Below, piece by piece: positions 1 to 64,000 of a stretch of DNA of 64,000 bases (positions within the stretch are counted from its first letter, which is position 1; each line of letters begins with the position of its first letter). Both the position numbers and the translations under genes were made by a program. The DNA is from Variovorax sp. HW608 (GTDB lineage: Bacteria; Pseudomonadota; Gammaproteobacteria; Burkholderiales; Burkholderiaceae_C). The stretch is from positions 7,094,229 through 7,158,228 of the forward strand of contig NZ_LT607803.1 in the NCBI RefSeq assembly GCF_900090195.1, in the 5' to 3' direction. The notes under the pieces are model-generated. The model saw nothing but the letters and a program-made list of their open reading frames with translations, was not told where the DNA came from and ran no database searches.

Positions 1-1229
1 ACCTGCACATCCTGCAGGCCAAGACCGTGCTGCTGGCCACCGGCGGCGCGGGCCGCATCTTCGCGGCGTCGACCAACGCCTTCATCAACACCGGTGACGG
101 CCTCGGCATGGCCGCCCGCGCCGGCATCCCGCTGCAGGACATGGAGTTCTGGCAGTTCCACCCGACCGGCGTGGCCGGTGCCGGCGTGCTCTTGACCGAA
201 GGCTGCCGCGGCGAAGGCGCGATCCTCCTGAACAGCAACGGCGAACGCTTCATGGAGCGCTACGCACCGACCTTGAAGGACCTCGCACCGCGCGACTTCG
301 TCTCGCGCTCGATGGACCAGGAGATCAAGGAAGGCCGCGGCTGTGGTCCGAACAAGGACTACGTGCTGCTCAAGCTCGACCACCTGGGCGCCGACACCAT
401 CCACAAGCGCCTGCCCTCGGTGTACGAGATCGGCGTCAACTTCGCGAACGTCGACATCACGAAGGAACCGATCCCGGTCGTGCCGACCATCCACTACCAG
501 ATGGGCGGCATCCCCACCAACATCAACGGCCAGGTCGTCGTGCAGCAGGGCGACGAGCACAACGCGGTCGTGAACGGCCTCTACGCGGTCGGCGAATGCT
601 CCTGCGTGAGCGTGCACGGCGCCAACCGCCTGGGCACCAACTCGCTGCTCGACCTGCTGGTGTTCGGCCGCGCGGCCGGCAACCACATCGTCGCCTTCAA
701 CGACAAGCAGAAGGAGCACAAGCCGCTGCCGGCCGATGCCGCCGACCGCACGCTGGAGCGCCTCAATGCGCTCGAGAAGTCGACCGGTGGCGAATACGCG
801 CAGGACGTGGCCAACGAGATCCGCTCGGTGATGCAGGCGCACGCCGCCGTGTTCCGCAAGCAGGCCACGATGGACGAAGGCGTGCGCAAGATCGCCGCCG
901 TGCGCGAGCGCGTCGCCAACGTCACGCTCAAGGACAAGTCGCGCGTGTTCAACACCGCGCGCATCGAAGCGCTGGAAGTCGACAACCTGATCGAAGTCGC
1001 GCAGGCCACGATGGTCTCGGCCGCGGCGCGCAAGGAATGCCGCGGCGCCCACACGGTCGAGGACTACGAGCGTCCGGCGGACGACCCGGTCGCGCCGCTC
1101 GGCCGCGACGACGCCAACTGGATGAAGCACACCCTCTGGTACAGCGAAGGCAACCGCCTCTCGTACAAGCCCGTCCGCCTGAAGCCGCTGACGGTCGACA
1201 CCGTGCCGCCCAAGGTCCGCACGTTCTAG
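1..1229 (+). CDS. sdhA: Succinate dehydrogenase flavoprotein subunit, 5' end cut by window
   Basis: This is the C-terminal two thirds of the FAD subunit of complex II, which oxidises succinate to fumarate at the cytoplasmic face of the membrane. The reading frame is open from base 3, so the true start lies left of the window. Visible family motifs are the FAD-binding stretch around GDGLGMA, the substrate-site segment with HYQMGGIPTN, and the active-site Arg region GANRLGTNSLLDL. The C-terminus ends normally in a short Pro/Val-rich tail. sdhB follows after 97 bp, and the sdhA-sdhB-sdhE-gltA order is typical of Betaproteobacteria. The identification is secure; only the N-terminus is missing. 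Confidence 0.97.
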   Translation, partial: LHILQAKTVLLATGGAGRIFAASTNAFINTGDGLGMAARAGIPLQDMEFWQFHPTGVAGAGVLLTEGCRGEGAILLNSNGERFMERYAPTLKDLAPRDFVSRSMDQEIKEGRGCGPNKDYVLLKLDHLGADTIHKRLPSVYEIGVNFANVDITKEPIPVVPTIHYQMGGIPTNINGQVVVQQGDEHNAVVNGLYAVGECSCVSVHGANRLGTNSLLDLLVFGRAAGNHIVAFNDKQKEHKPLPADAADRTLERLNALEKSTGGEYAQDVANEIRSVMQAHAAVFRKQATMDEGVRKIAAVRERVANVTLKDKSRVFNTARIEALEVDNLIEVAQATMVSAAARKECRGAHTVEDYERPADDPVAPLGRDDANWMKHTLWYSEGNRLSYKPVRLKPLTVDTVPPKVRTF

Positions 1230-1236
1230 GCCCCCA

Positions 1237-1292
1237 GGGCCGGGCTTGCCCGGCCCGCCCCCCGAGGGGGGCAAGTAAAGTGGCAAAGCCAC
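1237..1292. repeat. Three consecutive hairpins between sdhA and sdhB
   Basis: The 97-bp gap holds three back-to-back inverted repeats: 1237-1245/1248-1256 (9 bp, loop of 2), 1257-1263/1266-1272 (7 bp, GCCCCCC against GGGGGGC), and 1280-1284/1288-1292 (GTGGC-AAA-GCCAC). None is followed by a T-tract, so they do not look like an intrinsic terminator. They could act as an RNA processing or stability element between the two subunit messages. The middle hairpin shares its core with the sequence inside the 3' end of acpS at 24559-24573. Confidence 0.6.
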
Positions 1293-1326
1293 ATTCGCTT
1301 GAGAGCACACAACAAGGTTTTTCACG

Positions 1327-2028
1327 ATGAAGCGCACTTTCCAGATCTACCGCTACGACCCCGACAAGGACGCCAAGCCGTACATGCAGACCGTCGAGGT
1401 CGAGCTCGACGGCCACGAGCGCATGCTGCTCGACGCCCTGATCAAGCTCAAGGCGCAGGATCCCTCGATCTCGTTCCGCCGCTCCTGCCGCGAAGGCGTC
1501 TGCGGCTCGGACGCGATGAACATCAACGGCAAGAACGGCTTGGCGTGCCTGACGAACATGCGCACGCTCAAGGGCACGATCGTGCTCAAGCCGCTGCCGG
1601 GCCTGCCGGTGGTGCGCGACCTGATCGTGGACATGACGCAGTTCTTCAAGCAGTACCACTCGATCAAGCCGTATCTCCAGAACGACACGATCCCGCCGGA
1701 GAAGGAGCGCCTGCAGTCGCCGGAAGAGCGTGAAGAGCTCAACGGCCTGTACGAGTGCATCCTGTGCGCGAGCTGCTCGACGAGTTGCCCGAGTTTCTGG
1801 TGGAATCCCGACAAGTTCGTCGGCCCGGCCGGCCTGCTGCAGGCCTACCGCTTCATCGCCGACAGCCGCGACGACGCCACCGGCGAGCGCCTGGACAACC
1901 TCGAAGACCCGTACCGCCTGTTCCGCTGCCACACGATCATGAACTGCGTGGACGTGTGCCCGAAGGGCCTGAACCCGACCAAGGCGATCGGCAAGATCAA
2001 GGAATTGATGGTGCGGCGCGCCATCTAA
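1327..2028 (+). CDS. sdhB: Succinate dehydrogenase iron-sulfur subunit
   Basis: This is the electron-transfer subunit of complex II, passing electrons from the SdhA flavin to ubiquinone through three clusters. All ligands are visible: the [2Fe-2S] set Cys54, Cys59, Asp62, Cys74; the [4Fe-4S] set Cys144, Cys147, Cys150; and the [3Fe-4S] set Cys154, Cys201, Cys207, with Cys211 closing the last ferredoxin-type motif. The 233-residue length is normal. The ATG at 1327 is the first start in frame, and the protein begins with the expected short basic segment. sdhE follows after 17 bp, so the two are probably cotranscribed. Confidence 0.98.
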
Positions 2029-2045
2029 GCGGTCTTGGAGCCCCC

Positions 2046-2348
2046 ATGCAAGCCACCGACGACCTCGACCAGCCGATCGGCGCCCGCGCGCTGAGCAAGC
2101 TGAAATGGCGCTGTCGTCGGGGCCTGCTCGAAAACGACCTGTTCATTGCACGTTTTTTCGAACGGCACGAAGAAAACCTGACCGTGAGGCAGGCACAGGC
2201 ACTGGAGACATTGATGGACCTGTCGGACAACGATCTGCTCGACCTTCTGCTTGCGCGAAAGGAGCCCGAGCCCGCATGGGCCGGGGCCGGGGTGATCGAA
2301 CTGCTGCAGCTGATGCGCACCGATGGTGCGCGATCCCTATCTTCCTGA
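2046..2348 (+). CDS. sdhE: FAD assembly factor SdhE
   Basis: This small cytoplasmic protein of 100 residues promotes covalent attachment of FAD to SdhA. It belongs to the SdhE/YgfY (DUF339) family. The family signature is seen in LKWRCRRGLLENDLFIARFF at residues 18-37, where the RG pair of the RGxxE flavinylation motif is followed by acidic and aromatic residues. The ATG at 2046 is preferred because the open frame upstream runs through sdhB. The gene lies between the dehydrogenase genes and gltA, matching its role. In enterobacteria the partner gene ygfX is adjacent; here a YgfX-like gene is about 34 kb away, at 35804-36286. Confidence 0.93.
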   Translation: MQATDDLDQPIGARALSKLKWRCRRGLLENDLFIARFFERHEENLTVRQAQALETLMDLSDNDLLDLLLARKEPEPAWAGAGVIELLQLMRTDGARSLSS

Positions 2349-2369
2349 AATCCATTGAAAGACCCCGAA

Positions 2370-3680
2370 ATGAAAGCATCCGAGACCAAGGCCACTCTGT
2401 CCTTCAGCAACGGCGGACAAAACGTCGAACTACCGATCTACAAGGGCACCATGGGCCCGGACGTGATCGACATCCGCAAGCTCTACGCCCAGACCGGCAT
2501 GTTCACCTACGACCCGGGCTTCATGTCCACCGCGTCGTGCGAATCGGCCATCACCTACATCGATGGCGACAAGGGTGAGCTGCTGTACCGCGGCTATCCG
2601 ATCGAACAGCTCGCGACGAACTGCGACTTCCTCGAAACCTGCCACCTGCTGCTCTACGGAGATCTGCCGAACGCCGAGCAGAAGACGACCTTCACGAAGC
2701 TCGTGACCAACCACACGATGGTCAACGAGCAGATGCAGTTCTTCCTGCGCGGCTTCCGTCGTGACGCCCACCCGATGGCCATCATGACCGGCCTGGTCGG
2801 CGCGATGTCGGCCTTCTATCACGACAGCACCGACATCACGAATCCGAAGCACCGCGAAATCGCCGCGATCCGCCTGATCGCGAAGATGCCGACGCTGGTC
2901 GCCATGGCCTACAAGTACACGGTGGGCCAGCCCTACATGTACCCGAAGAACGATCTCAGCTACGCAGGCAACTTCCTGCACATGATGTTCGCGACGCCTT
3001 GCGAGGAGTACAAGGTGAGCCCGGTGCTCGAGCGCGCGCTCGACCGCATCTTCATCCTGCACGCCGACCACGAGCAGAACGCTTCGACCTCGACCGTGCG
3101 CCTGTGCGGCTCGTCGGGCACCAATCCGTTCGCGGCGATCGCGGCCGGTGTCGCCTGCCTCTGGGGCCCGGCCCACGGCGGCGCCAACGAAGCGGCGCTC
3201 AACATGCTCTACGACATCCAGAAGGCCGGTGGCGTCGAGAAGATCGGCGAGTTCATCAAGCAGGTCAAGGACAAGAACTCGAGCGTCAAGCTGATGGGTT
3301 TCGGCCACCGCGTCTACAAGAACTACGACCCGCGCGCCAAGCTCATGCAGGAAACCTGCCGCGAGGTGCTCGGCGAACTGGGCCTCGAGAACGACCCGCT
3401 GTTCAAGCTCGCCATGGCGCTCGAGAAGATCGCGCTGGAAGACGAGTACTTCGTCTCGCGCAAGCTCTACCCGAACGTCGACTTCTACTCGGGCATCGTC
3501 CAGCGCGCCATCGGCATCCCGGTGCCGCTCTTCACGGCCATCTTCGCGCTGGCCCGCACGGTCGGCTGGATCGCCCAGCTGAACGAAATGATCGGCGACC
3601 CCGACTACAAGATCGGCCGTCCGCGCCAGCTGTTCGAAGGCTCGTCCAAGCGCGACGTCAAGCCCATCGCGCAGCGCTGA
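2370..3680 (+). CDS. gltA: Citrate synthase (type II)
   Basis: It condenses oxaloacetate and acetyl-CoA to citrate, the entry step of the TCA cycle. The protein is 436 residues, typical of the hexameric NADH-sensitive type II enzymes. Family motifs include [14 protein letters not shown], the active-site [15 protein letters not shown] at about residue 310 and DFYSG at about residue 371, the latter carrying the catalytic Asp. The ATG at 2370 is chosen over the in-frame TTG at 2355 because it gives the usual N-terminus. It lies 21 bp after sdhE and is followed by a clear terminator, so it probably closes the sdh transcript. Confidence 0.97.
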
Positions 3681-3702
3681 TTTCCGCTTTGCGCTCATCC
3701 GG

Positions 3703-3736
3703 GAAAGCTGCCTTCGGGCAGCTTTCTTGCGTTTTG
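3703..3736 (+). terminator. Rho-independent terminator after gltA
   Basis: A 10-bp stem (3703-3712 with 3717-3726) closed by a TTCG tetraloop is followed by a T-rich run. It starts 22 bp after the gltA stop and fits the end of the sdh-gltA transcript. Confidence 0.85.
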
Positions 3737-3826
3737 GCTTACAGGCGACTCCCCACGGGACCGGTAACTTGTGATGCAGAGGGTTACTCCTCTCGTTTAT
3801 TCGACCACCGAACCCAGGAGTCCGTC

Positions 3827-3967
3827 ATGAAGAAACTCGCCGCACTGCTCGCTGTGATCTTCGCTTTCACCGTTCCGCTGGCCGGCTGCAACACCATGAA
3901 GGGTGCAGGCCAGGACATCCAGAAGGGCGGACAGAAGATGGAAGACGCTGCGACGAAGAAGCAGTGA
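3827..3967 (+). CDS. Entericidin-like small lipoprotein
   Basis: A 46-residue lipoprotein of the entericidin A/B family. Residues 1-19 are a lipoprotein signal peptide ending in the lipobox LAGC, with Cys20 as the lipidated residue. The mature part is a short amphipathic stretch with Gly/Gln/Lys-rich repeats (GQDIQKGGQK). It is preceded by a good AGGAG at 3816-3820. Such proteins are membrane-anchored and often induced in stationary phase; some act as small membrane toxins. It stands alone between the gltA terminator and a LysR gene. The family assignment is good; the biological role is unknown. Confidence 0.82.
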   Translation: MKKLAALLAVIFAFTVPLAGCNTMKGAGQDIQKGGQKMEDAATKKQ

Positions 3968-4070
3968 TAGCGGCCCGGGCGCCATCGCGCCAAGGCAGCA
4001 ACGCCATCGTGGATCACGATGGCTGAAGGGGTAAAACAGGGGAAAATAGGGCATTCCATCTCTGAACGAG

Positions 4071-5027
4071 ATGCCAAGCCCCATGACCACCTCCGAACGC
4101 AGTTTTGCCCGCCGCATCGACCTGACGTCGCTGCAGTTGTTCGTGGCTGTCTGCGAACTCGGCAGCATCGGGCGGGCCGCCGAGCGTGAATTCATCGCGG
4201 CGTCGGCGATCAGCAAGCGTCTGTCGGACCTGGAAGCGACACTCGGCACGCCACTGCTCTACCGACACGCGAGAGGGGTCGACCTGACCCCGGCGGGCGA
4301 AAGCCTGTTGCACCACGCGCGCTCGGTGCTTTACAGCCTTGAAAAGATGCAGGGCGAGCTCAGCGAGTACGCCGACGGTGTCCGCGGCCATGTCCGCGTC
4401 CACGCCAACATTTCGGCGATCGTGCAATTCCTGCCTGAAGACCTCGGCGCCTTCACCCGCGAGCACGACGCGATCAAGATCGACCTCGAAGAGCATCTGA
4501 GCAGCGAGATCGTGCGCGCCGTGCACGAAGGCGCGGCCGACCTCGGAGTCTGCCACGTGCCGGAAGGCACCACAGAACTCCAGAGCCTGCCCTATCGCCA
4601 CGACGCGCTGGTCCTGATCGTGCCGGCGCGCCATGCGCTCGCGAAGCGCCAGGCCATCGACTTCGCCGAGTCGCTCGAATTCGACCACGTGGGCCTGCAC
4701 ACCAACAGTTCGATCTACGTGGCCATGCACCAGGCTGCGCTGGCCGAGAACCGCTCGATCAAGCTGCGCATCCACGTGACCGGTCTCGATGCAATGTGCC
4801 GCATGATCGACAACGGCCTGGGCATCGGCGTGATGCCGCTGCGCGCCTTCGAACTCATGCAGGGCGGCATCGGCCGCGGGCTCCGGTGCATCGCGCTCAA
4901 CGATGCCTGGGCCAGGCGCGAGATCCGCCTCGTGGCGCGCGATTTCTCCTCGCTTCCGGTCGCCGCCCGGCTGCTGGTGAAGCACCTCCACACCCCTTCC
5001 GCGACCGCCGAACCGCTCGCCGCGTAA
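4071..5027 (+). CDS. LysR-family transcriptional regulator
   Basis: This 318-residue DNA-binding regulator has the normal LysR layout. A winged helix-turn-helix lies at about residues 15-75 (LQLFVAVCELGSIGRAAE, then SAISKRLSDLE), followed by a periplasmic-binding-protein-like effector domain with the PARHALAK segment. An alternative ATG at 4083 would remove four residues. It lies 33 bp upstream of leuC on the same strand, so it may be cotranscribed with the leu genes or read through into them. Whether it controls leucine synthesis cannot be told from the sequence; its effector is unknown. Confidence 0.9.
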   Translation: MPSPMTTSERSFARRIDLTSLQLFVAVCELGSIGRAAEREFIAASAISKRLSDLEATLGTPLLYRHARGVDLTPAGESLLHHARSVLYSLEKMQGELSEYADGVRGHVRVHANISAIVQFLPEDLGAFTREHDAIKIDLEEHLSSEIVRAVHEGAADLGVCHVPEGTTELQSLPYRHDALVLIVPARHALAKRQAIDFAESLEFDHVGLHTNSSIYVAMHQAALAENRSIKLRIHVTGLDAMCRMIDNGLGIGVMPLRAFELMQGGIGRGLRCIALNDAWARREIRLVARDFSSLPVAARLLVKHLHTPSATAEPLAA

Positions 5028-5060
5028 GCCCGACAAGATTTCCCCACGAAAGAAACCACC

Positions 5061-6482
5061 ATGGCACGCACGCTCTACGACAAGCTCTGGGACGAACACG
5101 TCGTCCACACCGAGGAGGACGGCACCGCGATCCTCTACATCGACCGGCACCTCGTCCACGAAGTGACCAGTCCGCAGGCCTTCGAGGGGCTGCGCGAAGC
5201 GGGCCGCAAACTGTGGCGCATCAGCTCGGTGGTGGCCACGGCCGACCACAATACGCCGACCACCCACTGGGAGCGCGGCTACGACGGCATCGAAGATCCG
5301 ATCAGCAAGGAGCAGATCACCACGCTGGACGCCAACATCAAGGAATTCGGCGCCGCGGCGTTCTTCCCGTTCCTGAGCAAGCGCCAGGGCATCGTGCACG
5401 TCATCGGCCCCGAGTCCGGCGCCACGCTGCCCGGCATGACGGTGGTGTGCGGCGACTCGCACACTTCCACGCACGGCGCCTTCGGCGCGCTCGCGCACGG
5501 CATCGGCACCAGCGAGGTCGAGCATGTGATGGCCACCCAGACGCTGCTCGCCAAGAAGGCCAAGAACCTGCTCGTGAAGGTCGAGGGCAAGCTGCCGCTC
5601 GGCTGCACCGCCAAGGACATCGTGCTTGCGATCATCGGCAGGATCGGCACCGCCGGCGGCACCGGCTACACGATCGAATTCGCGGGCTCCGCGATCCGCG
5701 ACCTCAGCATGGAAGGCCGCATGACCGTCTGCAACATGGCGATCGAAGCCGGCGCGCGCGCCGGGCTCGTCGCGGTCGACGAGAAGACGCTCGCCTACGT
5801 CAAGGGCCGCCCGCTGTCGCCGACCGGCGTCGAATGGGACCAGGCGGTCGAATACTGGAAGACGCTGCATTCCGATCCGGGCGCGCACTTCGATGCCGTG
5901 GTCGAGCTCGACGCATCGCAGATCCGCCCGCAGGTCACCTGGGGCACGTCGCCCGAGATGGTCGTTCCGATCGATGGCCGCGTGCCCGATCCGGACAAGG
6001 AAAAGGACGCCAACAAGCGTGACGCGATCGAACGCGCGCTCACCTACATGGGCCTCGAGCCGAACAAGCCGATGAACGACATCTTCATCGACAAGGTGTT
6101 CATCGGCTCGTGCACCAACAGCCGCATCGAGGACATGCGCGAAGCTGCCGCGATGGTCAAGAAGCTCGGCCAGAAGGTCGCGAAGAACGTCAAGCTCGCG
6201 ATGGTCGTGCCCGGCTCCGGCGTCGTGAAGGAACAGGCCGAGCGCGAAGGCCTCGATGCGATCTTCAAGGCCGCGGGCTTCGAATGGCGCGAGCCCGGCT
6301 GCTCGATGTGCCTCGCTATGAACGCGGACCGGCTGGAGCCCGGCGAGCGCTGCGCGTCCACCAGCAACCGCAACTTCGAGGGACGCCAGGGCGCCGGTGG
6401 CCGCACCCACCTCGTGAGCCCCGCGATGGCCGCCGCTGCGGCGATCAATGGCCACTTCGTCGACGTCCGCCAATTCGCCTGA
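5061..6482 (+). CDS. leuC: 3-isopropylmalate dehydratase large subunit
   Basis: The catalytic subunit of isopropylmalate isomerase, an aconitase-like enzyme interconverting 2- and 3-isopropylmalate in leucine synthesis. The [4Fe-4S] ligands are visible as the Cys of [13 protein letters not shown] at about residue 350 and the two Cys of GCSMCLAMN at about residues 414 and 417. [11 protein letters not shown] is the conserved aconitase-family segment near residue 137. The length of 473 is standard. The ATG follows an A-rich GAAAGAAACC leader. leuD follows after 17 bp. Confidence 0.97.
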
Positions 6483-6499
6483 ACCAGGAGCCACACACC

Positions 6500-7150
6500 A
6501 TGCAGAAATTCACCGTGCACAAGGGCCTCGTGGCGCCGATGGACCGCGAGAACGTCGATACCGACGCGATCATCCCCAAGCAGTTCCTGAAGTCGATTCG
6601 CAAGACCGGTTTCGGTCCGAATCTGTTCGACGAGTGGCGCTACCTCGACCGAGGCGAGCCCGGGCAAGACCCGAAGTCGCGCAAGCCCAACCCGGACTTC
6701 GTGCTGAACCAGCCGCGCTATGCGGACGCATCCGTTCTCATTGCCCGCAAGAATTTCGGCTGCGGCTCGTCGCGCGAGCATGCGCCGTGGGCGCTCGACC
6801 AATACGGCTTCCGCGCGATCATCGCGCCGAGCTTCGCGGACATCTTCTTCAACAACTGCTTCAAGAACGGCCTGCTGCCGATCGTGCTTGCCGAATCGAA
6901 GGTCGCGCAGCTGTTCGACGAGACCTTCGCCTTCCCGGGCTACAGCCTGACGATCGATCTCGATCGGCAGGTCATCGTCAAACCGGACGGAAGCGAAATC
7001 GCCTTCGACATCCAGCCGTTCCGCAAGTTCTGCCTGCTCAATGGCCTGGACGACATCGGCCTGACCTTGCGCCACAAGGACAAGATCCAGGCCTTCGAAG
7101 CCGAGCGGCTGGCGAAGAAGCCCTGGCTCGCACACCAGCTCGTCGGCTGA
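6500..7150 (+). CDS. leuD: 3-isopropylmalate dehydratase small subunit
   Basis: This 216-residue swivel-domain subunit completes isopropylmalate isomerase with LeuC. The N-terminal [16 protein letters not shown] and the central [15 protein letters not shown] are the family signatures; the second forms part of the substrate site. The ATG at 6500 is preceded by an AGGAG at 6486-6490. The upstream open frame is only a continuation in a non-coding frame of leuC. leuB starts 33 bp downstream. Confidence 0.96.
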
Positions 7151-7183
7151 TCGTTCCTTCCTTCAACCTGAAAAAAGACACTC

Positions 7184-8272
7184 ATGAAGATCGCAGTACT
7201 GCCCGGTGACGGCATCGGCACGGAAATCGTCGCCGAGGCCTTGCGCGTCCTCGAAGCGCTCGACCTCTCTTTCGAAACCGAGACCGCGCTGGTCGGCGGC
7301 GCGGCCTACGAGGCCCACGGCCATCCGCTGCCCGAATCGACGCTCAGGCTCGCCAAGGAAGCGGATGCCGTGCTCTTCGGCGCCGTCGGCGACTGGAAAT
7401 ACGACAAGCTCGAACGCTCGCTGCGCCCCGAGCAGGCCATCCTCGGCCTGCGCAAGAACCTGGGCCTGTTCGCCAACTTCCGCCCGGCGATCTGCTACGA
7501 GCAGCTCGTCGACGCATCGAGCCTGAAGCCCGAGCTGATCGCGGGCCTGGACATCCTCATCATCCGCGAGCTGACCGGCGACATCTACTTCGGCCAGCCG
7601 CGCGGTCGCCGCACCGCGGTCGACGGCCACTTCCCCGGTGCCGAGGAGGCCTTCGACACCATGCGCTACTCGCGCCCGGAGGTCGAGCGCATCGCTCACG
7701 TCGCCTTCCAGGCCGCACGCAAGCGCAGCAAGCGCGTGACCAGCGTCGACAAGGCCAACGTGCTCGAGACCTTCCAGTTCTGGAAGGACATCGTGACCGA
7801 GGTCGGCAAGGAATACCCCGACGTGGAACTCGACCATATGTACGTCGACAACGCAGCGATGCAACTGGTCAAGGCGCCGAAGAAGTTCGACGTGGTGGTC
7901 ACCGGCAACATGTTCGGCGACATCCTCTCCGACGAGGCGGCCATGCTCACCGGATCGATCGGCATGCTGCCCTCGGCCTCGCTCAATTCGAGCAACCAGG
8001 GCCTCTACGAGCCCAGCCACGGCAGCGCGCCGGACATCGCGGGCAAGGGGATTGCCAACCCTTTGGCTACAATCCTGTCTGCTGCCATGATGCTTCGTTT
8101 CTCCCTGAACCAGCCCGAAGCCGCCGACCGGATCGAGTCGGCGGTCAAGCACGTGCTCGCTCAGGGTCTGCGCACGGCAGATATCTGGTCCGCTGGTACC
8201 ACCAAGGTCGGAACCCGCGAGATGGGCGATGCCGTGGTGGCTGCCATCACCAAAAAGACGATTACCGGCTAA
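7184..8272 (+). CDS. leuB: 3-isopropylmalate dehydrogenase
   Basis: It oxidatively decarboxylates 3-isopropylmalate to 2-oxoisocaproate with NAD+. It is a 362-residue member of the isocitrate/isopropylmalate dehydrogenase family. The metal and cofactor site is visible in [10 protein letters not shown] and [13 protein letters not shown], followed by the NAD-binding [14 protein letters not shown]. The N-terminus [13 protein letters not shown] is characteristic. It is the third gene of the leuC-leuD-leuB group, with leuA not in the window. Confidence 0.97.
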
Positions 8273-8299
8273 CCGCAGCCCGATTCGTCACGCGCCCTC

Positions 8300-8319
8300 C
8301 CCGGCTCTGACGAGCCGGG
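8300..8319 (+). terminator. Possible weak terminator or processing hairpin after leuB
   Basis: An 8-bp GC stem (8300-8307 with 8312-8319, loop TGAC) lies 27 bp after the leuB stop. It is followed by CGCAAAAGAG rather than a T-tract, so intrinsic termination is doubtful. The rest of the 177-bp gap up to asd shows no gene. Confidence 0.35.
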
Positions 8320-8449
8320 CGCAAAAGAGAGAGCGACTTACGCAAAATGGTCAGAGCAAGACGTACGCCCCAACGGCACACACCTTGCGCATCCTTGATT
8401 GCGTAAGTCCAGAAAAGACTGATTTCTTTTTTCACAAGGGCAAACTGAA

Positions 8450-9592
8450 ATGGCGAACGCAAATCAACCTCTGGTCGGCCTCGTAGGCTGGCGCGGCATG
8501 GTCGGCTCGGTCCTCATGGACCGCATGCAGGCCGAAGGCGACTTCGGACTGATCGAGCCGGTCTTCTTCTCGACCTCCAATGCGGGCGGCAAGGCCCCCG
8601 CGATGGCCAAGAACGAGACCACGCTCAAGGACGCGCACGACATCGACGCACTGAAGAAGTGCGACATCGTCGTCACGGCCCAGGGCGGCGACTACACCAC
8701 GGAGGTGTTCCCCAAGCTTCGCGCGGCCGGCTGGAAGGGCCACTGGATCGACGCGGCATCCACGCTGCGCATGCAGGACGATGCGATCATCGTGCTCGAC
8801 CCGGTCAACCTCCCCGTGATCCAGAACGCCCTCGCCAAGGGCGGCAAGAACTGGATCGGCGGCAACTGCACCGTGAGCTGCATGCTGATGGGCGTCGGCG
8901 CGCTGTACAAGGCCGGCCTGGTCGAGTGGATGACCAGCATGACCTACCAGGCGGCATCGGGCGGTGGCGCCCAGCACATGCGCGAACTGCTGACCCAGTT
9001 CGGCACGCTGAACGCCGAGGTGCGGGCCCTGCTCGACGACCCGAAGTCCGCCATCCTCGAGATCGACCGCAAGGTCCTGGCCAAGCAGCAATCGCTGACG
9101 GCCCTCGAGACCGCGAATTTCGGCGTTCCGCTGGGCGGCAGCCTGATCCCCTGGATCGACAAGGACCTGGGCGACGGCATGAGCCGGGAAGAGTGGAAGG
9201 GCGGCGCCGAGACCAACAAGATCCTCGGCCAGGGCGCGGGGTTCGGAACCGCCGCCACGCCGGTCGACGGCTTCTGCGTGCGCGTCGGCGCGATGCGCTG
9301 CCACAGCCAGGCGCTGACCTTCAAGCTCAAGAAGGAGGTTCCGCTTGCCGATATCGAGGCATTGATCGCGGCGGACAACGAGTGGGCCAAGGTCGTGCCG
9401 AACACCCGCGAAGCCACGGTCAAGGACCTCACGCCCGTCGCGGTGACCGGCACGATGTCGATCCCGGTCGGCCGCATCCGCAAGCTGGCCATGGGCCCCG
9501 AGTACGTCGGCGCCTTCACGATCGGCGATCAGCTGCTGTGGGGTGCGGCCGAGCCGCTGCGCCGCATGCTGCGCATCCTGCTCGAGGTCTGA
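8450..9592 (+). CDS. asd: Aspartate-semialdehyde dehydrogenase
   Basis: It reduces aspartyl phosphate to aspartate semialdehyde with NADPH, the branch point to lysine/diaminopimelate, threonine and methionine. The 380-residue protein is of the Gram-negative type. The NADP loop [14 protein letters not shown] lies at residues 10-23. The catalytic Cys is in [10 protein letters not shown] at about residue 142. The substrate-binding His is expected in the [14 protein letters not shown] segment. Placement between leuB and fimV is usual for Burkholderiales. The gene ends in a terminator-like hairpin. Confidence 0.97.
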
Positions 9593-9602
9593 AGCCTTGC
9601 AC

Positions 9603-9632
9603 GCGCGTCCTTCGGGACGCGCGCCGTTGTTG
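9603..9632 (+). terminator. Terminator after asd
   Basis: An 8-bp GC stem (9603-9610 with 9615-9622) with a TTCG loop is followed by a moderately T-rich GTTGTTGT, 10 bp after the asd stop. Confidence 0.7.
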
Positions 9633-9757
9633 TACCGCAACGGCACATGCATGACGAAGTTTGCACGCACTGGGTAGATAAGGCCTGTCGCCTTGTCAGT
9701 CCAGGGTGATGGTGTTAACGTCCTCTTACATATCTGGGCCGCGCTGCCCCCTCCAGC

Positions 9758-12484
9758 ATGACACGACCATCATCGCCCGCGGCCCGTCTCTCGGCCACCA
9801 GCCCTGCTCCCGCATCCATGGGTCGGGGTCAGCTATCCGTCCTCAGTGCGGCTGTCGCCGTGGCTCTCGGCGCCTTCAGCGCCGACGCCAGCGCGCTGGC
9901 GCTCGGACGGCTCAATGTCCAGTCGGCACTCGGCGAGCCTTTGCGCGCCGAAATCGAAGTGACCGAGATCACTCCCGCCGAAGCGGATGGACTGAAGGTC
10001 ACCATCGCCTCGGTCGACGCTTTCAAGGCGGCGGGCGTGCCCTACAACCCGGCGCTGGCCGACGTCCGCGTGGGTGTTCAGCGGCGGGCCGACGGACGCT
10101 ACGTGGTGCGGCTCTCGAGCAATCGCCTGGTGAGCGAGCCCTTCATCGACCTGCTCCTCGAAGCCAACTGGAGTTCGGGCCGCGTCGTTCGCGACTACAC
10201 GGTGCTGCTCGACCCGCCGACCACCCGGCAGGCGGCCGCTCCGGTCGCGCCGACCGCACCTCAGATCACTGCCGCTGCGCCACGCGCCTCCGCGCCGGTG
10301 GTGGCCGAGGCACCCCAGGCACGCCGCCAGCGTGCCGCAGCCGCGCCGGCCGCCCCGGCCGCGTCGGGTGAATCGAACAACGTCCGTACCGGCACGGGTG
10401 CGGCAAGCGGCGACCAGCAGGTCACTGTGAAGCCCGGCGATACGGCGGGCAAGATCGCATCGGCGTACAAGCCGGCCGACGTGTCGCTCGACCAGATGCT
10501 GGTGGCGCTGCTGCGCGCCAATCCGAATGCCTTTGTCGGCGGCAACGTCAACCGGATGAAGGCCGGCGCCGTGCTCGACGTTCCGGGCTCGTCGCAAGCC
10601 GAGGCCGTTCCGGCAGCCGAAGCGAAGCGCACGGTCACCGCCCAGAGCCAGGATTTCAGCCAGTATCGCCGCCGCCTGGCCGAGAACGCCCCCGCAACCC
10701 CGGTGGCCGACGCGGGCCGCCAGGCCTCCGGCAAGGTGCAGACCAATGTCGAGGATCGCAACGCTGCGAACCAGCCGACCGACAAACTCAAGATCTCCCA
10801 GGGCATCGCGGCCGGCCGTCCGAGCGACGAGCAACTCGCGCAGGCCGCCGAGACCAAGGCACGCCAGGATCGCGAGAAGGAGCTGACCAAGAACCTCCAG
10901 GAGCTCAACCAGCTCAAGGCCGCCGCAGGTCCGGCTGCCGCGGCTGCGAACCCGGCTCCGGCGGCTCCGGCACCCGCCGCGCCTGCACCGGCAACGGCCG
11001 CGCCGGCGGCAACTGCAGCTCCCGGATCGGCGCAAGCTCCGGCGGCGGCGCCGGCAGCGCCGAGCGCGCCCGCCGTCGTGACTGCGGCCGCTTCGCCCGC
11101 GCCTGCGGCAGCGTCCGATACGACCGCTGCGGCCCCCAGCCCCTCGCCCGCACCCGCGCCCGTCGCTGCGCCCGCACCCGCGCCTGCCGCAAAGCCCGCG
11201 GCCAAGGCCGCGGCACCCGCGCCTGCTCCGCAGGAGCCGAGCTTCTTCTCGGAGCTAATGGAAAACCCGCTGATGGTCGCAGCCGCCGCGCTGGTCGCCG
11301 TGCTGATCAGCTTCCTGCTGTACCGCGTGCTCGGCCGCAGGCGCCGCGAAGCCGGCGACAGCGTCTTCATCGAAAGCCGCATCCCCAAGGACTCCTTCTT
11401 CGGCGCCAGCGGCGGTGAATCGGTGGACACCAAGAATCGCGGCAATTCCGTGGTGTCGTCGCTCTCCTATTCGCCGAGCCAGCTCGATGCCGGCGACGTC
11501 GATCCGGTGGCCGAAGCCGACGTCTACCTGGCTTACGGCCGCGACCTGCAAGCCGAGGAAATCCTGCGCGAAGCACTCCGCGTCAATCCGGAGCGCACCG
11601 CGATCCACCTCAAGCTGCTCGAAATCCACGCCAAGCGCCGCGATCTGCGCGCCTACGAGTCACTGGCTTCCGAGGTCCACAAGCTGACCGGCGGCACGGG
11701 CACCGAATGGAACCGGGTCGTCGAACTCGGCAAGGACATCGATCCGGGCAATCCGCTGTACGAAGCCGACGGCAAGGGTGTCTCGCCGGCGGAGGCCGCG
11801 GCATTCGCAGGCACGCTGGCGGCCGCTACGGCAGCGGGGTCGGCCCCGGCCCCGGCCCCGGCGCCGAGCCCGGTTGCGCAGGCCCAGGCAGAAGCACCGC
11901 CTCCTGCCTTCGTGCCGTCCGTCGCACCGCTGGACTTCGATCTCGATCTCGCCAGCCCACCTGCCACGCCCGCAACGGCACCCGCACCCGTCAGCGTTAC
12001 CCCGCCGACCGCGGCCGCCCCGATTCAGATGCCCGTTCGCGACATTCCGCGTCCGATCACGGTTCCCGGCGGCCTGAACGGCGGCGCTGCATCGGCCCGT
12101 GCGTCCAAGATCGACATCGGAAACGACTTCGACACCGCCCCCGGCGCGCTCGAACCGGCGAACAACTCGCCGGTTCGCGACGAGGAACGCACGCAACCCG
12201 CGCCGCTGCGCCCGGGCCTGCCGACGGATTCGGGTTTCATCGAGTTCGACATGAGCTCGCTGGCCGGTCTGTCGAACCGCACCCCCGCCGACACCGAGCG
12301 CGGACGCCTCGAGACCGTGGATGAAGGCGGCGACGACCCGCACGTCATCAAGCTGTCCCTGGCCCGCGAACTCAAGGCGCTGGGCGACGTCGAAGGCGCC
12401 CGCTCGCTGGTCGAAGAAGTTGCCGCCGAGAGCTCCGGCGACGTGAAGGCCGAAGCAAAGCAGATGCTCGGCCAACTGCGCTGA
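9758..12484 (+). CDS. fimV: FimV-family polar hub protein
   Basis: A large inner-membrane protein (908 residues) of the FimV/HubP family, which organises the cell pole and supports type IV pili in other bacteria. The N-terminus carries a hydrophobic signal region at about residues 27-50. The conserved FimV N-terminal domain begins at LALGRLNVQSALGEPLRAEI. A LysM peptidoglycan-binding segment lies at about residues 221-278 (VTVKPGDTAGKIA). A long Ala/Pro-rich linker precedes one membrane span at about 502-525. The cytoplasmic part has TPR-like repeats and the C-terminal FimV domain (SLARELKALGDVEGARSLVEEV). An alternative start is the Met in ASMGRGQLS. truA follows, as in many Gamma- and Betaproteobacteria. 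Confidence 0.9.
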   Translation: MTRPSSPAARLSATSPAPASMGRGQLSVLSAAVAVALGAFSADASALALGRLNVQSALGEPLRAEIEVTEITPAEADGLKVTIASVDAFKAAGVPYNPALADVRVGVQRRADGRYVVRLSSNRLVSEPFIDLLLEANWSSGRVVRDYTVLLDPPTTRQAAAPVAPTAPQITAAAPRASAPVVAEAPQARRQRAAAAPAAPAASGESNNVRTGTGAASGDQQVTVKPGDTAGKIASAYKPADVSLDQMLVALLRANPNAFVGGNVNRMKAGAVLDVPGSSQAEAVPAAEAKRTVTAQSQDFSQYRRRLAENAPATPVADAGRQASGKVQTNVEDRNAANQPTDKLKISQGIAAGRPSDEQLAQAAETKARQDREKELTKNLQELNQLKAAAGPAAAAANPAPAAPAPAAPAPATAAPAATAAPGSAQAPAAAPAAPSAPAVVTAAASPAPAAASDTTAAAPSPSPAPAPVAAPAPAPAAKPAAKAAAPAPAPQEPSFFSELMENPLMVAAAALVAVLISFLLYRVLGRRRREAGDSVFIESRIPKDSFFGASGGESVDTKNRGNSVVSSLSYSPSQLDAGDVDPVAEADVYLAYGRDLQAEEILREALRVNPERTAIHLKLLEIHAKRRDLRAYESLASEVHKLTGGTGTEWNRVVELGKDIDPGNPLYEADGKGVSPAEAAAFAGTLAAATAAGSAPAPAPAPSPVAQAQAEAPPPAFVPSVAPLDFDLDLASPPATPATAPAPVSVTPPTAAAPIQMPVRDIPRPITVPGGLNGGAASARASKIDIGNDFDTAPGALEPANNSPVRDEERTQPAPLRPGLPTDSGFIEFDMSSLAGLSNRTPADTERGRLETVDEGGDDPHVIKLSLARELKALGDVEGARSLVEEVAAESSGDVKAEAKQMLGQLR

Positions 12485-12509
12485 GCAGTCGTCGGGCTGC
12501 CATGCTGTC

Positions 12510-13322
12510 GTGAGGCTGGCCCTCGGCATCCGCTACAACGGTCAGGCTTACGACGGCTGGCAAAGCCAGCCCTCCGGCCGGACCGTCCAGGACAAGCTCG
12601 AAGCGGCCCTGTCGCAGTTCGCGAACCAGCCGGTTTCCACGCTCTGCGCCGGCCGCACCGATGCCGGCGTCCATGCGCTGATGCAGGTGGTGCATTTCGA
12701 CACCACCGCGGTCCGGGCCCCCTTCTCGTGGGTGCGCGGCACCAACAGCCTCCTTCCCGACGACATCGCGGTGCAATGGGCGCATCCGGTGCCCGCTCAG
12801 TTCCATTGCCGCGCCAGCGCGCTCACCCGCCGCTACGTCTACGTTCTTTCGCAGTCACCGGTCCGGCCAAGCCTCGAAGCAGGCCGGGTCGGCTGGTCGA
12901 TGCACGTGCTCGACGGCGACGCCATGCGCGCTGCCGCGGCCATGCTGCTCGGCCGGCATGACTTCAGCTCCTTCCGTGCCTCGGCCTGCCAGGCACTTTC
13001 GCCGGTCAAGGAGATGCGGCGCATCGCGATCAGCCGCCACGGCGATGCCGACCGTTGCCGCTGGCACGTCGAATTCGAAGCGGATGCCTTCCTGCACCAC
13101 ATGATCCGCAACATCATGGGTTGCCTCGTCCGCATCGGGCAAGGCAAGGAACGGCCGGAATGGATGCGCGAAGTCCTCGAAGCGCGCAGCCGGCTGGCGG
13201 CCGCGCCGACCTTTTCGCCGAACGGCCTGTACTTCCTGGGGCCGTTGTATGCTGCCGGGTGGGGTCTACCGCCCGAGGCCACCATCGAAGGCGGGGGCGC
13301 TGCGTATGATGGCCCGCCATGA
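12510..13322 (+). CDS. truA: tRNA pseudouridine(38-40) synthase
   Basis: It isomerises uridines 38-40 in the tRNA anticodon stem to pseudouridine. The 270-residue protein shows the RNA-binding N-terminus LALGIRYNGQAYDGW and the catalytic Asp in CAGRTDAGVHA at about residue 51. FLHHMIRNIMGCLVRIG is the conserved C-terminal segment. The start is a GTG at 12510; an ATG just upstream is in a frame that stops at once. Its stop overlaps the trpF start (ATGA), implying translational coupling. Confidence 0.95.
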   Translation: MRLALGIRYNGQAYDGWQSQPSGRTVQDKLEAALSQFANQPVSTLCAGRTDAGVHALMQVVHFDTTAVRAPFSWVRGTNSLLPDDIAVQWAHPVPAQFHCRASALTRRYVYVLSQSPVRPSLEAGRVGWSMHVLDGDAMRAAAAMLLGRHDFSSFRASACQALSPVKEMRRIAISRHGDADRCRWHVEFEADAFLHHMIRNIMGCLVRIGQGKERPEWMREVLEARSRLAAAPTFSPNGLYFLGPLYAAGWGLPPEATIEGGGAAYDGPP

Positions 13323-14011
13323 ATGCCACCGCACCGCTCGCCGCAGCCCGCACCCGGATCAAGATCTGCGGGCTCACGCGTGAACAGGACGTAGATTGCG
13401 CGGTCGAAGCCGGCGCCGATGCGATCGGCTTCGTTCTGTACCCGGCCAGCCCGCGCGCCGTCACGGTGGACCGCGCGGCCGAGCTCGCCTCGCGTCTTCC
13501 GCCCTTCGTCACGCCGGTGCTGCTGTTCGTCAACGAGGAGGCTGCCCGCAGCATGGCGGCGCTCTCTTCCGTCGCGGGGTCGATGGCCCAGTTCCACGGC
13601 GACGAATCGCCGCAGCAATGCTGGGCAGGCGCCGGCAACGGCACGTTCCGCTTCATGCGCGCAGCGCGGATTCCGCTCGGCGCAGCCGGCGCGGGCTTCG
13701 ACCTCGTAAAATACGCTTCCGATTACTCTCGCGCCCAGGCCATCCTGCTCGACGCCCATGTCGAAGCCTATGGCGGTGGCGGCAAGGCATTCGATTGGTC
13801 ACTCCTACCACCCGCCGTCGACGCTCACCTCGTCTTGAGTGGTGGGCTCACACCTGCAAACGTGGGCGATGGCATTCGCCAGCTCCGGACGCGATGCAAG
13901 TCGCTGTCCGTTGACGTGAGTTCGGGCGTCGAGGCCTCCAAGGGCATCAAGGACGCCGCCAGGATTCGCGACTTCGTGGCCGCTGTACGAGCGGCCGATG
14001 CCTCCTCCTAG
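13319..14011 (+). CDS. trpF: Phosphoribosylanthranilate isomerase
   Basis: It performs the Amadori rearrangement of phosphoribosylanthranilate in tryptophan synthesis. It is a 230-residue TIM barrel with the catalytic Cys in [14 protein letters not shown] near residue 18. The catalytic Asp is in [18 protein letters not shown], and the phosphate-binding [10 protein letters not shown] follows. It starts within the truA stop codon and is 55 bp from trpB. trpFBA are together, while the other trp genes are not in the window. Confidence 0.96.
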
Positions 14012-14066
14012 TTTGCAGCCGGCAGCCCGCCTCGATCGACCGGGCGCCGGCCCACCGATCGAGACC

Positions 14067-15340
<1,274 letters not shown>

Positions 15341-15344
<4 letters not shown>

Positions 15345-16186
15345 GCCGCATCGCCGCCACCTTCCAAGCGCTGCAGAAAGCCGGCCGCAAGGCGCTGATT
15401 CCCTACGTCACGGCCGGCTTCCCCTACGCCGACATCACGCCCGAGCTGATGCACGGCATGGTCGAAGCCGGCGCCGACGTGATCGAGCTCGGCGTGCCCT
15501 TCTCCGATCCGATGGCCGACGGCCCCGTGATCCAGCGCGCCGGCGAGGCGGCGCTGGCGCTGGGCATCGGCATGAAGCAGGTGCTGGCCATCGTCGCCGC
15601 ATTCCGCCAGCAGGACCAGCGCACGCCGGTGGTCCTGATGGGCTATGCGAATCCCGTCGAACGCTACGACCTCGTGCACGGCGCAGGCAGCTTCGTCCGC
15701 GATGCGGCCGCAGCGGGCGTCGACGGCCTGCTCGTCGTCGACTACCCGCCGGAAGAATGCGAGGCCTTCGCGGCCGAACTCAAGTCCAAGGGCATCGACC
15801 TCATCTTCCTGCTGGCGCCGACCAGCACCAGCGAGCGCATGGCGCAGGTCGGGCGCATCGCCACCGGCTACGTCTACTACGTCTCGCTGAAGGGCGTGAC
15901 CGGTGCCGGGCATCTCGACACCGAGGCGGTCGGCCGGATGATTCCGCGCATCCGCGAGCACATGCAGTTGCCGGTCGGCGTCGGCTTCGGCATCCGCGAC
16001 GCGCAAACCGCCCAGGCGATCGGCGCCTCCGCGGACGCGGTCGTGATCGGCACCCGCATCATCCAGTTGATCGAAGATCAACCCCGCGACAAGGTCGTGC
16101 CCGCAGTGAGCGAGTTCCTTGCCGGAATCCGGCAGGCGCTCGACTCTCTGCCCGCTGCGACCGCCGCAAGCCCGGCTGGCCGATAA
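15341..16186 (+). CDS. trpA: Tryptophan synthase alpha subunit
   Basis: It cleaves indole-3-glycerol phosphate to indole, which is channelled to TrpB. It is a 281-residue TIM barrel with catalytic Glu49 ([11 protein letters not shown]) and Asp60 (ADGPVIQRA). The phosphate-binding [12 protein letters not shown] motif lies near residue 210. The start overlaps the trpB stop. accD follows 24 bp later on the same strand, a common arrangement in Proteobacteria. Confidence 0.97.
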
Positions 16187-16210
16187 TCGCCGCCACGACA
16201 AGGAGCCCCC

Positions 16211-17083
16211 ATGAGCTGGCTTGAAAAACTTCTCCCCCCCAAGATCGCACCGACCGACCCGAGCGAGCGCCGCCAGATGCCCGAAGGCCTCTGGATCAAG
16301 TGCCCGAGCTGCGACACGGTGCTCTACAAGACCGATCTCGAGCACAACCAGAACGTCTGCCCGAGCTGCGGCCACCATCACCGCATCAGCGCACGTGCGC
16401 GCCTGGACGCTTTCCTCGACCCGGAAGGCCGCTACGAGATCGGGCAGGAAGTCCTCCCCGTCGATGCCCTCAAGTTCAAGGACAGCCGCAAGTATCCCGA
16501 GCGCCTGAAGGAAGCGCTCGAGAACACCGGCGAGACCGACGCGCTCGTGGTGATGGGCGGTTCGGTCCACAGCATCAACGTGGTGGTCGCCTGCTTCGAG
16601 TTCGACTTCATGGGCGGCAGCATGGGCAGCGTGGTCGGCGAGCGCTTCGTGCGCGGCGTCGAAACCGCGATCGAGCAGAAGGTGCCGTTCATCTGCTTCA
16701 CCGCGACCGGCGGTGCCCGCATGCAGGAGGGCCTGCTGTCGCTGATGCAGATGGCGAAGACCAACGCGGCGCTCACGCATCTCGCGAAGAAGGGCCTGCC
16801 CTACATCAGCGTGCTGACCGATCCGACCATGGGCGGTGTGAGCGCGGGCTTCGCGTTCGTGGGCGACGTGGTGATCGCCGAGCCCAAGGCGCTCATCGGT
16901 TTCGCGGGTCCGCGCGTGATCGAATCGACGGTGCGCGTGACCTTGCCCGAGGGCTTCCAGCGCGCCGAGTTCCTGCAGACCAAGGGCGCGGTCGATTTCA
17001 TCTGCGATCGACGCGAGCTGCGCAAGACCATCGCGAACACGCTCGCGATGTTGCTGCGTCAACCTGCCGACGCGGTGCTCTGA
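16211..17083 (+). CDS. accD: Acetyl-CoA carboxylase carboxyltransferase beta subunit
   Basis: It forms, with AccA, the carboxyltransferase that makes malonyl-CoA. The 290-residue protein has the N-terminal zinc ribbon with Cys31, Cys34, Cys50 and Cys53 and the crotonase-fold core with [18 protein letters not shown]. The ATG follows AAGGAG at 16200-16205. It is the last gene of the trp-acc run and converges on yggT, separated by 18 bp that contain a small GC hairpin. Confidence 0.97.
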
Positions 17084-17101
17084 TTCACCACTTGGGCGCC
17101 T

Positions 17102-17662
17102 TCAGCGCCCCAGGGTGAAGACCGAGCCCATCACGTTGCCGAGGATGATGGCGCCGACCTGAAGCAGCACGATCGCGACGAGCGCCGACAGGTCGACGCC
17201 GCCCACCGGCGGAATGACGCGGCGCAGCGGACGCACCAGTGGCTCCGCCAGGCGCGCGATCAGGTCGTGCAGCATCGATGATGCGCTCGGCACCCAGGAA
17301 AGAATCGCATAGACGATCAAGAGCGCCGTGAGCCCCGACACCGCGAGCTGGAGCAGCCCGATCAGCGAGATGAGCGGAAGGATCGTCCAGCGGCCGAGCC
17401 CGCCCAGGAGCAGCGCCAGGAGGACGAACTTGGCCAGCACGAGCAGCCATGCCGCCACGCCGCTCGCCAGGTCCCAGCGTTTGACCGAAGGCACGATCCG
17501 GCGCAAGGGCAGCACGATCCAGTCGCTGACCGCGAACACGAAGCGCCCGAGCGGATTGCCGAACGGCACCCGGTGGTACTGCATGTAGAGGCGCAACAGG
17601 CAGGCGCCGCCCAGAAGGCCGACGATCACGTCGAGCAGGAACGATGGGATCTGATAGAACAT
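17102..17662 (-). CDS. YggT family integral membrane protein
   Basis: A 186-residue inner-membrane protein of the YggT family, with two repeats of the YggT domain. Each has a hydrophobic pair and the conserved pattern seen in YAILSWVPSAS and LAEPLVRPLRRVIPPVGGVD; the second matches the family signature closely. The start ATG at 17662 (FYQIPSFLLDVIVGLLGG) is preferred over an upstream in-frame start at 17704 because it gives a normal N-terminus. YggT proteins are linked to osmotic stress and cell division in some bacteria; the exact function is not established. Confidence 0.88.
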   Translation of the reverse strand: MFYQIPSFLLDVIVGLLGGACLLRLYMQYHRVPFGNPLGRFVFAVSDWIVLPLRRIVPSVKRWDLASGVAAWLLVLAKFVLLALLLGGLGRWTILPLISLIGLLQLAVSGLTALLIVYAILSWVPSASSMLHDLIARLAEPLVRPLRRVIPPVGGVDLSALVAIVLLQVGAIILGNVMGSVFTLGR

Positions 17663-17712
17663 GGGCGCGAGGTCGTGAGCGGAATGCGATGATAGCCACG
17701 CCAAGGTTCACG

Positions 17713-18360
17713 ATGACGATGCAAACCCCTCTCCGACAGATCCCCTTGTTTCCGCTCGGCACGGTGCTGTTTCCCGGCGGCTTCCTGCCGCTGCGGATAT
17801 TCGAGGTGCGCTATCTCGACATGATCGGCAAGTGCCACAGGACCGGCGAGCCCTTCGGCGTCGTCTGCCTCACACAGGGTTCGGAGGTGCGCAAGGCGGG
17901 CGCTGACGCCGAAGCCTTCGCGACCATCGGCACGCTGGCGGTCATTCGCGAGCTCGAATCGCCCCAGGCCGGACTGATGCAGATCGAATGCACCGGCACG
18001 CAGCGCTTCCGGATTCATTCGAGCGAGTTGCAGAAGCACGGCCTGTGGACGGCCGAAGTCCAGGCCATCGCCGACGATGTGCGCCTCGAAATCCCCACGG
18101 ACTTGCGGCATGTATCCGAGGCATTGCGTCGCGTGGTCGACACGCTGGAGGAGCGTCGCCGCCAGCAGGGTACGCCGGGCCTGCGCCTGCCCATGCTCGA
18201 ACCCTATGAGTTCGAGGATTGCGGCTGGGTGGCCAACCGCTGGTGCGAACTGCTGCCGGCGCAGCCCGAACTCAAGCAGCGCCTGATGGAGCTCGACAGC
18301 CCGCTCATGCGTCTCGAGCTCGTCGGCGATCTGCTGGCGCGCACCGGGATCGCCAATTAG
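17713..18360 (+). CDS. LON substrate-binding domain protein
   Basis: A 215-residue stand-alone LON N-terminal (substrate-binding) domain protein, without the ATPase and protease parts of Lon. The signature is at the N-terminus: IPLFPLGTVLFPGGFLPLRI followed by FEVRYLDMI. The ATG at 17713 is chosen; 17689 is an alternative, and the frame is open further into the divergent yggT start. The TAG stop is at the left junction of the IS110/IS1111 element, so the insertion lies just at or after the stop and leaves the protein intact. Function is unknown. Confidence 0.88.
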   Translation: MTMQTPLRQIPLFPLGTVLFPGGFLPLRIFEVRYLDMIGKCHRTGEPFGVVCLTQGSEVRKAGADAEAFATIGTLAVIRELESPQAGLMQIECTGTQRFRIHSSELQKHGLWTAEVQAIADDVRLEIPTDLRHVSEALRRVVDTLEERRRQQGTPGLRLPMLEPYEFEDCGWVANRWCELLPAQPELKQRLMELDSPLMRLELVGDLLARTGIAN

Positions 18361-18363
18361 ATG

Positions 18364-18376
18364 CTATGAAGGGCTG
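18364..18376. repeat. Left subterminal inverted repeat of the IS110/IS1111 element
   Basis: CTATGAAGGGCTG pairs in inverted orientation with 19902-19913, allowing one gap and one mismatch. It lies directly after the TAG stop region of the LON-domain gene. Confidence 0.65.
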
Positions 18377-18440
18377 CCCCAGGCGAGTCCCATTGAGCTA
18401 GAACGGGAACTCCCAGGCAGCAAACCAAAGGAGCACGGCC

Positions 18441-19574
18441 ATGTCTGCACCCGAGACAGTCCTTCAAGGCAAGGATAGGACGAATGCGCACGATCTGTAC
18501 ATGAGTTTGGAGCTGAGTGACAAGCGTTGGAACCTGACCTTCGGCGACGGCATCCGTGGCCCCAGCCGGTGCACTGTGGCCGCTGGCGATTGCACGGCCG
18601 TGCTCGAACGTATTGGCAAGGCCCGAGTGCGCTTTGGGATACCAGCCGAGGCGGCGGTTCACGCGTGCTACGAAGCAGGTCGGGATGGCTGGTGGCTGCA
18701 CCGCTGGCTGGTCGAGCAAGGCATCCACAACATCGTGGTCGACTCGGCCAGCATCGAGGTCAACCGGCACGCCAGACGTGCCAAGACCGATCGACTCGAC
18801 GGCGACAAGCTGTTGGCGATGCTGCAGCGCTATCGCGCGGGCGAGGTGCGCGTATGGTCGGTGCTGCGCGAACCCACGCCACGGCAGGAAGACGCGCGCC
18901 GGTTGCACCGCGAGCTGCAGCGACTGTCGCACGAACACACCGCCCACACCAACCGCATCGGCTCGTTGCTGGTTTTGCACAACCTGCGAGTGCATTGCAT
19001 CGGTGGGCGAAACTGGCAGGCGTGGTGGGACAGCCACTGCGCGCAGGTACCGCCGGCGCTGCGCGGCGAGATCGAGCGCGAGTGTGTGCGGCTGATGCTG
19101 GTCAAACAGCAGATGCGCACGCTCGAGGCGACGCAGCGCAAGGAAGTGGAAGACCGCGTGCAGCCACAGGTGTCGCAACTGGCCAAGCTGCGCTCGATCG
19201 GAGTCGCTAGCGCCTGGTTGCTGGTCAAGGAGTTGTTCGGCTGGCGACGCTTTGCGAATCGGCGCGAATTGGCAGGCTGTCTGGGGCTTGCACCCACGCC
19301 CTATGCCAGCGGCAACAGCCAGATCGAGCAAGGCATCAACAAGGCCGGCAACAAACGAGCGCGCACCTTGCTGGTGGAGCTGGCGTGGAGCTGGTTGCGC
19401 TATCAGCCCGACAGTGCCTTGAGCCAGTGGTTCATGCGTCGCTTCGGTGCAGGCGCCAAGCGTATGCGACGCATCGGCATCGTGGCGCTGGCGCGCCGCC
19501 TGGCGGTAGCGTTGTGGCGCTACCTCGAGCATGGCGAGATCCCAGCGGGCGCCACGCTCAAGGGCGTCGCGTAG
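18441..19574 (+). CDS. IS110 family transposase (bridge-RNA-type recombinase)
   Basis: The 377-residue recombinase has an N-terminal RuvC-like DEDD domain and a C-terminal transposase_20 domain carrying the catalytic Ser. In the N-terminal part the first acidic motif reads MSLELSDKRW, so Glu24 occupies the position usually filled by Asp; later acidic residues are in CYEAGRDG and KTDRLDGDKL. The C-terminal domain starts around LRSIGVASAWLLVKEL and contains LAPTPYASGNSQIEQG and INKAGNKRAR, typical of the family. AAGGAG at 18429-18434 precedes the ATG. There is no frameshift, so the element may be active. Confidence 0.93.
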   Translation: MSAPETVLQGKDRTNAHDLYMSLELSDKRWNLTFGDGIRGPSRCTVAAGDCTAVLERIGKARVRFGIPAEAAVHACYEAGRDGWWLHRWLVEQGIHNIVVDSASIEVNRHARRAKTDRLDGDKLLAMLQRYRAGEVRVWSVLREPTPRQEDARRLHRELQRLSHEHTAHTNRIGSLLVLHNLRVHCIGGRNWQAWWDSHCAQVPPALRGEIERECVRLMLVKQQMRTLEATQRKEVEDRVQPQVSQLAKLRSIGVASAWLLVKELFGWRRFANRRELAGCLGLAPTPYASGNSQIEQGINKAGNKRARTLLVELAWSWLRYQPDSALSQWFMRRFGAGAKRMRRIGIVALARRLAVALWRYLEHGEIPAGATLKGVA

Positions 19575-19609
19575 AAGCCACCCTGGCCCAGACGAAGGCA
19601 TCTTCATGA

Positions 19610-19815
19610 TCACAGGTCGACGCGCCCGAAACAGGCCAGGGTCACCGCACAGGGACCGTCCTACTAGATGGGGCGCGCCGGTAACAGGGGTAAGCCCAAG
19701 CGCGATGCGTGCATGTTGCATGTGGTGCCGGATGCGCATACCCGGCACGGATAGAAGGTTGTCCGAGCCTTGGCTCGAACGCTTGTCACGCCCCAACCTC
19801 GCATCACGAGGCACT
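19610..19815 (+). ncRNA. Candidate bridge RNA of the IS110/IS1111 element
   Basis: This structured segment lies in the 3' non-coding end of the element. A 7-bp stem (19621-19627 with 19671-19677) encloses an internal loop. Its 5' side contains AACAGGCC (19630-19637), complementary to the right flank of the insertion (GGCCTGTT, 19917-19924). Its 3' side contains TAGATG (19665-19670), identical to the left flank (18358-18363). An inner stem (19641-19643 with 19654-19656, plus 19638-19640 with 19660-19662) caps the loop. Further hairpins are 19725-19731/19742-19748, 19764-19769/19772-19777 and 19797-19801/19807-19811. ATAGAAGG at 19751-19758 matches the right end of the element at 19910-19917 and could be one donor guide; the second donor guide was not found. 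The RNA ends are guesses. Confidence 0.5.
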
Positions 19816-19901
19816 CCTTCCGAACGGCCATCGCACTCTTGCCCGCACCTACCGCAATCAACGCCACTGTCGATATCTGGATGTGAAACCCCTTGACAAT
19901 T

Positions 19902-19913
19902 CAGTCCTCATAG
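19902..19913. repeat. Right subterminal inverted repeat of the IS110/IS1111 element
   Basis: CAGTCCTCATAG is the inverted partner of 18364-18376. A 3-base AAG spacer separates it from the GGCC of the flanking palindrome. Confidence 0.65.
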
Positions 19914-19914
19914 A

Positions 19915-19967
19915 AGGGCCTGTTCACGCTATTTCCGGGGATCGCGGAAATAGCGTGAACAGGCTCT
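19915..19967. repeat. Perfect 20-bp palindrome abutting the IS110/IS1111 right end
   Basis: Arm 19918-19937 and arm 19945-19964 are exact reverse complements around a 7-base loop (GGGATCG). Two further pairs and a G-T wobble extend the stem to 23. The arm begins GCCTGTTCACGC. No T-tract follows, so it is not an obvious terminator. It looks like a dispersed palindromic repeat, the kind of site IS1111-group elements often choose. No second copy is visible in this window. Confidence 0.85.
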
Positions 19968-20091
19968 AACGCGCTACGGATTCGATAGCGGCAGATCAAG
20001 CGCTGGCGGGCTGGACGGACGGGTCTCTCAAGAGGCCCGGGCGGTTAAAATGGCGGGTTGCGCTCGACACCGACAGCGCCACTACCCAGCC

Positions 20092-21653
<1,562 letters not shown>

Positions 21654-21657
<4 letters not shown>

Positions 21658-22931
21658 GCGCACGCGCGCCGGCGATCGGCATCGACTTCGGGACCTCGAA
21701 TTCCGCCGTCGCCTTCGTGGCCGACGACGGGTTGGCACGGGCCCTGCCGCTCGAAGGCGCAGCGACCACCATTCCGACGGCGATCTTCTTCAATGCCGAA
21801 GACCGCAGCACCCACTTCGGTCGCGAGGCGATCTCGCTCTACCTGGCCGGCGTCGAGGGCCGGCTGATGCGCTCGCTCAAGAGCCTGCTCGGAAGCTCGT
21901 TGATGCAGGAGCAGACCGAGGTCTTCGGCGGGCGGATCGGCTTCGAGGACATCATCACCCTCTTCCTCACCGAGCTCGGCAGCCGTGCGCGCGCACAGCT
22001 CGGTGCCCGGCCGGGCCGTGTCGTGATCGGCCGTCCGGTCCACTTCGTCGACGATGACGAGGCGCGCGACCGGCAGGCCGAAGACACGCTGCGCCGCGCT
22101 GCCAGGAGCGCGGGCTTTGGCGAGGTCAGCTTCCAGTACGAACCTCTTGCCGCCGCGTTCGACTACGAGCGGCGCGTGGAGAAGGAGTCGCTGGTACTCA
22201 TCGTCGACATCGGCGGCGGCACCTCGGACTTCACGGTGGTGCGCCTCGACCCGGAACGCATGTCGAACGGCGATCGCGCCGCGGAGGTCCTGGCCACGAC
22301 CGGCGTGCACATCGGCGGCACGGACTACGACCAGCGGCTCAGCCTCGAATGCGCGATGCCCGAGTTCGGATTCCGCCATATCGGCCCAGAGGGGCGCGAG
22401 GTGCCGAGCCGGACCTTCTTCGACCTCTCGTCATGGCATCTGATCAACTGGCTGTACGCGCCCAAGGCGGTCCGCCAGGTGCAGGAGCTGCGCACCAGCT
22501 ACGCCGACACCCGGCTGCACGATCGGCTGATGAATGTGCTCCTGAACCGCGAAGGGCACCGGGTTGCCAGCGAAGTCGAAGCCGCGAAGATCCGTGCCTC
22601 GACGACGAACGCCGACGTCTCCATCGACCTCTCGTGCGGCGAGCGCGATCTTGCCGTCGCCCTCACTGCCGAAGGCATGGCACGGCACCTCGGGCCCCTG
22701 CTCGCGCGCGTGATCGCCTGCGCCCAGGATTGCGTGCGCCTGGCCGCGCTCGGCAACGATGGGCTGGATGCGATCTACCTGACCGGCGGCTCGTCGGCGC
22801 TGCGCCCGTTCCAGCAGGCGCTCGCCTGCGCATTCCCCGGCGCGAAGATCATCGAGGGCGATTTCTTCGGCGGCGTGGCGGCCGGCCTCGCCTACACGGC
22901 GGCCGGCACGCGGGCGGCCCAGGCGGCATGA
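21654..22931 (+). CDS. Hsp70 family (YegD-like) ATPase
   Basis: A 425-residue actin/Hsp70-fold ATPase resembling YegD. Phosphate 1 is [15 protein letters not shown] near the N-terminus. Phosphate 2 is [18 protein letters not shown], and the adenosine motif [11 protein letters not shown] lies near the C-terminus. It lacks the long substrate-binding domain and lid of DnaK, so it is not a classical chaperone. The start appears to be a TTG overlapping the lysS stop; no ATG is found before the phosphate 1 motif. The stop overlaps the next start (ATGA). Client and role are unknown. Confidence 0.88.
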
Positions 22932-23452
22932 AGTACCTCGCCGCATACCCTGCGGCGCTGCGGGCCCAGGTCGAGCAGGTCATCGCGCAAGGCCGGCTCG
23001 CCAATCTGCTGCGCGGACGCTACGGCGACGCGCACGACATCCGCACGGATCGCGCGCTCTATGACTACGTGAGCGAACTCAAGGGCGAATTCCTGCGCAA
23101 TGCCGAGCCGCTATCGAAGGTGGCCTTCGACAGCAAGCTCCACGTGATCCGCAACGCGCTCGGCACGCACACGACCGTCTCGCGTGTGCAGGGCAGCCGG
23201 TTGAAATCCAAGCACGAGATCCGTGTCGCGAGCCTGTTCAAGGAAGTCCCGCCCGAATGGCTGCGCATGATCGTCGTGCACGAACTGGCCCACATCAAGG
23301 TGCGGGGGCACGACAAGGCCTTCTACCAGCTCTGCACGCACATGGAGCCGGCCTATCACCAGTACGAGTTCGATCTGCGGCTGTACCTCACGCACCTCGA
23401 CGGCGGCGGCGAGCGGCTCTGGTCCGCGGCCGCCGCGCCCGGGAGCCCGTAG
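22928..23452 (+). CDS. YgjP-like zinc metallopeptidase domain protein
   Basis: A 174-residue protein of the YgjP/DUF45 family, related to SprT/WLM-type metallopeptidases. The zinc motif is HELAHIKVRGHDKAFY (HExxH, with a third His five residues on), followed by the CTHMEPAYHQYEFDLRLYL helix. The N-terminus has no signal peptide, so it is probably cytoplasmic. It is translationally coupled to the Hsp70-like gene before it and converges on nagZ with no gap. Substrates are not known for this family. Confidence 0.85.
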   Translation: MKYLAAYPAALRAQVEQVIAQGRLANLLRGRYGDAHDIRTDRALYDYVSELKGEFLRNAEPLSKVAFDSKLHVIRNALGTHTTVSRVQGSRLKSKHEIRVASLFKEVPPEWLRMIVVHELAHIKVRGHDKAFYQLCTHMEPAYHQYEFDLRLYLTHLDGGGERLWSAAAAPGSP

Positions 23453-24526
23453 TCAGGGCTTGGGCAGCATCTGGGCGGCGCGCCGGTACGCGGCGGATTG
23501 CATCAGCGCATCCCAGCCCAGGGCCGGCGTGGCGGGCAACAGGCTTGTGCGACGCGCTTCGCTCGTCGGGTTCGGCTTCCACCGGCCCTCGCGGGCCGCG
23601 GCGGCGAAGCCGCCCAGCAGCGCATCCAGCACCGCGCCGTCGCCGACGCTCTGGTTGCACAGCAGCGCCAGATCGCAGCCGGCGTCCAAGGCGGCCAGGG
23701 CCGCATCGACATAGCTGAGCGACTCGCCATCGATCTGCCGCGCCGCCTCCATGCTGAGGTCGTCGCTGAACACCGCGCCATCGAAGCCGAGCTTGCCGCG
23801 CAGGATCTCCTGCAGCCATTTCGCGGAGAAGCCCGCGGGCCGCGCATCGACCCTGGGATAGATCACGTGCGCCGGCATCACCGCCGCCAGAGAGCCGACG
23901 AGCCAGTCGTAGGGCCGCGCATCGTCCGCCAGGATCGCCTTGAGGCTGCGCCGGTCGACCGGGATCGCCACGTGCGAATCGGCCTTGACGAAGCCGTGTC
24001 CCGGAAAGTGCTTGCCGCAATTGGCCATGCCGGCCTGCAGCAGTCCATGCATCAGGCTGCGGGCGAGCAGCGCGACGACGCGCGGATCGCGATGAAAGCT
24101 GCGATCGCCGATCACGCTGCTTTCGCCGTAGTCGAGATCGAGCACGGGCGCAAAGCTGAAGTCGACCCCGCAGGCGCGCAGCTCGGCCGCCAGCACATGA
24201 CCGCAGGCGACCGCAAGCTGCGTCGCCCGCAGCGCGTCCTTCATCCACAACTCGCCCAGCGTGCGCATCGACGGCAGCCGCGTGAACCCGTCGGTGCGGA
24301 ATCGCTGCACGCGGCCGCCCTCGTGGTCGACGCAGATCAGGATGTCCGGACGGATCGCCTTGATCTCGGCATTGAGGGCGCACATCTGCGCGCGGCCCTG
24401 CCAGTTGCGGGCGAAATGGATCACGCCGCCCACCAGCGGGTCGGCGAGCCGTCGGCGGTCGGCCGCGTTCAGTTCGGTCCCCGCGACGTCGATGATCAGC
24501 GGGGCATGCATGGCAGTTTCAGTCAT
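23453..24526 (-). CDS. nagZ: Beta-N-acetylhexosaminidase (cell-wall recycling)
   Basis: This family GH3 enzyme removes N-acetylglucosamine from anhydromuropeptides in the cytoplasm during peptidoglycan recycling. The 357-residue protein shows the GH3 motifs [28 protein letters not shown] (catalytic His loop) and [10 protein letters not shown], which holds the nucleophile Asp. The ATG at 24526 is preferred; the frame is open to 24652 through the acpS tail. It overlaps the 3' end of acpS by 8 bp and is the last gene of the long minus-strand block. Confidence 0.95.
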
Positions 24527-24998
24527 GTTTTGTCGCCGGGCGCCCCAAGACAAAATGCGCCCCCTCGGGGGGCAGCGAGGACACGGCGTGCCGAGCGTGG
24601 GGGTCTGTGATTCGTTCCACCACGACGAAGCTCGCCGCATAGTCGGTTTCATCTGTCACCGTGACGTGGGCCGAGAGGCCCTGCGCTTCGAACCAGTTCT
24701 TGAGCTCGCCGTGCAACACGATCACCGGCTTGCCGCTCTTCTGGTTGACGATCTCGCACAGGCGCCAGCTCATCGGCATCCGCATGCCGAGCCCGATGGC
24801 CTTGCTGAAGGCTTCCTTGGCGGAAAAGCGCGTGGCGAGATAGCGCAGGCCGCGCTTCGGCCAGCGCGCGCTGCGCGCCTGCCAGACCGCGAACTCGGCG
24901 TCGCCCAGGACCTTGCGCGCGAAGCGCTCGCCCTGGCGCTCCAGGGTCGCCGAGATGCGCCGGACATCGCAGATGTCGGTCCCGATGCCGTAGATCAC
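24519..24998 (-). CDS. acpS: Holo-ACP synthase with repeat-encoded C-terminal tail
   Basis: It transfers 4'-phosphopantetheine from CoA to the Ser of apo-ACP. The family motifs are [14 protein letters not shown] (metal-binding Asp) and [12 protein letters not shown] (catalytic Glu/Lys). The start is a GTG at 24998 that overlaps the pdxJ stop. The enzyme is normally about 126-130 residues; here the frame runs to 159. The extra 29 residues after about Ile130 are encoded by a GC-palindrome-rich stretch resembling intergenic DNA. It is followed by nagZ. Confidence 0.92.
24541..24606 (-). repeat. Palindromic intergenic-type repeat inside the acpS 3' end
   Basis: The segment contains GCCCCC-TC-GGGGGGC at 24559-24573, which on the minus strand shares the GCCCCCCGAGGGGG core with the hairpin at 1257-1272. 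It also contains a CGGC-GTG-CCG hairpin at about 24585-24594. It lies entirely within the acpS reading frame downstream of the conserved domain. Confidence 0.55.
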
Positions 24999-25765
24999 CG
25001 CGGAGCCTGCTCGCCGGCTTCTTCGATGCGCCGCAGGTATTCGCGCGTGGCGGCGGCGTAGCCCAGCTCCAGTGCATCGGAGACGAAGGCGTGGCCGATC
25101 GACACCTCGCGCACGCCGGGCACCGCGCGCAGGAACGCGCTCAGGTTGTCGCGGCTCAGGTCGTGGCCGGCATTGACTTCCAGACCGGCTGCCTGCGCCG
25201 CGCGCGCCGCCTCGGCATAGAGCCGCAGCACCGCATCCGCGTTCGGCGTGTCGCGCGACGCCGCATAGCCCTCGGTGTAGAGCTCGACGCGGTCGGCACC
25301 GACCGCCTTGGCCGCCGCCATCATGTCGGGATTCGGGTCCATGAACAGGCTCACGCGCACGCCCAGGGCCTTGGCCTCCGCGATGACCGGGCGCAGGCGC
25401 TCGGCATCCTCCGGAAAGCTCCATCCGTGGTCGCTGGTCGACTGGGTCTCGCTGTCCGGCACGAAGGTCGCCTGGTGCGGACGCAGCTCGCGCACGAACT
25501 CCATCAGGTTGTGGAAGGGATTGCCTTCGATGTTGAACTCGACGGCAGGCCACGCCTTGCGCAGCAACTCCGACAGGTCGCGCACGTCCTGCGGACGGAT
25601 GTGCCGCTGGTCGGGCCGCGGATGCACGGTGATGCCATGCGCGCCGGCATCGAGGCACGTCGACGCCGCGAACAACACGCTCGGAATGCCGAGCTTGCGC
25701 GTGTTGCGCACCAGCGCGACCTTGTTGAGATTGACCGACAGGGCGGTGGAATTGGAGGAGCTCAT
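24995..25765 (-). CDS. pdxJ: Pyridoxine 5'-phosphate synthase
   Basis: It condenses aminoacetone phosphate with deoxyxylulose phosphate to make the vitamin B6 ring. The 256-residue TIM barrel has the family motifs [29 protein letters not shown] and [23 protein letters not shown] is the central loop. The ATG at 25765 overlaps the recO stop (ATGA), and its own stop overlaps the acpS GTG. recO-pdxJ-acpS is a conserved gene order. Confidence 0.96.
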
Positions 25766-26520
25766 AGGGCTTGCAGGTCCCGCATCATCTGCCGCGTACG
25801 CAGCGTTGCAACGCCGCAATGGTAGTTGAGCAAGGTTCGCAATTGGGTGCGCAGGGCGCCATTGACCCCGGCGCACGCGCGGAGCGTGGCGACGAACGGC
25901 GCCTGATCGTCGAGCGCGGCCTGCAACGCCTGCCAGTCGGCGCCCTGCAACGAGGGCTCGCCTTCGAAGGCTTCGCGCAGGCCTGCTTCCGGCACGAGGG
26001 CGTAGCGGGTCGCGGCATCGAGCGGCGCGAGCGTGAGCGTCTGCGCGTCCAGCGCCGGCAGCAAGCCGACTTCGCGCAGCAGCAGCAGCTCGAAGGCGCG
26101 CAGCGCGGCGGACTGCGTCGCGGCCTGGGCCGCCGCGTGGTCGCCGGCAAGCACCTGCACCACGCCCGCGTAGGCATCGAAAAGCGCCTCGTGCGGGTCG
26201 TCGCGCGCCAGCAGGCGCAGCAGCAGTTCGTTGACGTAGTAGCCCGAGAGCAGCGCCTCGCCGGTCGGCATCACGTGGCCGCCCATCCATTCGGCGCTCT
26301 TGAGCGTGCGGATCTCCGCATCGCCGGAAAAGCCGAGTTGCAGCGGCTGCAGCGGCAGCAGCACCGGCCGGAAATTGGAACTCGGCCGCTTCGCCCCCTT
26401 GGCCACGAGCGCGATGCGGCCGTGGTGGCGGGCGAAGACCTCGAGGATCAGGCTGGACTCGCTCCAGTCGTAGTGGTGGAGCACATAGGCCGGCTCATTC
26501 GAGACACGCTTGACGGCCAC
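25762..26520 (-). CDS. recO: DNA repair protein RecO
   Basis: It acts in the RecFOR pathway, helping load RecA on SSB-coated single-stranded DNA. The 252-residue protein has the N-terminal OB-fold ([19 protein letters not shown], then [17 protein letters not shown]) and the helical C-terminal domain. It begins with a GTG directly after the era stop. The zinc-binding Cys set of some RecO proteins is not seen, which is common in Proteobacteria. Confidence 0.94.
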
Positions 26521-27462
26521 TCACTCATACCCGAAGGAACGCACGCGGGCCTCGTCGTCGGCCCAGCCGGAACGCACCTTGACCCAGAGCTCGATGAAGA
26601 CCTTGGCGTCCATGAGCTTCTCGAGCTCCTGACGCGTCTCGGTGCCGATGCGCTTGATGCGCTCGCCCTTGTCGCCGATGACCATCGCCTTGTGGCTGTC
26701 GCGCTCCACGACGATGGTCGCGGCGATCCTGACCAGGCGCTTCTGACCCTTGCGCGCCGGCGGCTCCTCGGTGAACTTGTCGATCACCACGGTCGAGGTG
26801 TAGGGCAGCTCGTCGCCGGTCAGGCGGAACAGTTTCTCGCGCACCATCTCGCTGGCCAGGAACTGCTCGCTGCGGTCGGTGAGCTCGTCCTCGCCATACC
26901 ACCACGGCTGCTGCGGCAGGTACTTCTCGCAGATGCCGAAGAGGCGCTCGACGTCCTTCGGATTCTTGGCCGACATCGGCACGAACTCGGCAAAGGCGTG
27001 CTTTTGCTGCATGCCCTGCAGCCACGGTGCGATGTCGGCGCGGCGATGCACGTGGTCCAGCTTGTTGGCGATCAGCACCGTGGGGATGCCGGCGCCGAGC
27101 AGCTTGAGCACCCGTTCGTCCGCCGCGGTGAAGCTGCCGGCCTCGACCACGAACAGGATCAGATCGACGTCGGAAACCGCACCGACCACCGTCTTGTTGA
27201 GCGACCGGTTCAGCGCATTGGCGTGCAGCGTCTGGAAACCCGGCGTGTCGACGAACACGAACTGCGTCGCACCCAGCGTGCGCATGCCGGTGATGCGGTG
27301 CCGGGTGGTCTGCGCCTTGCGCGAGGTGATGCTGATCTTCTGGCCGACCAGTGCATTGAGCAGCGTCGACTTGCCCACATTGGGCTTGCCGACGATGGCC
27401 ACCAGTCCGCAGCGCTGCGATTCGGGAGAAGAAGCGGTGGCGGGGTCGATGGGTTCGTTCAT
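26521..27462 (-). CDS. era: GTPase Era
   Basis: This Ras-like GTPase binds 16S rRNA and assists 30S maturation. The 313-residue protein has G1 [13 protein letters not shown]3 DTPGF and G4 NKLDH in the GTPase domain, then a C-terminal KH domain with the [11 protein letters not shown] loop. The ATG at 27462 gives the usual short N-terminus and overlaps the rnc stop. The rnc-era-recO order is conserved across Proteobacteria. Confidence 0.96.
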
Positions 27463-28157
27463 GGGGATGCCTTCGCGCCGCGCGCCTTGAGCCGGATCAA
27501 CATCGCCGCCGCAGCGGCCTGTTCGGCGGCACGGCGCGAGCCGCCGATGCCGTGTTCGTGCAGCCCCAGATCGGGCGCTTCGCATTGGACTTCGAAGGTC
27601 TGCTTGTGCGCAGCGCCGAGCGTTCCGACCACGCGATAGACCGGCAACTTCATTTTGTGGCCCTGAAGCCATTCCTGCAATTCGGTCTTCGGGTCCTTGG
27701 CGGCCGCTTCCATGCGCGGATTGATTTCCACGGATTCGTAAAGGCGCTGAACCAGCGCCTGCGCGGCGCCGAAGCCGGCGTCGAGATAGACCGCGCCGAT
27801 CACCGCCTCGAGCGCGTCGGCGAGGATCGACGGCCGGTTCTGGCCACCCGAGCGCGCCTCGCCTTCGCCCAGTCGCAGAAGCGGCGACAGCGCGAGCTTG
27901 AGCGCGAGCTGGTGCAGCGTGTCCTGCTTGACCAGATTGGCGCGGACCCGGGAAAGGTCGCCCTCCGCCATCGAGTTCAGCCGCGTGTACAAGAGGTGCG
28001 AGACGGCGAGGCTGAGCACCGAATCGCCCAGGAATTCGAGCCGCTCGTTGTGGTCGGCCGAGAAACTGCGATGCGTCAGCGCGCGCTGCAGGAGCCGAGG
28101 GTCGGCAAACGAATACCGGAGCCGCGTCTGGAGCGCGGCGAGGCCACCTTCGTTCAC
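27459..28157 (-). CDS. rnc: Ribonuclease III
   Basis: It cleaves double-stranded RNA in rRNA precursors and mRNAs. The 232-residue protein has the catalytic signature [14 protein letters not shown] at residues 37-50, with Glu38, Glu41 and Asp45. A C-terminal dsRNA-binding domain starts at about residue 157 ([20 protein letters not shown]). It overlaps era by four bases. Confidence 0.96.
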
Positions 28158-28185
28158 TGTGCGGCCAGCCTGGAAGTGGGAGCCA

Positions 28186-28542
28186 TCAGCTCGAACGGCC
28201 GCGGTACTTCAGCAGGAGGTAGGCGGGCCCGAAGAGGTGGATCTCGCGGTCATAGGCGAAGGAGACGACGACCTTGTCGCCGTCCTTTCGCACCTCGAGG
28301 TCCTTGCCGGTGACGGAGGTGAAGTCGTCGATCGCCTGCGCGCGATCGAAGATGGCGCGGACTTCGGGCACGGTCGTGCCCTCCTTCGCCTTGTTGGCAG
28401 CCTTCGTGATGGCCTGGTACTCGATCAGGGTGGGGATCACCTGCGCCACCACCACGCCGACACAGGCCAGCACGATCGCCACGAACAGCAGCCCGATGAA
28501 CGAAATCCCGCGCTGCTTCTGACTTGCCACTAAAGACTTCAT
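28186..28542 (-). CDS. DUF4845 membrane-anchored protein
   Basis: A 118-residue protein of the DUF4845 family, regularly found between lepB and rnc in Beta- and Gammaproteobacteria. The N-terminus resembles a prepilin-like leader: [20 protein letters not shown] at residues 10-29 forms a single membrane span. The rest is a small alpha/beta domain likely in the periplasm. The ATG at 28542 is the start nearest the hydrophobic segment. Function is unknown; the stable position suggests a link with secretion or RNA processing. Confidence 0.85.
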
Positions 28543-28571
28543 GCCCTCTTCCCTATGTGAACACCGAATAA

Positions 28572-29543
28572 TTATTGGAACGTGCCGATGCGCCGCCAGT
28601 CGCTGAAATTCATCCAGATCAGGAATGCCTTGCCGACGATGTTCCGGTCCGGGACGAATCCCCAATAGCGCGAATCCAGCGAATTGTCGCGGTTGTCGCC
28701 CATCATGAAGTAATACCCCGGAGGCACCTTGCACATCACGCCTTCAACACTGTAGCGGCAATTTTCCTGAAAAGGGAACGCCATGATTTCCGCTTCGGAG
28801 AGTCCGGCACGGCGGGCGTCGTCATTGAGGATGTCGTGCTGCGTGCCATTGAGGTTCTCGCCGTATTGCTTGAGGTAGCGCATCGTCTCCTCGTCGAAAT
28901 AGTCCGGAATGGCGTCCTTGCTGACCGGCTGGCCGTTGATCGTCAGCTTCTTGTTGAGGTAGGCCACCTCGTCGCCCGGCACGCCGACCACCCGCTTGAT
29001 GTAGTCCATGCTCGGCTTGGGCGGATAGCGGAACACCATGACGTCGCCACGCGCCGGCGGCCGGCCGTCGGTGATCTTGGTGTTGACGACCGGCAGGCGC
29101 AGGCCGTAGACGAACTTGTTGACCAGGATCAGGTCGCCGACGAGCAGCGTCGGCATCATCGAGCCGGAAGGGATCTTGAAGGGCTCGGCCAAGAACGAGC
29201 GCAACAGGAACACCACCAGGATCACCGGGAACAGCCCCGCGGTCCAGTCCAGCCACCAGGGCTGCATGAGCAGCCGTTCGCTCGCCTTGGCGTCGACGGT
29301 GTCGACCTGGGTGATGCCCTGGCGGGCGAGTTCCTCGCGCCGGTTCGTGAGCGAAGCCTCGAGCGAAGCCGCGGCACGCTGCCGCCTCGGAAGGAAATAG
29401 AAGCGTTCGGCCAGCCAGTAGATGCCGGTGACGACGGTGGCGAGGAACAGCAGGAGGGCAAAGTTGCCTTCGACCGCACCGAAATACCAGGCACCGATAT
29501 AGCCGACGAAGGCCGCGAGAATCAACGAGGTGATAAATGCCAT
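28572..29543 (-). CDS. lepB: Signal peptidase I
   Basis: It removes signal peptides from exported proteins at the periplasmic face of the inner membrane. The 323-residue protein has N-terminal spans at about residues 1-45 and 102-116. The catalytic dyad is Ser128 in PSGSMMPT and Lys183 in YIKRVVGVPGD. Box E GDNRDNSLDSRYWGF lies near the C-terminus. It follows lepA by 3 bp on the same strand. Confidence 0.96.
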   Translation of the reverse strand: MAFITSLILAAFVGYIGAWYFGAVEGNFALLLFLATVVTGIYWLAERFYFLPRRQRAAASLEASLTNRREELARQGITQVDTVDAKASERLLMQPWWLDWTAGLFPVILVVFLLRSFLAEPFKIPSGSMMPTLLVGDLILVNKFVYGLRLPVVNTKITDGRPPARGDVMVFRYPPKPSMDYIKRVVGVPGDEVAYLNKKLTINGQPVSKDAIPDYFDEETMRYLKQYGENLNGTQHDILNDDARRAGLSEAEIMAFPFQENCRYSVEGVMCKVPPGYYFMMGDNRDNSLDSRYWGFVPDRNIVGKAFLIWMNFSDWRRIGTFQ

Positions 29544-29546
29544 CTT

Positions 29547-31358
29547 TTAGTCTTCGACTTGCAGGATGGCGAGAAAGGCCTCTTGAGGGACCTCGACCGA
29601 GCCGATCTGCTTCATTCTTTTCTTGCCCGCCTTCTGCTTTTCGAGCAGCTTGCGCTTGCGGGTGATATCGCCGCCATAGCATTTGGCGAGCACGTTCTTG
29701 CGCAGCGCCTTGATTGTCTCACGCGCAATGATGTTGGCCCCGATGGCCGCCTGGATCGCGACGTCGAACATTTGCCGCGAAATGATCTCGCGCATCTTGC
29801 CCACGACCGCGCGCGCACGGTACTGGCTCTGGCTGCGGTGGACGATGATCGACAGCGCGTCGACCTTGTCGCCGTTGAGCAGGATGTCGACCTTGACGAC
29901 ATCCGACGCGCGGTATTCCTTGAACTCGTAGTCCATCGACGCATAGCCGCGGCTGACCGATTTCAGCTTGTCGAAGAAATCGAGCACGATCTCGCCGAGC
30001 GGCATCTCGTAGGTCAGCATGACCTGCCGGCCGTGGTAGGCCATGTTCATCTGGACGCCGCGCTTCTGGTTGGCGAGCGTCATCACGGCGCCCACGTACT
30101 CCTGCGGCATGTAGATGTGCACGGTGACGATCGGCTCGCGGATCTCCGCCATGCGGCCGACGTCGGGCATCTTGGACGGGTTCTCGACCATGATGACCTC
30201 GCCGTCGCTCTTCACGACCTGGTAGACCACGCTGGGCGCGGTCGTGATGAGGTCCTGGTCGAACTCGCGCTCCAGGCGCTCCTGAACGATCTCCATGTGC
30301 AGCAGCCCGAGGAAGCCGCAGCGGAATCCGAAGCCGAGCGCCTGCGACACCTCGGGCTCGTAGTGCAGCGAGGAATCGTTGAGCTTGAGCTTCTCGAGCG
30401 CATCGCGCAGCGAGTCGTACTCGCTCGCCTCGGTCGGGTAGAGGCCGGCGAACACCTGCGGCTGGATTTCCTTGAAGCCGGGCAGCGGCTCGGTCGCAGT
30501 GGCTGCCGCGCCGCCGGTTCCGGTCTTGATCTGAGTGACCGTATCGCCGACCTTCGCGGCCTGCAGTTCCTTGATGCCCGCGATGATGTAGCCCACTTCG
30601 CCGGCCTCGAGCGACTCGCGCGCCTCGTTCGCCGGCGTGAACACACCGAGGTTGTCGGCGTTGTAGCTGGCGCCCGAAGCCATCATCTTGATGCGGTCGC
30701 CCTTCGCGAGACGGCCATCCACCACACGCACGAGCATCACGACGCCCACGTAGGCATCGAACCAGCTGTCGATGATCATGGCGCGCAGAGGCCCGTCGGG
30801 ATTGCCGCGCGGCGACGGCACCTTGGCGACGATCGCTTCGAGGATCTCGTCGATCCCCATGCCGGTCTTCGCCGAGCACGGAATGGCTTCGGACGCATCG
30901 ATGCCGATCACGTCTTCGATCTCGGCCTTTGCGTTCTCGGGATCCGCCTGCGGCAGATCCATCTTGTTGAGCACGGGCACCACTTCGACCCCGAGGTCGA
31001 GCGCGGTGTAGCAGTTCGCCACGGTCTGCGCTTCCACACCCTGGCTCGCATCGACGACGAGCAGCGCGCCTTCGCATGCAGAAAGCGAGCGACTCACTTC
31101 ATAAGAGAAGTCGACATGGCCCGGCGTGTCGATCAGATTGAGGTTGTAGACCTGTCCATCGCGCGCCTTGTAGTGCAGCGCCGCGGTCTGTGCCTTGATG
31201 GTTATCCCACGCTCTTTCTCGATGTCCATCGAGTCGAGCACTTGCGCTTCCATCTCGCGCTCGGCGAGACCACCGCAACGTTGGATCAAGCGATCCGCAA
31301 GCGTCGACTTGCCGTGATCGATGTGCGCAATGATCGAAAAATTTCTGATGTGATTCAT
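29547..31358 (-). CDS. lepA: Elongation factor 4 (LepA)
   Basis: This ribosome-associated GTPase is related to EF-G and supports translation under stress and initiation. The 603-residue protein has G1 [15 protein letters not shown]3 DTPGHVDF and G4 NKMDLP, then EF-G-like domains and the LepA-specific C-terminal region ([20 protein letters not shown]). The ATG at 31358 is used; a TTG lies immediately before it. A terminator-like hairpin sits 53-87 bp upstream in the leader. Confidence 0.97.
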
Positions 31359-31412
31359 CAACGGGAACGCTTAAGTACTTGAATTGGCTCGGGCACAGCG
31401 GGCAACGGACAA

Positions 31413-31445
31413 GAAAAAAGGGCGCGTCCACAAGAGACGCGCCCT
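31413..31445 (-). terminator. Intrinsic terminator in the lepA leader
   Basis: Read on the minus strand, a perfect 10-bp stem (31436-31445 with 31419-31428, 7-base loop) is followed by six U residues. It lies 53 bp upstream of the lepA ATG and far downstream of the mucD terminator. It therefore ends either a short independent transcript or an attenuated lepA leader. Confidence 0.8.
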
Positions 31446-31825
31446 GAACCAACAAGCAATGGCAACTGCAGTAGTTGGAACTTCATTGTAGGCAAAAAGG
31501 GGGGCGCGTACATTGGGGCCAAGGCCCCCGGACGGTCGTTGCAGGTCAGCAACAGCACACTTATAAACAACTTATCAACAGCGTCGGTGGAGCAATTCCT
31601 TAACAACTTGTGGGCGAACTGTGGACCGTCGGTGGACGGACCGCAGGCATCTCGCATCGTGAAGAACCCGCCTCCGCTTATGCGATGACCATGGGCTGCG
31701 GGCCCCCTATTCTACCGAAAACCATTATTAGCGGCCCCATAAGTCAGTAAACGCTAACAAATGAGAGGCTCCAACCGCCCCCAAATTTTTTTTCTGGCCG
31801 GTGCGGCCGTGGCGCGACAACGTCG
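31446..31825 (-). other. Non-coding gap between mucD and lepA
   Basis: About 380 bp between the mucD terminator and the lepA leader terminator, with lower GC than its surroundings. A TACAAT (minus strand, 31485-31490) is a plausible -10 box, though no good -35 is seen; it would start a transcript of roughly 65 nt ending at the terminator at 31413. TTATCAACA at 31572-31580 resembles a DnaA box, but only one is present. An open frame of 99 codons crosses the region and ends at the lepA ATG. It uses codons rare in the neighbours and is not called. Confidence 0.5.
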
Positions 31826-31863
31826 AAAAAATGGCCCCAAACCCGACTGCGGGGTGGGGCCAC
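31826..31863 (-). terminator. Terminator after mucD
   Basis: On the minus strand a GTGGCCCCA...TGGGGCCA stem is followed by six U residues (plus-strand A-run 31826-31831), 19 bp after the mucD stop. It closes the rpoE-mucABD transcript. Confidence 0.8.
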
Positions 31864-31881
31864 TTGACGCCTTGGGTCTGA

Positions 31882-33357
31882 TCAGCGTGCGGGGCGAACC
31901 AGCGCGTACTGCGCCCAGTCGCCTCGACGGAAAAGCAGGCTGATGGGCTTGCTCCGATCCGCCTTCGCCAGCGCCGCCTCGAAGTCCTTGACGCTCGAGA
32001 CTTCCGTGTTGCTGATGGCCAGGATCACGTCGCCTTCGCGCAGGCCCGCGCGCGCGGCCGCGTCGGTGGCGGCATCGACCTTCACGCCGCCCTTGAGTTT
32101 CAGCTCTCGCCTCTGCGCATCAGGGAGATCGCTCAGCGCGAGGCCCATCGATTTTGCGGCTGCCGATGCCGGCGCCTTGCCCGATGACTCGTCACGATCC
32201 GAAGCACGCTTGGCCGGCTTGTCGGGCTCGATCTCCGCGATGGTCACGTTCAGGTCGCGCAGGCTGCCACGACGGAATACGGTCACCGAACTCTTGGTGC
32301 CCGGCTTGGTGTTCCCCACGATACGCGGCAGATCGCTGGGCCTCTCGATCGACTTGCCATCGAACTTGGTGATGATGTCGCCAGGCTCGATCCCGGCCTT
32401 CTCGCCCGGCGAACCGGCTTCGACGCCTCGAACCAGTGCTCCCTGCGCCTTGCCCAGGCCAATCGACTCGGCCACGTCCTTCGTGACCTGATCGATCTGT
32501 ACGCCGATCCGTCCGCGCGACACGCGGCCGAACGCGCGCAACTGGTCGCTCACGCGGATCGCCTCATCGATCGGGATCGAGAACGAGATCCCCATGAAGC
32601 CGCCGGAGCGCGAATAGATCTGGCTGTTGATGCCCACCACCTCGCCGCGCATGTTGATCAGCGGGCCGCCGGAGTTGCCGGGGTTGATGGCAACGTCGGT
32701 CTGGATGAACGGCAGGTAGTCGCCGGTGTCGCGCTGCTTCGCGCTCACGATGCCGGCGGTGACGGTGTTCTCGAGGCCGAAGGGCGAGCCGATCGCCATC
32801 ACCCATTCGCCGACGCGCAGCTTCGAGACATCACCGACCTTGACGGCAGGAAGACCGGTTGCGTCGATCTTCACCACGGCGACGTCGGTGCGCTTGTCGG
32901 CGCCGACGATCCTGGCCTTGAACTCACGCTTGTCCGGCAGCGTCACCAGAACCTCGGAAGCGCCGTCGACCACATGCGCATTGGTCATCACGAAGCCATC
33001 CGGGGAAAGGATGAACCCGGACCCGACACCGCGCGGACGCTCCTCCTCCTGAGGAGCCGGGCGGTTGGGACGACCCTGGCGCGGAATGCCCGGCATCGGC
33101 TGGCCGAAGAAGCGCCGGAAGAACTCCTGCATATCTTCATCCATCTCGGGATTGCCGCCGCCCTGGGCGACTTTCTCGACGGTGCGGATGTTCACCACGG
33201 ACGGCCCGACCTGGTCGACCAGGTCGGTGAAATCGGGAAGGACACGCGCCTGCGCGAATGCCGGCGATGGCGGCAACAGCGCGGTGGTCGACACGACGGC
33301 CATCGCGCAAGCCAGCACGCATGAGCGGAGCTTGTTCCTCTCGAACTTGAGCATCAT
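31882..33357 (-). CDS. mucD: DegP/MucD-type periplasmic serine protease
   Basis: A periplasmic HtrA-family protease and chaperone that degrades misfolded envelope proteins and damps the RpoE response. The 491-residue protein has a signal peptide ending near AFAQA at residues 33-37. The catalytic triad is His128 (MTNAHVVDG), Asp158 (TDVAVVKID) and Ser229 (NPGNSGGPL). Two PDZ domains follow at about 270-360 and 395-485. It starts at the ATG at 33357, after mucB, completing an rpoE-mucA-mucB-mucD operon as in Pseudomonas. Confidence 0.94.
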   Translation of the reverse strand: MMLKFERNKLRSCVLACAMAVVSTTALLPPSPAFAQARVLPDFTDLVDQVGPSVVNIRTVEKVAQGGGNPEMDEDMQEFFRRFFGQPMPGIPRQGRPNRPAPQEEERPRGVGSGFILSPDGFVMTNAHVVDGASEVLVTLPDKREFKARIVGADKRTDVAVVKIDATGLPAVKVGDVSKLRVGEWVMAIGSPFGLENTVTAGIVSAKQRDTGDYLPFIQTDVAINPGNSGGPLINMRGEVVGINSQIYSRSGGFMGISFSIPIDEAIRVSDQLRAFGRVSRGRIGVQIDQVTKDVAESIGLGKAQGALVRGVEAGSPGEKAGIEPGDIITKFDGKSIERPSDLPRIVGNTKPGTKSSVTVFRRGSLRDLNVTIAEIEPDKPAKRASDRDESSGKAPASAAAKSMGLALSDLPDAQRRELKLKGGVKVDAATDAAARAGLREGDVILAISNTEVSSVKDFEAALAKADRSKPISLLFRRGDWAQYALVRPAR

Positions 33358-33408
33358 CAATTTCTTTCGTCTAAGAGCTTGGACAAAACGATACCCGCGC
33401 GCCGCGAC

Positions 33409-34461
33409 TCAGCGCGCGCGGGCGAGGCTCTGGGCAAATGCGTCCAAAGTCTGCGGCGGCACTTCGCCCACGGCTGTCAGCCACCAATCCCCGTCCTTGT
33501 CGGTCAGCCGGCGCGTCAGCGTATAGGTGGCACCGAGTGCAAGAAGGACTTCCTTGGCCTGGCGCTGGGCATCGTAAGGCTCCAGGAAAAGCGACACGGA
33601 AGCGAGGCCATCCGAGAAGGTCCACTGCATCGTGTGTCCAGCCGACTCGCCGCCGGCCGGACGCCGATAGCAATTCACCGGCTTGAACCCGGCGACCGGC
33701 TTCCTGAGCGTCCAGCCCTCGCGCTCGGCGGTCGTGCGTTCGAGCTCCGACTTCTCGACGCGATAGCCCGAGGTGCTGGTCATCATCTGGTTCAAGGCGT
33801 GGACCTTGATCGGCACATCGAGCTGCAGTTCGGAGAAGGCGGATTGTTCGATGACCTTGTTGTCGCGGTCGAGCGTCTGCAGCTTCACGACCAGGCCGGA
33901 GCGCCGCTCGCTCCACACCCGATAGCCGAAGCGGAATTCGTCCCGAGGCTCCAGCAGAATCACATCGGCATCGAAGCCGGCAACGCGCCCCTTGCCCACG
34001 ACCCGCACACCGTAGAAATCGGCGATGGACGAGTCCGGAGCACCGAGCAGGTTCGGAAACAGCTCGAGGTTCTCCCGCTTCTCGCTCTTGACCACCTTCG
34101 ACTCGGGCAGGAAGGTGACGACGCGATCATTGCGCCGAAATGTCGAACGTGGTGGCCCCGAGAGCGCCTCGATGCGCTCCATCTGGAGATCGCCTTCGCA
34201 GACATGCCAGATGCGTGCGCTGGAGAGATCGCCGGTTTCCGCCGAAACGACAAAGGTGCCGGCGTAGCTGCGCTGCTTCGACGCAGCATGCATGCGCTGG
34301 AGCCATTCGACGACGCCCAGGGTCGGGGTTTCGCCATTGCCAGGACCCGCTTTTGCCAGTGGCGAGCTGATCCGGGTCTGAGCCGTGGCCACCTGCGCGA
34401 CGCAAAGCGCGGCCGCGAGGATCACGTATCGACGCTCGGGGATTGGGATCGAAACAGTCAT
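33409..34461 (-). CDS. mucB: RseB/MucB sigma-E regulatory protein
   Basis: A periplasmic protein of 350 residues that binds the periplasmic part of the anti-sigma factor and shields it from DegS-type cleavage, as known for RseB/MucB. A signal peptide is visible at residues 12-29 (YVILAAALCVAQVATAQT). The LolA-like N-terminal domain includes SYAGTFVVSAETG, and the smaller C-terminal MucB/RseB domain covers roughly the last 100 residues. The ATG at 34461 lies 13 bp after mucA. Confidence 0.9.
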   Translation of the reverse strand: MTVSIPIPERRYVILAAALCVAQVATAQTRISSPLAKAGPGNGETPTLGVVEWLQRMHAASKQRSYAGTFVVSAETGDLSSARIWHVCEGDLQMERIEALSGPPRSTFRRNDRVVTFLPESKVVKSEKRENLELFPNLLGAPDSSIADFYGVRVVGKGRVAGFDADVILLEPRDEFRFGYRVWSERRSGLVVKLQTLDRDNKVIEQSAFSELQLDVPIKVHALNQMMTSTSGYRVEKSELERTTAEREGWTLRKPVAGFKPVNCYRRPAGGESAGHTMQWTFSDGLASVSLFLEPYDAQRQAKEVLLALGATYTLTRRLTDKDGDWWLTAVGEVPPQTLDAFAQSLARAR

Positions 34462-34474
34462 CGCAGGCAAGCGC

Positions 34475-35119
34475 TCAGCGCGAAGGCCTTTCGAAGGTGG
34501 CGTTGCGCAGGAATCCGGATGGAAGCTGCGAGGCGCCACTGACCTGCTGGTGGGCTTCGAGCAGCTGATCGAGTCGCGGATCACGCAGCATGACCTGCGG
34601 ATTTCCGTTTCCGACCAGGACTCGCGCGGGGATGAGCGTCTGGCGCGGGGCAGGAGCGACATTGGCCGCCGCGACCACCGCAGCCGGCGCCGCCTGTTGC
34701 TGGGCCAGCTGCGCGCCGGCAGGACGGGAGCCCTCGATGCCGACCCAGTTCCAGCCGATGGCTGCGGCCGCTGCCAGCGATGCCGCCCCGGCCACGAGCT
34801 TCCAGCGGAAGACGGGCTCGTTGGCCGCCTCCGCGCGCGAACGATGGACCGGCTCCGCTTCGGGCAACGCCTCCAGGGCCTGCAGCGGCGGCTCCGCCGC
34901 CAGGCGATCCTGGAATCGCGAAAGGAAGGTCGTGGTGTCGCTGCACGGCGCGTGGACGCCCGAACGCAGGACATCGCCGACCAGGTGATAGGTCTGCCAG
35001 GTGTCCCGCAGCTCTTCGTCGAAGCCAATGCGGCCGACCATGCGGGCAAATTCTTCGCCTCGCAAATGGCCATCAGCAAGCGCGGACACCTGCTCACGAA
35101 CTGTGTTTGTGTGCTTCAT
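34475..35119 (-). CDS. mucA: Anti-sigma-E factor RseA/MucA
   Basis: A membrane-spanning inhibitor of RpoE. The protein is 214 residues from the ATG at 35119, which has an AGG 8 bases upstream; a GTG at 35128 lacks ribosome-binding spacing. The N-terminal cytoplasmic domain (REQVSALADGHLRGEEFARM) is the RseA sigma-binding fold. A single membrane span lies at about residues 98-115 (KLVAGAASLAAAAAIGWNW). The periplasmic tail is Ala/Gln-rich. It begins 14 bp after rpoE. Confidence 0.9.
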   Translation of the reverse strand: MKHTNTVREQVSALADGHLRGEEFARMVGRIGFDEELRDTWQTYHLVGDVLRSGVHAPCSDTTTFLSRFQDRLAAEPPLQALEALPEAEPVHRSRAEAANEPVFRWKLVAGAASLAAAAAIGWNWVGIEGSRPAGAQLAQQQAAPAAVVAAANVAPAPRQTLIPARVLVGNGNPQVMLRDPRLDQLLEAHQQVSGASQLPSGFLRNATFERPSR

Positions 35120-35132
35120 TTCATTCACCTGC

Positions 35133-35807
35133 TTACCATCGCTTGCCGGACTGGTTGTCCAGCAAGGGCTTGACCCTGGCAGAAATCGCCTCGCGGGCCC
35201 GGAAAATCCGCGACCGCACCGTGCCGATCGGACAGTTCATGACCTCGGCGATCTCTTCGTAACTCATCCCCTCGATTTCCCGCAGCGTCACCGCCTGCCG
35301 CAATTCGGCCGGCAACGCTTCCATGGCCGCCTCGACAGCCGCAGCTATCTCGTTGGCCGCCATCACGGACTCGGGGGTCTCGTCGCTGATTGGTTCGTTT
35401 CCGGGCCGGTAAGTTTCATCGTCCTCTTCGGAAGACGAACGCAGGGCACTCTCGGTGACGGTCGGATCCCGCTTCATGTCGACCAAGGCCTTCTTGGCGG
35501 TATTGACGGCGATCCGGTAGAGCCAAGTGTAGAACTGGGCCTCGCCCCGGAACTGATGCAGTGCCCGGTAGGCTCGGATGAAAGTCTCCTGGGCGATATC
35601 CTCGATCAGGTTCACGTCCCGCACCATGCGGCCGATCAACCTCTCGATCCGGCGCTGGTACTTGATGACGAGCAGCTCGAACGCCTTCTGGTCGCCCGCC
35701 ACGGTCCGCTGGACCAGCTGGAAATCGACCTCGCCCGGCTTGGTCGCCTCGGCGGGCGCACCTGCCGGTCCGGCATCCGGTGGAACGGGAGGTGGCGAGA
35801 CTGTCAT
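35133..35807 (-). CDS. rpoE: RNA polymerase sigma-E factor (AlgU/RpoE)
   Basis: An ECF sigma factor of 224 residues that drives the envelope-stress regulon. Region 2 is seen in YQRRIERLIGRMVRDVNLIE with AQETFIRAYRALHQFRG and WLYRIAVNTAKKALV. Region 4 includes LREIEGMSYEEIAEVMNCPI and GTVRSRIFRAREA. The N-terminal 25 residues are an unusual Pro/Ala-rich leader. The ATG at 35807 overlaps the stop of the membrane protein gene upstream, so the two are translationally coupled. Confidence 0.95.
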   Translation of the reverse strand: MTVSPPPVPPDAGPAGAPAEATKPGEVDFQLVQRTVAGDQKAFELLVIKYQRRIERLIGRMVRDVNLIEDIAQETFIRAYRALHQFRGEAQFYTWLYRIAVNTAKKALVDMKRDPTVTESALRSSSEEDDETYRPGNEPISDETPESVMAANEIAAAVEAAMEALPAELRQAVTLREIEGMSYEEIAEVMNCPIGTVRSRIFRAREAISARVKPLLDNQSGKRW

Positions 35808-36286
35808 GACGTGTGATGCGCGTTGGCCGAGACCGACTCCGGCGTTTTGACCGCCGCTTGCGTCGGAATGGCGCGCGAATATAGCGCACGGCGCAAGTCT
35901 CGCCACCGTTGGGGCATGGCGGTTCGGTCGACCCAGATCCACCGTGCAGCGCCGAGCGGCTCCTTGATTCGAACGAGCAGCAACCACTGCAAGTCCAGCA
36001 TCACGGCCGCCTGGGCCGTCGGCACGCTGACGCCGCCCGACATGGACCAGCATTGACCATCGAAGACCAGATTCGCGGGGCATGATGAGCGAAGCACTCC
36101 TGTCCATGCGGCCACGCTCGCCACGATCGCACAGAGAAGCAGTACGCCGTCCCGCCAGTCGAGGCCGGCCGATTGAACGCAGGCCATCGTGACGGCGCAG
36201 ACGCCAAGCGCCCACAGCGCGAGCAAAAGGCGCTCCGCATAGCGCGAGCGCCCCACCGGATAACTCACCGATGGGGCGCTATGCAT
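35804..36286 (-). CDS. YgfX (CptA)-like small membrane protein
   Basis: A 160-residue protein with two closely spaced membrane spans at about residues 20-36 and 45-62 and a cytoplasmic C-terminal domain. The layout and the pattern of the soluble part (VFDGQCWSMSG, LDLQWLLLVRI, RWRDLRRALYSR) resemble YgfX/CptA, the partner of SdhE/CptB. This is recognised by eye and not tested by search. It lies 15 bp after fabF and overlaps the rpoE start (ATGA), so it should be made with the sigma factor. A plain hypothetical membrane protein is the alternative. Confidence 0.7.
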   Translation of the reverse strand: MHSAPSVSYPVGRSRYAERLLLALWALGVCAVTMACVQSAGLDWRDGVLLLCAIVASVAAWTGVLRSSCPANLVFDGQCWSMSGGVSVPTAQAAVMLDLQWLLLVRIKEPLGAARWIWVDRTAMPQRWRDLRRALYSRAIPTQAAVKTPESVSANAHHTS

Positions 36287-36301
36287 GGGGATGGGCGAGG
36301 A

Positions 36302-37546
36302 TCAAACGCGCTTGAACACCAGCGTTCCGTTGGTGCCGCCAAACCCGAAGTTGTTCTTGACCGCGACGTCGATCTTCAGATCGCGCGCCTCATTGGCGCA
36401 ATAGTCGAGATCGCACTCCGGATCCTGATTGAAGATGTTGATCGTCGGCGGGCTCTTCTGATGATGCAGCGCCAGCACCGTGAACACCGACTCGATGCCA
36501 CCCGCGCCGCCCAGCAGGTGGCCGGTCATGGATTTGGTCGAGTTGACGACCAGCCTCTTGGCGTGATCGCCGAAGGTCAGCTTGATCGCGTTGGTCTCGT
36601 TGATGTCACCGATCTGCGTCGACGTGCCGTGCGCGTTGAGATACTGCACCTGATCGGCATTGACGCCTGCGTTGGCCAGCGCCATCGTCATCGAGCGGCG
36701 GGGACCGTCAACGTCGGGCGCCGTCATGTGGTAGGCATCGCCGGTCAAGCCGAAGCCCGCGATTTCCGCGTAGATCCTGGCGCCACGAGCCTTGGCGTGT
36801 TCGTATTCTTCGAGCACCAGCACGCCGGCGCCCTCGCCCAGCACGAAGCCGTCGCGGTCCTTGTCCCACGGACGCGAGGCAGTCGCGGGATCGTCGTTGC
36901 GAGTACTCAGCGCGCGCGGCGCAGTAAAGCCGCCGATGCCGAGCGGCGAGATGGTCGACTCGGCACCGCCGGCGATCATCACGTCGGCGTCACCGTATTC
37001 GATCATGCGCGCCGACGTGCCGATCGCATGCAGGCCCGTGGTGCAGGCCGTCACGACCGCGATGTTCGGCCCCTTGAAGCCGTACTTGATCGAGACGTGG
37101 CCCGAGATCATGTTGATGATCGAAGCCGGCACGAAGAACGGCGACACGCGGCGCGGGCCACGGTTCACCAGTTCGCCATGGGTCTGCTCGATCATCGGAA
37201 GTCCGCCGATGCCGGACCCGATGTTGCAGCCAATGCGCACGGCTTGCTCGTAAGACAGCGCTTCGCCGGTCGGCAGTCCGCTGTCCTGCACCGCCTGGAC
37301 GGCGGCGGCGAGCCCCAGATGAATGAAGCGGTCCATGTGACGCGCTTCCTTATCCGAGATGTACTGGGTGATGTCGAAACCCTTGACCTCACCCGCGAAC
37401 TTGCAGGCGAAGGCGCTTGCATCGAACGCGGTGATGTTCGCGATACCCGACTCCCCGGCCAGCAAATTGGCCCAGGAGTCGGCAACCGTATTTCCGACAG
37501 GAGCGAGGCAACCGAGCCCGGTCACAACGACGCGGCGTTTGGTCAT
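36302..37546 (-). CDS. fabF: 3-oxoacyl-ACP synthase II
   Basis: This condensing enzyme elongates acyl-ACP in fatty-acid synthesis. The 414-residue protein has the catalytic Cys168 in [13 protein letters not shown] and the two His residues in [13 protein letters not shown] and [14 protein letters not shown]. The ATG at 37546 gives the standard [10 protein letters not shown] start; the frame is open eight codons further. It is the last fab gene before the envelope-stress genes. Confidence 0.97.
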
Positions 37547-37640
37547 GCCGGCAAACCTTTCTGGAAGCACTGAGACCGCTGCACGGCGCTCGCAAGCATC
37601 AGGACTGCGGGCCGGGGGAACGGTATCTCAGCGTGGCCGA

Positions 37641-37922
<282 letters not shown>

Positions 37923-37980
37923 GCCGGCCGGATTGTGGCATTTGCCGCTCGGCCGTAGGTGAAGGTATTGCGTCGGCGCG

Positions 37981-38724
37981 CTACATATGCATGCCGCCAT
38001 TGACGTGCAGTTCCTGCCCCGTGACGTAGGCCGCCTGGGGCGAAGCAAGGAACGCAACGGCATGGGCGATGTCGGCAGGCTTGCCCAGATGGCCCAGCGG
38101 GATCTGGGCCAAGAGCGCCTGCTGCTGCGCTTCCGGCAGGCTGGCCGTCATGTCGGTCTCGATGAATCCGGGCGCCACGCAATTGACGGTGATGCTGCGG
38201 CTGCCGAGCTCGCGCGCCAACGCGCGTGTCATGCCGGCCACGCCGGCCTTTGCGGCCGCGTAGTTGGCCTGGCCCGCATTGCCCGAGGCGCCGACCACGC
38301 TGGTGATGTTGATGATGCGCCCGTAGCGCTGCTTCATCATGGGTCGGATCACCGCGCGCGACAGTCGGAAGACCGCCTTCAGGTTGGTGTCGAGAACGGC
38401 ATCCCAGTCGGAATCCTTGAGGCGCATCGCCAGGGTGTCGCGCGTGATGCCCGCGTTGTTGACCAGCACATGGATGGCGCCATAGACCTTCACGATCTCA
38501 TCGACCAGCGCTTCGACCGCGGTGCCGTCATTGACATCCAGCGCGCAGCCGCGACCACCGTACGCGCCCAGGGCCGCGGTGATCTTGGCAGCGCCTTCGT
38601 CGGTCGTGCCGGTTCCGATGACCTTGAGGCCGCTCTGGGCCAGTTCGAGCGCGATGGCGGCACCGATGCCGCGAGACGCGCCGGTCACCAAGGCGACCTG
38701 TCCTTCAAATTTGAGAGTGCTCAT
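37981..38724 (-). CDS. fabG: 3-oxoacyl-ACP reductase
   Basis: This NADPH-dependent short-chain dehydrogenase reduces 3-oxoacyl-ACP. The 247-residue protein has the cofactor motif VTGASRGIGAAIA, the structural NNAG (VLVNNAGITRDTL), the catalytic Ser in NITSVVGASGN and Tyr/Lys in YAAAKAGVAG. It lies 23 bp after fabD in the plsX-fabHDG-acpP-fabF cluster. Confidence 0.97.
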   Translation of the reverse strand: MSTLKFEGQVALVTGASRGIGAAIALELAQSGLKVIGTGTTDEGAAKITAALGAYGGRGCALDVNDGTAVEALVDEIVKVYGAIHVLVNNAGITRDTLAMRLKDSDWDAVLDTNLKAVFRLSRAVIRPMMKQRYGRIINITSVVGASGNAGQANYAAAKAGVAGMTRALARELGSRSITVNCVAPGFIETDMTASLPEAQQQALLAQIPLGHLGKPADIAHAVAFLASPQAAYVTGQELHVNGGMHM

Positions 38725-38747
38725 GAATTAACTCTGGTGGTCGACGC

Positions 38748-39701
38748 TCAAGCAGCGAGCTGTTGTCGGGTCTCGGCCAGCGTCGCCGGGTCGTAGACCG
38801 AGGCCGCAGCCAGTTCGGGGGCGATCCGCTTCGCCATGCCGGCCAGGACCTTGCCGGGTCCGCATTCGATCACGGCCTCGACGCCGCGCGACCTCAAGGC
38901 CTGCACGGTTTCGACCCAGCGCACAGGGCCCGCCGCCTGGCGCACGAGCGCGTCGCGGATCGACGCCGGATCCGTCACGACCGCCACGTCGATGTTGTTG
39001 ACCACCGGAATCTGCGGCGCCAGGAAGGCCACCGAAGCAAGGCGCTCGCGCAGCGCTTGCGCCGCAGGCTTCATCAGGCTGGAATGGAAAGGCGCGGAAA
39101 CCGGCAGCGGCAGCGCGCGCTTGGCGCCATTCGCCTTCAGGACCTCGCAGGCCTTCTCGACGGCCGCCTTGCTGCCGGCGATCACCGTCTGCATCGGGTC
39201 GTTGAAATTGACAGCCTCGACGACTTCGGCGCTGCCCGGGCCGAAGCTGGCCGCTGCCTCGGCGCAGCCGGCTTTCACCTTTTCCGCATCCATGCCCAGG
39301 ATGGCCGCCATGGCGCCCGCGCCCACGGGAACTGCCTGCTGCATGGCCTCTGCGCGGAAGCGCACCAACGGGGCGGCCTGGGCCAAGGTCAGCACGCCGG
39401 AAGCGACCAGCGCGGAATACTCGCCCAGCGAATGCCCGGCCACGACGGACGGGCGATCCCCGCCTTCAGCCAACCACGCGCGCCACGCAGCGACACCGGC
39501 GACGAGCATCACGGGCTGGGTATTGGTGGTCAGCGAGAGGACTTCCTTCGGTCCCTCGTGGATCAGGCGGGCAACGTCCTCGCCCAGCGCATCCGACGCC
39601 TCGCGAAGCGTCTCGGCGACGGCGGGATGATCGCCCCAGGCATCGAGCATGCCGACCGCCTGCGAGCCTTGTCCCGGAAAGACAAATGCGAAAGACTTCA
39701 T
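38748..39701 (-). CDS. fabD: Malonyl-CoA:ACP transacylase
   Basis: It loads malonyl groups on ACP. The 317-residue protein has the oxyanion FPGQGSQAVGM at the N-terminus, the nucleophile Ser91 in AGHSLGEYSALVA and the catalytic His in PVSAPFHSSLM. The ATG at 39701 is preferred; the frame is open through fabH in an alternative frame. It follows fabH by 44 bp. Confidence 0.97.
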   Translation of the reverse strand: MKSFAFVFPGQGSQAVGMLDAWGDHPAVAETLREASDALGEDVARLIHEGPKEVLSLTTNTQPVMLVAGVAAWRAWLAEGGDRPSVVAGHSLGEYSALVASGVLTLAQAAPLVRFRAEAMQQAVPVGAGAMAAILGMDAEKVKAGCAEAAASFGPGSAEVVEAVNFNDPMQTVIAGSKAAVEKACEVLKANGAKRALPLPVSAPFHSSLMKPAAQALRERLASVAFLAPQIPVVNNIDVAVVTDPASIRDALVRQAAGPVRWVETVQALRSRGVEAVIECGPGKVLAGMAKRIAPELAAASVYDPATLAETRQQLAA

Positions 39702-39745
39702 TGTTGTTGGCTCCATACGCGCTCGCCGCCTGGGCGCTGCGCTCT

Positions 39746-40723
39746 TCAATAGTTCAACAGCACCGCGCCCCAGGTGAATCCCCCGCCGACGCCTTCGAGC
39801 ATCAGGGTGTCGCCCTTCTTGACCTTGCCGGATCGCACCGCATGGTCGAGCGCCAGAGGGATCGAGGCAGCCGAGGTGTTGCCGTGCTCGTCGACGGTCA
39901 CGATCAGCTTTTCGCGCGGGAGCTTCAGCTTCTTGGCCGTGCCTTCCATGATCCGGATGTTGGCCTGATGCGGAATCAGCCAGTCGATGTCCTGATCGGT
40001 CTTGCCGGCCTTTTCCAGCGTGGCGCGTGCAGCGTCTTCGAGCACGCGAACCGCGAGCTTGAAGACCGCCTGCCCGTCCATATGCAGGAAGGGGGTCCCG
40101 AGTACGGAGCCGCCCGACACGTTGCCCGGCACGCAAAGGATGCCGACGTGCTTGCCATCGGCGTGGAGGTCGCTCGCCAGGATTCCGGGTTCCTTGCTGG
40201 CCTCGAGAACGACCGCGCCGGCGCCGTCGCCGAAAAGCACGCAGGTGGTGCGATCGTTGAAATCCAGGATCCGCGAGAACACTTCGGCGCCGACCACGAG
40301 GGCACATTTGGCGCTGCCCGTGCGGATCATGGCGTCCGCGACGGTCAACGCATAGACGAAGCCGCTGCAGACGGCCTGCACATCGAAAGCAGGGCAACCG
40401 GCAATGCCGAGCTTGTTCTGGAGAATGGCCGCTGCGGACGGAAACACCATGTCCGGCGTCGAGGTCGCGACGATGATCAGGTCGATGTCGCCGGCGCTTC
40501 GGCCGGCGGCTTCAAGTGCGTGCCTGGCGGCCTCGAGCGCCAGATCGCTGCTTGTCACATCGGGGTCGGCGAAATGCCTGGCCCGGATGCCGGTGCGCTC
40601 GATGATCCATTGATCAGAGGTTTCGATGCCGCGTGCAGCGAGGTCCCGGGCCAGATCGTCGTTGGTCACGCGGCGAGGCGGCAGGTAGCTGCCGGTGCCG
40701 GTAATGCGAGAGAAAGATGTCAT
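39746..40723 (-). CDS. fabH: 3-oxoacyl-ACP synthase III
   Basis: It starts fatty-acid synthesis by condensing acetyl-CoA with malonyl-ACP. The 325-residue protein has the catalytic triad Cys119 ([11 protein letters not shown]), His in [12 protein letters not shown] and Asn in [13 protein letters not shown]. The start overlaps the plsX stop by one base (TGATG). Confidence 0.97.
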
Positions 40724-41808
40724 CAGACGTGAAGCGCCGCCGTGTCGGCCGCCGCCGGTTCTTGTCGCGCGAGCAGAGGCGCGGCGTGGGCGATGCGGGC
40801 CCGCACGCGATCGAGCAGGTTGTTGCGAGCGGCATCATAAGCGCGATCCAGAGCGTGCCCGAAAGCCACTTCGTCCGCAGAGCCATGGCTCTTGAACACC
40901 AGCCCGCGCAGGCCAAGCAAGGCAGCGCCGTTGTATCTCCGGTGATCAAGTCGCTTTTTAAGCGCTTTTAGAACCGGATAGGAGACGATAGCCGCAAGTC
41001 GACTGAAAATCCCGCTCGAATACTCAATTCGCAGGAAGTCGACGATCATCGAGGCGACACCCTCGGTGGCCTTCAGCGTGACGTTGCCGACGAAGCCGTC
41101 GCAGACGACGATGTCCGTGGTTCCCTTGAAGATGTCGTTGCCTTCGACGTTGCCGTAGAAGTTGAGATCTTGCGAATCAGCCGCTTTTCGAAGCAGTTGA
41201 CTCGCCTTCTTGATCGTTTCGCTGCCTTTGATCGCTTCCTCCCCGACGTTCAGCAAGCCGACGCTGGGCGACTCGTTGCCCGTCAGCGCCGAGACCAGCG
41301 CCGAACCGAGCACCGCGAACTGCAGGAGGTCTTCGGCGTCGCAATCGACGTTCGCACCGAGGTCCAGGACAGTCGTCGCACCACCCTTGCTGTTGGGCAG
41401 TTGAGGCGCGATCGCCGGCCGATCGATGCCGTCGAGGGTCTTGAGGAGATACCGCGCAATCGCCATCAGCGCGCCGGTATTGCCGGCGGAGACCGCAGCT
41501 TGGGCAGCCCCATCCTTCACTTGCTGGATGGCAATCCGCATGGACGAGTCCTTCTTCTTGCGAAGTGCGATCTCGATGGGATCGTCCATACCGACGACCT
41601 CGGTCGCCGCGACGAGCGTCGCCCGAGGGTGGGAAAAACCAGAAAGCGCGCCGGGGATGCCGACGAGAAGAAGCGACCCCTCGGGGTGACGCTCGAGAAA
41701 GGCTCGACAGGCCGCGAGCGTGACGCGCGGGCCATGGTCTCCGCCCATGCAATCAACGGCAAGCGTGATCACGGACGGCGCAGGTGCAGATGCAGACGGC
41801 GTAGCCAT
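40723..41808 (-). CDS. plsX: Phosphate acyltransferase PlsX
   Basis: It makes acyl-phosphate from acyl-ACP for phospholipid synthesis with PlsY. The 361-residue protein has the N-terminal [13 protein letters not shown], the [14 protein letters not shown] loop and [13 protein letters not shown], all typical. The ATG at 41808 follows a TTG in frame. It lies 59 bp after rpmF and is coupled to fabH, the conserved rpmF-plsX-fab order. Confidence 0.96.
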
Positions 41809-41867
41809 CAAAACAAAGGCCCGACGCTACGGGAAAAGTAGCTTCGGGCCTCGACCTTGAAACCGAT

Positions 41868-42050
41868 TCAGGCTTCGGACTTGGTCTTGAGAACCTTGCG
41901 ACCGCGGTAGAAACCGTTCGGGCTGATGTGGTGACGCAGGTGGGTTTCACCGGTCGTGGGCTCGACGGCGATGCCGGGCACGCCCAGCGCGTTGTGCGAG
42001 CGGTGCATGCCGCGCTTCGACGGCGACTTCTTGTTTTGCTGGACGGCCAT
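41868..42050 (-). CDS. rpmF: Ribosomal protein L32
   Basis: This 60-residue basic protein of the large ribosomal subunit has the N-terminal [19 protein letters not shown] and the C-terminal [15 protein letters not shown] of the family. It contains no Cys pairs, so it is the zinc-free (C-) form usual in Betaproteobacteria. An AGGAG precedes the ATG by 6 bases. yceD lies upstream and plsX downstream. Confidence 0.98.
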
Positions 42051-42158
42051 GATGGCTCCTGGATGTATTCGGGTGGGTTGGCGGGCATGCGAGGCGGCGA
42101 TAACGCTTAAATAAGATAAGCCCATTAAGCACTAGCGGCGGCGCGCGCGAAGCCAAAG

Positions 42159-42164
42159 ATTATA
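42159..42164 (-). promoter_or_regulatory. Candidate -10 box for the rpmF-plsX-fab transcript
   Basis: A perfect TATAAT on the minus strand lies in the 155-bp yceD-rpmF gap, 109 bp upstream of the rpmF ATG. No convincing -35 hexamer is found at 16-18 bp, so the call rests on the -10 and the position. Confidence 0.45.
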
Positions 42165-42205
42165 GCCCAAAGAGGCCCAAGAGCGCCACCTCGGCCCTCG
42201 CACAC

Positions 42206-42754
42206 CTATTTGTCCCCATCCGGCTTCAATTGCTTGAGCACCGCGAACGGATTCGGCCTGGCATCTTCCGAAGCCTCGAAATCGGGGTCGACCGCTGAAA
42301 GCCGTGCAGCTTCGGGACACACCTCATGGCGCGGCGTGACCGGGATTTCCATCAACAGTTCGTCCTCGATGAGCGCATGCAGATCGAACTCCCTGCTCGC
42401 GACCAGCACGTCTTCCTCGGCTTCCTCGTCTTCCGCGGCAGCGATCGTCTCGTCCGCGACGAAGCGAAACCAGCGATCGACGTCCAGGACCACGTCGACC
42501 GGCGCAAGGCAGCGTTGACAGACCATGGGCACGCGCGTGTGCGCGCTGAGGTTCAGCCACGGCACCGGCGCGCCGTCCGCACCGCGTCTGCGCTCGCCCT
42601 CGGCCTTCCACTGCACCGTGAGATCGTCGGACGGCTCGACCAGTTCGGCGTGCAGGCGCTGAAAGTTCCGCACCGGCTCGTCGCCTGAAATGGCGGCACC
42701 TGCTTCGGCAAAGCCATTCACGTCGAGTCGGCTGGGGACAAATTCTCTCGTCAT
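42206..42754 (-). CDS. yceD: YceD family (DUF177) 23S rRNA accumulation protein
   Basis: A 182-residue protein of the DUF177 family, which in E. coli and plants affects 23S rRNA accumulation. The metal-like pair PMVCQRCLAP at about residues 77-86 and the later EVCPEA are characteristic. A run of acidic residues (AAAEDEEAEEDV) sits between them. It is divergent from maf, 36 bp apart, and precedes rpmF, the conserved pairing. Confidence 0.92.
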   Translation of the reverse strand: MTREFVPSRLDVNGFAEAGAAISGDEPVRNFQRLHAELVEPSDDLTVQWKAEGERRRGADGAPVPWLNLSAHTRVPMVCQRCLAPVDVVLDVDRWFRFVADETIAAAEDEEAEEDVLVASREFDLHALIEDELLMEIPVTPRHEVCPEAARLSAVDPDFEASEDARPNPFAVLKQLKPDGDK

Positions 42755-42790
42755 CCGTTCAGTCTAAACCGCTCGCGCACAATCGCGGCC

Positions 42791-43372
42791 ATGCAACGCC
42801 AAGTGATCCTTGCCTCGACCTCGCGATACCGCCGGGAACTCATGCTCCGACTGCGCCTGCCCTTCGAGGTGCATGCGCCGGATGTAGACGAAACGCCGCA
42901 GGAGGGCGAAGCGCCGCGCGCGCTCGCAGAGCGGCTTGCCCTCGAAAAGGCCCGCGCGGTCGCACGGCGCTTTCCGGACGCCGTCGTGATCGGCTCGGAC
43001 CAGGTCGCCGATCTGGCCGGCGAGGCCCTTGGCAAGCCGGGGGACCATGCGCGCGCCACGGCCCAGTTGCGCCGCATGCGCGGCCAGACGCTGATCTTCC
43101 AGACGGCGGTCGCCGTCGTCTGCCAGGCCACCGAATTCGCGCAGGCCGACCTCGCGCCGGTGCGCGTGGTCTTCCGCGACCTCAGTGACGCGGCGATCGA
43201 GCACTATCTGCTCGCCGAGCAGCCCTATGACTGCGCGGGAAGCGCCAAGAGCGAGGGATTGGGCATTGCGCTGCTCGACGCCATCGACAGCGACGATCCG
43301 ACGGCGCTCGTCGGCCTGCCGCTGATTCGCACGGCCCGGATGCTGCGAGCCGCCGGAGTCGACCTGCTGTGA
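42791..43372 (+). CDS. Maf-like nucleotide pyrophosphatase (YceF type)
   Basis: A 193-residue house-cleaning enzyme of the Maf family that hydrolyses non-canonical nucleoside triphosphates. The N-terminal VILASTSRYRRELMLRLRLP is the family signature. VIGSDQVADLAGEALGKPGD carries the catalytic acidic residue, and SAKSEGLG is the C-terminal loop. The WRFRS-like YceF features suggest an m7GTP-type enzyme, but this is inference. It overlaps the next gene by four bases. Confidence 0.93.
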   Translation: MQRQVILASTSRYRRELMLRLRLPFEVHAPDVDETPQEGEAPRALAERLALEKARAVARRFPDAVVIGSDQVADLAGEALGKPGDHARATAQLRRMRGQTLIFQTAVAVVCQATEFAQADLAPVRVVFRDLSDAAIEHYLLAEQPYDCAGSAKSEGLGIALLDAIDSDDPTALVGLPLIRTARMLRAAGVDLL

Positions 43373-44136
43373 GCAGCCAGACCCGCGGCAAGCTCTATCT
43401 CGTGCCCGCTCCGCTGGACTTCGGGTGCGACGAGCAGCCGGACATCCAGGAAGCCCTGCCGCTCGGCACGCTCAAGGCGGCTGCACGGATCACCCACTGG
43501 ATCTGCGAGAACGCCAAGTCGGCGCGCGCCTATCTCAAGCGCGTCGACGCGGTCGCGCCGCTTGCCGCGCCCCTGCAGGAGCAGCGGATCCAGGAACTTC
43601 CGCGCGAGGTCCACAAGAAAGGCGATCACGGCGGGCAGTTCGACGCCCGGCCGCTCCTTGCCGCGGCACTCGAGGGCCATGACGTCGGCTTGCTCAGCGA
43701 AGCCGGCATGCCGGCCATCGCCGACCCTGGCTCGTCGGTGGCCAAGGCCGCGCATGACCTTGGCATCGCGGTCGTGCCGCTCGTCGGCCCCGTGTCGCTC
43801 TTGCTGACACTGGCCGCCAGCGGGCTCAACGGGCAGAACTTCGCCTTCGTGGGCTACCTCCCGCAGGACGCGGAGGCGCGAATCCGCCGCATCCGGGAAC
43901 TCGAGGCGCTGGCGCTCAAGACGGGCCAGACCCAGCTCTTCATCGAGACGCCATACCGGAACGCCGCACTGCTGCAGGCGCTGACGCAGACGCTGCAGCA
44001 CAACACCCGGCTGGCGGTCGCCAGCGGACTGACGCTCTCGTCATCCCGGATTCGAAGTCACACCGTGAAGACATGGCGCGCGATGCCGGGCCTGCAGGAC
44101 GAACGCATGCCGGCCGTGTTCGCGATCGGCCGCTAG
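43369..44136 (+). CDS. RsmI-like SAM-dependent methyltransferase
   Basis: A 255-residue tetrapyrrole-methylase-fold enzyme related to RsmI, the 16S rRNA C1402 2'-O-methyltransferase. It retains SEAGMPAIADPG near residue 103 and GPVSLLLTLAASGLNG, equivalent to the SAM-binding and substrate loops of RsmI. The N-terminus reads LYLVPAPLDFG instead of the usual LYVVATPIGNLGD, and the RsmI C-terminal extension is absent. It is therefore probably a paralogue rather than RsmI itself. It starts inside the maf stop, so the two are coupled. Confidence 0.8.
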   Translation: MSSQTRGKLYLVPAPLDFGCDEQPDIQEALPLGTLKAAARITHWICENAKSARAYLKRVDAVAPLAAPLQEQRIQELPREVHKKGDHGGQFDARPLLAAALEGHDVGLLSEAGMPAIADPGSSVAKAAHDLGIAVVPLVGPVSLLLTLAASGLNGQNFAFVGYLPQDAEARIRRIRELEALALKTGQTQLFIETPYRNAALLQALTQTLQHNTRLAVASGLTLSSSRIRSHTVKTWRAMPGLQDERMPAVFAIGR

Positions 44137-44284
44137 GCCCGCTGCCGACGATGACGGTCCCCTCCGCCCGCATGCGCTGGGCCTCGCGCGCACAGTTCTT
44201 CTCTTCCGGCTTCGTGTTCGCCACATGGGGCGTGCACATTCCCACGGTGAAGGCGTACTACCAGGTCAACGAAGCAGAGCTCGG

Positions 44285-44289
44285 TCTAG
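44285..44289. repeat. Target duplication left of the IS1634-family element
   Basis: TCTAG at 44285-44289 is repeated at 46238-46242. The match extends to CGGTCTAG (44282-44289 and 46235-46242) because the right end of the IS itself finishes with CGG. Confidence 0.75.
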
Positions 44290-44360
44290 TCCGAACTTTG
44301 AGCTGCGAATGAGCGCAACCCCTTGATCCTGCTGAGTTTGTTCAGCGAGGCTGGGTGGGC

Positions 44361-46100
44361 TTACTGGGTACAGGCGGGATTGACGGCGAGCAGCTTGAAG
44401 GCCTTGTCCTGCAGCGGCGTGGGCCGCGTGGTGATGACGATCTTGGCGTTCGGATTCAGGCTCGTGTGGGTGATGTTGTAGGCGAGCGTGGCCAGGTCCT
44501 GCAGCAGCGTGCGCAGGCTGTGCAGCGGCAATCCGTCGCTGGCGTGCTTCGATGTGTCCTTGTCGCGGGCGTGCTCGGAGCGCACCGCCTTGGCGACCGG
44601 AGAAGCCCGCTGGCCTTGGGCCTGCTCGAGGAACTCATCGTCGAACAGCATGGGCTTCAAACGCTCGCGCAGGTGCCATTCGACGTAGTAGGCGAGCATG
44701 CACAGGAAGACATGCGCGCGAACACGCTCGGTGTTGTAGTGGAAGACCGGCCGCACATGCAGATCCACCGTCTTCATCGAGCGGAACGCGCGCTCCACCT
44801 GGGCCAGGCTCTTGTAGGCGGCCACCGCCGAGGTGGCATCAAGCTGCTGGGCGCTCAAGCTGGTGCGGATCACGTACAGCCCGTCCAGCGCGGTCTCGCT
44901 GGCAATCGAATCGACCTTGCGCCGAAACGCGAACGTCGTCTCGGTGATCGTGAGCTCGAAGTGCTTGGCCACGTTGAAGCGGTCGATGAGGCGCCCCACG
45001 CGCAACGCGATGGCCTGCTCGCCGCGCAGCGGCTGGCGCGCACGCTGCGTGGCCGCGGCGATCTTGCCCAGATCGGCCTCGGTGGCCGCCAGCAACTCGC
45101 CGCGCTTGCGTGAGCGCTCGGCCGCCAGAAGTGGGTTGCGGCACACCACGAGCCGCTCGCCGGGAAAGTGCTCGCTGCTGACTTCGATGAGATTGCGCTC
45201 ATCGAACAGCGACGGCTGGAAGGGCCCGAGCTCGGCGGCCAGCTGCGCGATCTGCGGCGCGCGCAGACTGCTGATCCAGTCCATGCCCTGCGGCTTGAGC
45301 ACCTGCTCGATGCGTGCCGAGGTCAGCATCCCGCGATCGCCCACCCAGGTGATGCGTTCGATGCCAAAGCGCTGCTTGAGCTTGGCGACCTGCTCGGCCA
45401 CCGTGGCCGGGTCGCCCGTGTTGCCGGCGAACACTTCGACGGCGATCGGGCAACCATCGGCGGCGCAGACCAGCCCGAACACGATCTGTGGATCGTCGCG
45501 CTTGCCGTCGCGCGAGTGGCCGCGCGCGGCCAGCTCGCAGCAACGCCCCGTCAGCCAGGTCGAGGTGAGGTCGTACAGCACCAACGTGCTGCCGGCCAGA
45601 TGCTTGCGCGCCAGTCGTCGCTCGATCGCCGGCTGCGCGCCGTGCAGCCAGTCCAGCGCACGGTACAGATCATCGGCGCTGCACTGGCCCACGCCCAGCA
45701 CGCGGCCCAGCGAGTGGGTGGCGGTGTCGTCGTGCAACATGCGATGCGTCGCGAGCTTGGAGCCGGGCGTGAGCACGCGCGCCACGAGCATGGCCAGCAA
45801 CAGTGCGCGCAGGTCCTCGGGCGCGCTGGCAAACCAGGCCGGCGCGTCGCATTGGCGCGCGGCCGCCAGCACGGCGGCCACATGGCCGTGGGGCAGGCTG
45901 CGCTCGATGCTGAAGACCTCCTGCGCGTCGGGCACGGCCACGCCCCCGCGCAGCAACACCTTCAAGCCCTCTATGACCTCCGCACTCAGGCTCGACAGAT
46001 TGGCCAGCGTGCGCTTGCGCACCTTGCCGTCTTCGCGATAGGACTCGCGCAACAGGATCGCGGGGGGTGAGTCGCGGTTGGGGACGGCCTCGATGTACAT
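44361..46100 (-). CDS. IS1634 family transposase
   Basis: A 579-residue DDE transposase of the IS1634 group of IS4-like elements. The N-terminus (YIEAVPNRDSPPAILLRESY) is typical. Likely catalytic acidic residues are the Asp of LYDLTSTWLTGR, the Asp of WVGDRGMLTSARI and the Glu of LAQVERAFRSMKT. HVFLCMLAYYVEWHLRERL is the conserved segment after the last one. There is no frameshift or stop, so it is likely functional. Confidence 0.92.
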   Translation of the reverse strand: MYIEAVPNRDSPPAILLRESYREDGKVRKRTLANLSSLSAEVIEGLKVLLRGGVAVPDAQEVFSIERSLPHGHVAAVLAAARQCDAPAWFASAPEDLRALLLAMLVARVLTPGSKLATHRMLHDDTATHSLGRVLGVGQCSADDLYRALDWLHGAQPAIERRLARKHLAGSTLVLYDLTSTWLTGRCCELAARGHSRDGKRDDPQIVFGLVCAADGCPIAVEVFAGNTGDPATVAEQVAKLKQRFGIERITWVGDRGMLTSARIEQVLKPQGMDWISSLRAPQIAQLAAELGPFQPSLFDERNLIEVSSEHFPGERLVVCRNPLLAAERSRKRGELLAATEADLGKIAAATQRARQPLRGEQAIALRVGRLIDRFNVAKHFELTITETTFAFRRKVDSIASETALDGLYVIRTSLSAQQLDATSAVAAYKSLAQVERAFRSMKTVDLHVRPVFHYNTERVRAHVFLCMLAYYVEWHLRERLKPMLFDDEFLEQAQGQRASPVAKAVRSEHARDKDTSKHASDGLPLHSLRTLLQDLATLAYNITHTSLNPNAKIVITTRPTPLQDKAFKLLAVNPACTQ

Positions 46101-46224
46101 GGCTTCATGTATGGATCACGAATCGAGGAAATTCAAGTACAAAAATATCAATTTACATGGCTACATATTTGCACACAAAAATAGCCGAAACCCGCGCCAC
46201 GCTTGGGCTCCGGCTACTTCATGT

Positions 46225-46237
46225 GCTCAAAGTTCGG
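46225..46237. repeat. Right terminal inverted repeat of the IS1634-family element
   Basis: GCTCAAAGTTCGG is the exact reverse complement of 44291-44303. Confidence 0.9.
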
Positions 46238-47244
46238 TCTAGCGATGCTCGCCGCCGGCGTCGGTGCATTGCTGGGCCTGACCCAGGCAAGCCGCTGGAT
46301 CGGCCGGCACGGCGCCCGCCGCACGGCGGCGGTGTGCGGCTGCAGCTACGCGCTCCTTCTTTCCTGCCTGCTGCTCGCGCCCGGCTTTGTCGCCGTGCTC
46401 GCGCTGCTCGCCGCGTTCGGCGTCGCGACGAGCGTGTTCGACGTGGCGATCAACACCGAAGCGGCGCAGCTCGAACTGCGCAACGGCAAGCCGCTGATGA
46501 GCGGCATGCACGGCATGTTCAGTCTCGGCGGCATGGTCGGCGCGACGGGCGGCGCCGCGGCGATCGCCGCGGGCATGGCGGCCCAGCATCACCTGACGCT
46601 CGTCGCCGCCGCGATGGCGCTCACGATCGCTCTTTCATCGCGGTGGATGCTGCCGAAGGAGGCCACGGCCTTTCCGCACGCGGGCGAGGGCTTTCGCCTG
46701 CCGCGCGGCACGCTTGCCGTGCTCGGGCTGCTGGCCGCGCTGGGCCTGATCGCCGAAGGCGCGATCTACGACTGGAGCGTGCTCTACCTGGAGCAGGAAC
46801 TCGGCACCGTCCAGCAGGAGGCGGCGCTGGCCTATGGGAGCTTCTCCGCGGCCATGGCACTGGCGCGATTCGGCGGCGACGCGATGCGGGCTCGCTTCGC
46901 GCCCGCCGTGCTGCTGCGCGGCCGTGCCCTGCTGGCTGCCGCCTCGATGACGCTCGTGCTGGTCACGAGCGATCCGTGGATCGCGCTGGCCGGATTCGCC
47001 GGTGTCGGGGTCGGCTTCGCCAATGTGGTGCCGGTTCTCTTCGCGGCATCGGCGCGGGTGCCGGGCGTCGAGCCCGCACAAGGCATTGCGGCGGTCTCGG
47101 CAGCCGCCTACCTCGGCTTCATGGCCGGGCCGCCGGTGATCGGCTTCCTGGCGCAGATCAGTTCGCTGACTGCTGCGCTGTACCTGGTGGTTGCCTTTGC
47201 AGCGGCGCTTGCCGCTTCGGCGCGCTACACGGGCTCGGCCTGAT

Positions 47245-48288
47245 TCACCGCAGCGCCGGCGCGGCACGCAGCGCGCGCACCGATGCCTCGCCAAGCGCCG
47301 CGCCGAACCTCTTGGCGAGCCGCTCGGCCACATTGTCGCGGCGGGTGTAGTCGATGAGTTCTTCGGCCTTGATGACTTCGCGCGCGACGTAGTCCACGTT
47401 GCCGAGCTGATCCGCCAGGCCGAGTTCGATGGCCTGCTGGCCGCTCCAGAAGAGGCCGCTGAAGAGGCCCGGCACATTGACCTTGAGCCGATCGCCGCGG
47501 CCGCTCTTCACCACATCGATGAACTGGGTGTGGATCTGGTCGAGCATCTGCTGCGCGTGCGCGCGCTGGGCGTCGCTCATCGGGCTGAACGGATCGAGAA
47601 ATCCCTTGTTCTCCCCGGCCGTCAGCAGCCTGCGTTCCACGCCGACCTTCTCCATGATCCCCGTGAAGCCGAAGCCGTCCATCAGCACGCCGATGCTGCC
47701 GACGATGCTGGCCTTGTCGACGAAGATCTTGTCGGTCGCGGCCGCGATGTAATAGGCAGCCGAGGCGCAGGTCTCCTCGACCACCGCGTAGATCGGTTTG
47801 TCGTATTTGGCCCGCATCCGCTTGATCTCGTCGTTGATGATCCCGGCCTGCACCGGGCTGCCGCCGGGCGAATTGATGAGCAGGATCACGCCCTTGGCGC
47901 CCTCGTCCTCGAACGCGGTCTTCATCGCCGCGACCACGAACTCCGCGCTCGCATCGGCGCCGTCGCCGATTTCGCCCTTGATCTCGATCACCGCGGTGTG
48001 CGCCGTCGTCTTGGCCGCCGTCTGCGAACTGCGTGCGATCACGAACCACGCCAGCGCGACGAAGAAGGCCAGCCATGCCAGGCGGGTGAAGGTCTTCCAC
48101 CGGCGCGCGGCCCTTTGTTCCCTCAACGCGGCAAAGGCAAGCTTCTCCAGCGTCGCGCGCTCCCAGCCGGGCTGCTGGGTCGGGTCGTTTCTCGACATGT
48201 TTCTCGAGCCCCCCTGGGCGGTTGGTGAAGGCGCGGTGCGATCGAAGGGTTCGAAACCTTCGGGCTCCGTGCGGTTTGGATCTGTCAT
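47245..48288 (-). CDS. sppA: Signal peptide peptidase SppA (36K type)
   Basis: A membrane-anchored S49 serine protease that digests cleaved signal peptides. The 347-residue protein has one membrane span at about residues 67-86 after a long hydrophilic N-terminus. The core contains INSPGGSPVQAG, the nucleophile Ser in ETCASAAYYIAAATD and the general-base Lys in LTAGENKGFLDPFSP. The ATG at 48288 lies 1 bp after the Rieske gene stop; an internal ATG at about 48198 would give a shorter N-terminus. No second S49 domain is present, so it is the short form. Confidence 0.93.
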   Translation of the reverse strand: MTDPNRTEPEGFEPFDRTAPSPTAQGGSRNMSRNDPTQQPGWERATLEKLAFAALREQRAARRWKTFTRLAWLAFFVALAWFVIARSSQTAAKTTAHTAVIEIKGEIGDGADASAEFVVAAMKTAFEDEGAKGVILLINSPGGSPVQAGIINDEIKRMRAKYDKPIYAVVEETCASAAYYIAAATDKIFVDKASIVGSIGVLMDGFGFTGIMEKVGVERRLLTAGENKGFLDPFSPMSDAQRAHAQQMLDQIHTQFIDVVKSGRGDRLKVNVPGLFSGLFWSGQQAIELGLADQLGNVDYVAREVIKAEELIDYTRRDNVAERLAKRFGAALGEASVRALRAAPALR

Positions 48289-48289
48289 G

Positions 48290-48655
48290 TCAGAAAGCGA
48301 GAGGTTGGAGGTTCCAGGCAGTATGCCAGTGCACGACGCCGTCACGCTCGCTCAGATCGATCTTCACCAAGCCTCCGCGGCACGGGCCGCCGGCGCATTC
48401 GCCGGTGTCGGGCTTGTAGACCGCGCCGTGCGTCGCGCACAGGAGCCACTGGCCGCTGTCGTCGAAGAAGCGGTCGGGCTGGAAGTCCAGTTCCATCGCC
48501 ACGTGGCTGCAGCGATTCAGGTAGGCGTGCGCCACGCCTTCGAACCTGACCGCGAACGCGCGGCAGGCCTGACCCGCATGCACCACGTCGAACGGCACGG
48601 CGCGGCCGCCTTCGATCAGATCAGCGGCGTTGCACAGAGGAATGCATTCGCTCAT
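48290..48655 (-). CDS. Rieske [2Fe-2S] ferredoxin-like protein
   Basis: A small soluble protein of 121 residues with one Rieske domain. The cluster ligands are in CSHVAMELDF (Cys-x-His) and CATHGAVYKPDTGEC (Cys-x-x-His). The length and absence of a membrane span point to a NirD-like or ferredoxin-type protein rather than a respiratory Rieske subunit. It lies between the HAD phosphatase (10 bp) and sppA (1 bp). Its redox partner is unknown. Confidence 0.9.
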   Translation of the reverse strand: MSECIPLCNAADLIEGGRAVPFDVVHAGQACRAFAVRFEGVAHAYLNRCSHVAMELDFQPDRFFDDSGQWLLCATHGAVYKPDTGECAGGPCRGGLVKIDLSERDGVVHWHTAWNLQPLAF

Positions 48656-48665
48656 GCCCGGATTG

Positions 48666-49334
48666 TCATGCGTTCCCGAGTAGCCATTCAGCGAGGCCGG
48701 AAACCGAATGCGCCACGTGCAGCGGCGACAGCGGCTCGAAGCCGTCCGGCCCGTGCGCCCCGTAGCTCACGCCGACACTCGCGCAACCGGCGTTGATCGC
48801 GAGCTGGAGATCGTGCGTGGTGTCCCCGATCATCAGCGTGCGTTCGGGCGGCACGTCGAGCTCTTCCATGAGCTCCAGCAGCATGCGCGGATGCGGCTTG
48901 CCGAAGGTCTCGTCGGCCGTGCGGGAGGCATCGAAGCGGTCGCGCAGCGCGACCGTGGCGAGCGCCTCGTTCAGCCCCCGGCGCGACTTGCCGGTGGCGA
49001 CGGCCAGCAGATGGCCGCGCGCGCGCAGCGCATCCAGCATCGGCAGCACGCCCTCGAAGAGCACGACGTCGTCCTGGTGCTGGAGGTAGTGGTAGCGGTA
49101 GCGCGCGCCGAGCTCCGGGTACTTCTCCCGCGGAACATCCGGAGCCGCCTTGGCAAGCGCTTCGGCCAGGCCCAGGCCGATCACCCAGGCGGCGTCGCTT
49201 TCGCTGGGCCTGGCGCCACCGACGTCGACCACCGCGGCCTGGATGCAGCGGACGATCAAACGGGTCGAGTCGTAGAGCGTTCCGTCCCAATCGAAGGCGA
49301 TCAGGTCGAAGCGGCGGGAGCGTGTGTCAGTCAT
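48666..49334 (-). CDS. HAD-family phosphatase (phosphoglycolate phosphatase-like)
   Basis: A 222-residue HAD hydrolase with motif I FDWDGTLYDSTRL, motif II AVATGKSRRG, a Lys in TFGKPHPRML and motif IV MIGDTTHDLQLA. This is the Gph/PGP-like subclass. It overlaps the rluC stop region by 8 bp. A rluC-HAD pair is common in Betaproteobacteria; the physiological substrate is not evident. Confidence 0.92.
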   Translation of the reverse strand: MTDTRSRRFDLIAFDWDGTLYDSTRLIVRCIQAAVVDVGGARPSESDAAWVIGLGLAEALAKAAPDVPREKYPELGARYRYHYLQHQDDVVLFEGVLPMLDALRARGHLLAVATGKSRRGLNEALATVALRDRFDASRTADETFGKPHPRMLLELMEELDVPPERTLMIGDTTHDLQLAINAGCASVGVSYGAHGPDGFEPLSPLHVAHSVSGLAEWLLGNA

Positions 49335-50391
49335 GAGGGGCGGTCGATGGATGGGCAGCGAGCAGGTCGAGCGCCTCCGGCGGCATCAGGGCATTCAGCT
49401 CCGGCGGCAGATCGGCCTGGAGCGCCATGCGCTCGTGGCTCGCGGGATGGGTGAACTGCAGGCGCCAGGCGTGCAGGAACATGCGTTTGAGGCCGGCCTT
49501 CTGCAGCGCCCGGTTGCGCTCGAAGTTGCCGTATTTGTCATCGCCGGTGATGGCGTGGCCGGCCGAAGCGAGGTGAACGCGGATCTGATGCGTCCTGCCG
49601 GTCTTGATGGTGACGGCGAGCAGCGACACCGGCGCCCCGTCCCCCGGCAGGTTGAACCGGGCGAGCACCTTGACCAGCGTCACGGCGCGCATCGCGTCCG
49701 GATGGTCCTTGGCCACCACGCGCACGCGCCGCTCGCCGGCCTCGGCCCCGCCGGCCGCACCCGGCAGCAGGTATTTCGCCAGCGGTGCGTCGAGCACCTT
49801 CTTGTTCGCGGGCCAGCTGCCCTCGACCAGCGCGAGATAGGTCTTTCCGGTCTCGCGCTCGCGGAACTGGTCCTGCAATGCGGTCAGCGCCGAACGCTTC
49901 TTCGCGACCAGCAGGATGCCGGAGGTTTCCCGGTCGAGCCGGTGCACCAGTTCGAGGAAACGGGCCGCGGGCCGCGCCCGCCGCAACTGCTCGATGACGC
50001 CGAAGCTGACGCCGCTGCCGCCGTGCACGGCGACGCCGGCCGGCTTGTTGATGGCGACCAGCGCGTCGTCTTCGTGCAACACGGGGAATTCCCGGGGGGG
50101 CGTGGGCGGGGCCGCGCCCTCTTCCGCCCGCGCGGCGACCCTCACCGGGGGGACGCGCAGCACGTCGCCCTCGCAGAGACGGGTCTCGGCCTGCGCCCTG
50201 CCTTTATTGATGCGGACCTCACCCGAACGGATGATCCGGTAGACGTGCGTCTTCGGCACGCCTTTCAGTTGGCGGAAAAGGAAATTGTCGAGCCGTTGGC
50301 CGGCGGATTCTCCGTCGACCGTGAGAAAGCGAACTTCCGCCGCCCCGGGGCCTGGCTTCGCACCTATAATATTTTTCACCAGCGCGGTCAT
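49327..50391 (-). CDS. rluC: 23S rRNA pseudouridine synthase RluC
   Basis: It makes pseudouridines at 955, 2504 and 2580 of 23S rRNA in E. coli. The 354-residue protein has an N-terminal S4 domain (AGQRLDNFLFRQLKGVPKTH) and the RluA-family core with catalytic Asp153 in HRLDRETSGILLVAKK. The central loop GRTHQIRVHLASAGHAI is typical. It is divergent from rne, as in many Proteobacteria, across the 526-bp intergenic region. Confidence 0.92.
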   Translation of the reverse strand: MTALVKNIIGAKPGPGAAEVRFLTVDGESAGQRLDNFLFRQLKGVPKTHVYRIIRSGEVRINKGRAQAETRLCEGDVLRVPPVRVAARAEEGAAPPTPPREFPVLHEDDALVAINKPAGVAVHGGSGVSFGVIEQLRRARPAARFLELVHRLDRETSGILLVAKKRSALTALQDQFRERETGKTYLALVEGSWPANKKVLDAPLAKYLLPGAAGGAEAGERRVRVVAKDHPDAMRAVTLVKVLARFNLPGDGAPVSLLAVTIKTGRTHQIRVHLASAGHAITGDDKYGNFERNRALQKAGLKRMFLHAWRLQFTHPASHERMALQADLPPELNALMPPEALDLLAAHPSTAPHD

Positions 50392-50917
50392 GTAAGTGCT
50401 TGATTAATCAGAAGTTTAGAGCACTGCAGGAGGCGCTGTGAGGTCGATGCCGCTTTGATGTCGAGCCCGCAGGCCACGCGCAAATGCGCAAGGCGGCAGG
50501 CGCTTCATCCGAGTCAAGCCGACGCCCACGAAACACCATACGGAATACCCCAGCCGGCAGCTTCAGGCTGTCTGCGGATCGAAGCGAGACCCTCGTGTTG
50601 ATGCTACTGGTTCAACTTGTCCTGCGCTGGCTGATGCCGGTGAGCACGGGCATTGAGCCGCCAGCCGTGCGCATCACCATTGCGCCAGTCGCCGTCGAAA
50701 AGACGGCAAGTCAGCACCCGATCGGGCTCGCACCCATCCACGCGCCCCCGCCCTGGCCCGCATTGAGCTGATGCTCCATGCGGCTGCCGCCATCCGCGCG
50801 GCAGTCCAGGCCAAGGCCTAGCGGCAATTCCTTCGTTTCGCGGCGCGCCGTCCGTGCATCGTGAGGTCCGTCATGGACCGGTAAGACGAGACGAAACATA
50901 GAGAAGGACAACGCATC
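50392..50917 (+). other. rluC-rne divergent intergenic region, probable rne leader
   Basis: This 526-bp gap between divergent rluC and rne contains no convincing gene. A 10-bp palindrome TGATTAATCA lies at 50400-50409, near the rluC start. A small hairpin GGTCC-GTCAT-GGACC at 50865-50879 lies about 40 bp before the rne ATG. A long structured leader is expected because RNase E autoregulates its message through its leader in enterobacteria; whether that holds here is inference. A short open frame at 50484-50771 lacks a ribosome-binding site and family features. Confidence 0.5.
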
Positions 50918-53875
50918 ATGAAACGGATGCTGATCAATGCCACGCAGGCCGAAGAACGCCGCCTGGCAATCGTCGACGGGCAAAAGCTCCTCGACTACGA
51001 GATCGAGATCGAAGGCCGCGAACAGCGAAAGGGCAACATCTACAAGGCCGTGGTGACGCGCGTCGAGCCGTCGCTGGAAGCCTGCTTCGTGGACTACGGC
51101 GAAGACCGCCACGGCTTCCTGCCGTTCAAGGAAATCTCCAAGCAGTACTTCGCCGAAGGCGTGTCGGCCAGCCAGGCCCGCATCCAGGACGTGATCAAGG
51201 AAGGCCAGGAACTGGTCGTCCAGGTCGAGAAGGAAGAGCGCGGCAACAAGGGCGCGGCGCTCACCACCTTCATTTCGCTGGCCGGCCGCTACGTCGTGCT
51301 GATGCCCAACAATCCGCGCGGCGGCGGCGTGAGCCGGCGCATCGAAGGCGACGACCGGGCCGAGCTCAAGGAAGCGATGGACCAGCTCGAATACCCGAAG
51401 GGCATGAGCATCATCGCGCGCACCGCCGGCATCGGCCGCTCGGCCCCCGAACTGCAGTGGGACCTGAACTACCTGCTCAAGCTCTGGGCCGCGATCGACG
51501 GCGCCGCCAAGGGCGGCAAGGGCGCCTTCCTGATCTACCAGGAGTCCTCGCTCGTCATCCGCGCGATCCGTGACTATTTCAATCACGACATCGGCGACAT
51601 CCTGATCGACACCGACGACATCTACGACCAGGCGCAGCAGTTCATGGCGCACGTGATGCCGGAGCATGCGGGCAAGGTCAAGCGCTATCGCGACGATGCC
51701 GCGCTGTTCAGCCGCTTCCAGATCGAGCACCAGATCGAATCGGCCTACGCCCGCACCGTGCAGCTGCCGAGCGGTGGCGCCATCGTGATCGACCACACCG
51801 AAGCACTGGTCTCGGTCGACGTCAACTCGGCCCGCGCGATCAAGGGCGGCGACATCGAGGAAACCGCCACCCGCACCAACCTCGAAGCGGCCGACGAAGT
51901 GGCGCGCCAGATGCGCCTGCGCGACCTGGGCGGCCTGATCGTGATCGACTTCATCGACATGGACGAGTCGAAGAACCGCCGCGAGGTCGAAAGCCGCCTG
52001 CGCGAAGCGCTGCGCCAGGACCGCGCGCGCGTGCAGTTCGGCTCGATCAGCAAGTTCGGCCTCATGGAAATGAGCCGCCAGCGCCTGAAGCCGGCGCTCT
52101 CCGAGGGCTCCTCGATCCCCTGCCCGCGCTGCGGCGGATCGGGCCACATCCGCGACACCGAATCGAGCGCGCTGCAGATCCTGCGCATCATTCAGGAAGA
52201 GTCCATGAAGGACAACACGGCCGCCGTGCACGTGCAGGTGCCGGTCGAGGTGGCGTCCTTCCTGCTCAACGAGAAGCGCACCGAGATCGCCAAGATCGAA
52301 CTCAAGCAGCGCGTGAGCGTGCTGATGGTGCCCAACAAGACGCTCGAGACCCCCAACTACAAGCTCGAGCGCCTCAAGCACGACGATCCGCGCCTCGACC
52401 ACATCGACGCCAGCTACAAGATGGCCGACGAGTTCGAGGACCCGACGGCCGTGACGCGCCGCTCGCAGGAGCCGACCAACCGGCAGACGCCGGTGATCAA
52501 GGGCGTGCTGCCGGACGCACCCGCGCCGGTGGTGGCGCCGAAGCCCGAGGCGGCACACGCGCCCGTCGCCGCGCCGGCTGCCGCCACCGCGGCCGCCTCC
52601 GCGGCACAGGCCAAGGCGGCCGAGACCGGCTTCTTCGGCTGGATCAAGCGGGTCTTCGGCGGCGCATCCGCCGCTGCGCCCGAACCCGCTCCGATTCCGG
52701 TCGAAGCACCGAAGCCGCGCCGCGAAGGTCGCGCGGGCGGCCAGGGCGGCGAAGCGCAACGCACCCCGCGTGACGGGGATCAGCGCCGCGGACGCGCCGA
52801 AGGCCGCCCTGGCCGCGATGGCGAACGTCGCGGCGGTCGCAACGGCGAACGCCGCGAAGGCGAACGTCGTGAGGGCCGCAGCGAAGCCCGCGCCGAGAAC
52901 CAGGCGCGCGAGCCGCGCGAAGCCCGCCAGGGCCGCGAAGGCGAGCGGCGCGGTCGTGGCGAACGCCGCGAAGGCGAGGTCCGCCAGCAACCCCTGGAAG
53001 CGGTGGATACCCCGCTCGAAGCCCAGACGCTTGCCGCCACCGGCGCGGCCAACGATTCCACCGTGCAGGCCGAGCGTGCGCCGCGCGGCCGCGGCGAACG
53101 CCGGGATCGTGGCGAACGCGGCGCCGAGACGCCCCGCGAGCGCGGCGGCGACGCTGCCCGCGAGGCTGGCGTGGAGGCCGCCCAGGGTGGCGCATCCGGC
53201 GAGCGCGCCGGCCGCAGCGGCCGAGAGGAACGCGCGCCGCGCGGTGAACGAGGCGAAGGCCGCCGCGAGCGCCGCAGCGACGGCGCTGCGCGGCCCGAAG
53301 CCGCTGCGGTGGAACCCTTCGCCGCAGAAGCCGGCGCAGCACCGGTCGAGGAACAAGGCGCCGAGGCCGCCCCGCGCCGTGAGGGCGAGGAGCGCCGGGG
53401 CCGTTCGCGCGACCGCTATGGCCGTGATCGCCGCGAGCGGGCTCCGCGTGAAGAAGGCGAGGCCGCCATGGCCGCATCGGCGCCCGCAGAACGCCCGCTC
53501 GGCGAACAGCGCCCGGCACAGCCGACCGTGGCGGAAGCGATCGCCGCGCCTCGGGCCGAACAGATCGTGGTTCCGCCGAGCGCCGCGCCCAAGCCCACGA
53601 TGCCCAAGGTCCAGCCCTTCGTCCTGCCGCTGGACGAACTTGCCCAGATCGCCGAAGGCTCGGGGCTGCAGTGGGTGAACTCCGATGCCGACCGGGTGGC
53701 GCAGGTCCGCGCCGCCATCGCGGCGGAGCCCAAGCCGGTCCACGTTCCCCGCGAACGGCCGCCCGCGATCGTGCTCGACGACGGTCCGCTGGTGCTGGTC
53801 GAGACCCGCCGGGATCTCGCGGGCATCGTGCTGCCCTTCGAACAGGCTGCGCAGGACGCGAGCCCCCGGCCCTGA
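50918..53875 (+). CDS. rne: Ribonuclease E
   Basis: The main endoribonuclease for mRNA decay and rRNA/tRNA processing and scaffold of the degradosome. The protein is 985 residues. The S1 domain covers about residues 35-125. The DNase I-like catalytic domain has Asp residues in [13 protein letters not shown] (about 301) and IVIDFIDMD (about 344). The Zn-link CPRCGGSGH lies near residues 402-408. The C-terminal 400 residues are an Arg/Glu/Ala-rich disordered region with repeated [13 protein letters not shown] runs, ending in a conserved short block ([16 protein letters not shown]). The leader holds AGAAGG 13 bases before the ATG. Confidence 0.95.
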
Positions 53876-53880
53876 GACCG

Positions 53881-53947
53881 AGGGGCGCTCCAGCCCCTTT
53901 TTCAGATCCACAAGAAAAGCCCGGTGCATGTGCACCGGGCTTTTTTT
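53881..53947 (+). terminator. Tandem terminators after rne
   Basis: The first is AGGGGC-GCTCCA-GCCCCT followed by TTTT (53881-53902). The second is a 14-bp stem (53915-53928 with 53931-53944) that ends in a run of T and continues into CAT. They lie directly after the rne stop and insulate the exopolysaccharide genes. Confidence 0.88.
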
Positions 53948-54117
53948 CATGCGTGAGCGCCCGCTCCCGCCCGGCCGATCGCAATTCCTCAGCTTCTGTA
54001 TCGAGATCTCGCGGTCGATGCGACTTGTGATGCTGCGCCGCAACAAGAGACGAAGTCTGCACAAAGTCACGTTTCGCCAAACGGCGTACGCAAACAACAG
54101 ATCAGGACGCCTCGGCC

Positions 54118-54132
54118 TTAACATGTTGTTAA
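54118..54132. promoter_or_regulatory. 15-bp palindrome, possible operator
   Basis: Perfect half-sites TTAACA and TGTTAA flank a TGT centre in the AT-rich stretch upstream of the exopolysaccharide operon. The cognate protein is unknown. Confidence 0.4.
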
Positions 54133-54243
54133 ACAAAAGGACTACACTCAGCCGAAACATGCTGCAATGCATCAAAACGCCATGCAGACGGGCCGTACAG
54201 AGGAAAAGCCTAGACCGTTTGGCGGAAGATGTAGCGCTTTTGT

Positions 54244-54272
54244 TGACACGACAGCGGCCGCAGCATATGTTC
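54244..54272 (+). promoter_or_regulatory. Candidate promoter of the exopolysaccharide operon
   Basis: A consensus TTGACA -35 (54244-54249) is followed after 17 bp by TATGTT (54267-54272), 4 of 6 matches to the -10 consensus. The expected transcript would start near 54279 and have a leader of about 73 nt before the first gene. Confidence 0.6.
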
Positions 54273-54351
54273 AAATTCTTGCGAATAGTAGTAAAGCGTT
54301 ACACTGGAACGCTCTCTGATTGAAGCAGCACCCGTTACGGGAGAATTTCAA

Positions 54352-55074
54352 ATGTTTCGTTCTGACTCGACCGCAAACGGCAACGTGGTCCGACGTTTTT
54401 CTCCCGACGGAGGCGGTCCTTCGGCACCGGCGACCTATTCCCAGCCGCGTCGACTGACCCACTTCGAACGCGCCGCCAAACGGACCATCGACATCGTGGG
54501 CGCGCTCACGTTCTTCGCGCTGTTCGGTCCGCTCTATGTGATCGTGGCCCTCTGCGTCGCCATCAGCATGGGCCGTCCGGTCCACTTCTGGCAGAACCGG
54601 CTCGGTGAGAACGGACAACGCTTCCGCTTCTACAAGTTCCGTTCGATGGTGCGGAACTCGGAGGACGTGCTGGATGAATTCCTGAGCCGCAACGACATGG
54701 CGCGCACCGAATGGGACACCTTCCAGAAGCTGGAGAAGGATCCGCGGATTACGCCGGTCGGCACGATCATCCGCAAGCTCAGCCTGGACGAACTGCCCCA
54801 GTTCTGGAACGTCCTGAAGGGTGACATGAGCCTCGTCGGCCCCCGCCCCTGCATGGAGCGCCAACGCAGCCTCTACGGCAAGGGATGGGAGCACTACTGC
54901 GCGGTGCGCCCGGGCATCACCGGCCTGTGGCAGGTGAGCGGCCGAAACAGGCTTTCCTATGCACGCCGGGTGGAACTCGACGTCGAATACGTGAGCAACT
55001 GGTCGCTCTGGCTGGACGTCAAGATCCTGCTGAAGACCGTCCGCGCCGTGGTCAGCGGGGAGGGTTCGCGGTGA
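54352..55074 (+). CDS. Undecaprenyl-phosphate sugar phosphotransferase (initiating PGT)
   Basis: It probably transfers a sugar-1-phosphate to undecaprenyl phosphate, starting exopolysaccharide repeat-unit assembly. The 240-residue protein is a monotopic phosphoglycosyltransferase of the ExoY/WbaP core type. The re-entrant membrane helix is at about residues 45-72. FRFYKFRSM and the catalytic Asp146-Glu147 in SLDELPQFWNVLKGDMS follow, then LVGPRP. The N-terminal four-span region of WcaJ/WbaP is absent; only a short polar leader is present. The donor sugar cannot be told. Its stop overlaps the manC GTG. Confidence 0.9.
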   Translation: MFRSDSTANGNVVRRFSPDGGGPSAPATYSQPRRLTHFERAAKRTIDIVGALTFFALFGPLYVIVALCVAISMGRPVHFWQNRLGENGQRFRFYKFRSMVRNSEDVLDEFLSRNDMARTEWDTFQKLEKDPRITPVGTIIRKLSLDELPQFWNVLKGDMSLVGPRPCMERQRSLYGKGWEHYCAVRPGITGLWQVSGRNRLSYARRVELDVEYVSNWSLWLDVKILLKTVRAVVSGEGSR

Positions 55075-56510
55075 CAGCCGTTCACCCCGTCGTGCTCTGC
55101 GGGGGTAGCGGCACGCGGCTGTGGCCGCTCTCGCGCAAGACGCTGCCGAAGCAGTTCGTCCCGCTCGTCGGCGACAAGAGCCTGCTGGTGCTCACGCTCG
55201 AGCGCCTTCGGAAACTCAACACCGAAGTGACCTGCGTGGCTTCGGAAGAGCATCGGTTTCTCGTCCAGGAATGCGTGGATGCGGCCCAGGTGACGGGACG
55301 CCAGCTGCTCGAACCGGTCGCCCGGAACACCGCCGCCGCGATGGCTGCCGTGGCCCTGCTGAGCAAGCCGGACCAGTTGCTGCTCTTCGCGCCCGCGGAC
55401 CACCACATTCCCGATGTCGACGGCTTCACCGAGACGATCCGCAAAGGCATCCCCGCCGCGCTGCACGGCCACCTGGTGACTTTCGGCGTCGAGCCCACCT
55501 TCCCGAGCACCGCCTACGGCTACATCCGCCAGGGCACGAAGCTCGATGGACCGCTCGCCGAAGAAGCAGGCCACACGGTCGCATCCTTCATCGAGAAGCC
55601 CGCGGCCGCACGCGCCGAGCAACTGCTGCTCGAAGGCGGAAACTTCTGGAACGCCGGGATTCTGCTGGTGCAGGCGAAGGTGCTGATCAAGGCGCTGGAA
55701 GAGCACGCGCCGGACATTCTCGAGTCGTGCAAGTCCGCCACTGCAGCGGTCGAAGCCGACGGCGACTTCCTGCGCATGGAGCGTTCCGCGTTCGAGCACT
55801 GCCGCAGCCAGAGCATCGACTACGCGGTCCTCGAAAAATCGGATCGCGTCGCGGTCATCCCCTTCCGTGGGCGCTGGACCGACGTCGGCAGCTGGAATGC
55901 GGTGGCCGAACTGCACGAGCTGGACTCGAACGGCAACCGCATCAGCGGCAACGGCTTCGCGATGAGCTCGGCCAACACCTTCATCCACGCGCCGATCCGT
56001 CCCGTCGTGGCGCTCGGCACCAGGGACCTGCTGGTCGTCGACACGCCCGATGCGCTGCTGGTGGTGCACAACGACTGCGTGGAACAGGTCAAGGACGTCG
56101 TCGCGCTGCTGACGGCCAAGGGACAGAGCCAGGCGGTCCGCCATCGCCGCGTCCCGCGGCCCTGGGGGGCCTACGACAGCATCGACGACGGCGAACGATT
56201 CGCGGTCAAGCGCCTCACCGTGAAGCCGGGTGCCCGGCTCGCGCTCAGGATGCACCATCACCGCGCCGAGCACTGGGTGGTCGTCAAGGGCGCGGCGCGG
56301 GTGATCTGCGACGGCAACGCCCGCCTCGTGAAGGAAAACGAGTCGATCTACATCCCGGTGGGCGCGGTCTACCGCCTGGAGAACGCAGGCAAGACCACGC
56401 TGGAAGTGATCGAAGTGCAAACCGGCAGCTACCTGGGCGATGACGACATCGTTCGCTACGACGATGACGAGGCCCGGGGCACCGACGACGGTCGACGAAA
56501 GCTCGCCTGA
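55071..56510 (+). CDS. manC: Mannose-1-phosphate guanylyltransferase / mannose-6-phosphate isomerase
   Basis: It makes GDP-mannose, and its C-terminal domain can isomerise fructose-6-phosphate to mannose-6-phosphate. The 479-residue protein has the nucleotidyltransferase motif LCGGSGTRLWPLSRKTLPKQ at the N-terminus, FIEKPAAARAEQL and GNFWNAGILL in the middle, and the cupin RPWGAYDSIDDGERFAVKRL with MHHHRAEHW at the end. The start is a GTG overlapping the previous stop. The product feeds GDP-fucose synthesis. Confidence 0.93.
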   Translation: MTAVHPVVLCGGSGTRLWPLSRKTLPKQFVPLVGDKSLLVLTLERLRKLNTEVTCVASEEHRFLVQECVDAAQVTGRQLLEPVARNTAAAMAAVALLSKPDQLLLFAPADHHIPDVDGFTETIRKGIPAALHGHLVTFGVEPTFPSTAYGYIRQGTKLDGPLAEEAGHTVASFIEKPAAARAEQLLLEGGNFWNAGILLVQAKVLIKALEEHAPDILESCKSATAAVEADGDFLRMERSAFEHCRSQSIDYAVLEKSDRVAVIPFRGRWTDVGSWNAVAELHELDSNGNRISGNGFAMSSANTFIHAPIRPVVALGTRDLLVVDTPDALLVVHNDCVEQVKDVVALLTAKGQSQAVRHRRVPRPWGAYDSIDDGERFAVKRLTVKPGARLALRMHHHRAEHWVVVKGAARVICDGNARLVKENESIYIPVGAVYRLENAGKTTLEVIEVQTGSYLGDDDIVRYDDDEARGTDDGRRKLA

Positions 56511-56541
56511 CTTTCAACCTTGAACACCAAGGTGATACCGA

Positions 56542-57507
56542 ATGAACGAGTTCCAGAAACCGATTTTCGTGGCGGGTCATCGCGGCATGGTGGGAAGCGC
56601 GATCGTGCGCGGTCTCGCCGGCAGGGGCTACACCAACATCATCACCCGAAGCCGCGCCGAGCTTGACCTGACCGACCAGGCGCAGGTCAGGGCCTTCTTC
56701 GCCAGGGAAAAGCCGCAGGAGGTGTACGTGGCGGCGGCCCTGGTCGGCGGCATCCACGCCAACAACACCTACCCGGCCGAGTTCATCTATTCGAACCTGA
56801 TGGTCGAGGCGAACGTGGTCCACGAATCGTGGCGCAACGGCGTGGCCAAGCTGCTCTTCCTCGGATCGAGCTGCATCTATCCGCGCCTTGCCGCGCAGCC
56901 CATGTCGGAAGACGTGCTGCTGACCGGCAAGCTGGAGCCGACCAACGAGCCGTATGCGATCGCGAAGATCGCGGGCATCAAGCTGTGCGAGAGTTACAAC
57001 CGCCAGTACGGCTGCGACTACCGCAGCGTGATGCCGACCAACCTCTACGGCCCCGGCGACAACTATCACCCGCAGAACAGCCATGTGCTGCCCGCGATGA
57101 TCCGCCGCTTCCACGAGGCCAAGATGTCGGATGCGCCCTCGGTCGTGATCTGGGGGACCGGCACGCCCAAGCGGGAATTCCTCTACGTCGACGACCTGGC
57201 CAGCGCATGCGTGCACATCATGGACCTGCCGCGCGAGGTCTACGCCGCGCACACCGAGGTCATGAGCAGCCACATCAACATCGGCTCGGGCGAGGACCAG
57301 TCGATCGCCGAGCTCGCCCAGCTGGTGAGCGAGGTCGTGGGTTACCGCGGCACGATCCAGTACGACACGAGCAAGCCCGACGGCACGCCGCGCAAGCTGC
57401 TCGACATCTCCCGCATCCGCCAGCTCGGCTGGATGCCCAGAGTGCCTCTGCGTGAAGGTATTGCCAAGGCGTACGAAGATTTCCGCAGCGAAGAACTGGT
57501 CGCCTGA
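56542..57507 (+). CDS. fcl: GDP-L-fucose synthase
   Basis: It converts GDP-4-keto-6-deoxymannose to GDP-L-fucose. The 321-residue extended SDR has the cofactor loop [16 protein letters not shown], Ser109-Ser110-Cys111 in [10 protein letters not shown] and the catalytic Tyr138/Lys142 in [30 protein letters not shown] is the typical substrate loop. The preceding enzyme, GDP-mannose 4,6-dehydratase (gmd), is not in the window and must be encoded elsewhere if the pathway is complete. Confidence 0.94.
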
Positions 57508-57535
57508 GCGGGGATCTCCCGATACGATTCGTGTG

Positions 57536-58510
57536 ATGCAAGGCTCCTCGATCTCGCTCATCCCTCCGGGCAGCGGTGGCGTCAAGGATTACGCGGTCGT
57601 CGTCGGAGGGCCGCTTCATGCGCCGCCGATGGAGCTCAGCCCCAGCACCGATTCCTCGTCGTGGTCCGGCGACATGCTGCTGCTGCACTTCAGCGGCTAC
57701 GGCTTCCAGAAGCGCGGGGTGCCGCTGTGGCTGGTCAACAGGGTCGGCAGCCTTCGCAAGCAGTTCAGGTCCTTCGGCGTGGTCTTTCACGAGCTTTTCG
57801 CTTTCGGACCGCCGTGGGGCTCGGCGTTCTGGCTCAACGGGATCCAGAAGCAGATCGCACGCGAACTCCTCGCCCTCTCCGATTTCTGGCTGACCAACCG
57901 GGACGAGTCCGCCCGCTGGCTGCTCCACCAGCGCCGCGATACGCCGCATCGCGTGCTGCCCGTGTTCTCGAACGTGGGCGAGCCCGACAGCATCGAGACC
58001 GAGCGCTTGCCGCGCATGGTCGTGTTCGGCAGCTCGGGGGTGCGGGCCAACGTCTACCAGTGGGCCGACGGCGAGATCTTCCGGCGGGCGCGCAAGGCGG
58101 GGCTCGAGATCCATGACATCGGCCCGCCCCAGCAGGACCCGTCGCTCATTCAGCGCCTCGAGCAGGAAGGCGTGGTGGCGCACGGGAAGCTCTCCGCCGA
58201 GGAGGTGAGCGCACAGCTGTCCGCCGCCGCATGCGGCGCCCTCGCCTACCCGACCGACTACGTCTCCAAGAGCGGCGTGTTCGCGGCCTATTGCGCGCAC
58301 GGCATCTGCCCCGTGCTGCTGGCCAGGGAATACGGTTCGCACGATGGCCTCGCGCCGCATGTGCACTACGTCCCGGGCTTCGAGGCGCTGGACGGATCGG
58401 TATCCAGCGCCCGGGTCATCGGGCGCGAAGCACGCAAGTGGTACGAGCCGCATCGCGTCGACGCGCATGTCGCCGCGCTGCGGGCCATGGCCGCGGAGGT
58501 GCAGAAATGA
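57536..58510 (+). CDS. Putative glycosyltransferase (GT-B type)
   Basis: A 324-residue soluble protein in the exopolysaccharide operon. The start is taken as the ATG at 57536; the frame is open from 57452 within fcl. No strong family signature is visible. The second half (VVFGSSGVRANVYQWADGEI, then LSAEEVSAQLSAAACGALAY) has the layout of a GT-B C-terminal domain, and HELFAFGPPWGSAFW resembles an acceptor-side loop. The operon context supports transfer of one sugar of the repeat unit. The linkage cannot be predicted. It overlaps the acetyltransferase gene by four bases. Confidence 0.65.
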   Translation: MQGSSISLIPPGSGGVKDYAVVVGGPLHAPPMELSPSTDSSSWSGDMLLLHFSGYGFQKRGVPLWLVNRVGSLRKQFRSFGVVFHELFAFGPPWGSAFWLNGIQKQIARELLALSDFWLTNRDESARWLLHQRRDTPHRVLPVFSNVGEPDSIETERLPRMVVFGSSGVRANVYQWADGEIFRRARKAGLEIHDIGPPQQDPSLIQRLEQEGVVAHGKLSAEEVSAQLSAAACGALAYPTDYVSKSGVFAAYCAHGICPVLLAREYGSHDGLAPHVHYVPGFEALDGSVSSARVIGREARKWYEPHRVDAHVAALRAMAAEVQK

Positions 58511-59190
58511 ACGACGACCTGCGGTTCCTCTGGAATTCGCGCGAACGTCCGCCGTTCGGGTCGAAGCGCTGGCTCGTGGTGTGGGCCAAGCGGGCGCTTC
58601 AGTTCCGGTCGCTCATGAACCTCACGCTGCACCGGCGCAAGCTGCGCGCGCGCGGCATGGAAATCGGCACGCTGTCGGTGATCGATTCGGACGACCTGAA
58701 AGGCCCCGGCTCCAACTTCAGCATCGGCGAGCGGACCTTCATCGCGCACAACGCCGAGCTCGTCGCGCTCGAGAAGATCACCATCGGCTCGCGCGTGGTC
58801 ATCAACGACCGCGTGACCGTCCTCACGGGCAGCCACCACGTCGGCGATCCGACATGGCGCCAGTTCAGGAAGCCCGTGCGCATCGAGGACTATGCGTGGA
58901 TCGCGGTCGGCGCCACGATCCTGCCGGGGGTCACGATCGGCTACGGGGCGGTGGTCGGCGCCGGTGCGGTCGTCGCCAAGGATGTTCCGCCGCTGGCGGT
59001 GGCGACCGGCAATCCGGCGACCGTGCGCCTCGACGTCCGGCCGCGCGATCTCGACTACGACCCGGTCATCTTCCTCGCGCCGTTCGAAGCCTGGGTGGGC
59101 CGCAGCAAGGGCGCCCTCGTCACGTCGGCTGACGCCATGCCATCGCGCGACGCGGCGCCGATGGGCCACGAGAAGTCAACAACGCCATGA
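58507..59190 (+). CDS. Left-handed beta-helix acyltransferase (WcaF-like)
   Basis: A 227-residue hexapeptide-repeat acyltransferase that probably O-acetylates a sugar of the polymer. Repeats are seen in IGERTFIAHNAELVALEKIT and IAVGATILPGVTIGYGAVVG, with the conserved GAGAVVAKDVPPLAVATGNP at the end. The HHVGDP segment likely provides the catalytic His. A 40-residue N-terminal helix precedes the helix domain and the C-terminal 40 residues are unrelated. The start lies in the previous stop and the stop overlaps the next start. Confidence 0.85.
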   Translation: MNDDLRFLWNSRERPPFGSKRWLVVWAKRALQFRSLMNLTLHRRKLRARGMEIGTLSVIDSDDLKGPGSNFSIGERTFIAHNAELVALEKITIGSRVVINDRVTVLTGSHHVGDPTWRQFRKPVRIEDYAWIAVGATILPGVTIGYGAVVGAGAVVAKDVPPLAVATGNPATVRLDVRPRDLDYDPVIFLAPFEAWVGRSKGALVTSADAMPSRDAAPMGHEKSTTP

Positions 59191-60545
59191 GCGCCGTCCT
59201 GTCATCCGCCCAGCCGCGCGCCGCGAGCCGGCCCCAGGCGCTGAGCCGCGCCGGGCAGCTCTTCCTGGCGGTGTTCATCATCGTCGTCTACGAAGGGGCG
59301 GTGCGCAAATGGGTGTCTTCCGCGGCATCGCTGCCGCTGGTCGGCTTGCGCGATCTCTGCGCCGCCGCGCTGATCCTCTACGCATGGAAGCGCGGCTACC
59401 TGCGACAGCACATGAAGATCACGGCCGCCATGTTCGCGTGGTCGCTGCTGGTGTTCGGATGGGGGCTGCTGCAACTCGCCGGGGGCGAGAGCTCACCCAT
59501 CATCTTCATCATCGGGCTGCGCTTCTGGCTGCTCTACACCTGGTTCGCCATCGCGGCGGCGGCGTCGATGAACGAAGCCGATTACCGCGCCGCCCTTCTC
59601 ACCGCGGCGTGGATGATGATCCTCATGGCGCCGCTCGCGGTGTTGCAGCACTACTCGCCGCCCGGGGCTCGGATCAACGCGCAGCTCGACAGCGACGACG
59701 AGGAAGGCATCTTCGTCGCGGTGGTCGGCGTGGTCCGCACCACCGGCACCTTCAGCTTCACCTCCGGCTACGCCACGTTCATGGCGCTGGTGGCGCCCGT
59801 CGTCTTCGGCCTGCTGTCGGCGAGAAAGCCCCGCACCAGGCACTACCTGTTCGCGACCGTGGTCTTCATTGCCTTCCTGACCGGCGCGCTGGTGAGCGGC
59901 TCCCGCACGGCGGTGATCTCGTCGGGGACGATGTTCATGGCGTACCTGCTCGGCAGGCTGCTGTTCTCCAGGATGCAGCAGAAGCCGGCGGCTGCGGTCG
60001 GGGTCATCATGGCGCTGTTGCTGGTCGGCATCTTCGCCATCTTCTTCCGGGACGCGATCGACGTCACGCAGACACGCTTCGAGCAGGCGTCGGAAGCGGA
60101 AGATTTCTGGAGCCGCGTGCAGATCATCCTGGTCGGCGAACCGCATGTGTTCGACACGGTCAACTGGCTGGGCGGGGGTGTCGGCTTCGGCTCGAACCTC
60201 GCCAACTTCGTGCGCACCGGTTCGTCAGGCTATTTCGCACTCGCCGAATCCGAAGGCGGCCGCATCCTGCTGGAAGGCGGACTGCTCGGCTTCTTCTACG
60301 TGGGGCTCAAGCTGATCGTGATCGCCATCGGCCTCTTCAAGAGCTTCAGGCTGTCGATGAAGACCCATTCGCCCTTCCCCGTGCTCGTCTGGCTCATCGC
60401 CGCGCTGGCGATCATGACCTGGCCCTCCAGCGGCCAATTGACCGCCCACGGGCTGCTCGGGATCATTTTCGCGTTCGCCCTCTTGCTGTTCCGGTTTCCG
60501 AGGCTTGAGCTCTTCCCTGGACGTGCCTCGAAATCGAAAACGTGA
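59187..60545 (+). CDS. Wzy-like O-antigen ligase/polymerase family membrane protein
   Basis: A 452-residue polytopic inner-membrane protein with about ten hydrophobic segments. It probably polymerises undecaprenyl-linked repeat units. Features of the O-antigen ligase/polymerase family are TGTFSFTSGYATFMAL, the conserved GALVSGSRTAVISSG segment and a large periplasmic loop before VNWLGGGVGFGSNLANFVR. No Wzx flippase is seen in the window. It overlaps both neighbouring genes by four bases. Confidence 0.82.
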   Translation: MSAVLSSAQPRAASRPQALSRAGQLFLAVFIIVVYEGAVRKWVSSAASLPLVGLRDLCAAALILYAWKRGYLRQHMKITAAMFAWSLLVFGWGLLQLAGGESSPIIFIIGLRFWLLYTWFAIAAAASMNEADYRAALLTAAWMMILMAPLAVLQHYSPPGARINAQLDSDDEEGIFVAVVGVVRTTGTFSFTSGYATFMALVAPVVFGLLSARKPRTRHYLFATVVFIAFLTGALVSGSRTAVISSGTMFMAYLLGRLLFSRMQQKPAAAVGVIMALLLVGIFAIFFRDAIDVTQTRFEQASEAEDFWSRVQIILVGEPHVFDTVNWLGGGVGFGSNLANFVRTGSSGYFALAESEGGRILLEGGLLGFFYVGLKLIVIAIGLFKSFRLSMKTHSPFPVLVWLIAALAIMTWPSSGQLTAHGLLGIIFAFALLLFRFPRLELFPGRASKSKT

Positions 60546-61753
60546 GACTGCTCCACTTCGTTCCATCGGTTGATCCACACGGCGGCGGGCCCATCGAAGG
60601 CGTCAGGCGACTTCGGGACGCCCTGGCGGCCATCGGGCACCCGGGCGACATCCTGTGCCTGGACAGCCCCGACGCCGACTTCGTGACCGGCTTTCCCGGA
60701 CAGGTGACCGCGCTCGGGCCGTCCTCGCGCAGCTACTTCTACAACGACCGGGTGGTTGCGTGGCTGGAGGCGCACGCAGCGGAGTACGACGCCGTGATCG
60801 TCAACGGCCTCTGGCAATACACCGGCCTCGCGACCTGGCGCGCGCTCGGCCGTTCGGCAACGCCCTACTTCGTCTACACGCACGGCATGCTGGACCCGTG
60901 GTTCAAGCGGCGCTACCCGCTCAAGCACCTGAAGAAATGGCTGTACTGGCCCTGGGCGGAGTACCGCGTGCTGCGCGATGCGGCCGCGGTGATCTTCACC
61001 TGCGAAGAGGAGCGCCTTCTTGCGCGCCAGTCCTTCTGGCTCTATCGCGCCCGCGAGGTGGTCGGCTCCTACGGCACCTCGCCGCCGCCGACGAACGCGC
61101 GCGCGCTGGCCGCCGCTTTCACCGCCGCCTTCCCGGAAGTGCAGGGCAAGCGGCCGCTGCTCTACCTCGGCCGCATCCACGAGAAGAAGGGCGGCGACCT
61201 GCTCATCGAGGCCTTCGGGCAGGTGCTCGGCGATGCGCCGGACCTGCACCTCGTGATGGCCGGCCCCGGCGACGACGACATCGTGAACCCACTGAAGCGC
61301 CGCGCCGAAGAGCTCGGCATCGCGCCGCGCATCACCTGGACCGGCATGCTGTCGGGCGATCTCAAATGGGGCGCGTTCTACGCCTGCGACGTGTTCTGCC
61401 TGCCCTCGCACCAGGAGAACTTCGGCATCGCGGTGGTCGAAGCGCTCGCCTGCGGCAAGCCGGTGCTCATCAGCGACAAGGTGAACATCTGGCGCGAGAT
61501 CGAGCAGGACGGCGCCGGGCTCGTCGGCCCCGACACGCTGGCCGGCACCGTCCAGACCTTGCGCCGGTGGCTCTCGCTGCCGCGCGCGGACGTCGCGGCC
61601 ATGCGCATCGCGGCGCTGCGCTGCTTCCAGGCGCGCTTCCAGATCGGGCAAGTCGCGGAGACGCTCGTGCGGATCATCAGCGACCACTCGCCCGGCGCGT
61701 CGCATCTCGGCCCTCTCGAACGCGCCTCGAATCAACCTCGAAACGCTGCCTGA
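60542..61753 (+). CDS. Glycosyltransferase family 4
   Basis: A 403-residue GT-B glycosyltransferase. The N-terminal half starts LLHFVPSVDPHGGGPIEGV. The C-terminal half has LLYLGRIHEKKGGDLLIEAF and the nucleotide-sugar motif LPSHQENFGIAVVEALACGK, which carries the EX7E glutamates. It starts with a GTG that overlaps the previous stop. The sugar it adds is unknown; with manC and fcl in the operon a GDP-sugar is likely for at least one of the transferases. Confidence 0.92.
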   Translation: MRLLHFVPSVDPHGGGPIEGVRRLRDALAAIGHPGDILCLDSPDADFVTGFPGQVTALGPSSRSYFYNDRVVAWLEAHAAEYDAVIVNGLWQYTGLATWRALGRSATPYFVYTHGMLDPWFKRRYPLKHLKKWLYWPWAEYRVLRDAAAVIFTCEEERLLARQSFWLYRAREVVGSYGTSPPPTNARALAAAFTAAFPEVQGKRPLLYLGRIHEKKGGDLLIEAFGQVLGDAPDLHLVMAGPGDDDIVNPLKRRAEELGIAPRITWTGMLSGDLKWGAFYACDVFCLPSHQENFGIAVVEALACGKPVLISDKVNIWREIEQDGAGLVGPDTLAGTVQTLRRWLSLPRADVAAMRIAALRCFQARFQIGQVAETLVRIISDHSPGASHLGPLERASNQPRNAA

Positions 61754-61759
61754 GGGTCC

Positions 61760-62992
61760 ATGAAGCTCCTCGTCTACGGCATCAACTTCGCACCCGAACT
61801 GACCGGCATCGGCAAGTACACCGGCGAGATGGTCGCCTGGCTTGCCGCCCAGGGGCATGAGGTGCGCGTCGTGACCGCGCCGCCCTACTACCCCGACTGG
61901 GCGGTCCGGCCCGGCTACAACGCGGCCCGCTACGTCACGGAGAGCTGGAACGGCGCGACGGTCGTCCGCACACCGCTCTGGGTACCGCGCAAGGTCACGG
62001 GCACCCGCCGCCTCGTGCATCTCGCGAGCTTCGCGCTCTCCAGCATCCCCGCGCTGCTCGCGCAATGGCACTGGAAGCCCGACGTGGTGTGGGTCACGGA
62101 GCCGCCGCTGTTCTGCTCGCCGGCGGCGCTGGCCTTCGCGCGGCTGCGTTCGGCCAAGGCGTGGCTGCACATCCAGGACTATGAAGTGGATGCCGCCTTC
62201 GATCTCGGCCTGCTCAAGGGCGAGCGCGTGCGATCGATCGTCGCCGCGATGGAACGCCGGCTCATGCGCGGCTTCGACCGCATCTCGACCATTTCGATGC
62301 GGATGATGGAGCGCGCGCGCAGCAAGGGGACCGAGGACGCACGGCGGGTCTCGCTGCCCAACTGGGCCGATGTATCGGGCATCCGGCCGCTCTCCGGCCA
62401 GAGCCCCTATCGCGCCGAACTCGGCATCCCCCGCGATGCGGTCGTCGCGCTCTATTCGGGCAACATGGGCGCCAAGCAGGGGCTCGAGCTCCTGGCCGAA
62501 ACGGCATCGCTGCTCGCCGGCCAGCGCGACCTCCATTTCGTCTTCTGCGGCAACGGCGCCGGTCGCGCCGAGCTCATGCAGCGCTGCGCAGACCTGCCCA
62601 ACGTGCGCTTCCTCGACCTGCAGCCGATGGAGCGCCTGGGCGATCTCCTCGGCCTCGCGGACATCCATCTGCTGCCGCAGCGCGCCGACGCGGCCGACCT
62701 GGTGATGCCGTCCAAGCTCACCGGCATGCTGAGCAGCGGCAGGCCCGTGGTGGCAGGCGCCAGGCCCGAGACCGAGCTCGGCCAGGTCACGGCCCAATGC
62801 GGCATCGCGGTGCCGCCGGACGACCCCAGGGCCTTTGCCGATGCGGTGCGCTCGCTCGCCTCGCAACCGGAACTCCGGCGCGAACTCGGCGTCCGCGCGC
62901 GCGCCTATGCAGAGGAGAACTTCGACCGCGACGCGGTGCTCAGGCAGTTCGAGCGCGACCTGCAGGCCTGCGTGGCAGAGACACGCCGCTGA
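61760..62992 (+). CDS. WcaI-family glycosyltransferase
   Basis: A 410-residue GT4 enzyme close to WcaI of colanic-acid synthesis. The N-terminus LVYGINFAPELTGIGKYTGE and APPYYPDWAVRPGY are characteristic of WcaI-type enzymes, and the C-terminal VVALYSGNMGAKQGLELLAE and LLPQRADAADLVMPSKL are conserved. WcaI is assigned to fucose transfer in colanic acid, which fits the fcl gene here, although the exact linkage is not proven. It is the last gene of the operon and converges on the kinase gene 54 bp away. Confidence 0.88.
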   Translation: MKLLVYGINFAPELTGIGKYTGEMVAWLAAQGHEVRVVTAPPYYPDWAVRPGYNAARYVTESWNGATVVRTPLWVPRKVTGTRRLVHLASFALSSIPALLAQWHWKPDVVWVTEPPLFCSPAALAFARLRSAKAWLHIQDYEVDAAFDLGLLKGERVRSIVAAMERRLMRGFDRISTISMRMMERARSKGTEDARRVSLPNWADVSGIRPLSGQSPYRAELGIPRDAVVALYSGNMGAKQGLELLAETASLLAGQRDLHFVFCGNGAGRAELMQRCADLPNVRFLDLQPMERLGDLLGLADIHLLPQRADAADLVMPSKLTGMLSSGRPVVAGARPETELGQVTAQCGIAVPPDDPRAFADAVRSLASQPELRRELGVRARAYAEENFDRDAVLRQFERDLQACVAETRR

Positions 62993-63046
62993 GGAAGCGG
63001 CTCGGCGCGCCGGCGATGGCGGCGGCGCCGCCGCCGATCACCGGGC

Positions 63047-64000
63047 TCACTGCTCTTCGGGCAGGATGCTTTCGTAGTTGTAATGGGTGTAGCGATAGCG
63101 GCCGTACTTCGTCGCCGCCAGCGTCCGGCGTCCGAGGTTCATCGCATTCAGCAGCACCCCGGTGGCGGACTTGCCGCTCATCGCGAGGCGGCGCGTGCTT
63201 TCCTTGATCTCGCCCATGGTCGACAGGTCGGCCCGCGCCACCAGCAGCACCGTGCCCGTGTGCGCGGCCACGGTGCTCGTGTCGGCGGCGACCAGCACCG
63301 GCGGCGTGTCGATCACGACGAGGTCGTACTGCTCCGACAGGCGCTCGAGCGTGGTCTTGAACGAATCCGACACCAGCAGTTCGGCCGGGTTCGGCGGCAG
63401 CTGGCCGGTCGCGAGGAAGTCCAGGTTCTGCACCACCTGCTTGTGCACGGTCTGCTGGATCGTCAGGCTGCCCGCGATCAGTTCGGAAAGGCCGCCGTGC
63501 CGCTGCAGCCCCAGGTACTGGTGCGTATGGCCACGGCGCAGGTCGGCGTCGATCAGCAGCGTACGGCGCCCGGCCGCCGCCATCAGCGCGGCGAAGTTCG
63601 CCGACACGAAGCTCTTGCCGACACCCGGCGTCGGGCCGGTGATCAGCACGCGGTTGTTCGGCGACTCGAGCATCGCGAACTGCATCGCCGTGCGCAGGCT
63701 CCGCAGGCTTTCCACCGCGGGGTCGTCGGGGTGCTCGATCGCGAGCAGCCTCACACCCGTGGCACCGCTCAGGCGCCGCTTGGCGATCGCGTCCTGGTGC
63801 GCGCTCACCGGAATGGACGAGAACACCGGCAGGCCGCTGTTGACCTCGACCTCATGCGGATCGCGGATGCGGCGTTCGACGAAAGCATTGCGCAGGAAAG
63901 CCGCGACCACGCCGAGGAACAGCCCCAGCGCCAGCGCGGCGCCGATGATGACCTTCCGGTTCGGCTTGATCGGGTAGAGCGGCAGGACGGCCTCGTCGAC
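63047..64000 (-). CDS. Wzc-type tyrosine autokinase, C-terminal part (runs off right edge)
   Basis: This is the C-terminal part of a bacterial tyrosine kinase with a Wzz chain-length domain. The frame is open to base 64000, so the N-terminus lies outside. The visible N-terminal part ends the second membrane span (RKVIIGAALALGLFLGVVA). Then come Walker A GPTPGVGKSFVS, Walker A' TLLIDADLRR and Walker B LVVIDTPPVL. The tail has five Tyr in 9 residues (YGRYRYTHYNY), the autophosphorylation cluster. It controls polymer length and export in related systems. It is on the opposite strand to the synthesis genes. Confidence 0.92.
   Translation of the reverse strand, partial: VDEAVLPLYPIKPNRKVIIGAALALGLFLGVVAAFLRNAFVERRIRDPHEVEVNSGLPVFSSIPVSAHQDAIAKRRLSGATGVRLLAIEHPDDPAVESLRSLRTAMQFAMLESPNNRVLITGPTPGVGKSFVSANFAALMAAAGRRTLLIDADLRRGHTHQYLGLQRHGGLSELIAGSLTIQQTVHKQVVQNLDFLATGQLPPNPAELLVSDSFKTTLERLSEQYDLVVIDTPPVLVAADTSTVAAHTGTVLLVARADLSTMGEIKESTRRLAMSGKSATGVLLNAMNLGRRTLAATKYGRYRYTHYNYESILPEEQ

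Follow-up and report, generated by a model that had tools for sequence, protein, structure and literature searches.

The 64,000-nucleotide stretch of Variovorax sp. HW608 DNA analysed here (the window) carries an insertion sequence of the IS1111 group (IS110 family) at 18361..19916, and the non-coding region (NCR) downstream of its transposase gene very probably encodes a bridge RNA (seekRNA) with target guides. By sequence comparison, the RNA scaffold was shown to be conserved, a 5' guide to be complementary to the right-flank half of the target, and the guides to change with the targets across relatives. Coordinates are those of the window, and all features other than the palindromic target are given on its forward strand.

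The IS1111-group element and its insertion site

The element is 1556 bp long, has the core dinucleotide AG at each junction and can equivalently be drawn at 18359-19914. The extent common to its two copies in the genome, read left to right, is TAGATG...CATAGAAGGGCC, the shared sequence being limited by TAGATG on the left and by CATAGAAGGGCCTGTTCACGCTAT on the right. It is flanked by an ORF ending at 18360 and by a second ORF (20050-21657) that, by eye, looks like a lysine-tRNA ligase. The transposase gene (18441..19574, 377 aa) leaves 80 nt of non-coding sequence upstream (18361-18440) and 342 nt downstream (19575-19916). Its product scores 170.7 bits (cut-off 140) against NF033542 ('IS110 family RNA-guided transposase') and 54.6 bits against the C-terminal domain PF02371; the DEDD (RuvC-like) N-terminal model PF01548 scored 19.8 bits, below its cut-off of 29. 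The GL-P----S(T)G motif is found in the transposase alignment as G282, L283, P285, S290 and G291. A profile from an alignment of 11 relatives (A2) matches the solved transposases of IS621 (8wt6, E 9.7e-6) and ISCro4 (9t56, E 2e-5) over the C-terminal part, and a phmmer search of the PDB with the transposase itself gave no match at 1e-3. The second genome copy (copy 2) has an identical NCR and transposase, with a 100% protein match over 377 aa. An 82-bp tandem duplication of the 3' end of the transposase gene lies just after the stop in copy 2 (L002 2704-2786).

The left end, ATGCTATGAAGG (18361..18372), contains the putative left subterminal repeat and would be the donor half for the proposed left donor guide. 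Relatives usually read ATGCTATG there, with variants in L004, L005, L039, L069, L085 and L102. The right end, TCATAGAAG (19908..19916), contains the putative right subterminal repeat and the core AG (19915-19916), and the guide-matched flank comes next; under a looser right-end pattern, the right ends of relatives read CATAGAAG, and their flank also begins directly after. Aligned by eye, the candidate subterminal inverted repeats CTATGAAGGGCTG and CTATGAGGACTG agree at 11 positions and differ by a single gap and a single mismatch, against a group criterion of 11-13 bp. The terminal extensions are 3 on the right (AAG) and 5 to the core on the left, or 6 if the target T is counted, where 7 (or 6) + 3 is usual.

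The target is a REP-like palindrome (19917..19969), of which GGCCTGTTCACGC... forms one arm. It is dispersed, with 19 arms in the genome within two mismatches of NTAGGGCCTGTTCACNCTATTT, three of them exact. TAG precedes the arm in 10/19, and the right junctions of the two element copies are two of the remaining nine. Intact palindromes with TAG directly before GGCC (TAG|GGCC) are present in the genome, and because intact REPs read TAG before the arm, we took the empty site to be TAG|GGCCTGTT and the inserted DNA to be 18361-19916, or the same interval shifted by the shared AG. Guide and right target are identical in the two copies; in copy 2 the REP arm breaks off after its first 16 bases, and no second arm was found in the 112 bases that follow.

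A sister element gave a second view of the junction. Its transposase is 67% identical, and both of its copies (L004 and L005) occupy the right end of a ~1.49-kb DDE_5 transposon, which we take to belong to the IS701 family with a YTAR duplication. CTAA stands to the left of both transposon copies and is restored on the right when the sister element is removed by eye; the sister junction is therefore TTAG|TCTTACTGTG, with AG as the shared core. In this genome the two cases of this arrangement are recorded at L150 1133-2628 and L151 1151-2646 (G000:C1, about 2524132-2525627 and 2382650-2384145). Taken together, the intact REPs and the two sister insertions at the DDE transposon end fix the core, as read from sequence, as AG. 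The left core is then at 18359..18360 (CT on the other strand), in agreement with the left ends of relatives, which by eye read AGATG or AGATA (exception, L102). The AG of the 3' guide region likewise does not vary among 30 aligned NCRs. The AG core had been offered as an alternative in the first-pass annotation and was correct.

That annotation had also proposed fixing the core from the empty site in a related strain. The orthologous locus, which gave matches in 94/101 genomes (own included), was inspected in two, G019 and G074. The stop TAG is followed there directly by CGCGCTACGG; the locus is indeed empty, and it leaves the core unfixed since the REP is absent along with the IS. Because both are missing from G019 and G074 at the place that corresponds to 18358-19969 of the window, the REP palindrome may also have arrived there by insertion and so have provided the target.

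Target guides and flanks across relatives

The 5' target guide, AACAGGCC (19630..19637), is the reverse complement of GGCCTGTT at 19917-19924. The letters and coordinates quoted when this loop was first described are correct: CGCGCCC at 19621-19627 with GGGCGCG at 19671-19677, TAGATG at 19665-19670 and 18358-18363, and ATAGAAGG at 19751-19758, equal to 19910-19917. By itself, the match in the window element is suggestive only, because the chance level is about 1%: the 8-mer turned up in 1.15% of 20,000 mononucleotide-shuffled NCRs, and among all other 8-mers of the window, 0.95% are matched by a reverse complement in the NCR.

For the comparison, 42 loci were collected by scanning named genomes with a pattern and 20 stretches came from genomes of the genus; the loci of a family search were added. 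Matches were found in 44/100 genus genomes (E <= 1e-3) and in 7/299 genomes of the family search (E <= 1e-60), own genome included in each. A strict scaffold pattern was fitted by 34 distinct NCRs, the window's among them: GCGCCC is followed by 11 variable bases and the hairpin GGGTC...GACC, then by ~9 more variable bases, the AG and a strand of GGGG. The right end was readable in 31 of these, the exceptions being L068, L073 and L093. They yielded 34 right-flank records, including both copies of the window element, both copies of the sister element, and L072 and L075, which share one NCR and have two flanks.

Guides in these 34 records (31 NCRs) paired with their own flank at 7.44/8 positions versus 3.96/8 for the flanks of other elements, the same three registers being tried in either case. 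The permutation null had a maximum of 5.03, 0/20,000 permutations reached the observed value, and the own flank was best or tied-best in 30/34 records. An earlier test on 26 records in one register agreed, with own-flank identity of 7.19 versus 3.59 for other flanks over 9 positions (p <= 5e-5). This test used a narrower right-end pattern, under which 9/35 rows lacked a right end, and L070 scored 0 and L080 3/9; the same p bound was obtained for non-redundant subsets (16 right, 19 left), related elements not being independent events. Matches per guide position (n=26) were 25, 23, 24, 22, 24, 21, 22 and 21, then 5 at the ninth. Because of this drop to 5/26, the guide length is put at 8 nt for the clade by sequence comparison. 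These results bear out the initial assignment of the bases on the 5' side of the loop as the guide for the right flank.

Listed as 33 distinct flank records at the best of three registers, taking the outer right end where two exist, 17 paired at 8/8, 12 at 7/8, three at 6/8 and one at 5/8. L066 and L082 pair at 6/8 and L099 at 5/8. The first-pass annotation had named, as evidence against itself, copies with unrelated flanks and the same loop bases; relatives with other flanks instead carry guides that match their own flank, at 5/8 or better in all 33 records. A chance 8-nt match between the 342-nt NCR and its flank, which is expected at ~1% for one element taken alone, is contradicted by these 33 records and refuted by both permutation tests, and we give it practically no weight.

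The register is off by one base in several records, one way in L070, L080, L082, L083 and L099 and the other way in L004 and L005. Among NCRs that the pattern missed, examined by eye, L064 and L098 pair 8/8, and L084, with a 12-base segment, also matches. L109 is cut short, and L039, L102 and L148 hold neither the donor motif nor the right end; these loci were outside the test. Guide position 11 is C, which pairs with the core G, in 23/34 records and a mismatched A in the window. The relative at L071, about 4101 (the same element as L111), lacks its 5' guide and one of the two closing-stem strands and keeps the remaining RNA sequence with the right end. The NCR tail of L117 (6506-7130) is tandemly duplicated and provides a second right end, where the outer flank pairs 6/8 and the inner 2/8; L117 was outside the 34-record test and its twin L092 (8/8) inside. 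The right end of L114 is likewise doubled (outer 8/8, inner 3/8).

On the left side the read-out is shorter. The 3' target guide, TACTAG (19662..19667), ends in the AG core, and among 25 records the left flank agrees with the guide in 22 at -1 (7.2 expected), in 21 at -2 (7.3) and in 13 at -3 (6.5). Farther from the core, agreement is 11 at -4 (9.1 expected), 12 at -5 (8.1) and 3 at -6 (7.1), again with n=25. From these counts, the 3' guide tracks only the two or three bases before the core. In the window copy the guide TACT-AG faces AATT-AG, and in copy 2 it faces GGCT-AG; the T beside the core thus matches in both, the -2 base only in copy 2 and the -3 base only in the window. Of TAGATG, which had been proposed as the left guide, the T (guide) and AG (core) stand. 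The six-nt guide as a whole was rejected, as ATG is the element's own left end and a common scaffold motif; AGATG occurs in 18/30 aligned NCRs and TAGATG in 5/30. The read-out is accordingly ~12-13 bp rather than the ~14 bp first suggested, the left guide giving only ~2-3 bases plus the AG core.

RNA scaffold, and proposed donor guides and mechanism

The conserved scaffold (19613..19789) was delimited as the stretch aligned among 30 NCRs (alignment A1). RNAalifold folded the 30 NCRs into a target-loop stem, an apical hairpin, further donor-domain hairpins and a 3' hairpin. The target loop is closed by 19621..19627 and its partner 19671..19677, six pairs of which are in the consensus fold, and its apical hairpin (GGTC...GACC, 19640..19657) shows compensatory changes in relatives (helices 3-4). 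Counted over the 30 NCRs, pairing is seen in 94.5% of cells (91.5 shuffled), 14 pairs changed on both sides (6.0 shuffled), and 37 cells hold such changes (11.2 shuffled). Four of five measures were reached by 0/500 shuffles, and the fifth, further pair types, by 5/500; slid versions of the consensus structure pair 24.9-56.9% of cells. The covariation check proposed earlier for the closing stem came out negative in that nearly invariant stem: 99.4% of its cells are paired, four of its six pairs never vary and two vary one-sidedly, and the covariation sits in the other hairpins. The single-sequence folding energy of the NCR is unremarkable (z = -0.69), and no Rfam family reached its gathering score in the window or in four relatives.

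The target copy in the NCR could also be a relic captured from insertion sites, with the transposase itself recognising the target. We consider this very unlikely, as the guide has a fixed place in a conserved fold, the two half-guides match opposite strands, and in the relative ISEc11 both circle formation and transposition were shown to require the NCR (Siddiquee et al, 2024; PMC11187229).

Two donor guides are proposed in the second domain. The proposed right donor guide, ATAGAAG (19751..19757), is identical to the right end (19910-19916) and invariant in the 30 A1 NCRs. The donor guide first annotated at 19751-19758 thus keeps its 7-nt match to the right end and loses its eighth base, which belongs to the flank. 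The proposed left donor guide, GCAT (19718..19721), is the reverse complement of ATGC at the left end (18361-18364). Two lineages (L004 and L069) have a guide change from C to T alongside a change from G to A in the left end: GCAT becomes GTAT in L004 and GTAA in L069, and both left ends read AGATA, not AGATG. The guide base is T in 3/30 NCRs and C in 27. The match between guide and left end in L069 breaks at the next base but one, and L076 has the guide change without a left end for comparison. The evidence that GCAT may be the second donor guide is thin.

These observations bear on the alternative that the RNA guides only to the target, the ends being recognised by the transposase through the subterminal repeats and ATAGAAG and GCAT being structural. 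The right end and ATAGAAG hardly vary, so that pairing cannot be demonstrated, and the left donor match is just 4-5 nt long and lies inside a predicted hairpin. Against this, the 7-nt identity is maintained in all 30 A1 NCRs, in two lineages a guide base and the left end have changed together, and donor pairing is predicted for IS1111 members (PMC11208160). We regard a target-only guide as rather unlikely and prefer a bridge RNA that reads both target and donor.

In the mechanism that we propose for such a bridge RNA, the RNA would be made from the NCR and bind the transposase. Its two target guides would pair with opposite strands of the intact REP, NTAG|GGCCTGTT. In this way they would position the AG core so that strands can be exchanged with the element in its circular form, and GCAT and ATAGAAG, in the second domain, would read the donor junction. 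The joined ends of the circle may also make a promoter, as has been reported for ISEc11 (PMC11187229). A candidate -35 box, TTGACA (19893..19898), lies 24 bp from the right end, and TTGAC is present at the same offset in 24/28 right ends, a count that includes L115 and L120, where it occurs twice. This box is compatible with a circle-formed promoter; no convincing -10 partner was seen by eye. Several points go against the bridge-RNA reading: the invariant closing stem, the guide mismatches at -2 and -3, the 5 + 3 extensions, the A at position 11, the location of copy 2 on a partial REP arm, and the four records at 6 or 5 of 8.

Known systems and other mobile elements as probable targets

As judged from sequence, the window element fits the arrangement published in 2024 for IS1111 seekRNA/bridge RNA and so is of a kind already known. 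With the seekRNA elements ISEc11, ISPa11, ISKpn4 and ISPst6, as described by Siddiquee et al (2024; PMC11187229), it shares a predicted RNA downstream of the transposase gene, a top-strand complement 5' of a bottom-strand match and the GL-P----SG motif, and it has candidate subterminal repeats. ISPa11 also targets a REP, of a different sequence (PMC11187229). The window element differs in that its transposase is longer (377 aa versus the 330-350 stated for IS1111 in PMC11187229), its extensions to the core are 5 + 3 bp, and its guide length was measured here over a clade. For IS1111 elements in general, a bridge RNA is predicted in 93.0%, mostly at the right end (PMC11208160).

With the IS110 bridge RNA as reported for IS621 and six diverse members (Durrant et al, 2024; PMC11208160), the common features are a target loop whose two half-guides flank a core dinucleotide (here CT, read on the opposite strand) and a second, putative donor domain, together with, for IS621, REP targeting and C-terminal homology. 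The IS621 type has its RNA at the left end, ahead of the recombinase gene; here the RNA scaffold lies in the right end, downstream, and the element was therefore not placed in the IS621-type subgroup. In addition, the order of the half-guides along the element is reversed relative to the IS110 type (PMC11208160), and the second-side guide is short here, at 2-3 nt. Of the IS621-like geometry first proposed, the two-guide target loop thus holds, and the order is the one published for IS1111.

The sister element (L004 and L005) is aimed at another mobile element. Its guide ACAGTAAGA is complementary to the right target TCTTACTGT at 9/9 positions, and the genome contains only two copies of that transposon end at <=1 mismatch. 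The transposon's right ends, TTAG|TCTTACTGTG, are both occupied, and its left ends, CTAA|TCTTACTGTG, which have no AG, are both free. IS4321/IS5075, also of the IS1111 group, reportedly target the terminal repeats of Tn21-type elements; both systems would thus be aimed at the end of another mobile element, with a different host element and target sequence. On balance, we lean towards a reading in which the sister guide reads the terminal repeat of the DDE (IS701-like) transposon together with its 4-bp target duplication, the AG core determines which of the two ends is open to insertion, and the guides of the clade swap freely within a fixed scaffold, some lineages having been re-aimed at mobile elements. 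Natural redirection between IS1111 relatives has been reported (PMC11187229).

At L067 3001-5400 (G091:C15), a sibling transposase gene is in two parts (residues to 346 and 344-375) with an IS1111 relative between them, and this insertion at conserved codons is matched 8/8 by the relative's own guide GCGATGCCCAC. In Variovorax sp. WS11 (L112 4097-7100, L114, L115 and L117), four IS1111 transposase genes are split at ~codons 344-352 by ~3-kb stretches. The stretch in L112 carries the gene for a 703-aa large serine recombinase (Resolvase, Recombinase and zinc ribbon), and its junction letters recur in L115 and L117 and were not found in L114 by script.

IS1111/IS110 recombinases are RNA-guided and programmable, and the clade gives a measured guide rule (8 nt + AG + 2-3 nt) that can be read from sequence alone. 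It also supplies natural guide-target pairs, plus what would be a concrete case of guides being swapped between repeats and other transposons. If the proposed re-aiming is true, guide swapping would let an RNA-guided element prey on other transposons.
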